A stretch of DNA of 64,000 nt from Tomocerus qinae (taxonomy: Eukaryota; Arthropoda; Collembola; Entomobryomorpha; Tomoceridae). Location: NCBI GenBank assembly GCA_020055645.1, contig CM034548.1:22040701-22104700 (forward strand). The letters run 5' to 3'. The position numbers and the translations under genes are program-made. Every line of letters starts with the position of its first letter. The first letter of the stretch is position 1. The notes below the pieces were generated by a model. That model did no database searches and was not told the origin of the DNA. It saw only the letters and a program-made list of their open reading frames with translations. Of the stretch, positions 1 to 64,000 are shown piece after piece.

Positions 1-2089
1 TTGAAGCATACTATTACTATGCCCAACATACAGTGTGAATTGGCATTGGCAAGTGTCATGCAAAACAGAGAATAAAGAGTAACGCACTGATTCCTATTCC
101 CTATATTTATTTAATCCCAATGAAACTGTATCCAAATTATTTTGATTTTCGTATGATGAAATTGGCAGCTATCTAAATTTCATTAAAACGATTTGAACAT
201 TGAAGTTCTCGCAAAATCAATTGTTAAAAAACGATGAACGCGAATTTGAGAAAAGTAATTTTAAAAACAATCCTATTTGGTTCTTAGTGGCTTAATCAGT
301 ATTTTATTTGGCTCAATTTCAAAACATAATAAGGTCAGACGTTATTAGCATGGATAAGGAAAAACAATTGTAAATTACATTTCCACATTTTGAAAATGAC
401 GTGCATGTTGTAATTGCAAATTGTATGTAATTTACAAACCAAAACCAAGATACGCCTGTACGAAAGTATGGCTATCCCAACTCAAATAGTAGGCGACTAT
501 ATTGTTGGGATATTGTGACTTGATGCTATAAAATTCTCAAAGCTTGAGTGTTTTCCAGGTCTACAGCCTCATGCCATGATGAATTGATAGCGTACTTTTC
601 ATGAGCAGAGATGATTTTCCTTCGAGGATAAGGTACAAAGAAAAAACCCAGCACATCTATCTAGCAGGGTGGTGTATAACTGGATGTGATAATTTGTTCA
701 AAGCTTCGGTTTGTTCATCTTGCAAATACCGTCAAGCAAGAGCAAGAGCAAAATATCATACTTGAAATCAATAAATCAGACTTGAATTTGATGAAGTTAT
801 AATTTCTGCGCAAAACGATTTGGTCTCTATACTCGATTTTGTGTCTGCATTGAAAAGGAAAATAGTTATGACTGCTTATTTAATATAAGATACTTACATG
901 ATATCAATATTATGCAATAGTAGTAATAAAGGGAACAAAACCAAATATAGATAAAGTTATTTGAAGGCAGAGGAATACGTACTGTGTAAAAGCAAGTATG
1001 AAAATGTAAAACCTATTTCCACAAATGCACGCTTCTACAGAAGATCCCTAATATAAATATGAGTTACCAAAATTTGGGTTTACATTAATAAGTAACGGTA
1101 ATTGCATACCCAACAAACACGAGCAAAATTAATTATAAAAATAGTTCGTTCTTCAATCAACAAACTATTCCATGGAAAAAAATTGAAGAAAAGGTCAAGA
1201 AAAATACATGTTTTAAAACAAAACTACGTTGACTTGAATATTCCATGGGCTATGACTAAAATCCTGTTTCAACTTTAAATAGATATTATTTATGTCACTC
1301 CCACCTGTAAAAGCATACCACTAGTGGCCATTCGAAAGATATCACCTGGAAAACAAACAACTTGCAAATTATGTAACCTAAACGAAATAGAGAATGTACT
1401 TATGTACTATATGCCCACATTAAACAAGTAAGGCATCTACCCCATAGTTCACATAATATTCTGATCATTACATTAACATAGAAAATGCTGAGGATACTTT
1501 TTTGCTGAGGATTTAAATACAAGAGAGGTACTATTTTAATACCATAATATATTAAGTCTATAGAAAAAATGTTAAATGCTAGTTAGTATAAGTTCAGTTA
1601 TATAACATAACATTAAAACTTGTTCTCTGTGAAATTCACAAACACTAATACATTTAAATAACTATTTGTAAATAGATGTAAAGGCCATGCTAAATTTATC
1701 GCCTAAATAAAACCAATATTACTATATATTATATTAGCAATTAAATTACTAAACTGCCACGAAGTATCAAAAACTTAACTATTATTAACATTATTAATAT
1801 TAGCAAAAGAGTGCTCATATCTTCTTGAACTTCAAGAAAAAGAACAACAATTTAAATATTTTAACGATTATAGCATAGTAGTTTCATCGTATTATGATGA
1901 AAATATAAATGAAGTAGCCTGTTTATTTCACGAAGTAATATCACAAAATCTCCCTTAATAGAATAAGAAACCTTGCCCACCAAAATTATAATGATCTACT
2001 ATAATTTGCCTAATTAGTGTACCAATTTAAATGTCTTTGCGATATGAGATTGGTTATGAATAAATCCACCTATTTATATACCATTTCCC
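1..2089. other. gene-free AT-rich stretch with one decayed satellite copy
   Basis: I see no coding exon here. The only structure is a diverged copy of the ~188 bp unit of the array at 2090-3570, lying at about 571-752. It keeps recognisable blocks such as TTCGAGGATAAG, ATCTATCTAGCAGGGT, AACTGGATGTG and CGTCAAGCAAGAGC in the same order as in the array. The rest is plain AT-rich sequence. Confidence 0.6.
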
Positions 2090-3570
2090 ATGTTGCGAAG
2101 AGTCGAAAGCAGAGTAAGCACATTTAATGAACGGAGTTGGTTTTCCTTTGAGGAGAAGTTACTACGAAAAACCCCAGCACGACTGTCTAGCAGAGTGGCG
2201 TCACTGGATGTGGTACTTTTTACAAAGCTCCGGGTTGTACTATTTTACCGCCAAACAAGAACAACATTAGTAAATCATCGTGCCCAACGCTATGAGGAAT
2301 TGTAGGCCTCATCTAATGAACGGAGTTGGTTTTGCTTCGAGGATAAGATACAACGAAAAACCCTAGTACAACTATCTAGCGGAGTGATGTAACTGGATGT
2401 GGTACTTTTCTCAAAGCTCCGGGTTTACCATTTACCGCCAAGCAAGAACAAGATCAATAAATCATCGCACCCAATGCTATGAGGAATTGCAGGCCTCATC
2501 TAATGAACGGAGTTGGTCTTGCTTTGAGGATAAGATACAACGAAAAACCCTAGTACAACTATCTAGCGGAGTGATGTAACTGGATGTTGTACTTTTCTCA
2601 AAGCTCCGGGTTTACCATTTACCGCCAAGCAAGAACAAGATCAATAAATCATCGCACTCAATGCTATGAGGAAATGTAATTTAGACTAATGAACGGAGTT
2701 GGTTTTGCTTTGAGGATAAGATACAACGAAAAACCCTAGTACAACTATCTAGCAGGGTGATATAACTGGATGTTGTACATTTCTCAAAGCTCCGGGTTCT
2801 ACAATTTTACCGCCAAGCAAGAACAAGATCAATAAATCATCGCACCTAATGCTATGAGGAAATGTAAGCTCGTCTAATGAACGGAGTTGGTTTTGCTTCG
2901 AGGATAAGTTACTACGAAAAACCCTTGTACAACTATCTAGCAGGGTAATGTATTTGGATGTGGTACTTTTCTCAAAGCTCCGGGTTCTACAATTTTACCG
3001 CCAAGCAAGAGGACGATCAATAAATCATCGCACCCAATGCCATGCGGAAATGTAAGCTCGTCTAATGAACGGAGTTGGTTTTGCTTCGAGGATAAGTTAC
3101 TACGAAAAACCCTTGTACAACTATCTAGCAGAGTAATGTATTTGGATGTGGTACTGTTCTCAAAGCTCCGGGTTCTACAATTTTACCGCCAAGCAAGAAG
3201 ATGATCAATAAATCATCGTACCCAATGCTATGCGGAAATGTAAGCTCGTCTAATGAACGGAGTTGGTTTTGCTTCGAGGATAAGTTACTACGAAAAACCC
3301 TTGTACAACTATCAAGCAGAGTAATGTATTTGGATGTGGTACTTTTCTCAAAGCTCCGGGTTGTACGATTTTACCGCCAAGCAATAATAAATCATCGTGC
3401 CCAATGCTATGAGAAATTGTAAGCTCGTCTAATGAACGGAGTTGGTTTTGCTTCGAGGATAAGATACAACGAAAAACCCTATTACAATTATATAGCATAA
3501 GGTTTACCTGCATGTGATATCCTATAGCGCTTATTCGGTTTGTTCCATCACTCTCCGTACCGTCAACCAA
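2090..3570. repeat. tandem array, 8 copies of a ~188 bp unit
   Basis: The block AATGAACGGAGTTGGT recurs at 2126, 2315, 2502, 2688, 2876, 3064, 3252 and 3431, so successive spacings are 189, 187, 186, 188, 188, 188 and 179 bp. Inner copies are very alike; the first and last are more diverged, as expected when unequal exchange homogenises the middle of an array. Each unit also carries TTCGAGGATAAG, AAAACCC, ATCTAGC, GGATGT, CAAAGCTCCGGGTT, TTTTACCGCCAAGCAA and CAATGC in fixed order. Short open frames run through several copies on both strands, but they begin and end at arbitrary points of the unit and I do not regard them as genes. I do not recognise the unit as a named satellite. The neighbouring single copies at ~571-752 and ~4510-4765 belong to the same family. 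Confidence 0.9.
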
Positions 3571-3623
3571 AAGCATCTCTATATTATAGTCGTAGACTTA
3601 ATAAAGCAATAAATTTACCTACC

Positions 3624-3664
3624 TATATATATATGTATGTATGTATGCATGTATGTATGTATGT
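3624..3664. repeat. TA / TATG microsatellite
   Basis: A (TA)n run passes into (TATG)n with one TGCA interruption. It lies just beyond the end of the 188 bp array. Confidence 0.85.
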
Positions 3665-6600
3665 CTGGGAGGGCGATCGTAAAAGCAAAATGTTCATCTC
3701 ATGAAATTTGGAAATGAGTGTTGAAAGTGGAATAAGCTGCTGCTCTAGCAGTATACCAAAATTCATATAAAATTTTTTCATGATACGTACATTTTGTACA
3801 ATGCAACTTTCAGAAGCATGCTAGAAAAGTGTTTTGTTTTGTTCCCAAGTGTTTTTTACTGTAATATTTACATTTTGTACTTTCAATTAATTTTTTGGTG
3901 ACTTTTGACGAAAACTCGAGCTACCGAAATCTCTTTTGTATGCCTATCTAAAGAAATACTCATCTTTTTTATCTGAAAATTAGCGACTGTGAATCTATAC
4001 TTACACATTGTCCTGAAGATTGAAACTGCTGCTGATTTAAATGTATGTAAGGCTTATTCATTGTAACTGTATGTGATTTGTATGGTAAATATTTAATTTA
4101 ATACATTATAATAAGATTTGGGAAATGAAGATTCATGCTATTTATTTGAAACCAATTGTTAATTTTAGCTTATAATAATTTCCTTTGTATTTGAATAATA
4201 TTTTCTGCATTTAAAAGTTGAAGTGTATTCCGAATAAGTTCAATCAAGAAGATTATGATTTGTTTGTCTAGCTTTGTATGGAATTTATGAATAAGTATGG
4301 CAAGTATCCAAAATGGTTGGACAATAAATAACGTTTTCATATTATTGTGGAACATTGGGTAATAGCAAAAGGAAAACTTACAATATTACTGATTACCGAG
4401 TAAAAAGCAAAAATCTTATATACATTAATAAATATATACACCAATAACTTGTTATTACGGTTCGTGATTTTGAATTTAATAGGTGCGCTAGGTTAGTTCC
4501 CTTGCTGGGTTCATTAGTAATCAATAAAATCATCTTGCCCCATGCTGAGTTATATATAAGCTCATTTAATGAACGAAGTTGGTTTACCTTCTAGGATTAC
4601 GTACAATACAGCGAAAAAGACCAGCCCAACGCCTCACTCTCAACTCTACCGAAAAACAGGCACAACGGAAAACCCGACAGATTTGTTTTGTGAGGCGCAT
4701 CGTCAGAGCAGTGTGTATGGATACTGTACTTTCTTCAAAGCTTCTTCGGAATATTCCACAAGGTCAATACTTTCTCTCTCCCTCTCTCCGAGGGCGGGAC
4801 ATAGGATTTTTACTTACATAAAGCCCATGTTAGTAGAGTATTGGCTCTTGGAACAGCAAAAGTTGGAAATGGAGAGATGGAAAGCAAACTCTGCTCACTG
4901 TATACTGTATAGTATAATCCCTTGAAATATGAAACTGGATTCTTTTCAAATCTGTCTGCAAAGTAGTTATAAATGTAATAGCTGAAAATATATAACCATT
5001 GTTTTACATTTAATTTTAAAAGGACACTATGGGTAATTAAGTTTAAATATTCCGAATGAAGTGTGCAATCGATAATAAGTAAAAAAGTAAAATATACTCT
5101 GTGTTGAGATTCCTGACAAACTGTTTGCGATCATATCCATTCTCTCACTTTGAGACTTTCACAAATTTTAATAAAGTTTTACTGTATAGCAGATAATACA
5201 CACAGGCTATAATTATTCACTTGTTACATGGAAAACAAAAGTTTTGCAGTTATTAAACTTTTTAAAACCATTATCAATGAAATGCATTTTTGTAGCATTC
5301 TGAAAATAAATAATTTACTATATAAAAAGCTAAAATGAATCATAATATAAATCTTGCCGAAAAGTTAAATTTTCGTTGATAATACCCAACTTGTATTTAC
5401 TTAAAATGTGTATAAACAATACAAGTGTCTTTCGAGTATGTAGTATGTCATAAGTGGTTTTTTTCAATGATTATGTATTCATTTGATATTTACATGCCCT
5501 AATTTAAGACGAGTTGGCAATTTGGTAATAATGATGTAAACAAATATAAGGATATTTACTAGGGACATGTATAATCTCTTTTGTGTTCTAATCCAACAGT
5601 ACTCTACATTCTACATTAGGTTACGTCCTTCATTGCTGGTTGAATTCGTGACGTAAAGTGTAATATGTACAGAACTATAGTATGCATAATAAAGAAGACA
5701 AAACCTTAACTAAGTACCATAAAATATCGTTGTTTATATACCTAAATTAGGAAGGAGTTGAGATCTCGAATGAATTCATTGTGAACATGACATAATGTTA
5801 CTTAGGTAGTTTATTTTTGAGTGAGTTTAGTGCAGTTTCGGTTAGTCTATTGTACTTCCGTTACGCTACGGGTAAAATTGCATGTAACGAATTTCTATCT
5901 CATGTAACGTGCATTATGTGTACTACTTTTGTTATTTGTCTTGTGTAGGTTCTTTAAATTGATAGATAAAACCAAAGGAGCTCTTCCTTCAACTGCATAG
6001 GTAGAATTCAATGGCAACAGAAACAAACCTACCTGGGTTGGTATTTTGCAATAGATTCCCATAAATCTTATACATTCAGAGAATTGCAGTTACTGTTTAT
6101 GTGATACAAAAAGGAGACAAAATTAGATTGTTTTACGTAGGCAGTTAACTAGTGGATAAATATATAATTTACGATATATGTATGTATGTCTTCCACAACA
6201 GGAAAAATTTACGCTCGATTTAATTCCAAGAGATAATTACAGGATCTCCGTTTGTATTCTTGTCCTGGGCAAACGAAACGTGAAGGATTAGACAACAGAC
6301 GCCACAATAAATGTGTTGGAACTAGGCACGCACACAAGTCACTGAGGATGAGATACTATACTTAATTTGTACCGCAATAAATTCCTAGAAATTAGAATTG
6401 TATGAGTCTCCACTTGTTCTATTTGTTTGACGCGACAGGTAAATCTCGTTCCTTATGAAAATAAATTAAAACTGATAGGATTCGCTGGAGCATGATGCAT
6501 TTATGGTACCGTAAGTAAATTAAGATTGTTGCTTGTTTGGATAACATTTATAAATTACATTATTATTTTTATTTCTTCAATAAGAAATGCTACAGGTTTT

Positions 6601-7587
6601 TCATTATCAACAACTTTAGCTACAACAGGTTAGAGTTTAATAAATATGTAAATAAAGTCAGTTTTTGTTCATTTGAAATTAAATGATGATTAATATATTT
6701 TCCCTCCCAACATACACCCGTTTTATTTTAAAAATCATCTTAGTAACAATTGTTCCTACAATTTGCTTCATTCGACATCACATAAATATTGTCATTGTTA
6801 GTCATTCAGCAAAGTAATTTAATAAATAAATAGGAATAAGTCCTTACGACTTAGGTTGTCAAACTAGACATCAGTTACAATTACAACTAGCAATGTATTA
6901 TGTAACAAAATCAAATATAGATTGTTGAAAATAGAATAGCCGAATTATCATTAGAGATTTTTTAGTACTTTTGTAAATGTATACAACAATCATTAATTTA
7001 GTTTTTGTGCACAATTGGAATAACTGTATAAATACCAAGGTATAAGTATAACAACCTTTTCTGTACCTATGGTACTGTACAAATATTTGTCTATTCTACT
7101 TTTTACAAGTATTAATACTGATCTGGTATGTCTTTTATATCTGCAAACTTCCAAAGACACGGGTAGTCAAGAGATTGCTTTACATGACAATTTCTCATTA
7201 TGTACTCTAAAATTAAATTCACAAATATCTTGAGAAGCTAATCTATTTTGATAAAATGTCAATATTACAAAGTATATTGCATAAGAAAAATTTACCAGAT
7301 AAATAAATTGACGAAAGTCGTATAATTGTAACTTTTAAAAACAAGGATTCAATATTGCAAACCGGTTTTAGAAAAAGCTAACACACTATTAGTATTTTAG
7401 TTCCAAAACGTATAACAATTTTAGAAGTTTGTCTGTAGAGTTAATTCCTAATGAAAATTATTTTTGGGGCATTGATGACACAATTGGTAGTTGGTAATAG
7501 TACTTGTCGTTTGATTTAGTAAGCTTTTGAAATAAATAAGTAATTCTAAGTCCGATGCACTTAAGACGGTATTTGAGATGGGCCTTG
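3665..7587. other. gene-free stretch with a diverged satellite copy
   Basis: A decayed copy of the 188 bp unit lies at about 4510-4765 (AATCAATAAAATCATC, CCCATGCTGAG, TTTAATGAACGAAGTTGG, TTCTTCAAAGC), interrupted by unrelated sequence rich in AAAACC. The frames of 80 to 118 codons over it are by-products of the repeat. The remainder shows no exon; it lies 3' of gene A. Confidence 0.55.
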
Positions 7588-10436
7588 TCAAAGCTGACTT
7601 ACTACGTCACAGTCCGTTACAATTTTGTCACAGTCGACATCTTCCCCATTGGCAACTCGAGTTTGTATAGACTTGGCAAACTCTGTGGCTGTAGTCTCTT
7701 TGGTCAAATGACCCAGTCCGTATCTAAACAATCATTAATTATGTAAAGTGTAATGCATATTGTACCTTTACTCAAACACCTAGCACAAAGAAGTACCGTT
7801 TTACCCATGTAGGTTGATTGTAATACAATGAAACAAAAGACATCCAGTCACAATAGAATGTAAACATTATGCAATAGTTAAAAGAAATACGCGGTTAACT
7901 ATTCTACTGATACGATTAATACTACAGTACACAAAAATGTGTTACTAAGCTATCTACGAGATAATAGTTTCAATTTTGTACTGTAAAATGGTGAAAGCAA
8001 ATAATGAAGAGACTTACACATAAAGTTGAGAAAGCAGACTGTCTTCATCTGCAGTGGCATTTTGAACGGCGAGACGACAAATATAAAGTCTGGCACAAAC
8101 AGGTTTTTCTGAAATTTGTCTATAGGTCTTGTACATGTCATCCAATTTATCCACTACAGAATAAAACATGTTCTCCGGCCCTTCCACGCTTCTCTTCGTT
8201 CTCGTTGTTGGAGTTCCGAAAATTTTCTAATATTCCAGAAATCAAAAATCTTTGTTTTTAAAACTAAATATGATTTGGTAGTCTCAATTTGTGGTCGACT
8301 TGGTTTTTGTTTTCGTCAAATAGATAATAGGTATTCATAGTGTAATAGATACAAGTAGGAGTGTCAGTCGTCAAGTCAAAAAGATAAAGGAGGAGTAGGT
8401 CATGTCACTTACGTCCATTTTGGTCATGAAGTTGGGCACATGGAAGTCAGACATCATTAGGGGAGTGTTAATGTCAACCACATCCAGAGACCTGGAGCTT
8501 GTGTTCAGTAAGGTCAACAAAAGTTGTAAAAGAAAAGCTCCGAAAGCCAAGGCTGCCAAAAGGGAGAAAGGGTCCAGTCCACCAAGTCCACTATTCCTGT
8601 TAGGTAGTACGGCCAAGTGCCACTTAATCCAGATTGACTTTTCAATACTTTACTCTAGCAATGTTAGTATCTACTACCAGGTACTCGAGGATTGCCAACT
8701 AATAGTTAATACGAAACAATCCTAAAACTTTTAAAATCTTCACTGTATAATATATGATTTGTCCCTATTTGTCATTTTAAAAATTGTCAGTTATGTCAAT
8801 TCCCTATTTCAACGACCTCACTATTGTGGTAATAACAATGACAGTTGCCAATCGACACAGTCTACAAATATTGTCCAGAAATTAAAGATTTGATGTCGAA
8901 AGGTATTCGGTCATTAAGTAGTAGGATGAATGTCCGTCAAGCCCGTTCCAGTTTTGTCTTTACAGTCATGGGGAAGGTAGTCATAAAGTAGCTGACTTAC
9001 ATCCTCTACATTAGCCGTTGAAATGACATCAGAAAGGGCTAGAGGTATATCAAGATCAGAAACATCAAGCGACCTTCCACTGGGCATCACGTTGTTGTTG
9101 TTGAGTAGGTTAAAAATGACGTTAAAAAGAAAAACTCCAAAACCGAGGGTGGCCAAAATGGCATAAGGGTCCAAATAGTGCCTATTAAATGTCACAATTT
9201 GGAAAACCCATGCAAATAGTTTACTTATCTTGTAATATGAGACAATGTCGACGAAGCATACAGATATATGCTATGTAATTCAAATATCTGCTAACGATTC
9301 CTTTCAGAAATGTATTAGAAAGTGGATTATGCTAGATTGATGATGTTAATGTGCTTTTTGAAATTAAAATTAGGGATAAATTTGTAGGAAATAAGTTAGA
9401 TTGTAAGGCAAGTGATAGTTTTAGAAAAAGTTGGATACCCATAGCTGACATGGTGACCGTATCCGCCACCACCGCCGTAGCCTCCGTCGTAGCCTCCTCT
9501 GCTTTCAATAGCATTGTCATCAGTGTCGTAGCCAAGGACTCTGTTGGTGAGCTTTTTGACGGTGATCATACCTTGGATGAGGGTTTTGGAAGCAGATGTT
9601 AAATTAGCGACAGGGTCGGTTGACTTGATGGCCTGTCCATCTCTGAACTTTTTTAGCTGATCAATTCCATAGCCTAAAATTTCAACGATTCCTGGTGCTT
9701 TTCCATCTCTGGCGTTGGCTCTCTTGTCCCAGAACTCAATCATCCTGTTTCCTGAAGAAACTAAATGCTTGAGAGGATTGAGAACTCCTTGGGGAACTTC
9801 TTGGTCCATCAAACTCATCAACTTTTGTGTAAGAACTGTAGTCATAGCGGAATTAAGTCCTTGGCTGAGCGTTTTGATAGGAGTCAAGTCTAAAGCAGGA
9901 CGTTGTGTGGAAGTGGTCGATGTCGTGGAAGTGGTTGTCGTGGTTACCGGGTGAGTCTTGCTCGCCTCACTGCTCTCCTCGCCTGTCTCATTCTGAACAT
10001 CTTTCTGGTGGACATTGAAACTGTTCACCACGAAGTGATCTTTATTTCCATGATTTCCTGTTTTGTACGACAGCTTTGAGAATTTATCCCAACTGGTTTC
10101 CGAGTTTTTCCATTTGGAGGCAGAAGCCATATCGGATACCTTGCCAGAGCGACTATGGAAATCTTGAGAGGTGTAGCTGGGAGAGTACAAAGGGTGAGCG
10201 ATGTCAGAGGAGGAATAATGAAAAGAGTAGCCACGGCTTTCCTTCCTAGCCGAGTGATCTGAGACGGAAGGAGAAGATGTAGATGTGGACGTTACTAATT
10301 TATTTCTAAGATCATACAATGTTCCTAAATGACCACGAACCACACGCCCAATATTATCCATCTCGAATTCAAAAGAGTCTGGCACATTTTGAAGAAGAAC
10401 ACTAACTAAAATGCAAATACAAACTGAGCTCTTCAT
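7588..10436 (-). CDS. gene A: Gly/Tyr-rich secreted or membrane protein with four-Cys module, alternative TM exons
   Basis: Exons on the minus strand: 10436-9439, then either 9181-9001 (2a) or 8596-8413 (2b), then 8226-8018 and 7723-7588. Phases close, giving 507 aa (2a) or 508 aa (2b). With 2a the order is: signal peptide ~1-20 (MKSSVCICILVSVLLQ), Ser-rich region, Thr/Ser tract ~165-177, helical segment ~185-305, Gly/Tyr-rich stretch ~314-333, hydrophobic segment ~339-360 after a D-P-Y/F motif, a dibasic RTKR at 402-405, then Cys 437/443 and Cys 494/501. The start is the ATG opening a clean signal peptide. Genes B and C upstream on the same strand have the same layout and the same phase-2 intron between the two Cys pairs, so the three are paralogs. 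The four-Cys end recalls the arthropod DM4/DM12 family, but that is a resemblance only. Location (secreted or single-pass, perhaps cuticle-related) is inferred; the function is unknown. Confidence 0.85.
8413..8596 (-). CDS. gene A alternative exon 2b (hydrophobic segment)
   Basis: This 184-nt exon is preceded by CTACCTAACAG and followed by the strong donor GTAAGT. It encodes a DPFSLLAALAFGAFLLQ-type segment, then RSLDV and SDF. It enters in phase 2 and leaves in phase 0, exactly like exon 2a, and aligns with it along its whole length. If joined after exon 2a (which ends in phase 0) its first codons would be GAA TAG, a stop, so the two exons should be mutually exclusive. Confidence 0.8.
9001..9181 (-). 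CDS. gene A alternative exon 2a (hydrophobic segment)
   Basis: This 181-nt exon follows ATTTAATAG and ends at the donor GTAAGT. It encodes DPYAILATLGFGVFLFN, then an Asn-rich turn, RSLDV and PLALSD. Its borders and phases match exon 2b, which lies 404 bp downstream in the direction of transcription. Confidence 0.82.
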
Positions 10437-13400
10437 GACTCTGTTGGGTTGTTGTTACAAACCAGTTCAAAATCTTCTTCCGATTCCCTACGTAGATTTA
10501 GTCACAATGAAACAACAAATCAATAGCTCAAAATTTATTCAAAATATTCCCATTTATTCAGGGTGGTTATTTAGTCTGTCCGAAATTAGTCCACACAGAA
10601 TAGCAACAAACAATGAGGAACAATTCTGGATGGTATATAGAACTAGATATAAGCACGGACGTGAACAGCCGAGGAATCCTGAGACTCAACTGACGACAGA
10701 CCTGCAAATCAAAACGAACGAGTGGGGACGAGATTGTGAACCAGTTAATCGGAGAGCTACGGAAGAAGCAATGCGGATCAGGACAAGTACGGACAGTCTC
10801 TTATATTTGCTGGTTGAGGCCTCCCGTCCTCCCTGATCATGTAATGGCACTGAACTTTTGTGCAAAATGACGGTGGGCCTAAGGGGTACGGCACCTCCAC
10901 GACAAACTCACTGATTCACATCTCGACTCTGCTACGCCCAATGATTTCTGTCAACTTGAAGTCATCCCTTTTTCCTATTCACTGTCGTTTCGGTTCATGG
11001 AGCCCTGCGTTGCTCTAAGGAACATGTTTCTTCTCTCTCCTACTACTAATACTATCCCTAATAACACAAACAACGCACACCCGTCAATCATCTTATACAT
11101 AATAATGTACCAATCTTCTTTTGTTTCCTATGCCTCCTTCCACATCTACGTCGTCGGTCTAAATATCCACATTTAAACTACTGCTACTAGCTATTAGACA
11201 CTATTAGTACTCATCCTTCCCTCCAACCCCATCATCTTCCCTACATTTTCTTCCTTTTTAACATATTCCTATCATATTTTTTACACAATAGCATTATTGC
11301 GAATTCCTACTATATTATTATAAAGTAACCAACCATTAATAAATAAAATCTCACGTAATTTTAACTACCTACATCAGCTACACTATACTAATGTGATGAT
11401 ATCCAGATACAACCTGCTTTCATGGTATTTCCATTCATTCTTAATATCATAGCATATTACATAAATACCAACCATTATTAGCCACTGTATTATGTCAAAT
11501 TAATATCTCCACCTGCACAATGACTTTAAAATATATATAAAATTAATATCTATGACTTTAATATATAACTATTCTGAAGCATATAGTTACCGCATTTATC
11601 ATTTACTCTCCATATAACAATATATTTTCATGATGCTCATTGATAGAAGCGTATGAATAGCATGTAATCTGTAGTATAGGGCCTACTCGACAATTTACAT
11701 TGCATGCATATGCCCATTTCATTGAAGAGCACTGTTTTCTTATCTTTTACTGTAATCTCTAATGCCATGCCATTGGAATCTTTTGTAAAAAATAATTCTT
11801 TTGTTCAGAATTATAGTGTTGCTTTAACATTGTTAGCGATTATTATTGTGTATGTGGTAGGCGAGGGGAAATAGTAGGATACCTAAATAATGTACGTTAT
11901 TATAATGTAAATTGATAGACAAATAGTGGGTTTTATGTGCTAATTGGGTAGGCAATTTGTAGGAACACTACTCGGGTTTCTGTCACCTCGTTCTTGTATC
12001 AAGTTCAAGCTGAACGACGACGAAATATTATGGCACACACACGTAGAACTCATTTTCCGTTCTGCTCTTGAGGATTGGAGAGAAGTCAAGTCAAAACTCT
12101 TGTTTGGTTTCGATGCATTGACTAAATTTTGTTATTTCCTTACCTACATAGCTGGGTAATTCCACAAGTACTACTTTACTTACTAACAGTACCATACGAA
12201 ATCTACAAGCCTTACTAGATCAGACTTTTACCTAGATCTACCCAAAAAATATGCATAACTACATCGAAATAGAAGCTAATAATAGAAGGTAATTCTCATA
12301 GGCTTGGGAATGTCTCAGACCCGATTACTTAATGACCTCCTCTTTGCGCTTCATTTGTTTTGGGATTGTTTGGTCATTAACGATAACGAAGCCATATGAC
12401 ACACTCACACATGCCGCAACCATGTCATCTTCAATCTGTCTCGCTTCTCTCTTTTGTCTCACTATATCTCTACTTATATCCATAATAGTGCTAAATTGTC
12501 AGCCACAGAACTTACTGCAGTTAATCGCTATGCAGCACATACACAAATATAGGCACTTAGTAAATAGTGATACAAGCACATTAATTTATGTACATAATAG
12601 ACTGCATCAGTATGTAATACATAGCCCCTAGACGAAGTAGTTCCCCTTTTCCTTTGACTTGTTTCATACCAATAGTCAATGAAACCAATATATTATTCCG
12701 ATCCAAATTCCAATTCAAAACGAAAAAACTTAACCACTTACCAACGAAAAGAATACAAAGCGATTTGGGATAATAATAGTTCACAAAAGTAACACTTGCT
12801 ACTTGCATTGATATTACAATCCAAGTCACGTCACCGTTTATTGCCTTCATGTGTCATGTACTAATACTCACATTATACGTGCAAAAATCTACATACATGT
12901 TTACTATATTGCTGCAGGATGTTTTATTGCTTAACCATACTATGAATATAGTACATATAACATTTTTCAACCTAAAGCACGTTATTTTTAACAAAGCAGC
13001 TAACTGTAGTGGGAAAGAGCATTCAACACTACCAATAATCATAGGCCACTAAATTATTTTGTATGAGAATGTAGAGCAAAGAAACCGTGAGGCCCGAATA
13101 TCATCTTTTAAGTTCAATTTACCTTTAGGACACAATTTCAAAAAATCATTAGAAACTATACAGGGTCGTCAGAAGTTAATACAAAATCATATCAGTTGGA
13201 AATTATGAGATCGTTGAATTCTGTGAATTTTTTGAATGAATACCTTTGTCATTATTTCATCCAAAATTTAATGCAATTAAATTCGAACGATCCTGTATTC
13301 GAACAACATGATATAAAATTTCCAGAACCACTGAAGTTTTGGAGAAAATGTTATTGTGATGAATGTGCAACAAAAGTAATTCAGTCATAAACCTAGCTAA

Positions 13401-15831
13401 TTACTACATTTTGTTGACCCATTAATATTAAATCAGTAGGATGGTATTTCTTTTGGATGTCCCTGTATGTCATATGAATGAATTACATACAGCAGGTAGC
13501 TTAAATATTGAAATTTTTAGATTGACAGGGAAATAGAATACTTACACATGTATCAATATAATGTGACATCATGAAGTCTTTGGCACGTTTACCAAACGAC
13601 TTATTTGGAAGCATTCAATCGTATCTATTCCTGATCTCTTATGAAACATTTTACTAAAAAGTATCTACCTGTACCTACGGACATGTATCACAAGCTCTCA
13701 TTGTCAACTCTACTTTTGAATTTGAGATCATGTCGTCTGCAGCAGTCCGCATCCGTAACGTAACCGATTTTCCATACTCCAATTCGTCAACATACTCGTA
13801 ATCAGGATCACTCCTTCTTTTCAATACACTTGCAAATTTCTAGTTCGTTTAATAATCGGTTAGTCTCAATTTTCAATCTCTACCTTTACTTACGTTCTTT
13901 CTAATACGTCTTTATAACCACGATAGAAGAAAGACTATACACAAAAACAAACATAAGAAAGATTCAATTGCAATAAAACCTGCATAGGTTGTTTAAGTTG
14001 ACACTGATATATTACAATAAATTATGGGTTGGAAAATGACATGAATCTTTAGTCTTAGAGATCAGTAATCTGTGTATACATATTCCTATTTATACGAATT
14101 CTAACTGACAGTATTTCATAGGAAATACTATGCGTGTGCATTTTTATGAATTTTGCTTGCAGTCATACGTTCATGGTTATGGTTTAGCTTAAGCTCTAGC
14201 CATAGTTTACGAATTGCCTTTCCCACCTGTGGCGGAAATACGCTGAATTAATTGTAGCTCAAATTATGATGGCCGACACCCCCATTTGCTAAAAAACATG
14301 GACAATTAATTAAAAGCCTTATTGACCCAGTTTTAACTGATTAACAAAAAATTAATTATTTTCCAAAACATCCAATTCATGCATAAGGATATCATAGCTT
14401 AGGAACGCATGCACCATGAAGAAAAATCAAACTATTGTTTAGTAAATACGCCAATAAGTACTAATTCATGATTAACATCCAATCTCTGGTATTTTGACCT
14501 ACCTACCTATAATTTTCTTGCTACATTTACATATTGAGGTCATTAAAAAGTTAAGTCTTTGAAACCTCAATAGTGCAGTCGCATTTATTTTATGCCAGTC
14601 AATTGCTACTAGATTAAATTACCTTTTAGAAATCTTGAAGAAAGTATTTCCTACAGCAACTGCAACTACCTTAACACAAGTGAATTTAAAATTAGATTAT
14701 GATGATCATTTTAAACATTACTCGCCGCACGTTAAAATTTACGAGAAAAAATGGGAGACTTTTTTGCAGTGAAATAAATAACTACATATTTGTACCAGAT
14801 CGTCAACCAAAACGCATTCTTATTTCAGCGCAGTATTAATACAAATAGCAATGATCTTCGTCTTTCTGATCCTGGAATAGTCGAAGAGGGTGTGTAGTTT
14901 GCGAGAGAAAAGCATACAGATTCTATTTAGTAGCTTAACGGGTTGAATACATAGAAGATGCCCTCCCGCATCCGGGAACAGGAAGCTTTCGTTACAGACC
15001 TAGCATAATATCCTGATACCGTTGCTGCCCAATGCTGAATTTGGTGAATGCTCCTTCCTCATCTTTGCAAGGAGTATTCTCCTGAGAGCAAGAAGCTAGT
15101 TCTCCTCTTTGCCATACAATAATAAAGCTCGGGATTGTTTCACTTTGATGGCTCTCCATCATAATTTCGTTCCTCTGGGATTGCCCGGACAGGGAATTAT
15201 ATCGATTTTCCCCTTATCTGGAGAAAAATAGCAAGCAACCTGTGAAACAATAATATCCCGTATCGATAAGGATATAATGATACTGCCAAATCTAATTCAA
15301 AAGATTTGTATGACTAATCACAAAAATCTACATAACAGTTTCTAAAACCGAAAAAATTGTATGCATATTTTAGGCGTTAAAAACTTAATGGAAATATAAA
15401 TTCTCAAAATTTATTTGTAACAATTCCCGCACCATTTATTTGTAGTTTAAATTGTTTCACTTAACTAAATAATTACATAAATTTTAATATATGTTACAAA
15501 GGCAATTAATATAATCACATTATGCTGTGCTGTAAAATGAAGTACAAATTAAAATGAAATTATTTTGTAGAAGTAGAAACACTGTCAGTTGGGCCCAGGA
15601 ATTGATTTTGTATTATTTTTCGAGTATATCGCAATGAATTGCAGTTAAAGTTGATATCTATAAAATTTTAAAAGCTGGCATACTATTATATGTATAAAAA
15701 ATTAACTGCTCGTTACAGTGTAAACATAACCCCAACTAGTACAAAAAAGTTCTAAACATGAAACTTTAGTACTGTCAACTAAGAATACCATTTAACTGCC
15801 ATTTCATATTTCAGATTCACTGGTAAATATT
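10437..15831. other. intergenic region between genes A and B
   Basis: No convincing exon. The first ~430 bp are the probable promoter and leader of gene A; the plus strand is G-rich to ~10,870 and then turns C-rich to ~11,550. A candidate DNA-transposon remnant lies at 13159-13467. An imperfect inverted repeat (CGGGATTGTTTCAC at 15130 against GTGAAACAATAATATCCCG at 15242) sits in a slightly GC-richer patch at 14.93-15.26 kb. The open frames here, such as 11944-12159, show no splice or protein signal. Confidence 0.5.
13159..13467. mobile_element. candidate non-autonomous DNA transposon with TA-flanked inverted ends
   Basis: The left end reads TACAGGGTCGTC and the right end, on the opposite strand, TACAGGGACATC; 10 of 12 positions agree and about 17 of the first 24. 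TA sits at both borders, as for Tc1/mariner-type insertions, and CAGGG ends are common in such elements. The 309-bp interior holds a 64-codon frame (13196-13390, plus) ending with several Cys residues, which I do not recognise as a transposase. The ends are imperfect, so this is an old copy at best. Confidence 0.4.
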
Positions 15832-18386
15832 TCAACCGGCACAAATAATATCATATTTACAAGACAGTTTACTTCCTCTCATTTTTCGGCTGAGTAACTG
15901 CTCAACAAATTCTACATCTTCTTTATTAAACTCCAACGCTTCCTTAAACACGTCCCTGGGAATACAAAAAAAGGAAAATTATTATTGAAAATTTTTATTC
16001 GACATAGTTTGTGTTTTATGAAAAATCCTTATTTTGCTTAAGTAGGTAAACACCAATGGGAAATTAGGAAAAAAGGATATGAATCCCTGTTTTTGCCAAC
16101 TTTATTTGATACTATTACAATTCACAATGCATGTATATGGGCGAAATTGGTAAAAGTTATAATTGATTTACTATCTTAATTTCTGAAATTAAAATCGCAT
16201 TACATTAAAATATTTGACATTAAATCCTGGTAATAAACTAAATCAAACATGGCCATGCAAAGTGTAAATATTGGGCTGCGTGCAAGTATAGGGATTGTAT
16301 ACAATTACTCGTTGGGTCAACATCGCCAATGGGATGTTAATAATTGTGCATAGTGAATACGCAAGAGAATCATACAAGATCTTCCGGATGGATCTAGCTA
16401 ATAGCATATTCATTACAATGCAAACAAAAGTGTGCCTGTAAATGTGCAGATGCTTTTTGCTGAAATCTGTAAGCTGTAAATGGGATTCAACATGGTTAAT
16501 AGTAGAAAAGGTTTCTTACAGTAGATGAGGTTTTTTGCCAATGAATTCGACAAGTTGGCAGAGTTTAAGATGTCGACAGTAAAGTGACCCAATTCGTTCC
16601 AGTTCTTCAATCTGATCCCAAATGTATTCTAATTCGTGCATTACAATCTGTACATTATTCTCTCTGACAGAACGCAATTTCCTTGCGTGTTCGCGACTGT
16701 CGTAGTTAGAATTGAGAGGCATTTGTGTAAGTTGAACTTGTTGTCTGTAAGAACTCTTGCTACCAATCAGGTAAGTGTCATGGTTTGGGAAGGCTCTTCC
16801 TGTGTTATTTCGATTGAGCGATTGTTGAAGTAGGAGGCCCAGATATCTACATGGCGTTCAAAATTATTTAGGTTAATAATGCTATCCAAATTAACTTGTT
16901 CTAATCCATTCAGCTTAACTCACGTAAGAAATGCTAATCCACCCAAAATGGAGAATGGGTCCATGATACCATTTCCTCCTCCTCCGTATCCCCCGCCACT
17001 GCCACCGTACCCTCCGCCACCTCCTCCATACCCTCCGTGTCCCTTCGCCGTCCCATAACTACTGTACCCTTTGCATACAACATAAAAAAATTGAGAATAC
17101 GAATTTAAATCACGATTAAATTACGGAGATCGTAAGGTATGCCTTTACTGCTGCCACTTGGGTAGTTATCGTCATAGCCGCCATATTTTTTGTAACTGTG
17201 TTTGCTTCCTCCACCTCCACCTACTCCTCCACCTACTCCTCCACCTCCGCTCCCTTTGTTGCCAGTGCCATAACTCTTCAAAGAGTAATAGTCTTCATAG
17301 CCCTTTCCGTATGAAGAAGTATCGTATGAGTCATGTCCGTAAAGTCTACATTACATTAAATACACAAAAATAATTTTTATATGCCGACAGGGAAAGCAAA
17401 GGTAATTCGTCCATGTTATCAGGACATGGATAAATAGAATTATTGAATAGGGATATTTTATATGAATAGAAAAACCCATATTGGTCGTATCCTTGTTCAT
17501 AGCCGGTTCTATCTGGACTGACGATTTCACCTTTCCTCAACCTTGTTCGACGACTTGATTGTGAGATATCTAGGTTGGGATACTTTTTATGTCCTTTGCT
17601 TGTAGCGTCAGGTTCTTGATCACTTTTTACAAATGTATTATCTTGGTCATCAGCTCGAGACTGAATCGATAATGAATCATCGGCAGAAAATTTGGAGAAT
17701 TCCGGAAGATTTCTCAGAAACTGATCAATATTGGAATGATCTAAAAGATTTTCTATTAATTTCCAACGGGATTCTGCGTGTTCATTTAGTTTCATCGAAT
17801 TGATTACAGAAGTGGGAACTCCAATAGTGTCACTAAAAGGTATCAATGTCGTTAACATGGAATTGTATTTTGTTGTAAGGTAGTTTCTTAAGCCAGGATT
17901 CAATTTCCCACGAATTTTAATCAGTTTTTTTAGCATTTCCGTCCTGGGAATCAATTTCGTTAGCAATGCGTCCCGAGATGGTTTCGAGGATAACAACGAA
18001 GTATAACCATCCCAAGATTCACTCAGTTTATCAGTTCTTATCTCTGATAAAGACGTTATATCATTAGATTCGTTTTTGGCAGCTTCCGAACGAAATACAT
18101 CAGACAAATTAGGAGAAGGCCCAGTTCTCCAAGGATTAGAATTCGTATTTATATCGTGGAGTACCAAAGATGTATTACTTGCTATTTTATTTTCCGGCTC
18201 CTTTACTCGGTTTTTTTGCTCAAGTCTGTCTCTAAGAAGATGCAAGTTTGCTATTTTTTGTCTTGCATACTCACCAATCGATTGTGAGGAATTAGAGATC
18301 CCACTTAATAGTTTAGCCCATCTTGTCGGTTCGCGTCCACCGACCAATGCACAAAATACAAGCAAGGATAGGCTGAAGTACCACAT
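15832..18386 (-). CDS. gene B: Gly/Tyr-rich secreted or membrane protein with four-Cys module
   Basis: Exons on the minus strand: 18386-17476, 17345-17149, 17068-16924, 16846-16520, 15955-15832. Phases close to 567 aa. A signal peptide (MWYFSLSLLVFCALVGG) precedes ~280 residues of charged, partly helical sequence. Exons 1-3 then give Tyr/Gly repeats (YEQGYDQYG, GGGGVGGGVGGGGG, GYGGGGGGYGG), followed by DPFSILGGLAF running across an intron into a hydrophobic segment (~405-426). The C-terminal module has Cys 508/514 and Cys 559/565, with a phase-2 intron between the pairs as in genes A and C. The protein ends very soon after its last Cys. The exon-1 donor (GG|GTTTTT) is weak; it is chosen because phase and sequence join smoothly to exon 2. 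The exon 3 donor (GTGAGT) and exon 4 donor (GTAAGA) are good. Function unknown; probably a duplicate of its neighbours. Confidence 0.8.
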
Positions 18387-19858
18387 TCCAATTATTTTAT
18401 TAACCCGAAATGAACTTCACAAATTATTTGTTTTTCCACCAACTGCGTAATAAATATTTTATCTATTTGACGAAATGTTTCATTTTCGACTTTTAATATA
18501 TTGACAGATGAGATTCGCCTAAATGAACTCAGGAGGGCCAAAACTGGAATGTAACTGGGTTTTTGAAAATTAGATGACGGAGTAGATTGTCCCTTATGCT
18601 GTCACTTGTTGAAAAACTCAATAACTAAACTGAGTGTGATGCAATATGAAGATATTTGAGAAATACAAGATGAATCGAGACAGAGTTGGATGTTTAGCCG
18701 TATCTTTTGCGACAACTTTTGGTGCTAGTTCCGCTACTCCGTCCACAATGATTTCCCAGCATCATAGGAAGTTAAATTACAGCTTTTTCATGCATCGGGA
18801 CACACTGTCTATCTTGCTACATGGAGGAACATTATATATAGATGCAAATAGGGATGAGAAGGCCTGCTGTCTGTACCTTTACCTCCGCCCCGTTGAATTC
18901 AATAGAATTTTGTCTGCAGTGGAGTAATAATGCTGAAAACATTTAAAGTTACATAAAGTTTGTTTCTGTTACTCCCTTCGGATTAAAGAACCTTAGTCAT
19001 TAGTCAATTACATGATTAACAATAGTAAGTATACCAACTGATGCTAACTAGCTGACAAAACCCAATAGAACGTAAATAGCTATTTAAACAATAATGTTTG
19101 AGTATAATATAAGGAAATGTGAGTGAAAATTTTCAACTCATTGCGAATCCATAACGGTTTCCACGATCTTTTATTCAAGTTTACTGTTTAAATATATATA
19201 AGGTTTGCCTGTGCATACAAATTACTATTGCGGGTAGGTATATAAATAAATTCAATTACATCTACGTGTGAGAATTAGGTAGCTATGCATTTACCTAATA
19301 TTATGATTTGTGTAGATATAAATAGCAGACTGGTGTGAAAGAAAACCAAAAGAAACTCTTTTGGTACAATTAACACTGTAGTCGTTTCTTATAAGTGCTT
19401 TCAGGTGTGTGACAAATCTACTTAGCAATAGAATCACACGGTGTATGCTTTCTTTCGGAAAGAGTTTGATCATCATCAAGTCAAAGCCATGTAAATACAA
19501 ATCCTACACATTTAAAGTAGACACAATCTCGTTGCCAATAGTTGATAGGAAATATGTAGGTTTGTATTTGTACTCACTTGCTCGTATAATATAACAAAAC
19601 ATCCATTTTTGCAAACTAGACAATGATATTCTCAACAAAGGTTAGCAAATGTAACTGAGATTCAGTTACGGTGATAAAATCAAAACAATAGTATCTATGA
19701 ATGAATGGGAAGAATAATGTTTCTATGATCAAGCATGAATGTTTAATTTGTTGGTGGATTTATTTGCAGACATTGTGAGAAAAGACGACGGCCCCAGTGC
19801 CAACAGTCCAACATATTTACAAATTGCCGTGACCTGGATGCAGACGCTCCTCTGTCGC
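18387..19858. other. intergenic region between genes B and C
   Basis: This holds the upstream region of gene B and the 3' flank of gene C. A minus-strand AATAAA (plus TTTATT at 19759-19764) about 95 nt past the gene C stop is a likely polyadenylation signal. A 93-codon plus-strand frame at 18646-18927 has no splice or domain support. Nothing else is seen. Confidence 0.5.
19759..19764 (-). terminator. polyadenylation signal AATAAA for gene C
   Basis: A canonical AATAAA on the minus strand, ~95 nt downstream of the gene C stop codon at 19859. The position fits a short 3' UTR. Confidence 0.5.
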
Positions 19859-20821
19859 CTACCGGAAGTGGTGGATCTGCTTTTCATTGCTTGAGTTGTC
19901 AGTTTCACAGAAGCCGTAAGGAACCATTGAATTGCAGCTTTCTGGATTCCCAACAGTTCCCTCGATTATATTCAGCAGTTCAGGACCATTATTCATAAAC
20001 CGCCCCAACGCAGAGCTAAGCACAATCAGAAAAATTATTTTTTACCATTAAATCCAAAAAATCCCCTTTTACTGTCCACTGTTTATAGCTTACACGACAA
20101 TTCCTCCAAATTGAGATTTCATAGAACGAGCAGCTAGTGGAGAACTTGCTAGAGTTTCGCAAGCCATTTTTCTAATGCACTGAAACTGGACAGGATCTCT
20201 TCTGTAAGCCTGTAGCCATTGAGAGAGTCCGGATTTCTCACGAATTTCCCTCACCGTCCGACTTTTCACTCCAAGATTCTCGAACCACTTGGAATTTGTG
20301 ACCCATTCGCTAATTTTACTGACAATTTCAGGGATTTTCTCAGAGTCTAAATTGAATGGTAGATTCAGTTTGGACTGTCCCATTGACCGTCTCACTAAAA
20401 AAAATAAAAATCATAGGTAATTCATTGGAATAAGGAAAAATTGCCTAAAAAGCTCAACTATTGCATGGGGAAGGATTCTACGTTAAGTTAAATTGTGCTT
20501 ACAACTGCCTCCCAACAGCTCGAAGAATAAAGCTCCAAAGAGAGCAGCGAAGCCTGCTACTGCAATTAACGAGTATATATCATACCCACCCCCTCCGCCA
20601 TGTGGGCTATGACCCCACCCGTACTGTCGGCTGGATACCGCCTGTCCCTGGCCATAGTCGGATCCTCCCATCCTCTGCACATTCTTCGGATTCAGGAAAT
20701 TGGCTGCTACTTTTCTCTTCAGCAGATTCCACACAAAAGAGTCATCAGAATAGCCCGCACTGATACAAATAACTAAACAAAACGTCGCCAGGAATGACGC
20801 TGCACTGGGGTTTCTGAACAT
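19859..20821 (-). CDS. gene C: short paralog with signal peptide, hydrophobic segment and four-Cys module
   Basis: Exons on the minus strand: 20821-20503, 20394-20094, 20015-19859. Phases close to 258 aa. Signal peptide ~1-22 (MFRNPSAASFLATFCLV), a short linker, GGGGG at 75-79, hydrophobic segment DIYSLIAVAGFAALFGALFF (81-100), a helical region with a WLQAYRRDP motif, then Cys 179/185 (C-I-R-K-M-A-C-E) and Cys 234/242. It is the compact version of genes A and B: the long N-terminal region is absent, while the C-x5-C pair, a 48-residue gap, the second pair and the phase-2 intron between them are kept. The C-x5-C-E spacing resembles the DM4/DM12 family. An in-frame ATG lies 11 codons upstream (20854) in a poor context; the chosen ATG has A at -3 and opens the signal peptide. 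Function unknown. Confidence 0.87.
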
Positions 20822-20948
20822 TTTATGTAATAACACTGAGCAACAAAATTTCATAAAAATCTGTTTGCTATCTAACAAAAATAAGCCGATGTATTGATAG
20901 CTGTCGTGATCTATTGACTATGAACACAATGTCACGGCAATCGTTTCG

Positions 20949-20955
20949 TTTTATA
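20949..20955 (-). promoter_or_regulatory. TATA box of gene C
   Basis: TATAAAA on the minus strand. An initiator-like TTCATA places a start near 20921, 34 nt from the box, and leaves a leader of ~100 nt before the ATG at 20821. Confidence 0.6.
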
Positions 20956-22959
20956 CCTGGATTCATTTTATCACTTGACTAACTATCAGTCAAAAACCAT
21001 TAATCTGACACTAACATCAATGTTTCCGAATCATTAACCCACCCGTGACGATTGACACGTTTCTTAGATACTCGTATTATAGCAAGATTGATGTGGTTTC
21101 ATCGACCACTCATGCACATCATGCATTCACTCACATGTGGACTCTATAACACAAATAAATGCTAATCTATGAACTACATACTTACTTTTTGACATATTTC
21201 TTCCAAACTATATACTATTATTATTGTTAGCTAATACTAAGAAACGTTAATTGCCAAGATTCGAGTTTTTACTACACACTTCTTCCAAAAGGATGATGCA
21301 CAAATGTTTCGTTTCCGTATCTCCGGCTATTACGTCCTCTTTTATACTATTTGCCTATATCCAACCCAAAAACATTCAAATTCAATATCTATCACATTCT
21401 TAACGTTTCTTTATATATTTGTGGCCAACATGCAAAAATGGAATTGATATAATATGCGTAAAGTTGTCCCTATATACATACCTATATTTCAGTGGCACAA
21501 AGCTACCATCTAACTAATTCATCCTGCAGGCTCTTTCCACACAGAAAAAATACTACTGAATAAATAAAGGTAGCTCACATCAGATCAGCCAAAACTGAAC
21601 CTATTTTAATCTAATTTATGGTTGCTCAATATGGCAAAACCGTTTTGTCCCTAATCTTCATCGATCTGTCTATATTATTAGACATTTCTTCCTCAAACCT
21701 TTTGAAATGAGGTTTTCTCTTCTGATTCATTCATAAGCTACAATTATCTGTCTCTCACTCACGTAATGTCTGTCTATGTCTGCTCTACGCCCATCTACAA
21801 ATACCAATTTAGTAGTCTACATATCTTATAGCGTTTTTGCCATTTATAGTCTACCTGCTCTTCAAAATTACTGTTAATGTTGGTAGGTATTTTATGTTGA
21901 TTTAAGGTTAGCATTGGGTTGGGTTTACATTGCTCTATTAAAAAATGTTACTTGTATCCTTTAAACCTTGGTCGATCATTGATTCTCACTCACTGTTCAT
22001 GGTTTTTAATAAAATTGAATAATTTTAAGGTATCCAATACTTACAACAATCAAGATGTATACTAATACTAATACTTCAAAAATTGATTGAATGCTACACA
22101 TTGATAAAGCAATGACAAAACATCTTTAAATTTAAAATTTAAATAGATTTAAGGATTAAATTCACCTTAAAAAAACTTTTTGATGAGTAAAAATGAATTG
22201 CATAAAATTGAATGAATGAATTTCATAATATTTAAAGTTTTTACATATACAATTATTTTAGAAAATAAGTAAATATATAGATGCCTATAACTAGTAGGCC
22301 CCAGCATGAGTGACTTGATTCAAAAGGTAGGCTTCCAGCATAATTATGCGCATATTGGTCAGATATTATTAGTAACCGGAAAATAACTTGTAAAACTGTT
22401 AAATGTCAAATACCTTCAATAAATCAAGTTTAGCCACAAAAAGGTGAAATTCATTGGAGCAAATTCCGTAAATTAGTCGCGTCCATAGGTTATTGCATTA
22501 CGTCTCTTTTTGAAGTTACCAAGTGAAACTGACCAATAAAGATGAGACAAGAATGGACATGGACCATTTTCTAACTTCATTGCATTGCTTCTTTCTATAC
22601 TCTCACAAAGTGAATCCCAATACTAAATCTCAACGTCTCATCAACGCATCGTAAACCAAAAGGGCTAATGCGACTTTACAATATAATATTATTGCAATAT
22701 GCAATCGTATACTTATCTTATGCATTTACGTTACGCACCTGGAGATCTTTGTTTGCTGTTGCGGCAATCACCAATGAAGCTATATTCTGCACCATAAATA
22801 TGTGCGGGAATGTTCAAAAACTACTTTGAGTTGAACAGTGGAAAGTGGAAATATGAAATAGTGGTGTGAAATAGTGTGAAATAATTGATAATATCGACTG
22901 AATTTAAAAGAATTTTCTAATTTTGCAAGGAGTTTATTCAATAAATATTTGATCTCATA
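20956..22959. other. intergenic region between gene C and MFAP1
   Basis: The two genes diverge from here. The plus strand is clearly C- and T-rich from ~20,960 to ~21,560. No exon, transposon or long repeat is visible. Confidence 0.55.
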
Positions 22960-24883
22960 ATGTCGATGAGAAAAGGTGATGCGTTATTGCCTATTCAATC
23001 GACGGCTGGTGCTGTTCCTGTCCGAAATGAAAAGGGTAATTTACAATTAAATTTTAAATTCAAAATTATATCATCAAAATAAATATTACAGTTTTCTTCA
23101 TTGTATAATATGTTTTTGTAGGACAAGTGTCTATGCAGAAAGTGAAGGTACATCGTTATGTATCGGGTAAACGTCCAGACTATGCTCCAAGGAGCTCAAG
23201 TGACGAAGAGAGTGACGATGAAGAATTTGTTGTTCCAGCAAGATTAAATAAGCAAGAAGAAGATACTTCTGAAGAACATAGAGTTGGTTTTTCTTAATTA
23301 TATTCTAGCTAAAAGATGTTTGATCACATTAAATCTATTATTTAAGTCAATTTAAAAAAATTATTTCCATAAATGTTTTAATCTATTAGAACATTTATTG
23401 AAAATAAGATTAGTCGATTTCTAAAATACATTTTTCTTAGATACCACAACATGACTTCTCGGAAGCGGAAAAAACTGATCCTCGTCTGCGGCGTTTGCAG
23501 AGTATGATGGAGATGCGTCGAAAACGACGGTAACTATATTTAAGGAAAAATTTAAGTATACTCCCATTGCAATGCTAATGTTTTAAATTGTGGGAATTAG
23601 AAACCAACAACTTGAATCAATGGATTCTGATGAAAGCGAAGGAGAAGAAAGACCTGGTAGGAGACATGACTCAGATTCAGAATCCGGTGATGAAATAATG
23701 GACGATGAAGAAATTGAAAGACGTCGAGCATTTATCCGACAAAGGGCTTTGGAGAAATTGGAAGAAGAAGAAATTCTCACAAAAGAAGAAGAGAAAGTAT
23801 CCGGAAGTGAAGAAAGCGAATCTGAATATGAAGAATATACAGGTAAACAACAAAAAATATTGTATCATTTGTCGTTATTGGGATCAAAATCTAACTTTTC
23901 CTATATTCTTTGTATTCGCAATTTTCAGATTCGGAAGAAGAAGCAAGACCTCGTTTGAAACCTGTTTTTGTGAGAAAAAAGGATCGGATAACGGTTAAAG
24001 AAAAAGATGCCACCGAGGAAAAAGAGCGACATATTGAAACAGAAGGTGCTCAAAAAGCAGAAGAGCGACGAAAAGAAACTCTTAAACTTTTAGAGGAAGA
24101 AATCCGGCGTGAGAGAGGAGGGATAAAGGAAGAGGAAGAAGACGCCACTACCAACGTCCCCAAACTAAGCGACGTATTGACAGACGATGAAAATGAAGAA
24201 CTTGAATTCGAGTCATGGAAACTTCGAGAAATTAAACGCATTAAGAGAGATCGGGAGGAAAGAGAAGCGTAAGAGGAAATAGCATATTTAATTAATGAAC
24301 TATTTTGTTATTTTGAGTATTCGAATGATAAATTAATTTTTTTGTAGCATTGAGAGAGAGAAAATGGAAATAGAACGTATGCATTCTTTGACGGAAGAGG
24401 AGAGAAGATTGGAAATGAAATTGAAACCGAAAGTTGTCATCAATAAAGCGGCTAAAGGAAAATATAAGTTCCTTCAAAAGTATTATCACAGAGGTGTCTT
24501 CTATTTGGTATGGTTTAATATTAGTGTTTATATATATTTGTTATCAGTGAAAATTAATATTCACCATTTCATTAAACGTTTGTTTTTCGATGGCTTTTGT
24601 ATTACAGGATAGGGACGATGATGTATTTAAACGGGATTATTCTGCCCCGACATTGGAAGACCATTTCGACAAAACTATATTACCTAAAGTAATGCAAGTG
24701 AAAAACTTTGGCAGGAGTGGAAGAACCAAGTACACACATTTGGTCGATCAAGATACAACTATATTTGAATCACCTTGGGTGTCGGAAACCACACAAAATC
24801 TCAAATTTCATGCCACTCAAGCTGCTGGCGTAAGACAAGTGTTTGACCGGCCATCGTCCAAGAAACGAAAGGATGTTGTATAA
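22960..24883 (+). CDS. MFAP1: microfibrillar-associated protein 1 homolog (spliceosomal MFAP1)
   Basis: Exons: 22960-23035, 23122-23282, 23441-23529, 23601-23842, 23929-24268, 24348-24507, 24608-24883; 447 aa, close to the vertebrate length. It matches MFAP1 throughout: [16 protein letters not shown] at the N-terminus, [25 protein letters not shown], an acidic middle ([23 protein letters not shown]), [32 protein letters not shown], and the highly conserved end with [40 protein letters not shown] and [13 protein letters not shown]1 is a nuclear protein of the activated spliceosome (B-complex-specific group), needed for pre-mRNA splicing, despite its name. The long charged middle is a helical, low-complexity region. 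Introns are 71 to 158 bp. The exon-2 donor (AGA|GTTGGT) is weak but keeps the frame. Nothing suggests a pseudogene. Confidence 0.97.
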
Positions 24884-26938
24884 TTTTGTATTCATTGGGT
24901 GGATGATAATTCAAAGGATATGTGCGTTCTTCGGCTGCAGCCAATACCATGGTTGGTTACTTAGTAGCGATGGTAGTGATACTTTTTTATAGGAATGTCT
25001 GTTCTGTGTCTCTGTCTTTCCGTCCGTCTGTGTTCGCGATCTGGTTGGTGTAAGAAAGAGGTTGCACAAATACTTACCTGTCAATACTCTTTTGAACCTG
25101 TTTTTAATTAAGATTTAATTGAAGTTTGATTTTATAGAAAGTGCAACCTCTGCCTTAATTCCATTCACGATCCTAGCTAAAAGTCCTTTTTTTCTTCGGT
25201 TCTAAATCAATTTGGTTAATACGAGATTTTTCTTTCCGGGTAGTTTGGCAAAATGCAATGGACAGATTGGTTTGGTAAATCACATGGATTATATGGCAAA
25301 AATTCTGAACAATTTGTTATTAAGTGTAAATCATATTATTAGAGCAATTGCAATATAATAATTTATAAATATCCAAAAATAGTCAAAGTTAAAGACGTTA
25401 GTAAGTTTACCATTTTAAGTTTACTGCTACAATTTTTTGAAAATGGAAATAGTTTTTTCCATAATTTCTGCCAGTATTTTGGAGAATTTGCTTTTAGTAA
25501 GTTCTTTTGTGATATAAGGAACCAAATTTTAGAAAAATAATGCTACAATAAAAATTGTACAATTAATGTATAAATTGTGATATTTGCTTTCGCAAAAGAA
25601 TTTACCATACTCATATTTTGTCAAATTCTCCGGCAGGATAAAAATTGTTTTGCTAAGTTACCCAGAAGGATAATTTTGAACACTTTTTTGGTCAAAAGTT
25701 ATTTACTTCCGTTTCTTCGAATATATTCAAATTTCTTGAACGTATTCGAGTTTCTTCAATGTTTATCAGATTTTCTTTGAAAAGGCTTATTATTATTTTC
25801 CGCTATTTACAATGTTTTAATATTAAAAGTGATTCAGTCGGCTGTTAAATATGAAAACTGCTTAATGTTGCTACTGAATGCTCCTGCAATTTCAAGTGTA
25901 AATATATCAAAAATGTTAATGCTTCTATATTTTCCACAAACATAAATTATCTACTGTTTATATTATTTGTGTCGTTACTATTTAGATGAAATAAATTGTC
26001 GCAAAACGTTTTTAAATGTAGTCGTTTAAATTTCGTACACGTACCATCATATCATTTTAGTAGTTCTGTGTTTCTGAGTAACTTAATTTATTCGTTGTGC
26101 TTTTATACTTGTGTGGAATGATATTATTATATTCTACTTTTTAAGACTATTCATCTCAGAAGTCTCTCGTTATCGAATTAGTTTTTTCTCATCTCAAAGT
26201 TGTATAGCAGTAATTTTCGGGTTAACATTAGGTTAGGGTATAAATGACAGTTCAAGATTAGCAACATTATATTACTATGAAAACGAGCCGCAGGTTGTTA
26301 ATTTTTTCTTATAAAAATATGCATGGATAATTCTCGCCAATTCACCCTCGAACTGGAGATTGATTTTAAATAATTTGATACCGAACTTAAATGTGACTTG
26401 CAATACTTCGTCGACGTGTGTATTTGTAATTTTGTAGCATTCAACCAGCCGGCTGGTTTTCGGCTGCAGTATGCAGCAAGCCACAACCACGCAAATTAAG
26501 TTAGTGAAATATGATATGACGTTGGGGTACACTGAAATACTCGCAGAAGTTGTGCACTGTGGCAAATTCAAATGGGCCATAATATTAACATTTGGTCCAC
26601 AAATAAAAGTTTTTGAAATTAAAGTATGTTTTGATGACTTGGGACTTAAAAGTTTTATAGTAATATCAGTAGAAAGAGAAGAAAAAAATTGTTAGCTGGG
26701 ACTGGAAGTGGAAAGCCGGTTCGTAATTGTAGAGTTGGTCTTTAGGTCTTGGGTTGTCCCGGTTGTCCGTCATCCACTGTTAGTGGTAAGGGATTTATTA
26801 TTGTCTCGTAGTTAATACATAATAGTTGATTAGAACTATAAAATTAAATTACAGAATCCTTGTTCAATAAGCTCTTTTGTTATTCCCCGTTTCTCTCTTA
26901 GCAGATTATCAGTGATTTCGAGCAGAAAACCAACTTCA
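24884..26938. other. intergenic region between MFAP1 and TSNAX
   Basis: An 11-bp perfect inverted repeat (AGAGGTTGCAC at 25057-25067, GTGCAACCTCT at 25141-25151) encloses 73 bp. An AATAAA at 25547-25552 could serve a long MFAP1 3' UTR. A 101-codon minus frame at 26275-26580 has no supporting signal. The last ~100 bp are the TSNAX leader. Confidence 0.5.
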
Positions 26939-28809
26939 ATGGCAGAAAATAAGGAACCTGAAGTATCCCCCGAAAATAATTCTTTTGAGGGTGTATTCAA
27001 CAACATAAGGATTCATTTAGATGGGAAACAAGATAAAATCGAAAGAATAGGCGCTCTGGGAAGATCGATGACGTATGAAAGCAAAAGAATCATTTTCTTA
27101 CTTCATCGCATTTCAACGTAATGTCAGATATTTTCTGTTTTTTACTAATAATACTACTGCTTGCAGACATTTACATTAATGTAAATAAATAATTGTGGAT
27201 TAAGAATCTGACCGAAGGTGTATATGTATGTAACCAAGTTATCGGACTTCCGACGATAGAGATTAATATAGGAAATTGTTCTCAAGTTTTCATACTTCTT
27301 TCGTCAGTCAAATTCCAACAAAGTACTAAATATTCAATAATAATAATATTTTCAGGGATAAAACTGTTTTGGACAAGGCCGAACTTCGCCTGAGAAATAT
27401 GCGCGACCAAGGGAATACGGAAATAATATACAAATTATCTAAAGAGCTAGAAAATCAAGACTTTTGGATGTACCTTCGTTATTACACATCCGGTAATACA
27501 CTTTTATGGGAATTGTAATTCTAACTAATTCGGTCTAATCGAGAACAGAAAGCAAAGAATGGCAAGTTTATTTTAAATGATGCATTCCATTTTTAACGGT
27601 TTTTAAGGAAAGCCATTAATACCCACTAGGTTGATTTTAAAAAGTTTGATCTATCACTGTCAATACAAAATAACTTCTAGTTTCATAATCAGAACAATGT
27701 TAACAATGTGATACTGTTTTTCAAAAAAGGTCTGAAAATGAAGTCTGAATGCCAATAACCATATAGTATTATATTACATGTATATGCCAGTGCCTCAATT
27801 AATACATTTTATATAATTCGAAGCATAGAGACGAGACTTCCGAAGCTCCCTCCGCTCTTTTTGACTCCTTTTGGTCAAAAAGATATTTTTTTCGATATGA
27901 AATTTCATCCTTCCCCGAATCTCCATTTTGTTTTATCTAAAGCTTGGTATAAGTGTCGAAGTTTTAAAGTTCACTTGACGTATACCCTGACTGTGATGCA
28001 GTGACCTGACAAAGTCACCTCCAGTTGCCTAACAATATAATTACTAGGCAGCTGGGAGTCTGTGTGACTCTTGGTGAAAAGATATGGTTGATTTTTGCAA
28101 CTTCTTTGCTCGCTTATTTCAATTAATGAGCATATTATGTTGTCACTAGAATAAAACCTAACTAGGTATGAACAGTTAACACTTAAGTTACTCCCTAGCT
28201 ATTAGACTGTCTTGATTGTGATTTCTTCTTTCTTTAAAATAGGAATTCAAGAATATGTTGAGGCATTGGCCCTGTGGAAATACTTGAAACATGGGGTACT
28301 CATTAGTTTTGAAGAAGCACAATCATTTCTTACGCCCCCGCTGGATTTGTCGAATGCAGTAGACAATATGGCTATAAATGACATTGACAAAGAAGAGAAG
28401 TTAATGGTTCCACTTCCCCCGATTGATTTCTTTTTAGGAATCGCTGATTTTACAGGAGAATTGATGAGAGCGTGTGTAAGTGCTGTGGCTGACGGAAACA
28501 AATCTTTTGCATTTGAAGCATGCTACATGGTTCAAGAAATTTACAGAAGTATGTCCTACATTATTAATAGATAATTATTGGTGATAGATATTTGCTGGTT
28601 TTAATTCACAACTATTTAAAACAGATATGTGTGGACTGTCATACATGCGAAGAGACCTTCAACTTAAGCAGAATACGTTAAAATCTAGTGTCTGCAAGAT
28701 GGAAAGTGCTTGCTATCAGTTGAGCATTAGAGACTGTTACGAGATGAATAAGCCAATTAAAGCTTGGCAAGACTACGAAGTAGAACAAGGATATGAATCT
28801 GGTGATTAG
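26939..28809 (+). CDS. TSNAX: translin-associated factor X homolog (C3PO RNase subunit)
   Basis: Exons: 26939-27117, 27356-27492, 28243-28548, 28625-28809; 268 aa (human TRAX is 290). Conserved blocks: KQDKIERIGALGRSMTYESKR then FLLHRI in exon 1; GIQEYVEALALWKYLKHG (106-123); a short acidic loop; PPIDFFLGIADFTGELMR (164-181); and in the last exon KMESACYQL. The acidic residues that bind metal in TRAX and give the TRAX-translin complex (C3PO) its nuclease activity appear to be present: E109 and E112 in EYVEA, D174 and E178 in ADFTGEL. C3PO removes passenger strands in RNA interference and trims tRNA leaders; TRAX works as a helical bundle with translin, which is not in this window. The ATG at 26939 is the first in frame after upstream non-ATG codons. 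The N-terminus lacks the basic extension of the vertebrate protein. Confidence 0.95.
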
Positions 28810-30461
28810 CTGGGCGAGCATCTTATCCAGATCAGGTATAAATCCACATTTCGTAAATTATTTTGATATATGTTACTTGAAAGATGCAAGTTTCTATTAA
28901 TAGACCTGCTTAATATAGGAAAACACTAGAAACACTTTATTTTTTAATATAGTCAAAATTTTTTGCAAAAGTTACAGATCATATTTACTTAGTAAAGCTT
29001 CACCATACGTTTTATGAAACATAAAAACGCTCTCTAAACGTCTTTAACAATGGTCCTTTTACTTTTAGATGGTTCCACGCCTAGAAGATTTTGCAAAAAA
29101 ATCTTTCGTTTACACATCATAAACAAATTCAATTTTATCGTCAAATTTTACAATGGGAAAATTAATATAGCTTATTATTCTATAATTATAATTATTTTCA
29201 TTATTGTTCGCTTCTTGATTAATTGGTGGGCTATTTGTAATGGCCATTCATCTGGTAATTATAATATTTTAGAATAATCCCACACATCATTGTGTTTAAA
29301 CGAGTTCCATACGACTGTCATTGTATTTTGTAGCTATTTGGTTTAGTCATGATTAATTACTATGGGATCTCTACGAAAATGAATTAAATTACATACATAC
29401 CTGTATATAATATTTCGCTGAATATAACAGCAAAAATGTTACGATCTTTAATTGAGGTGCTTGTTTCTCTGTGAATGACTGAGTTGGAAATACCTGTAAT
29501 AATATTTAGCTGCGTATAAATAAGTGTATTTGACGATTCTCTGGTAGCACAAAGGAAATAATAAGACATAGATAAATATTTTAACTTGTACCCATTGCTT
29601 TGATTTTAGGCCCAACGAAGAATTTCTATAAATGTTTACATGTAATTTTATAACAGTGTTGATTATATATCTGTAATATTATGTAACTTTTGAAAAATGA
29701 GGCATTACTCATGTAAAATATCTTTTACATAATGCTATGCAATTAAAGACTGTTTGAATGAATAACAAAACGATTTTGCTCAAACATCATGCCATCCTTT
29801 CATATCCCTGTCTCCAAAACATTTTCTAGTGTATATTTAATTGTGGCATGATTTAATATTGTAATATGCCCTGCATATTGTGCATAGTACACTTGGATTA
29901 TCTCTTAATTGTTTTCTGATGAAATAATATTTTTAACTCATGCAATTCCTGTAAATAAATTACTCTCCCGAATTAAATTTTTTTAATACTGAGTAAATCA
30001 GTATCATGGTATTTTTTAATTAATTTGTTAAATATTAGATAGTTAGCTAATAAAATACTTAAGGCAAGTAACGCTAACGGTGGTCCATTCTAATCCCGCT
30101 TCTGCTGCATAAGCCAGGTCCATATAGTGCAATTATTCCATTGCCGCTCATTAGTGCATGTGACAATATTAAGCCAACAGGGAGTCAATTCTATCGGCGA
30201 CGGGAGCCGAACATCAAGCAAGTTACATTATCACAATCACAATTGCAATACCTTATAATAATATTTGCGCTAATGGAATTGATTGGGTGAATTAGAATTA
30301 ATACACTTTAGCTACAACTGCATTGAAGATTGTGGCTGGCTGGAGTAGTCTGTTGCTATTAGTCTGGTCGCGGTCATCTGATCTGGTTGGATTTACTGTA
30401 CTATCGAGCTTTTGGACTTCAACAGTCATTTTTTATCCCTTTTGGATCTAATTTCGTAAAA
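28810..30461. other. intergenic region between TSNAX and NIPSNAP
   Basis: AT-rich with no exon or clear repeat. The last few hundred bp, richer in G and T, are probably the NIPSNAP promoter; I see no good TATA box. Confidence 0.5.
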
Positions 30462-32182
30462 ATGGCTAGTAGTTGTCGGTTGTCTAATATTTTAACGACT
30501 AGAATTCCCCGTTACCTGACATCAACAAGGTAAATCATTAACATTTAAAATTAGCTGAAACTTAAATTTATTATTGATAGTGTTGGAATACTTTGGTGGT
30601 AGAAAAAACTGTATTATCTATTTGTCTGTCTGACTGAGAAGATTGGGATAAGTATATCAATTATATCACTCATAATACTGAGTACTGAATATATATGTGA
30701 TTAATACTAGTAAGTAATGACATAAACCAGGAGTTTATATTTATATTAAACTATCAGCTATTATTTATTTTGAGCAGCTGTTATATACTATTTATATTTA
30801 TAGGGATTATGGATACAGTTTTCATGTTTATTAGTTCCTCAGCAGAAACTGGTGACCAAGAATCAAATTTGTTTGTTAAATCAATCTAAGAAAGGGTGTC
30901 TATTTGACTAATGGTTGACTGTTTTCCCTTCTAACATTGAACATCAAAATAGCTATGTTGCGACTAAAGCACAGAAATACATATCAAAATTTGCAATGTG
31001 ACGTGTACCGAATAATTACATATGCTTGTTTTTTTTCGCTGACAGCTAACATTATTAGTTTATATTTAGATTATAATTTGATGGCTGAGTTTAATGTTTA
31101 GATTTGATGAGTTGTAATTATGTTGCAGGGGAATATGCATGACTGTTCCAAAGTTGGAAGCACAAGCTGGGGAAGGATTTCTGAGCAAATTGTTCGTACG
31201 GAAAATAGAGCCTACGAAGGAATCACATTCTACTATGTTGTCAGATAAAGAAATTATTTACGAATTGCAGACTCATCAAGTGAAACCTGCTTTTCTCGAG
31301 AAATACTTGGATAATTAGTATGATATTTTAGAACATTTAAACTAATTGATAATTGTAAAAATGTATTTAATGAGATTATGGCTCATCAGTGAGAAGCAAG
31401 TCGACGTGGCACATGAATTAAAAGCAGGCGAGATTGTGGCCAGTTATTGCGTCGCAATTGGTGATCAAGATCAAGTGATTCATATCTGGAAGTATACAGG
31501 TGGTTATGGAGGAGTTGACTCAGCTAGACAAATCCTTAGCACTAATGAGGTAAAATGTGTAATCTATCTTCTAGTATTCAAGACAAATATTTTTTTGTAA
31601 ATAACTTGTAAAACAGAATATTCGCCTGAATTTTAAATAAATGTTTCAGGACAGTGTAAAGCTTGTGAAGGAGCGATTAACCTGCTTACGGAATAGAAAT
31701 AGTCAGTTTATGCTTCCATTTAGCTATTGGCCTCCTCCAGAAAAACGATCAGGTGGAAACATATACGAGATTAGGAGCTACATCCTAAAACCTGGAACTA
31801 TGATCGAGTGGGGAAACAACTGGGCACGTGCTATTAACTTTCGACAGCACAACGAAGAAGCATTTGCTGGGTTTTTCTCCCAAATCGGGCGTCTCTATAA
31901 TGTCCATCATATTTGGTGTAAGTTTTCGTCTTATAGTACTATATATAATCCTTTCAGAATCTTTGACACATTTCCTTGCCATTTAAGGCCAATGAGTTCT
32001 AATTTCTAATAAAAATGTTTGATGTGCATCAAGGCTACAAAGACTTACAAGCTCGGAAGCAAACTCGAGAAGCTGCTTGGAGAAAGCCTGGCTGGGATGA
32101 ATGCGTAGCTTACACCGTGCCTCTAATTCGTGAGATGGACTCGAGAATCTTAATTCCCACCAAATTCTCTCCAACTCAATAA
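30462..32182 (+). CDS. NIPSNAP: NIPSNAP family mitochondrial protein
   Basis: Exons: 30462-30529, 31129-31317, 31390-31549, 31650-31917, 32034-32182; 277 aa (human NIPSNAP1 is 284). Residues 1-23 are Arg/Ser-rich without acidic residues, as in a mitochondrial targeting sequence. The two ferredoxin-like halves are visible: [18 protein letters not shown] in the first, with [15 protein letters not shown], and [19 protein letters not shown] (178-196) then WARAINFR and [16 protein letters not shown] in the second. The C-terminus has [17 protein letters not shown] and [20 protein letters not shown] proteins lie in the mitochondrial matrix and outer surface and mark damaged mitochondria for autophagy. 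The exon-3 acceptor is taken at CATCAG because an earlier AG would create a stop. The stop codon lies inside an AATAAA hexamer. Confidence 0.96.
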
Positions 32183-32183
32183 A
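32178..32183 (+). terminator. AATAAA overlapping the NIPSNAP stop codon
   Basis: The last codons read CAA TAA, and the stop sits inside AATAAA. A second AATAAA at 32295-32300, ~115 nt downstream, is the more ordinary candidate for the 3' end. Confidence 0.5.
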
Positions 32184-35100
32184 ATTTATTATTGCACACG
32201 ATGGGAGATTTAATTTTTACACTTCTTGTTTGTTGACTAATTATTGTCTGAAGTTGTCAGTTTATGAACCGTGCAAAGTAACTGTTTTAGTTTTAAATAA
32301 ACGCAGCGTAGAGTGCTGTGGCAATTATAATTCTATCCTAACACTTCAAATAATTTACTTTGGAACCACATGAATATGTTAATTTACAATTACGTAGACT
32401 CATTAATTATAGGTATTTCAATCCATGAAAATAAGAACTATTATTAATAATTATGTTCATGAGCTACAAGGTTAGACCGATAATTAGATTTGGTTTACCA
32501 AAAGCATTATGATGCTAAATGAGAACGAATTCATATAAATTATTAGGTACAACTTCATCAACATAATTTTTATTAGTATCACTGGTTTTACATTATATAT
32601 TTTAGTTCATCTATGTTTATACAGGCTAAGAGTCAATGATAAATATGCACGTAATGACTTAATCATATAACTATTTAAGTTGTTAGTATATTGGTACTTG
32701 GTTTGGTACTGGTACCAATTAAAACATCATGTATTATATTATACTGTAATTGGTACCTACGCTAAATTAAAGTTTATTTCTATGTAGTGATTAGTAAATC
32801 AGGAAATGATCAGTAAACCGTATTTGGGGACAGTACTGCAACAGTTTAGATAACTAGAAATATAAAAAATTTGTTTTATCATACAAAATTTTCATACAAA
32901 ACTCTTTAGCGTTGATTTGTTATTGAACTTAAGTTGTAACAAGCTAGTACGCTTTAGTATGCTAATGCAAATTTAATTATTACTAGTTCGGTCATCTATT
33001 TTTTCTTGAATCTATGCGTATTGCGTCGGGTAATTTAATTTAGGTGAATTATTTTCAGATTTTATCTTGTGTACGTCACATTTGGTTTTCACATACGGGA
33101 AACTAAACTTCATTTAAAAATCCCATTCAGTGATCTTATTTATATTAATGATTATTTATTTAAAATGAACAATACATTTTACTGTTTATACCACAACAAA
33201 ATGACAAGGAAAAGATTATTATGTTTACCCATTCTAAATGCAAAATGGATTAATCTATTCATGGCTTAGGTACATTAATTTAGAAGATTGGACTATAGAA
33301 ATAATTTTAGACAATATTCAGCAGTTTTCTATCATTATCGTTCACTGATGATGTTAAAATCCATAGGCTGCTTGATATTTTATACAGCATTTAATATTGG
33401 AGACTTTCAATGCCCACCTATTGCATACCTGGTTTGTTTAACATCCAATAGAAAAAGCATTTCTATGTAAGCTGACTAAAAATTTCGAAAACGTAATTTA
33501 AAAATTACTACTTGATCACATATTACATTTAGTTTTAGTCAACCTTCTGATTGGATTAAGTTCCCAATTGATACTGCATAATATTAGAATTTTCATCAAC
33601 GACAGCGTTAATAGCAATCACTAATAATTTCACACTCTCACAGATTGAATATTCATTCATAAAGATTGGTATTCACTATCTGCTCTTCTATTATCTAACG
33701 AATATTATATTTCTCATAAGACTCATAGTCTCTTATTCTATCATTCTATTTCTTTCGGGCCTCAATGGTTAACTTCCATGATTTTTTGTTCCGTGCCAAA
33801 TTGGAGGAACCGTATAAATACACTTCTTTTTAATCGAAACTACTAAACGTTTCTATATTTTGATTTTTATCCTGATTTATTACATGTAAGTTCATATATC
33901 CTGACTTTACATGTACATGTATTTAAGTGGTTTCGATTGAAAAAGGAGTGTGTTTAATACCTCGGTATAGGAGGGAGGAGAAACCCGAATAGGTATATAG
34001 GTGCCGAAACCAAATTCCATAATATAATGCAATTGCAGAATGTAGCCACAATACTAAATGCGATGGGAGATTATACTACATTCCCCCTTGTCAAATGATC
34101 CTAGTCCTTGAATTTGCAAAATCTTGTGATTGAAGTCTTCTAGAGTGAAGGCTATTGTAATAAATCCGGTTAGGTATTAAGTACACATTATATCAATGGA
34201 TTTGAATATAGATTAGCAAACTGAAAATATTTCAAGTAATATATTCGAATGGACGATACTCGAACAGAGGAAGTAAGAAAACCGGAAATGATGAACATTA
34301 AAGCAAGAAATCTGGAAAATGAAAATGGGTGCAATACTTACACTCTGATAAAATATAGAGTTAATTCCTAATCAAGAAATTAATTTTCACTGAGGAGATA
34401 CTGGAATAAGTGATCTGAAGGCTTTATGGTCACCTTATACACTTGATACTTGATCATTCACTGGCGATTTTGCCTTAGGGTACTTTTTATCTGCATATTT
34501 GGAGTTGAAGAAAATCCGGCTATTATTTATTATTCTGTTTTTAGTCCCTTAAGTATTCGAAATTCTCCTCCTTTATAGTTCGGCAAAAAAATATATAGAC
34601 TTTTGTGTGTACTTTTTGAGTATACTAAAATTAAAATGTCTACTACAGATCAGAAAGGAGAGATTGGGTAATGTTGTACATACTAATTGGTGAAAGTGAT
34701 AATAATATAGCTAAAAGTGCTTAACTACAGTAGGAAATATACCTAGTTGTGTTAGTATTTAGTTTCTTCAAATGATATAACTATAGGATGTAGTTAGGCT
34801 AAGGACCATGTTTAAATACTTATTTTATTGTATTTGTAAACGGAGGTTTTTGTAGCTAATTTGTTATGATGCACAAAACTTCCTTCAATTGGATTATAAG
34901 ACGCTGACAAATAATTCAGCAAAAGCGGACTAACTCTACCAAAGGAAAATAAATTAGCGAGGATGTCAAATCTTTCAAAAAGAAAGTTAAAATCCCCACA
35001 ATGAATAAAATGCACTTTGACACTTTAACAGTTATCATAATATATTTACAACAGAACGCACCATTAGAAAAGCGTTTATAAAATTTCGACAGATGGATGG

Positions 35101-36699
35101 TAAAGTACTAATTCAAGTTAAAATTATAACTACTAACGTTATTTTAACTTTGACTACACTAATTTGCTTTAACTACTATCATGTAGCAATCCCAATGGGT
35201 TAGATTGTAGATAGACTATACAGTAATTAATGTTGATACCTGTATTATAATACTCTAGGTGGGTGGATACAATATTAATTGTATGAGTATTATTGCAACA
35301 TTGCAAAGGAAAGGGCCAATACTAGAGCAAAAATCAAAAATACATGTCAACGTCAACGTATTATAAATAGTGGTAAAGAAGGTAAAGGGAAAGCTTATTT
35401 TCAACAATAAGTAACTGCAAAACTGGAGCTACAATATTAAGTATGTACTTACTTGGCTCTGGATGTAATTAAGAAAAGAGCAAAGGAGTTAATACCCTTT
35501 TTACTACTTTAATCGATGCAATGCAAAAATCTGCACACATATTAAATTAAGTACATTGGACTGAACACATTTCATTAAGAAGCTTTACTATAATTTATTG
35601 GGGAATATGAGAAAACGAAGCAAATGAACTCATAAAGTCTCAACAAAGGTAACCAACTCACTAATAAGTAAAACGTGCTCTACTTTTTAGATGTTTTTAA
35701 TCATGACTGAGATTAAGGGTGACTTTTCAGTGGAATTAATGAAAAAGAGCAATCAATGTTTTCCTTTGCATGTTGCAAAAACGTATACATCTGTCCCACA
35801 ACTGTCTGGGATATCATTTAATAGTTAATGCATTCAATGAAGCACCTCTTTCTATCCAGAATGGAATGTGTCTATCTATTGCTATAGTATTCCAGAAGCA
35901 AAATGTGTTGAAAGGTAGGTGACATATGCAAATTGCAAAATCTATTCTAAGAATTTCTCAGCAATCACTAAGTGTAGCAAATGTAGGTGAGGATACTTTA
36001 AGTGGATAGCTTTTGGGAGGATTATCAAAATTTATGTCCTGAAAAGGCAACGCAATGTATGCATGAAGAACGTTTGTTTACTAACGTGTGGAAGAAACTG
36101 GTAATAATTAATTGAATTGTACCTTTAGCTTCCGTCCACAACAGGAACCCATCTCTCATGTGGGTTCACTCACCTCCCTTCAACTGGACACTTCCATGTT
36201 TAATGTAAAACGAAGCAGGCTAATGCTCTTTTTGGTTCACGAAGTTGTTTATAAACTCCACGAAAAAAGTAGCTTGGTTAGTACTTGAAGAAAAATTGCG
36301 TTGCTTTAGAGAATCAATGAAATGTGAGGCAATAACCTTGTCCATTGACATTTTGTTGTATACAATTTGTTATTTCTTAGTTATTGAAGTTTTTAAATAA
36401 AAAAATTCTGGACTTGGTAATGCTAACTTTACAGAGTGTTTACCCCGCTACTTAAAGTTCTACACATGAAGACATGATCGTCACGAAATCTTTTGTCGAT
36501 ATCAATCATTTATGGGTTTGTATTTTGTTTGTTATATAAAAATTTTCTCCACGCTAACATAAAACACGACAATAGCCTACAGTTATAAGTGACTAATCCT
36601 ACAAACTAGCCAGGTAGATTAACTTTCAAGAAAATCTAAAAGCGTAAATCAAACTAGGTAGGTAATTTACATTACACAATTACACCAGGTATACCCATT
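32184..36699. other. intergenic region between NIPSNAP and the Ly6 gene
   Basis: Convergent 3' flanks. Apart from the 33812-33960 hairpin I see only AT-rich sequence. Short frames (for example 33069-33269 and 34812-35015) lack any exon signal. Confidence 0.5.
33812..33960. repeat. ~149-nt inverted-repeat hairpin (MITE or structured RNA)
   Basis: Arms 33812-33843 and 33927-33960 are inverted repeats that pair over ~32 bp with two single-base gaps and three mismatches. All three mismatches are T on the left arm facing G on the right arm, so in a plus-strand RNA they would be G-U pairs. The 83-nt loop contains ACATGTAA and TTACATGT, which could pair again. No target-site duplication is obvious. 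It could be a miniature inverted-repeat element or a transcribed hairpin. Confidence 0.6.
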
Positions 36700-39600
36700 T
36701 CATAGAAAGTAAAGGACGACAATAAAAGCCATCAGTAAATAATATATTGTTTGATGTGTTGCAGGAACTCCATTACATTCTTCTTCAGCACAGCAGTGTA
36801 ACACCTTGATTTCAAGTAACCCGGGATCTACTGCTGGGGGTTTTTTATTGTTCGTGTTTTTATTTGAGTTGGAATTTGAAGACGAAGAAGGAGCTTGGAG
36901 GAGTTGTCGCACTAAAATCATTAAAAATATATTTAAATATAAAACATTTTCCTGGTATAGCATAATATATCAATTTAGAGACCATAGAACGCTTTTTTAC
37001 AATCAATATCTATTTGTTCGAGGATTGGTTGTAAGAATGCATGTTCCTTGAAAGCTTAGCCTTTAATTTCTTTGCTACTATGCATCATTCGCAAATATCT
37101 CGCCTACTTATTTACGATGATTGCTAATTCACTAGTACTCAATGCTTTTACTTGTGAAAGGTCCACAGAAAGTTTTGTTGCGTGACTAGTAAGTTATAAC
37201 ACATCCGCCTTTCTTATCTAATGCTCCCCGTTTCAACATTTATTGCACTGGCTTTCCATCACCCGATACCGGATAACAGCTTCGTTCGACACAACAGAAC
37301 AGAATTATTCACTGTCCCTTTAAATAGGATTGTCCGAGCAATGACACGAAGCTAATACTTTCCATGTTGTTACTTTTCATGTAGGATGGACGCAATAATG
37401 GACGTTTCTCATTTTCTCTCACCCATGCGATTATCCTCCACATCATAAATTAATATGTAATGACTAGTAATGAGTACCCGTGTTCGGATTTACCATCTGA
37501 TATATTCTAAGAAATATTTGCCACCCTACAGCTCATTACATTTCTTATTCCCGCATCACTTCAGCTCGTTCCCTTCCAATTTATCTTGCCGTTACTATTT
37601 GTATACCAAACTCCTCAGCAACTACCGTATTCTCGTGAAATACGTACCAAAATAGGAGTTCCAATTTACATCTGAATCTGCTTTAACCAACAAATTGTGT
37701 AAACAAGTATTATGTACAATATAGCATATGAAATATCAAATTGTAGAGCTTGTACTACTCTGTAATAATTTTTTGTATCCACAATTTGTGACTTGAAATT
37801 GTTAGTTGAAAAAGTAATAGTCCACCAGGTCTTTTTAGAATAATACTGTGCGTGCGTACCCGATAGGTAGTTAACATATTAAAATTAGATAACAAAATTA
37901 CGACTTTGAAGCACGCACATGTCCTTTCTTAACTTATGATGTATAAGGAATTTGTGTGGGCAGACGCAGACATTGCAAAAAACATTATAGCTGTAGATAG
38001 CAAAAATATTTATAACATTCATTCTCTATGCAATAAAAACTTATTAGCCATAGTGATAATCAAAATGAATTAGCCGTTACAACTTGGGCGTAGCTTGATT
38101 CTACCTCAGTTTCGTAGTTTATCGGGTGAAATAAGGGACTTCAGTCCCCAGTTTTAAATATCAGGACGATGCAATTGACGCGACAATTTGCAGATATTGA
38201 ATGTCGCAATTCTAACATTATTAAATGTCAAGTTTATTACTATTTATCAGCATTTCAGCCTTCAAGTCTGAGACTAGGGAGAGTCAATACAAAGATTGTA
38301 TAAGCATACATATTTACAGATAGAATAAAAAACGTATGATGATATTTGGAAATGATGTTGGACAGAGGAATTATAGGAAATAACTGTATTAGTATGGCTA
38401 TAACATTTTCAAGGGCCAAATCCATAGGAATTTTTCGTGTCTACTGTCATGCGGTTTTACCGCATTTGGAAATTCTAAGTAAAGAACGTATCGATAAATA
38501 GATTTCGAGAGAACAGCTAAACACGGATTGACGAGGCATAGATTTCTAGGTAATCATATTTTTGGCAAGTATCGAGGCCCTATTTGCAAATTGTAATATG
38601 AGATGATCATAATTGCTGAGGTGATTTCAAATGCGGTGAAGAAATAATACGGTACTTGTAAAGTGACATGCAATGCATGTGGAATGGCTTCCCGAAAAAG
38701 GTTTTAAAACTTTTCTTCGCGTTACTGTAAAGAATTTACTTGACTGTTACTGTGTTTTTGTAATAACGCAAAACGTGACGACTGCGTCATGTTGATGAAT
38801 GTTCAGTATACAATCAAATGCACTTCTCACAAAATAGTGTGCTGAACTTTATTTGAAATCGATTAAAAGTTCAACACACGATTAAGTTATTACTGTAAAA
38901 TTTACATTAACATCTCTTCACCCCTGGGTCCAAATTAATTCATTCCCTTTTTCAATGTAGCACCAATAAATATATTTTATGCGTTCTCTGTAGTTTGTTT
39001 TTATCTGATAATCATATTTTTAATCAGGTTAGTTATTCGTTCCCTTTTTTATAAGTTAATTCTCAGCACATTTGCCTTTAGATTTCATTTACAATGTTTT
39101 CTTTGTATTCAATGCGAATATTTTACAAGAATCTCAATGTAAGACGCAAGAAGTCTTGAATCCTACAACAATAAATGATACATCGTATTCTAAAGTAAAA
39201 TACTATGTACTTGTAAGTAAGTATAGGCTAAAGAAGCTAGAATATCATGTCACTTCCTAATCATTTATAATAAAGTGTGATCTTAAAAACCCATTGCTAT
39301 TACTTACTCCGACCTCGATTCGCTAAAATACATGGTTTTATTTTCGTGACATAAATTCAAAAAATGTCAATGTGGATCGGCTAAAAATTGGTACTATTAT
39401 TGCCAGGAAAATTATCACCGGAAAATAGTTAATGTCTCAGAATTATGATATGGGAATTTTGTGTGAGAGGTAAATTAAAATTTATAGCTTAATGACTAAT
39501 AAATGGATTGTTGAGAAACCAATTCTTTTTAATTGTCCACATTGACAAATGGACGTACGCCTACATCTTAAGCATTCTTTCCTGCTACTAGACTTTTCGC

Positions 39601-41310
39601 ATGCTAAAAACAGGATATGATTTTACGGGTAGGGTTACTCACTTAAGTACATAATAAAGTTTTGACGTAAATCTGAGCTAGTCTGTTTAGGTCTATATAG
39701 GTATGGCATTAGTAGCATATGACTTGGCCATAAAGGAGTCAGGTAGGAAAGAAACGTTACAATAATACGTAATGATTAACCTTGATAGAGCGTGGCCAGT
39801 GCAGGAAAATGCCATTGAGAAAATATTTCTTATAGCCCATTGGAAATCTCGTGTCCTCTAAAATCATCGACATTTGTGGTTCATACTCATAAGTTGTCTT
39901 TGAGCACGTATTTTACCGCAAATTTTCTTAAATACCTAAATCTCCCGTGAGATTCAATAATGCTGAGCATGAAAACTGGCTAAGTAACGGCTTATTGATT
40001 GGGATTTTTCTATTTTTGATACCATTTAATCACACATGACGCCGCAGTGAAGGGAATAGGAAGTGCAGTTCTTCCTAGTGCATGCAAAATACAGTGTACA
40101 CCTAAGCAGATGCAGCACGATGTACAAACTATACAGGCACTGATATTATTTCATGATCCAAATTCGTGATGTTTCTTTCTGGATTGAATAATGTCGACTA
40201 GTTTAAGTGACTGACAATGACATCCTCCGAAAGAGAAATAAGTAGTGCACGTCAAATATGTCCTCTAAAAGGTACCTGTGGCTTTAATTATGTAATTACA
40301 CACAATTTTGTAGTAAATACATATTTCTTCAAACTTGGAGTTCTCCACTATCATTAAGGTAACATTAACCTGGATAGCTTTTAATGGACTCTGAAAAGTT
40401 TCTAAAGCTAAAATACATAATTTTATGGTTTCATGTTCTAAAGCCCTAACCACAACGAGAGTAGTTTACTATAGCTTCAAGTATGCCACCAGAAATGTAT
40501 TTACCAGTTTTCATATTAGTAGTTGTCACAAGGAAGCGACAATATTCATATTTACACACACCAAACTAATGAATAATTGAAGTGATTGCATTTTATATGT
40601 ATTTTGTGGTTGTATTTATAGTGCATTACACATTCAGTCCATTATTAATATAGTTGGATGATACAATTTCTGATTTTTAATTCTCTGTGGCGTTGTGGTA
40701 AATAGAAACCACTTTGCACATATAATACGGAATGAAATAGAAATCCTCTTATGATTTCTATTTCAAAAGAACATTTAGTTTTGATTAAAAATGTACCTGG
40801 TCTACGTTTAGGGGGTCCAACGATAAGTTCGTCAGTTCTGGCATCAATGATAGCGCTTATAGATCTTATAGAGCGAGATTTTCGGGGTGGACCTCTACCT
40901 GCACATCTTTTCTTATCTCCGCAGGCTCTGTCCACATGGCCATTCATCAATTCCATTTTCTGTATAAATTTATGTGTCAAAATAAGATTAGAATTCTCAT
41001 GATTCCGAACAAATAATACGAATCTGAATGCATGTAAAGATTTGCATGAATATCGATTTGCTTTTAGAGTAAGTGTTGAAGAGAAAATGAATTGAGTGAC
41101 AAATAATGTTGAACAATCGTTGAATTAACCATTAGATAAGAAAGATTAACTTACGATGCACCTGTCTTCTCTTCTCTGGCAATCGATTAAATGAGTGGAA
41201 TTGTATGTGCTGTCACAGTCTTGGCAGACGTAGCACTTAAAAGCTTGAATTTCATAAAGCGAAATCAAAACCGTCACAGATATGACAAGAACTTTAATTG
41301 AAACACTCAT
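36700..41310 (-). CDS. Ly6/uPAR-type three-finger protein, probably GPI-anchored
   Basis: Exons on the minus strand: 41310-41155, 40959-40797 (or to 40899), 36911-36700, with a 3.9 kb second intron. Phases close to 176 aa (142 aa with the earlier donor). Signal peptide ~1-23 (MSVSIKVLVISVTVLISLYE, then IQA), then a cysteine-rich domain opening F-K-C-Y-V-C-Q-D-C, further Cys in DCQRREDRC and VDRACGDKKRCA, and the family's end mark C-C-x4-C-N (HCCAEEECNG). A C-terminal hydrophobic stretch (YYLLMAFIVVLYFL) with no charged tail suggests GPI attachment. Ten Cys in this layout fit an LU/three-finger domain of an extracellular surface protein. An unusual basic and Ser/Asn/Lys-rich insert lies between the C-terminal Cys pairs. 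The partner is unknown. The start ATG at 41310 is the only in-frame ATG before the signal peptide. Confidence 0.85.
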
Positions 41311-44300
41311 GATCAAAGTAGCTACACTTTGCAAGCTAATTTGTCAATTAGGTACTTTATTTGAGTTGGAACAAAGTATGCAAATATTTGATATTTGCCG
41401 CTGGAGAAAATCTAGTTACATAGACAAGGTTAAAAGTTAAACACGCCACTTTCACCACCACTCGTTATGTTAATTGAAACAGTAGAGTGGAAGAAAGGCC
41501 TTGGAAGGCATTCACTAAAATATTTGATTTATTGTTTCTCTGGTGATATTTCCACTGTGTGGATGATGACTTCTGAAACAATTCGTTGAAACGTATACAT
41601 AATTATATTTAACCAAACAGTCACCAAGTAAATATATATTCGTAGACCACTTTGTTAACGAGCGGAGTATTCGGATGTGTGTGTGAACAGTGTGAAGCTG
41701 ATAATGAGAAAGATAAGATGAGTCATTGGATGTCTAAGGACGGAGTCGAAAGACTGGAAGTCGACGAGAGAGATGAGGAAATGTAAATGACAGACAACGA
41801 AAAATTCTATTGCCTGTTGGGTTTAATTTTAACTAGAGAAAAAGTGGAACAGAGAGCAAGAGGAGGAGGGCATGTTGTTTTTAGGTAGTGGGCTAATGAC
41901 AGTTCACTATTCTAGTCGGAGCGTGGACAGTTTTTCTGAGCTTTGAATGCATGTAAATAGTAGCCCTCTTTAGAGAGTGACTAATGCGAATCTGTGTCGA
42001 TTGCATGTTCAAACTGAAATGACTGTGTACACTATAGACACAAGAATTGAATGGAACTGCTGACTGACTGGTTGAACTATTATAACGGTATTCGTCTGGA
42101 TGGGATAGGAAAACGGGTTAGTTAGAGAGCCGTGTTTAAGAAAGTTGCTCCAAGAGCACCTGAAAAACAAAGTTGCACTGACTTTCTTATCTTTGAGCAT
42201 GAGACCAGAAGTTTGCGTGATCATGATTGAAAAAGGGCAGTTGAGTGGAGAAAGTATATTATGTCACATTTTCCAAGTATACAACATATAAAACATCTTA
42301 TAGTCGAAAAGAGTTGATTGAAGGGAACGGGAGCAAATGCTTTACAGAGACTGGCCTATGCATGGCTGGGCTGCTGACGTGACGTGGATGTCGAGTTTTA
42401 GTCCTTACTCGTGAGTATCAATGTTTTTCATGTTCAATTCCCTGACCGTTTAAATGGAGAAAGGTGCCATGAAATCAACTATTGAATAGGAATTAGGAAA
42501 CACAATGGAAATGAATGCGACGGACGGCTTGGGCCAACCTACCATTCAACTCGGGTTACGTCAGTTTTAAGTGTAGCATTACATGGAATAGTACAATACT
42601 CTCCTACATACACTTCGACACACAAAGGTTACTTAGCTGGCCCAACCAACGACCTCCTTCAATAATGAGTATTGACCACATGAGACCAAACCACTTCTGA
42701 CTCCATTTATTCTTTACTATATCCAGCAAAACCTACTACACATTATTTTCTCACTTTTACCCGGCTATTTACTCCACTCATTAATATACAGCATACCTTA
42801 AGACATCCATCTCTCCTTACTTATTATACTTACACGACCCTCATTCTCCTCCACTCTGCATTGCATTTACCTGCTACATAGCCATGCATAATGTACTTTT
42901 CTACATTTGTACCTACAACCTTTTCTTATTGTAATCTAAACCTTTTTACTCTTAATGAATATCAATCCATCATCATTTTTCGACATTTTATCCAGCCATT
43001 CCCTTTCTTCTGTGTCTTAATTGTACATTCATTTGGCATTGAACCAAACTACCTCCACGAACCACTTACATAATAAACCCTAATATGTAATTAATACTTA
43101 ATTCTACACCCAAACCTCAGAAACTAAGATGTATTGTACACTTTAGGGCAATCTGAGTGCAGTTACGAATTGCATGAACTTTATGGGGACCTACTTATTT
43201 AACATTGCATACTAGTAGCTTAGCTTTACCACACTACTTGTTAAATCCCATTTTAGTCCTTTCAGACTTTATCACATCAAATCCTGGAAGATTATATTTA
43301 CATGGAATTGCGAACAAGGGAAATCTTTTGTTAGCCATCGCACTCTGACATTCCAGTATACTTTTCACGAAAATTTCAGAATGCTGAATTCAGAAAATGA
43401 GAAATTTTATATGAAAATTACAGATTTTGTAGCAAAACACCGAAATCGTACTACAGATATTCAAATATACTTATGTATGGTTGGAGTTTGGACGATGTAA
43501 ACCCCAATATGTAATGCGCAAGTGTATACTGTAATACTCGTGTTTTAGCTGTCATGTCCTAATTAGGTATTTAGCTGTTATTTAGTTTAAAATGAAGTAG
43601 TAAATTTTGCCATTACTATTTACCGTTAATTCCAGATGTTTTCATTATTTTTTGGTATTTTTCGATTTCTGGAAACTGTAATGTGTAAAAGGTACTCCTT
43701 GTTTCTATTTGTTTTCCCTACATACTAAAATCTTAGTGTTTGGACGTTCGTTTGGTTGCGTTTAATATATTATTTACTAGCACATAATTGGTAGGCGTGG
43801 ATTTGTTGGTATTAAATGACTATAGTAATACTCTACCTGTTCTATTAATTGCAAGCATCACGATCCTTTGACGTTTATAGTGGCATAAGTATAGTTTACC
43901 CAAGAACACATCTGGTACTTTACTTGTACAGTGTCGATATTTGCATAATTTTGTTATAATTTCTAGTATTCATCTGCCCCTTTCCCTAATTGCAAGAAAA
44001 GTCAGCTTTCCAATTATATATTTCATTTACTCCTTCTTGTTCCGTAATGATATTCAAGGTCTTGACTTCCTGACCTTCTTAGCCAGTTTCTAACTGCTAG
44101 TAAGTAGTGGTAGTCAAACGCTTCGTTAGTAGACAGCTAATGTCATTTACCACAATGTACACTATGTGTAGTTCTGTTATTTGCATTATTATGCTACGGC
44201 ATCATATTATTTGCATGCTACAATAGTTGGATAATTGTATATCATGCATTTATGCATATAGCCTGGAAATTTAGCTTTTATAACCTTTAGTAAATCTATG

Positions 44301-46208
44301 AGAGGCTATATATTATGTGATTTACCTTGAGAAAACACACTCTTACTGAAAGCACATCCGCCTTGCCTGTGGAGCTTCGAGGTTAACTAAGCTTATCACT
44401 AAAATACACTAAGCACTTTTCCAAATATTTTTTCTGGGCTCTTTATGTGATTTAGTACCAAAGCCAGACGAAATATTATTCACAATTCAGATAACTTCAT
44501 TTCAGGCGCAAATAAATTCTTCCTTCTATACTATGACAGGTTTACTATAAACATACCGGAGACGTTTTGAATGCTCTTGTGTAATTATTACTAATGTGAA
44601 AGATTTAATCCCCGTGAAAATCCCTTTCCATGAAAATACATGCATATTATATTGTTAGGCAAATGTATGTGGGATTTCTCTTAATTGTGATAGTGATGAG
44701 ACTGTTAATTAAGCCAAATCAAAAACTAGGTCTGTAGAATTGTGCTGTCACTGTATGTGAGAATTAATAAACTAAACTTCAAGTCTCTGCTTTGCTTGCT
44801 GGAACAGATTTGTCTTTTGTTTTCACCCTGCTCCGTGATTCCGTCTCAATGTATTTCTCTCTTTCTAATTTTCTGTATCTTCTGTCTCATGTAATCCTGT
44901 GTGCCACTTTTCCTCGATGCTCAATCTTCAAACTTTACTAATATTAATTAGGCTATCCTTTAGTTTGCACGTTCACTGAGTTGAAAGACTAATTTTGCTA
45001 ACTATGACATGTTTGCTTTGTATTCCTATGTTATAACTCACACTCACACGACGACTATAATCTAACATTATTTTGTCAACCTTTAATATTAGTTTCATTT
45101 TTTTTATTTATTTCCTCATTCACTATTTAGTTGCGTAGTTGAGTATAGCTATACCGATTACCTACCCGTATGCCGAAGTTTTAACTTTAATTGGTTGTTT
45201 AAAAAAAAGAATTTCATTTTGAGTTGTTTATAAATTACATCTGATTGTATAAGTATCAAATAGTACACGTAGAATGTAGAACGATGTGACCTAGAACTAA
45301 AGTAGCAAAAATTAGGCTTGAAAGAATTTCTTGCATCCGCACCAAATATTCATATTGTGCATTCCTTCTGTAGCTCAAAGTGGAGAAAACTGCAGGAATT
45401 TAAGAGAGGAATTTGCAGAAACAAATCCATAAGCCTGATATATATATAAGCAAACCAGAACCTAAAAACAAAATACAGCAAAAGCCTATTTCTTTTTTTC
45501 GCTAACTCATGCTTTCTTTCAAATGTTTAAATGTGTGTTGCAGATCATTTTCACATAAAATACACTATGCATAATTGAATAAATTAATTCGAAATTCTTT
45601 ACTAATAATCGTGTACATCTCTTTATTTGAAGAGATAAACCAATAAAGTTACCGATGTTATATGCATATGTATATTGTGTGGACGGGATGAGGAATGTAA
45701 TGCCTATTTTTGCGAAAGTCCACTCTCGGCTACTTCTGGTTTGATTTTACAAAACTGTAAATCATAAAACATGTAATTCGAAACCTGTTGAATACACTTT
45801 TCAACGAATACAGAAAGGTAATTTCATTGCATAAAACACTTTTCCATTTTTTGTAACACCACCCCCAAAAGGCAACCAAAGGGTACTAGATGGCACTTTC
45901 CTACAACTACAGAGAAAATAGAAGACAAGACTCAGAATATGCAAAATACACTAAATATATTTTGTGAGCAGTACAGGAATATTCCTGGTGGTTTTTCGTT
46001 CCATTCTGCCAAGTCCCAAGTCCCAAGTGGTACTGCGGTCAACACTTAGAAGTTAGCGTCAAGTAAAAGTAGACAAAGAACAAAGAAAATAAACTATTTT
46101 ACATTAGGCTACAATCTACTGCTTAAAAGGTTAAGGCATTAGCATTTGGTTAAGTTTCGAAAGAAGCTAATTGCTAACCCATAGTGGACTTCATTGTTTT
46201 ATGCATTT
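41311..46208. other. intergenic region upstream of the Ly6 gene
   Basis: No exon found. The plus strand is strongly G/A-rich at about 41.64-42.45 kb and C/T-rich at about 42.5-43.08 kb, with the switch near 42.5 kb; tandem TGACGTGACG lies at 42374. The rest to 46.2 kb is AT-rich without visible repeats beyond short TA runs. Confidence 0.5.
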
Positions 46209-46466
46209 AATTTGCATAGCATCAAAATGCCTGAATATTCATGGCGTCCTAATTTGCATAGCATTAAAATGCCACATTATTCATGGCATCCTAATTTGCA
46301 TAGGATTCAAATGTCACAATATTCATGGCATCCTAATTTGCATAGCATTCAAATGTCACAATATTCATGGCATCCTAATTTGCATAGCCTGCTACGTTTA
46401 GACGCTAAATGCTATGACTAGTTTGTGTTAACACGGTCTGGTTGGTTTGGGTTAGCTTATGCAAAT
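46209..46466. promoter_or_regulatory. array of octamer (ATTTGCAT) sites at 42-bp period
   Basis: Four full 42-bp units plus a partial fifth place ATTTGCAT at 46210, 46252, 46294, 46336 and 46378, each exactly 42 bp from the next. A sixth octamer in reverse (ATGCAAAT) is at 46459-46466. ATTTGCAT is the classical POU/Oct-factor octamer. Each unit also repeats TTCATGGC. 42 bp is four helical turns, so all sites face the same side of the DNA. The array ends ~225 bp before a TATA box at 46691. The open frames across it encode a 14-residue repeat only because 42 is a multiple of three. The regulatory role is inferred. Confidence 0.65.
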
Positions 46467-46690
46467 TAGATGATTAGCTATTGTACTACGGACGGACCCC
46501 ACTTACGAGGCTATCTTACAGTTGATATCTTAAGGGGTCAAGAAGCAGTCCTGCGCAGAGGATTTCCATGAGGTTGGTGCCATCTCCGATGTCTCCAAGT
46601 TTTCTACCATCCAGTGACTAGTGCCTACTGCCCCCCGTCCCCTTTTTTCATGAGGATAAATTTTCTTTGTTCCATCCTAGTTTTTAAAAC

Positions 46691-46698
46691 TATAAAAG
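46691..46698 (+). promoter_or_regulatory. TATA box of the orphan gene
   Basis: TATAAAAG, with an initiator-like GTCATT about 33 nt downstream (start near 46724). A leader then runs to a good donor (C|GTAAGT at 46870). Confidence 0.65.
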
Positions 46699-46869
46699 CA
46701 AGGTTTCAGTGGAACTAGCAGTCATTGTTGATCAGTCAGCCTTCCGAACAAGTCCTGAAAATCCTCTTTTCGTGCTCATCAATTTCTCCAGCCTAACAAC
46801 ATTTTCAAAGCGTGACAAAAGTGCCAGTGTCCTTTGTTTGTGCCTTCTCATCTGACGAAGAGAAAAATC

Positions 46870-46972
46870 GTAAGTTACCCAAAATATTTAAAATCGAACT
46901 GATAATAATTTTAGTGATAATATTCTGTGGGTTTACAATTTTACTACAGTAATTTTCATTCTTTCCATGCAG
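46870..46972 (+). other. intron in the 5' UTR of the orphan gene
   Basis: Donor GTAAGT and acceptor TTTCCATGCAG frame a 103-bp intron in the leader. The leader from 46724 contains no ATG, and the first ATG after the intron (47012, context GTCAAAATGG) starts the protein. Confidence 0.6.
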
Positions 46973-47011
46973 AAAATTTCCTTGATTTTCATCTACTTGG
47001 AGGCTGTCAAA

Positions 47012-48288
47012 ATGGATTCTGAGTCTTTCAAAAGTGACAATTCCAAATCGCTGAAACGCAAAAACTCCCTACAAATGGATAATGAAAAACGAGCTCGGAG
47101 AGCAAGGTAAAATGTTTTTACACCTACAATTTATTTGAAGACGATGTGCCATTAATTAGTATCAATTTTCTCAAGTTCATTTCAGAAATAAATTATTAAT
47201 TTTGATAAAACTTGATTTTTTCAGGCCTCCTCTGAATTCGTTAAGAAGACAAAAGATACAATTCTTCACACGTCAAACTCTTGGAAATCAATCGTCCGTG
47301 TATGGAGCTCCTGGAAGTGACCGCTGGATTAATGGAGTCGTGAAATTTGTGAATTACTCAAGCGTAACCTCAGATGTGGTGAAGTTTTGGATTGCAAGGG
47401 AGCCTTCTCTAATTGAGGTAATTTCTATTCTGTCAAGTTATTTTCTTAGTTAAATATATCGGTTTTGCATTTTAATAAATAGGATAATTACAATTTTCTA
47501 TCCAGATTAATCAAAATCGTGCTGGAGTCACATTGAGAAGCGACACTCGAAAAATCAGTAGTTCAGAGTCCAGACACACAGACATCGTGAACCTCAGCAG
47601 TAGAACATCTTCCAATCAGCCCAGTTATCCTACATCTTGGTACGACTTCTTCGAAAGTATTTCAAATCAAGATCTTCAAGAACTTTTCTTCGATAATGCT
47701 TCTGATTCCGGAATTTCCGATGCCTCAACAATTATCGTATTACCTCCACACAATGATGTTATTGCTACGGATACAAATGTTCCAGTAGAAAACGTCAACC
47801 AGCATAATCTGAAGACTGATGATATCCCTCAAGAAATACTAGAAGAAGGTTCGTGCCCAGAACTACAGGCGGAAGATATGTGCCAAAATCTACAATCGGA
47901 AGATATCTTCCAGCTAGTGGAAACTCAAGATGGCAAACAAGAAATGCAATATGACGTCTACCAGCAAAATCAACTTGACGCCAACCAGCAAATACAATAT
48001 GACGTTAACCAGCAAATGCAACCTGATGTCAACCAGCAAATGCAACCTGATGCCAACCAGATGCTACTTGAAGATATCGACCGAGTTATCACCCTATTAG
48101 GATTGGGAGACTGTCTTTTATTTAGTTTATTGAAAGCTTGTGTCGATACAAGTGACTTAGAATTAGGTTTAGACGTTGTTCAGAATCTGGAGGGTCTGTT
48201 TAACGACATTTTGAATCGGCTCTGGGAAATCATTTATACAGGTGACATCAGTGGGGGTTTTCACCCTCCTGCATATTTCAGAAATTAA
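47012..48288 (+). CDS. unrecognised 356-aa protein with basic N-terminus and octapeptide repeats
   Basis: Exons: 47012-47106, 47225-47417, 47506-48288; phases close to 356 aa. I recognise no family. Residues ~13-45 are rich in Lys/Arg (KSLKRK, EKRARRAR, SLRRQK), suggesting nuclear import. Residues ~45-96 form a compact exon (GNQSSVYGAP, DRWINGVVKF, SDVVKFW). A Ser/Thr-rich region with DSGISD follows. An acidic Gln-rich part has related pieces LQAEDMCQN and LQSEDIFQ, then about five octapeptides of the type D-V/A-N-Q-Q-M/I-Q-P/Y at ~246-281. The C-terminus ~283-340 looks helical and amphipathic (DRVITLLGLGDCLLFSLLK, NDILNRLWEI). It has its own TATA box, a leader intron and a strong start context, so it is a real gene. 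It could be a fast-evolving regulator or a lineage-specific protein; the sequence does not decide. Confidence 0.82.
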
Positions 48289-51200
48289 TTTAATTGACAT
48301 TATGTTAATTGTTTTTTCCCTTCATTTTAATTAATTGATTTTCCACAAATTTATTAATAGGGGTTTAATTAAGTCCATAATACTACATAGTAAAAGTTGT
48401 AAGTAAGCCATTATACGCCGATTTCAATATTATTGAATTACTAATAAGATAGATAAGTTTTATTTACACTTCAACATGTAATAATTTAATTTTTTCTAAT
48501 ATTTGCTAAATGAAATAACTGTAGTGTGTTCAAACTTTGCAACTTCCTGTGTTCATTCGACATTGAATAATATATTTGTAATTATATGGGTTATATGGGT
48601 AAATATATAAGATAATTGTAGTTGAATATATATAGTTTAATAATAATTTACCGTTTACTATTGCCAAACGAATTTACTTATACTAATGTTTTCTGTGTGT
48701 TTGATTCGATGGGTATTTGAATTGATGATATAATTAATTGTATAGCTTTTCTATCGAATAAATTCCCACATCTTAAAATATATTGTATACTTTGAATAAC
48801 TACATTGCATTCATAAGAAAGTATAAAAAGCCGGAGAAATATGCCCCTATCAGACAATCTATCTCATACATATATTATGGCTTTAATGCATTTAGGTATA
48901 TATTTACTATATTTAACCCGTTCTAGCATTTTGATATATTATAAAAGACATAATATGGTAACTATTTAAATAGCAGGAAAAAGCAAATTCACACTCTCGG
49001 TATTTATGTGTTTGGCTTAGTAGGAAATCACAACCTTATCCCATTCCTTGGAGACATGAAAATTATGCAGTAATTTTGAGTATTCTTTTCCCTTCTTACA
49101 GTAAATCGGGTTTCAAAAATATAGTGGGGGGGCGTGTGCTCAATATTTTTGATTATGTGAATTTTTGCTGATTTTTTGCAGAATTTGACAAATACTATAA
49201 AACCACATTTATTATATGTGCATACAAATGTAGAATATAAAGCAAAACGTATTGCAATTATAATTAAGAAGGAGGGCTCCCATCTCAATCATGCATTAGA
49301 AAGAAGTGTCATTTTCTTCATAAGTATTCGCAACTTGCCACGCCACACAATACATAGGAAGCCTAAAATGTTTATCTTTTCCTTTAGAATTTTGAGAATC
49401 CAAGATTATTCCAGAATGTGAAAACAAAAATATGTCGTTATGCTGCTCATTGAAATTAAACCAGCACACGTAGAGGTGTTGAATAGGGTCTGTGAGGACA
49501 ATTAAATCTGAGAGGCTATCTGGCGGGGCTTCAGCTTAACCATGCAATTCCCTACTTATATTTTCGAATTGATTTTTGATGTATGTCAGTTGGCCGCATT
49601 TGAATGATGTTTACATCATTAGATTCGTCTTGTCCAAATTGACAATGTCTGTAAGTTAGAAGGGCCGAGGAGGTGCGGTGTTACAGTTATAATGGTTTCA
49701 AATTCGAAATTTGACATTAGTAAGGTACCTACTTTCGGAGCTAAGCTCCTTCTGCCTTCTAAGAACTTACTACATTGTCCAAAACGTTACACGAGGGGAC
49801 CACATTGTGCAGCACCAAATTGAAAACATTTATCCTACTTTAATGCATTAGTGATTTTATTTGATGTTTTTGCAATTGTAGAATGAATTTCGCTAATAAA
49901 GTGGTGAACGTATTTAGACGAAGAAAGATAATGTAAACGGGATAATATTATTAACTTTAAAGGATCTATAAACAGACTAGTAGTTGGCAATAAATAAATA
50001 TACATATGTAGTATGTGATAAAAAGATTTGAATATCTTACACTAAAGAATAACAACGACCTTAGGTTATATGTTTTTTGTAATTTGTAATATTACGATGT
50101 ACTTATTCTCTCCATTTACATTAGTTAATTAGATTACAAGAACTTTGGCCGAGACTTTGGTTTTACTGAATAAGCTGCACATTGTGCACTGTACCGTTTG
50201 TTACGCACGTATATCTGGTCTCGTCTCCTCACCTTTGTCGCTTCCATTTCAATTCCAATCATTTATAAATCACTATACGTTACCACTTCCATTATAGAAT
50301 GAAAACATTTCATCGAAAGTCATCTTCTAGATCATTTCTCTCTTTTCTAAACGAATCCATATTATGAAATTATAATCAATTAAATTAATTCTTGAGTGTG
50401 ACAGGTATTTATATAATTAACGAAACGTACATAGCGAAACGAACTATCTACATGCATTTGATTACAATAACTGCATATAGATCTATCGGTTTAGATATTA
50501 CTATATCCAACAGGGTTTTAATTTACACATTTAAATGAATACATACAATTCTAATACATTCAACAAACGATGAAAAGACTATAACAATAAGTGCAGACTA
50601 GTCAATTAGTTATATTATGAACAGTGAGTAGTAATTATATTTATACATCACTTAAATCTCCATTCTTAACTATACTATACATGATTTGACTAGCTATTGT
50701 ATTAATATAATTATGTATGTATTACGGATTGGTTCTTCTTATTTCTTACCTAATTTATTGCTAAGTTAATATGTATACTATAATTGATAGGGGATGGTAG
50801 GGCTACGGGTAATATTATTACGTCATGATATTTATTTAACATCTTATAAGGATATCAGGAGCAGCCACTACTCTTTAAACCTGACAACCAAAATATTATT
50901 GGTTTATGCTTAATATGTTGGTATAACTAGTAAACGTGTTGCTCACACAAAATAAGTCGCTCCCATTATTATAAGATTATAATATATATTGGCTATCCTT
51001 GTCATTCTCATTCTTTTATGTTAACAGTCAGCCTGATTCCCACAAATCTCATGTGTCAAGTCAAATCCAGCTTGAAAGTTTTCTTGGCCATTACAGTTAC
51101 GCCTTCATTTCAGTAGTAATATAGCTCTCTACTTGCCTGTATATTTATAATGCAAAAGTCCCTCATTTTCCTCCTCTAACAAGATTGTAAGTCAAAGAAT

Positions 51201-54200
51201 TCCCCAGACAATATAATTGTGTGAGCAGTACTAATAATCAATTAAAAGCTAATCAGTTCATCACACATTAAATCTTAGATATCTTCATTAAGTGAAATAT
51301 TTTACTTTCATTACACGTAGATAGTTACAAGTAATTTATCTTGTAGGTGGTATAATATTCATGTACACACTATATCAATTGAAAAACCATTCGGATAACA
51401 TCTCGGAGCTTGTCGGGATATAACTCCCAAAAATATTATTTAAAAAAAATTAATTTCAAACCCTGCAGGAAGAATTACTGTCCCTTATTATAAACAAAAG
51501 ACTTTTTTTGTATTAATTACTATCACGTATCTAGTTTTCTGACGATGTTTTGTGAGATAGTAGCATTGTAAAAAATAAATTTAACAAGTTTTACAAGTCT
51601 TTTTAATTTATTTTAATTCAATCATGCTATAAGCATTAGAGAAAGTAAGAGATAGAACAAGAAAGTAACAATATCAAACTTATAATTTAATAAAGGCAGT
51701 TGTAAGATAGAAATTTATGAGGAAAATTTTTTAAAGCATTACTTAAATTTCACCTACGTTTTATGTAGCTTGATAATTAGCACTAAAAGCCTATTACAGT
51801 TCATTTTGTTCGTAAATTCATTTTGCACTAAAAATGATGGAACTGGATAGGAAATGATATTAGCAATGGTAGTCGAGAATTATAATTTAATTTCGAGAGA
51901 CTGAACCAGAACTTAATGGCACTCTGCATTAGAGATACCAGGATTTATGCACCTGGCTCAATATCCTTCGCTACGACACTATTAATTGTTGGTAAGGCCT
52001 ATAAATAATGTTTCTAATTTTTGACCGTTTACTACAGTATTAAATAAGTATAGCTACTTATGATTAAATAAATATGTTTTTAATTTCCTCAATTTTCGGA
52101 AAATTTAGATGGAATTTAAAATTGGCAATGCTCCGGGAATGTATTTTTTCTAATTTGTCTCGATACACTTAGGTACTATTTTTTAAGTTTTAAATTGCGT
52201 AATATTACAAAGGAAGTAAATTGGTATAAGATGAAACTGGGATTCAATTATTACTTTGTTTAATAATGTTTGTAGATATAATATGAGCTCGTTCAATTAT
52301 TTGTTATGTAATTTTAGTAGAATGATAAGAAATATCAAATGGGGGTGTCTACGGGCTAATTAAGTCCACAAGTCGAAGATGACTTTCCCTGCCAAAAACG
52401 AGTGAGTGGATAAAATATATCCGACACAGAGCATGATAGCAATACAAACAGCTTTATTAAGGTAACTATAAGTTGGCTTATTATACGACTGATTTAAAAA
52501 CGAAATGAGATATTTGCGTGCTGTCTCTTCAACTAATAGGATTGAAGGCAGCTGAATTAGTGGTATACGTATTACTGTCTTTCCCTTATAAGGTAGCAGT
52601 TATAGTATTGCATATATGGTGGGAAGGTAATTCATTTCTTTCTTGTTTGCCTTTCTCATCGATTAGGTATACTACACCAATTCCCAAGTGTTCAGTAAGA
52701 GCTAAGCGAGGTTTGAAGTATTCTAATGAGCTTTCTTCTCAATTCCGTCTAAAAATCAGGAAAAACGAAGTGATATGATAAGGTGGGCGTGTGTATAGTT
52801 AGAAAGCCATGTCTGATGAATACTCCAGCGTTTAACTAACTTTAGTTGTGACTATTTTACTTTTCATTCAGCTGCTCCCGATCCCACTAATTATATGGAG
52901 TCCACACACACAAAAATCCCACTCCTGCTATATCGGAAACAAAGTGCACGGGTGAAAACATTTTCTAAATGTCCGTAAGACCAGATATACCAACCAACCA
53001 TTTTGTTTTTGTCCGATATTGACTAATGGAGCAATTTTTTGAAAATAAAATAACATCTTAGGATCAAATATAACAATAAATAGGCATTATATGTAACTAC
53101 ATACATTGATTGATTGTATTCAAGCACAAAATACGTACTTCTTAATTACTTGCTTCGTAGCTAAAAATAAAATCCAACAATATTGAGACAAGGTTTTACA
53201 CAGGAACAAATATTAATATATACCACATACAATATATCCTTAAACTCCTAGAAATTCGGATTTCCTAATGTAATTGCATTCTCCAAGTTGTACATCGCTA
53301 TACAACGTTAAAATATGTAACTATATTTACACATCAGAAACAAATTAATTATGGAGTACATACATACATAATGATAATATTATGGCTATACATAGCTAAT
53401 TACAATTTACAATTAGAACAGACAATTTATACAATTGATACCTGTAATGCCGAACGAATGTCAAGTGCTTGTGTCTTACTTTCTTAGAGTTCAGCTCCTC
53501 CAACCTAATGAACTGTCGTAATATATTAGAAGTAAATAGACGAGGGAAACTGTACATAAGTGGCTATTTGTGCCTTAATAGACTTACAGATAAACATTTT
53601 ACGATGTGCTGCATTGGCCAGAGAACCATTTTCTATACATAGACAATTTTCGATTATTACAGATAGCACACCTGGAGATTTTAAGTACATAACATGAACA
53701 ATTGTACGAGAAATTAATAAATGCCTACACACATTGTATAGACATAAATAGATTATGAGTAGCTGCGGAAATATTCAGAAATTGTGCCAGCCAGCGTCGT
53801 GCGTTCACTAATGCGGAAGGATTGTATCGGAAGAAATAATTTCACAATTTTTACAATACGAACGGGAATAATTTAGAACGGTTTGGCACGAAACAACTGA
53901 TTAATATACACGATGGTAATATATTCATTTCCCTATCGTTAATTTCAACAACTACAGATATAAATAGTCTGCACTGTTCCGATTACACGCTGACTATAAG
54001 TTGTCTCTGCTTTTGATACATACATAATATTTTGATTACATAATTGTTGATAAATCATTAGTCCACATAGGTGGGCTTAGGAGTAATAATATATTAGCAC
54101 ATTACAAGGAGGTATTGAATGTTATTAGAGTACAAGGTAAGATTTTTTGGTTGGGTAGGACAGACAGGTATGTTTTAAGATAGAACGGTCAGACACGGTT

Positions 54201-54414
54201 TTAGTACATTAGTAGATGCTGACGATCGTAAATCGGATTTAGTTTGGTTGCAGTAATTACCAGTAGCAGGGTATCTATGCTATTTATGTATTAATCTATA
54301 CCTACATATTTACGTGTCGTAGAGATAGTTTAAATTTATCTCGCTTAGGGGATTTGAATGGCTTAGAAACGACGAGGGTGTGTAAATTGATGGATTGAGA
54401 GTGTTGGGCTGACA
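48289..54414. other. large gene-free AT-rich region
   Basis: Convergent 3' flanks of the orphan gene and TDG. I see no exon, element or long tandem repeat. Frames at 49028-49421 and 52518-52778 lack splice sites or recognisable protein features. Confidence 0.5.
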
Positions 54415-57400
54415 TCAAAATCCCCCGAAGCCCATGTGACCCAGGTCCATGCCTTCCTGTCTGAGATGAAGACGCTGCGTGAAGCGTTGGCCACTCGCGC
54501 CATTGGATGTCGTCATGGGATGGCCATGACCATACGAAGTTGGACCCGGGTAGGCAGAAGAGTAGCTTGGAGTACTTGCATAGCTTGATGGTGGCAGGTG
54601 AAGACCCGCTGATGCGGAGTGCGGGTAGCCCGCTGTGCTCGGACTGGCGTACTGCCCGTGATAACTGGGGTAGCCGAACATGATACCCGAAGAGGGGGCA
54701 GGGGGGCAGTAGGTGGGACCTAGACTGTTGACTGGGAAACTGGAACTCAGTTCCGAAGGGTAGTAGGGAGAGGAAGTGTAGTGGGGCGAGGCTGGGTAAG
54801 AGGAGGGAGTCCCGTGCCCGTAAGGAAGGAACCCCGACGGCACTTCTCCGTAGTGACCGTGTCCACTGTTGGACATTGACGACGTCACACTGGGCAGTGC
54901 GCACATGGACTGAGAGTGGGCAATCGAGTCGGAGACGAGGCCAGTCAGACACACTCCACTGCTAACCGAAGGACCACCAACGTCCGAGTCAGCAATGCTC
55001 GGGATCTGATCAACTAGCGACTCCAGACCTGAGAGAGACTTTGATGCCACGTCCAGAGATTTCGTCTCGTATGGACTGTGGTAGGACGACCTCGTCTGTT
55101 GCATCCCCCCGTCATTTCCACCATCTACAAACCATCAAGTTCGAATTAAAAATGGAATCCTCATCTTTTAGATTAAAGAAATTGCCACTTTAAGAACGAC
55201 CAAGGCCACAGCGAGGGGGTACTTGGGCACGCCCCCCAAAATTTTGTCTCAAAACGCAAAAAAATTTTTTTTTTGGCCCCCCCACCGAAATTTTTTTTGA
55301 CTACGGCCCTGCCCTGACAACGAGATACAATTTAGCCTTCAGAGCTAGTGTCCAAATTCTATTTCATTTCTGTCAAGGAAATTGAGAATTAATTAAACTA
55401 CCTCCCTTATTGTCCTTTAATTACTACAGTACAAAAATAATTATCTTTAAGACTTAAGATATGAAACACAATGATGGATTAACTAACCATTGGGGTACTT
55501 TCCTCGTGACATCGGAGGTTGATAATTTTGAGATCGAGTATTGTTCAAGGTGTGAAGACGATTATCATATGCGTGGTGAAATGGGATGTAGGAAGACTCA
55601 TGGGAGTCAACTGATTGTTGCGGGTGTGGATTGAGTCCAGGGGAAGAGTAGAGACCGGCCGAAGGGTTGCAATTCGAAGGGTTGTGATTGTGGTTGACTT
55701 GGAGAGCGGGCATTTGGAGTTTGGAGCCATGTTCCGCCTGTTGACTCTCATCTCTCAAGTGATTGACAACCGACAAGCCATCAAACACATTTTCAGTCTG
55801 ATTATTAAGAGGGGAGGGGGGTGCGGAGCCGCAGGAGATAGCTGCGCTGATTTCGGAAGACAAGTCAGATTGGGTGGTGAAGGAATGATGAGATGGAGAG
55901 GGGCCCCCGCTGCCGGCGTTGGACAACGACCCATTCTCTTCTCTGCGGCGGTCTTCGTTACTAACATTCGTGGCGGTGGAGTAGCCGCTGCTGACTGACG
56001 ATGCCGTCTGAGTGTGACAGGTCCCTATACTACTCGGCGCGCTGTTCTCCAGAACGTCCGGAGTGTTGCTCCCCATGGATCGGTTCGGCGGACTCTCCTC
56101 CAGCACCCTCGTCTTTTTCGGGCGACCGCGACGCTTCCTCGGCACCTCCTCCTTCACATTCCGACCCGCTTTCCGAACATCTTTATCCACACCGTTCAAC
56201 AAACCGATGTTACCCACTTTCTCCATACATTTCCGCTCCAGCTCAGCGATCTTCGATTCCGAGTTGATGACTGGCTTCCCTCGTTTCGCCTTGTTGTCAT
56301 TGGGCGGGGTTGTGTTGTGTTTCTCCATCCCTTTTCGGGGACGCCCTCGCTTTTTCTTTGCAGGGACAATGGCGGCGGACGTATCCTCATTGTACGGGGA
56401 GGACGCTGGCCCCAGAAATTTATTTGATTCACTAATTGTACCCTTAGTAGCTTTGCTCGTCTCGTTGAAAACAACTTCAGAGTCGTCCAAGTCGGATATA
56501 ATCCCATTTAGGTAGTCTCGAAACTTCTTCAGAGCAGTGTAGAACGGAACTTTGTCAGCTGCTCTGGGCAGTTGGGCACACCGAGCGCTTGATGATGGCA
56601 TCACCCAAATGTACTGTCAAGAAAATACTCAAGTATATTTGGTTATCCTTAATAGAATTTATGCTAAGGTTGAAACGAAGTTTACCGTATTTGTCCCTTC
56701 GACAAAATCAGCTTGGCGACCAAATGGAAAGTCCTTCTTCCCTGAAAATACTTCATAGATGAGTTTTCCATTGAAAACGGCCACTTTCGGTTGATATTTT
56801 TGTAGCTTTTCTAAAAGAATCTGACTCCCTTGCTTGATTTCCCTTCGCGTTAGGTCTGCACTGCCTTTCGTTGGGCGTGCTACCATATTAGTGAAACCGA
56901 TCCCATAGCGTAGAAGATTGTAATCATCATCTGAGGTCATAGGCTCCGGCACAAGTCCAGACAGGTACAGGCATTTCCCTTTTTCACAATTATAATTATA
57001 AGCAATACACTTCTGATAGCTTTTTATCTATAGCTTTAGTGGTAGTAAAGTACTAGAGGTATTCCCTATTGCAAAGCACGTATAAAATATCCAATTAAAT
57101 TTGATATTGCTGTATAGTATTGCTTTCAGAACTTTCAAAGTGTGTCATTTTATACATTCATTTATTATAAATCTTGAATGATATACTTTATAATATATTT
57201 ATAAGAAAGCTATTATTATTATTTTAATACTAGTCTGTGATCATGTTTTATTCATGATTATTAGCGGACTTGGAAAAGATGTTTTTACTTAAAAGTAGCT
57301 CAATAAAATGCATCAATAAAGTATGATGTTGACACACGATATGGTGTCAACGTAGTTAATACTTCAGTAGTGTAATTTTTGGATTAGAAAAGCTTTTAGG

Positions 57401-60400
57401 TTTATCTGTAATAAAGACTGCAAAGAAAAAATAAGTCACGAAGCCATAAATGCATGTTTTTGTTGTATTGAGAGTGTAAAGTGGGATTGACGAAGGGAAA
57501 GCATCTTTATTGATGCCAGCAGGAAGGGAAAGCATCTTTATGGGACATAATATTTTACGTATGCATGGAGCAGCAAAGAGAAAGTGGGAGAAAGAAAGCA
57601 TAAAGGTAAACAGTGATGATTACAGAAATGGTTGCCAGGTCCTGCATAGTGATGGCCTTTGAATGCAGCGAACAACCCCGGATTTATCCCAATCTGAAAA
57701 GATTCAATTTATTATTTACTTTAGAATCTGCTTTCATAGAGGAGGATGCAAGGACAGAGAGTACATGGCCATTCTGCTCTATTTCACGATTTTGTACATG
57801 CATACTTTAAATATGCATTATATGAAAATGTCCAATGGAAAGTGCACTGGTTGACACTTGTACTTACTATAACTACATCCAAATTGTGTGATAGATGATC
57901 AGGAAGCGTCCTCTGAGTGACTTCTTCTTCTGATAAACCATTGAAACGTTCCTGACGCTTTCTCTCCTTGGACTCCATTAGCGCGTCTTCTCCTCCAATT
58001 ATGCCTCTCCTGATTTCAGGCAACTCTTCTCGTCTGTACTCATCAAATATCAAAAGGCATTGAGTTTATGTAGCATTTAATAATGCACTATTGCCGTGTT
58101 CCTACTATCCAGAAGCAGAAAAGGACTACTATCTAATAAGGCATCTCAGCAAGGAAAAGCGAGTAACATGAGAACGTAATTCAAGAGTTATAATTTCCTT
58201 TGCTGTACAATTTCGATTGAATTCTCTGCACAGTAACAGTAACCAGTTCAACGATGATGGTAAGTAAATCGAAGAGCGCCAATCTCAAATTCTTTGTACA
58301 GTAATAGGAAACAGTAACGAGTGAGAAAAGCAATTAAAATTCTATGTTGACGACTGCGCAATGTTTAGTTAGCACTGGAGAAAAGTAGTTGGATGTGGGA
58401 AGTTACTCGGTTTTTCAGGGCTTGAAATGGCTTTATTTAATACAAAGTGCAAACTGTCATACTTAATAGATTCGGATTTTTTCCTCCGACCTCTCTTCTT
58501 GACTTGAGACGGATTATTATTTGAATTCATGTTATTAGCTATGTGAGCATTGGGCATTTCGTCAACAAAGCTGTATGGATCGCCATATTGCTCCAATTTC
58601 ATTGAGGATATGGATTGTCGATGATCCCCCATTCCGGGGTGTCTCATATTTCCAGAATCTATATGAGATGGGCCTCCCAGTATTCGTTCAGCATTGATTC
58701 CACCGCAGACTGCATCCACACAAGTTTCGTAGCCGTCGTCAGCTTGGCTTTCTGATTTCATACAACTATGTATACATAGAGTCAAAGAAAACGCAGCTTA
58801 ACAATTAGCTCTGATTTTCTCTTTTGTGTATCTCCTTACAGTTTTTTAATTAGACTAATAGGACTCTAATCATTCCATACAAGTACCACTACTCATCCTA
58901 TCTATTATACGAGGGAACAACTATAAATAATTATCAAGTTAATTAGTGCAATGTGTACTTATGTAGGCACTTGATGAGCGTATAACATTTTGTGTGGATT
59001 CTGCTAATGATTAGGGAAGTACTGGCAAAAATGAAACAAAATATGGATCGTCTCTTTCTCATCATCCATGGCAAGGCACATTATAAATGAATAGCATAAC
59101 TAGGATCTTAGGTATAATGCGTCCTTAAAACATAATAATGTGGCAAAAATATGCATTATGTTAGTTAGATAATGGAGCATATTCATAGATTTCTCCCGTC
59201 GACTGCTAAATATGTATAAAGCTAGGAGGCTCTGTAAACGTAAGTTAGACATAACTTATTGAGCAGAGAACGGAGAGCAATAGTAGAAGAGAATATTCTG
59301 TACATAATAGAGAGAGCGTAGCCTGGCTCTTCTATACTTTGCAATCTAGTACAATATGTAATATTATATTATGTACGCTAGCTTAGGGTGGTTACTTTTA
59401 CTATATGAATATATGTAGTAGGTAGTCTTATGTAATGCTCTCCAATATCCGTGCCCGTATACTTATCTAACTCCCGAGCTCCTCTCTCTCTCTCTCCACT
59501 TATATTCCCATATAACTATGACATGCTGCTGGTAGTGGTGGATATGGAAGCAGCATTTATTCTATTCTGTCTGTCTCTGTGTTCATGTGCTTCTACCAGG
59601 ACTACTGCTCTCCTCTTTCTCTCCGGATATGTGCATAGACTGAGAGGATACTAGCAAAAGTGAAGCATAGTCCTCCCTATATTATTATAAGTGTTATGTA
59701 GTGTACATAGTTGGCAGACTTGCAACCAACCCGTTATGACGAAATTATATCAGTTATATTAGTACCTAGGTGGGTAGGAGTATGGATATATACTTATCAG
59801 TAGCGTTGTTATGTTATGGGAATGAATATGACTTGATTACGTAATAGAGTTTTGTACAAGTGGGATGGAACCAATAATGGAAATAGTAGCGAGCTAAGGA
59901 AAGGCAAGGTAAGACCCTTAAGACAGGATTCGCAAAACATTATAATATTATCACTAGGAACCTAAGTGAAACCAAATAAGCAACGGTACTGGATACTAAA
60001 TAACATGCAATGCAACCACCTAACATGTACATACCACAGACATATATAAATATATGTATATATGTATATAGCAGTAGAGTAGAGTAGGTAGGTACCTAGT
60101 CTAAGGACATTATACTTATTACATTATATAATAAGAGAGTAGTCTGCTGGTTGGTATGGATTCGGCTTCGACTGCCTCCTAGATGGAAAAGCTACTTTAT
60201 TTACGAGAAATTCTTATAATATTAGAGTTATGTGTTGGTGTCCGATATATGAAGATGGTACAAGTACTAAGTAAAGTCCCTTAGCTCTATAGATAGCATT
60301 TGCATATCTACAACAACGAACGTCGGGATCTTGGTATAAAAGCGGTAGGTAGAGATAATAATGTGGTAGCCTTGCTATTATTATGCATATTATGTTATGT

Positions 60401-60587
60401 CCCGGAGAAGTGATAATACCTTCGAGATGGTAGTTAGTTAGTTTTAGACTGACATAATAATGGCTAAATATGTATAAGTGTATATTATGAATATTATTAC
60501 ATACTATTTCGTAGCATCCATTCCAGATCCATCCATGGACGCTCCAAGAAGCTTGGCTGTTTCCCGAAAAAGTGTAGCAACTTGCAT
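54415..60587 (-). CDS. TDG: G/T mismatch-specific thymine DNA glycosylase with AT-hook extension
   Basis: Exons on the minus strand: 60587-60505, 58765-58463, 58033-57868, 57693-57624, 56978-56686, 56613-55488, 55124-54415; phases close to 916 aa. The catalytic core is clear: [24 protein letters not shown], then G-I-N-P-G (catalytic Asn ~188) and [13 protein letters not shown] across exons 4-5, [32 protein letters not shown], and [15 protein letters not shown] (309-323). TDG flips out and excises thymine from G-T and formyl- or carboxylcytosine from DNA in base-excision repair and demethylation. Upstream is a basic KKRGRRKK. Downstream are two AT-hooks, [10 protein letters not shown] (~391-400) and RKRRGRPKK (~464-472), and a possible sumoylation site VKEE (458-461). 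About 350 residues rich in Ser, Pro, Tyr, Gly and His follow. The protein is about twice the vertebrate length (410 aa). Exon 1 ([15 protein letters not shown]) rests on phase and a GTATGT donor only and is the least certain part. Confidence 0.93.
55199..55316. repeat. dispersed-repeat fragment in the last TDG intron
   Basis: A sudden patch of G- and C-runs, A/T homopolymers and CTACGGCCCTGCC stands out from the AT-rich intron. On the minus strand it reads GGCAGGGCCGTAGTC at its head, a type of sequence often found at the ends of arthropod retroposon or SINE-like repeats. The exact family is not recognised. Confidence 0.4.
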
Positions 60588-63500
60588 TTCCCTTTGAAAT
60601 AATGTTATTGTTGAAGTAGAGAGTGTAAGTAGTAGAGAGTAATGAGTAATCTGCACATCCTGAGCACTCCTGTTTGTTTAATTGCACTGGTATGTGATAG
60701 CGGAGCGGAGAAATGATGATTCGTCATGACCTTAAGAAATAGAAAACTTTCTATCAGGAATTTGTTTATGAAAGTAATGGGAGAGAAGTTGTGTGTGTGT
60801 GTAGGAGATATTAATAGTATAGTTCAGCTAGGGAAGAAGACACACAACTGTTATTAATGAAAAGACACTTGAAAGAGAGATGATATTAAAAAGTAATTAG
60901 GAAAACAATAATGTTTTGTGAACAATTAGAGAGATAAAGTCGGCGTTAGATGAGGAGATAGAGACAGATGCACTTGTTTACGCATATAGCAATGATGATT
61001 TAGCAGAGTCGTGGAGAAACACAGGTTTTTATATGAGTGTGATTGAAAGACGGAGTGAGCGCAGGACGAGCGGACGGGGGCACATTGAGAAGACAGATTC
61101 GATTGACGATTGTTGAAACAAATGCGGATGCAACACCTTGGGACAGAAAAGAATTTCCATCCGGGGAAATTGAATTCGAAAAAAGAATTTGTTTTGATAT
61201 GTAGTTGGATTGGGAGCGAGTGGAAGTAGCAGAGGCGGCGTTGCTTGATTTTGGATGAGTGAGACTCCGTGTGAGTGAGTGAGTGAGTGCTAGAACGAAA
61301 TGGTCCGAGTGCACTTCCGGCTAAAATATACGTATCGTACGTGATATGTTGTTAACAATGGTGTGTGCAAGGAATGGCCAAGCAAGAAGGCCACGGACTT
61401 GAGGAGCCTTCGTCTATGTGGATGGAGCGTTATGCGTCTCTCCGATTGCACTGGCACAACTTACTTCTGCTACTACTCCGACCGAACCGAACACACCGAA
61501 CACAACAGAAAACAGCCAGCTAGAGCATCCGAATAACCGAAACAAGGCAAAGAAGAAGACCCGCTAGCTAGCCAAACCTAACCAGCTCTACAGTCTGAGC
61601 CTCAATCCAACAGTGCACTCTGCAATGGAATAGAATTCATCCAACATTCACTCTACTTATTACTACTATGCTATGCACTACTACTACAAACACTTCTCGC
61701 TTGCTCGACATCCAACTCACTCTCCTCCAACTCTCCTCCATCCAACTCTATTCTTCCATCACTTCTACTACTACCACCACTACTCTCCTTTACTTTATTC
61801 ACTACATAATAAATATTATTATTCTATACTATTGTGTACCTACTACTACTCCTATTACTTACTTACCACTCACACCTTATTATACACTTACTATATACAT
61901 ATATACTTATCCAACAATACACATTTTTTATGTTAAAAAATTATATAATACTCATCTACCAAACATATCTAACTAACCATATTACTAACACATACAGGGC
62001 TACACATAATAATTATACTTCATTAAGCTCCATGCATACCACTAGCATCTCATTCAACGCAATTGCTATAAACGCGACCCTGAACTACAAGTATGACCAA
62101 TTGTAATAATAGAATGTATCCCTCGACGCAGCACTCTACATACACATCATATAATTTTACCCACTTTCTTTGAAACTGTATTATTCTTTCTTGTCAATTA
62201 TAAAACTACCAATTTTGGACACGCTATATTGTGGATATTAACATTAAAATTCTGTCAGTGTTTCTAAATTCGATTTTTCATTTTTTAATGAGATATTTGT
62301 ATTAACATGTTAAGTATAGTTTGTTTGAAAATAATTTCAATTTCCAACTAAAGTATTTACAAAAGTAACATATGAAAATTATTGGATTTTAAATGTATTT
62401 CACAACGTTATAGGTAGCCCTGTAGATGCTATAATATGAGTCGTAAGAATACTTTGATATTACTAGAGGAGTAATATTCTGTGTGTAGTAAATAGATGGA
62501 CTTATGTACGCTGTACTAAGTTTACTACAGTTGTAACTATAATAATATACGAAGGATGTAGGTTTAGTTACTCTGGTACTCTGTTCTCCAATCTATTTCC
62601 ATTATTGCAAGAAGTAAGAGTAAAGGCACAGCTAAAGACTCCCTCAAATCCTCTATTGATCGGTGAATAGGTCTGGTGTGATGCACAGGCAGGCAGGAGC
62701 TGGCAGCGTTGACTACGGCTCCAACCAACACAGTCGGAAAAGATTTCTGGGGGCTTCCCGGGTAGTTGTATTCTGTCACCTCCTTCGATCCGATCCGAAT
62801 CGGGACTTTCCTACAACGCTGCCTCTACTTCCTTTCCGTCCACTCGCTCACTACTCTATTTCCAACCCCTATTCTAAGTGTATCTATGCTATACATAGAT
62901 GTAGCTATATATACTCACCCTCTATAATGTTATCCTCTACACATTACATATTAAATACATCTACCAGAGCTCATAATACAACACATGCTTTATATAAGTA
63001 TCCTACTTATATAAATGTCACTACTGCATACATCCCTACCTACCATGATTATACATGCATCATCCATCTACCATGTTCATAAAATAAGTAGACTACTGTT
63101 GTTTTCCTCTCCTTATGTAACTACTATATAGTAATATGCACTTCTCATATCATCGTCAGTCTCTTCCTTCCTCTTCTCTTCTCTCGAAACTTAATAGGCA
63201 TAACCATATACATGCACAACAATGCCCCAGGACGCTATGATTTTAGCTCCCACGTCTTTCTTACAGCTCTTCACCGTATACCGCACATGGTCTCTAAAAT
63301 GTGCGATTCATTTTCATACGGAAATTGCTACATTGCAAGTAAAAATCAAATTCATATGCAATTTATGCCATTAACTTACAACTATCCACTGGGGTGATTT
63401 CCCCATGACCTTAGCCCATATAAGACATTCTGCGTTCTAACGGTATGTTGTGAGATGACATTGGAGATTATAAAATTTGTCGCAGCATATAGTACCAGAG

Positions 63501-64000
63501 TATTATGTTTTACAGTATGTGTCCAAATATTTAAAAAGTTTACTTAAACTAAGGAGCCTTAATATAAGTGCATGAAAATAATGGGGAGAAAAATACTTCA
63601 GTTTCAAAACGAACTTAAAGCTGTAAAAATATGCATTACGTCTATTTTCTCTTTCATTACCTCTGATGACATGATGACTGCAGAATTGGTCCTAAAGCAA
63701 GGACAATTGAGCCTCAAAATTGATGACACCGAAATAATATGTGGCAATCATTCTATTATTACATCTAAAACATTCACTGTCAATTACATATTTTTTAGGA
63801 TAAAAAAATTGAACCATTTTACCATCTATACCACTAACGGTGCCATTCACCATAAATACGAAGGTCAGTAGGTCAGATTATGATTGACAAAATGATCCTC
63901 TGTCATTAAATGTGTCATTCTATTTTTTGGCAATAAAGTAGGTAGGTAGGTATTAACTAAGTATAGACACATTATTATGGTAGCATGGGATTATTTTTGA
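60588..64000. other. region upstream of TDG
   Basis: Probable TDG leader and promoter region. The plus strand is G-rich up to ~61,330 and nearly G-free at 61,640-61,980; the switch near 61.4 kb may mark the promoter. Short runs occur: GTGTGTGTGTGT near 60790, GAGTGAGTGAGTGAGTG near 61270, GGTAGGTAGGTA near 63940. A 99-codon plus frame at 63572-63871 reads like possible protein but has no recognised motif. No exon can be supported. Confidence 0.45.

Follow-up and report, generated by a model that had tools for sequence, protein, structure and literature searches.

Two adjacent homologous exons as candidates for mutually exclusive splicing of a hydrophobic segment in a gene of Tomocerus qinae

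The analysis of a 64,000-nucleotide stretch of Tomocerus qinae DNA (the window, to which all positions refer) indicates that one gene, gene A, probably yields two isoforms, each with one of two mutually exclusive exons, X1 and X2, that would have been born of a tandem exon duplication within the gene. The original prediction was that one of two hydrophobic segments would be chosen while the rest of the protein is kept constant. Mutually exclusive exons (MXEs) appear to fit this arrangement best, because X1 and X2 are intact and homologous, cannot be combined in frame, and one of them is required for the frame. The coordinates of the features concerned are given in Table 1.

Table 1. Positions of gene A, its exons and its paralogs in the window
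Feature	Position	Strand	Description
Gene A	10436-7588	-	Exon 1, X1/X2 alternative, exon 3, exon 4
Gene A exon 1 (coding part, 998 nt)	9439..10436	-	Phase 2 exit; same phase and matching place as paralog B intron 1
Gene A X1 (first candidate alternative exon, 181 nt)	9001..9181	-	Phase 2 in, 0 out; donor GTAAGT
Gene A X2 (second candidate alternative exon, 184 nt; 178 nt if start 8590)	8413..8596	-	Phase 2 in, 0 out; donor GTAAGT
Gene A X1-X2 intron, 404 nt	8597..9000	-	Contains TACTAAC branch-site-like motif
Gene A exon 3 (common to both forms)	8018..8226	-	Phase 0 entry; basic RTKRS stretch, CARLYIC
Gene A exon 4 (common to both forms)	7588..7723	-	Ends ...DCDKIVTDCDVVSQL stop
Paralog B	15832..18386, approximate extent	-	Single hydrophobic version; intron inside hydrophobic segment
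Paralog C	19859..20854, approximate extent	-	Single hydrophobic version, in first exon/ORF

Gene structure and reading frame

Re-derivation of the coordinates, lengths, phases and GTAAGT donors of X1 and X2 gave the same values as in the original prediction. Exon 1 encodes a signal-peptide-like start, a Thr/Ser-rich stretch and a Gly/Tyr-rich tail. These are followed in the protein by the hydrophobic segment, by the RTKRS stretch, which we take to be furin-like, and by a C-terminal part bearing the cysteine pairs C-x5-C and C-x6-C. The hydrophobic core reads ILATLGFGVFLFNVIFNLL in X1 and LLAALAFGAFLLQLLLTLL in X2, with RSLDV further on in both. It scores 2.15 and 2.43, respectively (Kyte-Doolittle, 19-residue window), so that its earlier description as a membrane or hydrophobic segment is a fair one. 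Besides the signal-peptide-like start, it is the single strong internal hydrophobic stretch of the protein. At the end of exon 4 (window 7605-7588) the sequence GTAGTAAGTCAGCT is found, which has GTAAGTCAGCT in common with the donor of X1 (at 9000). An extra donor can be read in exon 4 immediately upstream of its stop codon.

With X1 alone or X2 alone, open products of 507 and 508 amino acids are obtained, respectively. Skipping of both exons shifts the frame, and the frame is kept only in transcripts with exactly one of them. It had been claimed that joining both exons gives GAA TAG at once. This holds for the X2 start at 8596, where X1 (...VED) is followed by E and a stop, one codon past X1. 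It does not hold for the start at 8590, with which the TAG is removed, yet a stop is reached 38 codons past X1. A further start at 8647 leads to a stop after one codon. Since a stop arises with each X2 start examined (8596, 8590 and 8647), the broader statement that inclusion of both is lethal to the frame stands.

By published criteria, MXEs are predicted where exons are homologous, of similar length and in the same reading frame, with their splice sites conserved (PMC3923563). X1 and X2 are adjacent exons with sequence homology, they are similar in length (181/184 nt), with the same phases (2 in, 0 out) and compatible GT-AG sites, and transcripts carrying both or neither would be non-functional, the last being a supporting and not an obligatory feature. 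On these sequence criteria X1 and X2 qualify as candidate MXEs, and their exclusive splicing is predicted.

Homology and maintenance of X1 and X2

All AG-to-GT segments from 90 to 320 nt long that lie between 9438 and 8227, fit the phases, contain no stop and reach a donor score of >=2.5 were enumerated; this threshold and all donor ranks below refer to an approximate scoring matrix. Five candidate exons were found between exons 1 and 3, all being variants of X1 (two) or of X2 (three), and the identical five were recovered at a donor threshold of 0. Dinucleotide shuffles of the same region gave a mean of 0.10 candidates, with a disjoint qualifying pair in 0/300.

The two exons share 26 of 55 aligned residues, 15 of those 26 being encoded by different codons. 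The alignment score of 94 lies beyond all shuffles, the highest values being 42 among 5000 full shuffles and 49 among 5000 made within blocks of 10 residues, which bears out the prediction that X1 and X2 are aligned versions of one segment. At the DNA level the exons match with a score of 36 (0/300 shuffles as good), whereas the introns flanking them show no mutual similarity (88/300 and 85/300 shuffles as good), and the duplication is therefore not a recent one. The genome (334 Mb, 115 contigs) was also searched with X1, and at least X1 and X2 themselves were found. A third X1-like place at E <= 0.001 was not among the matches listed for the whole genome, so that a further copy was not seen at that sensitivity. 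A search of the genome with the C-terminal part of gene A returned the two exons that encode it and a further place at E 0.85.

For the 55 aligned codons, three methods gave a dN of 0.46-0.49 and a dS of 1.5-1.7, with a dN/dS of about 0.3; the alignment was picked for maximum similarity, which inflates identity, and dS is near saturation. The differences by codon position were 23/17/31. In an unconstrained simulation (mean of 71 differences), at least 26 identical residues were reached in 14 of 4000 runs, and the observed identity in 49/4000 and 4/4000 at slightly lower and higher divergence, respectively. Third-position changes outnumbered second-position changes as strongly as observed in 16/4000 unconstrained runs. 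As the simulation was done without gapped realignment, these figures somewhat overstate the constraint. Given the 26/55 identity, the dN of ~0.48 and the dS of ~1.6, X1 and X2 both look maintained.

Sequence criteria alone are no proof of mutual exclusion, since for human 1,399 exons were validated out of 6,541 MXE candidates (PMC5740500). The same figure speaks for a reading in which one exon only is in use, the other being a duplication relic, as yet undecayed, or else an exon included at trace level. Such a one-sided relic is unlikely here. Both exons are open, both keep their AG and GTAAGT, and the dN/dS is ~0.3; a freely drifting copy retains an open frame and its AG and GT ends in only ~0.3% of simulated runs at 0.8 substitutions/site, and in 3-4% at 0.4 substitutions/site.

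Splice sites and enforcement of the exon choice

X2 has a second candidate acceptor 6 nt downstream of the first (exon starts 8596 and 8590; window 8599-8590), and use of the two would yield isoforms with GNSGLGG or GGLGG. Because longer in-frame exon starts exist at 9223 for X1 and at 8647 for X2, the exact 3' splice sites of both exons are to be regarded as putative. The exon 1 donor, TGG/GTATCC, which is common to the X1 and X2 routes, is weak, with ~23% of the GTs in the window scoring as well, and the X1 donor ranks in the top 1.6% by the same matrix. The TACTAAC motif lies at 8669-8663, and several AGs come after it, ~60 nt ahead of the acceptor of X2; the corresponding exon starts 8654 and 8652 fall outside the list of open candidates and the third (8647) inside. 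Together, TACTAAC and the AGs upstream of X2 may act as a decoy.

The X1 frame remains open past its donor for 28 more codons, up to a stop at 8916-8914. This could suggest that X1 and X2 occur in transcripts with different ends, X1 serving as a 3' terminal exon or X2 having its own first exon. We consider this improbable, as no polyadenylation hexamer (AATAAA or ATTAAA) is found on the coding strand from 9438 to 8227, the X1 donor is among the best in the window by the approximate matrix, and the read-through tail of X1 would be without the common C-terminal part. The lack of such a hexamer between exons 1 and 3 also makes it less likely that one of the two exons belongs to a separate gene.

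If X1 and X2 are mutually exclusive, several ways of enforcing the choice can be considered. The exon 1 donor matches the U12 consensus in its first six bases (GTATCC), and the genome carries a U12 RNA gene (RF00007, 84.7 bits), so that a U12-like donor of exon 1 against U2-type donors of X1 and X2 might block X1-X2 joining. This is very doubtful, however. The window contains 63 copies of the motif (A/G)TATCC, counting both strands, the exon 1 donor goes on with AAC instead of TTT, branch-site matches as good are found in 59% (X1) and 95% (X2) of 4000 random stretches, and paralog B has GTTTTT at the equivalent donor. U12-dependent exclusion was rejected, the six-base donor motif being common in the window and branch-site support being absent.

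Selection of the exon by competing docking and selector RNA pairings, as in Dscam, is a mechanism described for insect MXEs (PMC6071210), and paired elements of this kind had been proposed as a check. In the three introns none stood above shuffles, in a comparison within a single species that weak elements could escape. For the best inter-intron helices, shuffles were as stable in 52/60 (I1-I2), 30/60 (I1-I3) and 21/60 (I2-I3) cases, and for the whole intron duplexes in 110, 128 and 99 of 200, respectively. It seems improbable that such pairings select the exon in gene A. Steric exclusion operates where the donor lies less than ~50 nt from the branch point (PMC5740500), and is ruled out by the 404-nt X1-X2 intron.

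No dedicated switch is thus visible, the intron pairing being at chance and the flanking introns dissimilar. In human, the lengths are no multiple of three in 377/629 clusters (60%), and exon-joining reads are present for 83/377 of these (PMC5740500), so that the frame often works together with further regulation. Frame incompatibility alone would permit leaky double inclusion of X1 and X2. The favoured mechanism is competition between acceptors or splice sites combined with frame-based discarding of wrong joins. The weak common donor of exon 1 would join the acceptor of either X1 or X2 by competition, with splicing factors tuning the choice, and transcripts with both or neither exon, being out of frame, would probably be cleared by nonsense-mediated decay. 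The predicted product is a single protein, secreted or attached to the membrane, that would contain either of two hydrophobic helices together with the linker following it, while the N-terminal part and the Cys-bearing C-terminal part would stay constant around the swapped segment. Which helix is used may adjust how the protein inserts into the membrane or assembles. A more far-reaching proposal, which we regard as speculative and rather unlikely in its full form, is that gene A encodes a secreted or membrane protein from an arthropod family not yet described, whose behaviour at the membrane (e.g. anchoring, assembly) is switched by regulated splicing of one or the other hydrophobic helix, enforced mainly by frame incompatibility and decay and not by dedicated RNA structure.

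Paralogs, protein family and known systems

Within the window, paralogs B and C have one version of the hydrophobic segment each, as had been predicted. Intron 1 of paralog B has the same phase as in gene A and lies after the Gly/Tyr stretch. Its donor, TGG/GTTTTT (window 17478-17470), is poor and corresponds in place and phase to gene A's weak donor. Paralog B has 535 codons without a stop.

Searches against Pfam with isoform X1 of gene A, part of isoform X2, paralog C and the C-terminal parts of all three genes gave nothing above the curated cut-off. Under the cut-off, EVI2A, DUF1233 and RhoGEF were the only matches for genes A and C and the three C-terminal parts. No match was found in the PDB for the 462 amino acids of exons 1, X1 and 3, and of 280 stretches in viral contigs that fitted a pattern derived from X2, 0 were confirmed. 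From its C-x5-C and later second cysteine pair, gene A was presumed to resemble the DM4/12 domain proteins (PF07841). A profile match is absent in A, B and C: no PF07841 match was obtained for the C-terminal parts at E up to 10, in a test where the HMMER filters discard most matches above ~0.1 and the parts of B and C, here as in the other comparisons, had been joined by eye. A DM4/12 identity is not supported by this test. Outside these genes, the genome does contain four places that match PF07841, a family typical of insects. Other ORFs of the window, at 28206-28574, 31641-32009 and 56659-57027, match translin, NIPSNAP and the uracil-DNA-glycosylase superfamily.

A narrow search of the literature on insect MXEs for a protein with a signal peptide and a glycine-rich part found none, which is no proof of novelty. 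Some swapped exons of insect channel genes, such as those of the ryanodine receptor and TrpA1, encode membrane segments. In these genes, as is predicted for gene A, a membrane-type protein is diversified by exon choice. Unlike them, gene A gives no channel match; its protein has a signal-peptide-like start and, in its interior, a single strongly hydrophobic stretch.

For Drosophila melanogaster, PMC6071210 lists 126 MXE clusters, 102 of which consist of two exons. As these form the majority, the case of gene A would belong to a known arrangement. Like the Drosophila two-exon clusters, X1 and X2 are adjacent, homologous, nearly equal in length and of the same phases, with one of them required. 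Unlike those clusters, gene A is known from sequence alone, its family is named by neither Pfam nor the PDB, and a docking/selector signal was not found. Apart from the protein family, the arrangement would represent a known form of alternative splicing, to which gene A would contribute a frame-locked cluster of two exons, in a protein unnamed by the searched libraries, with the hydrophobic segment indicated as the part that is diversified.
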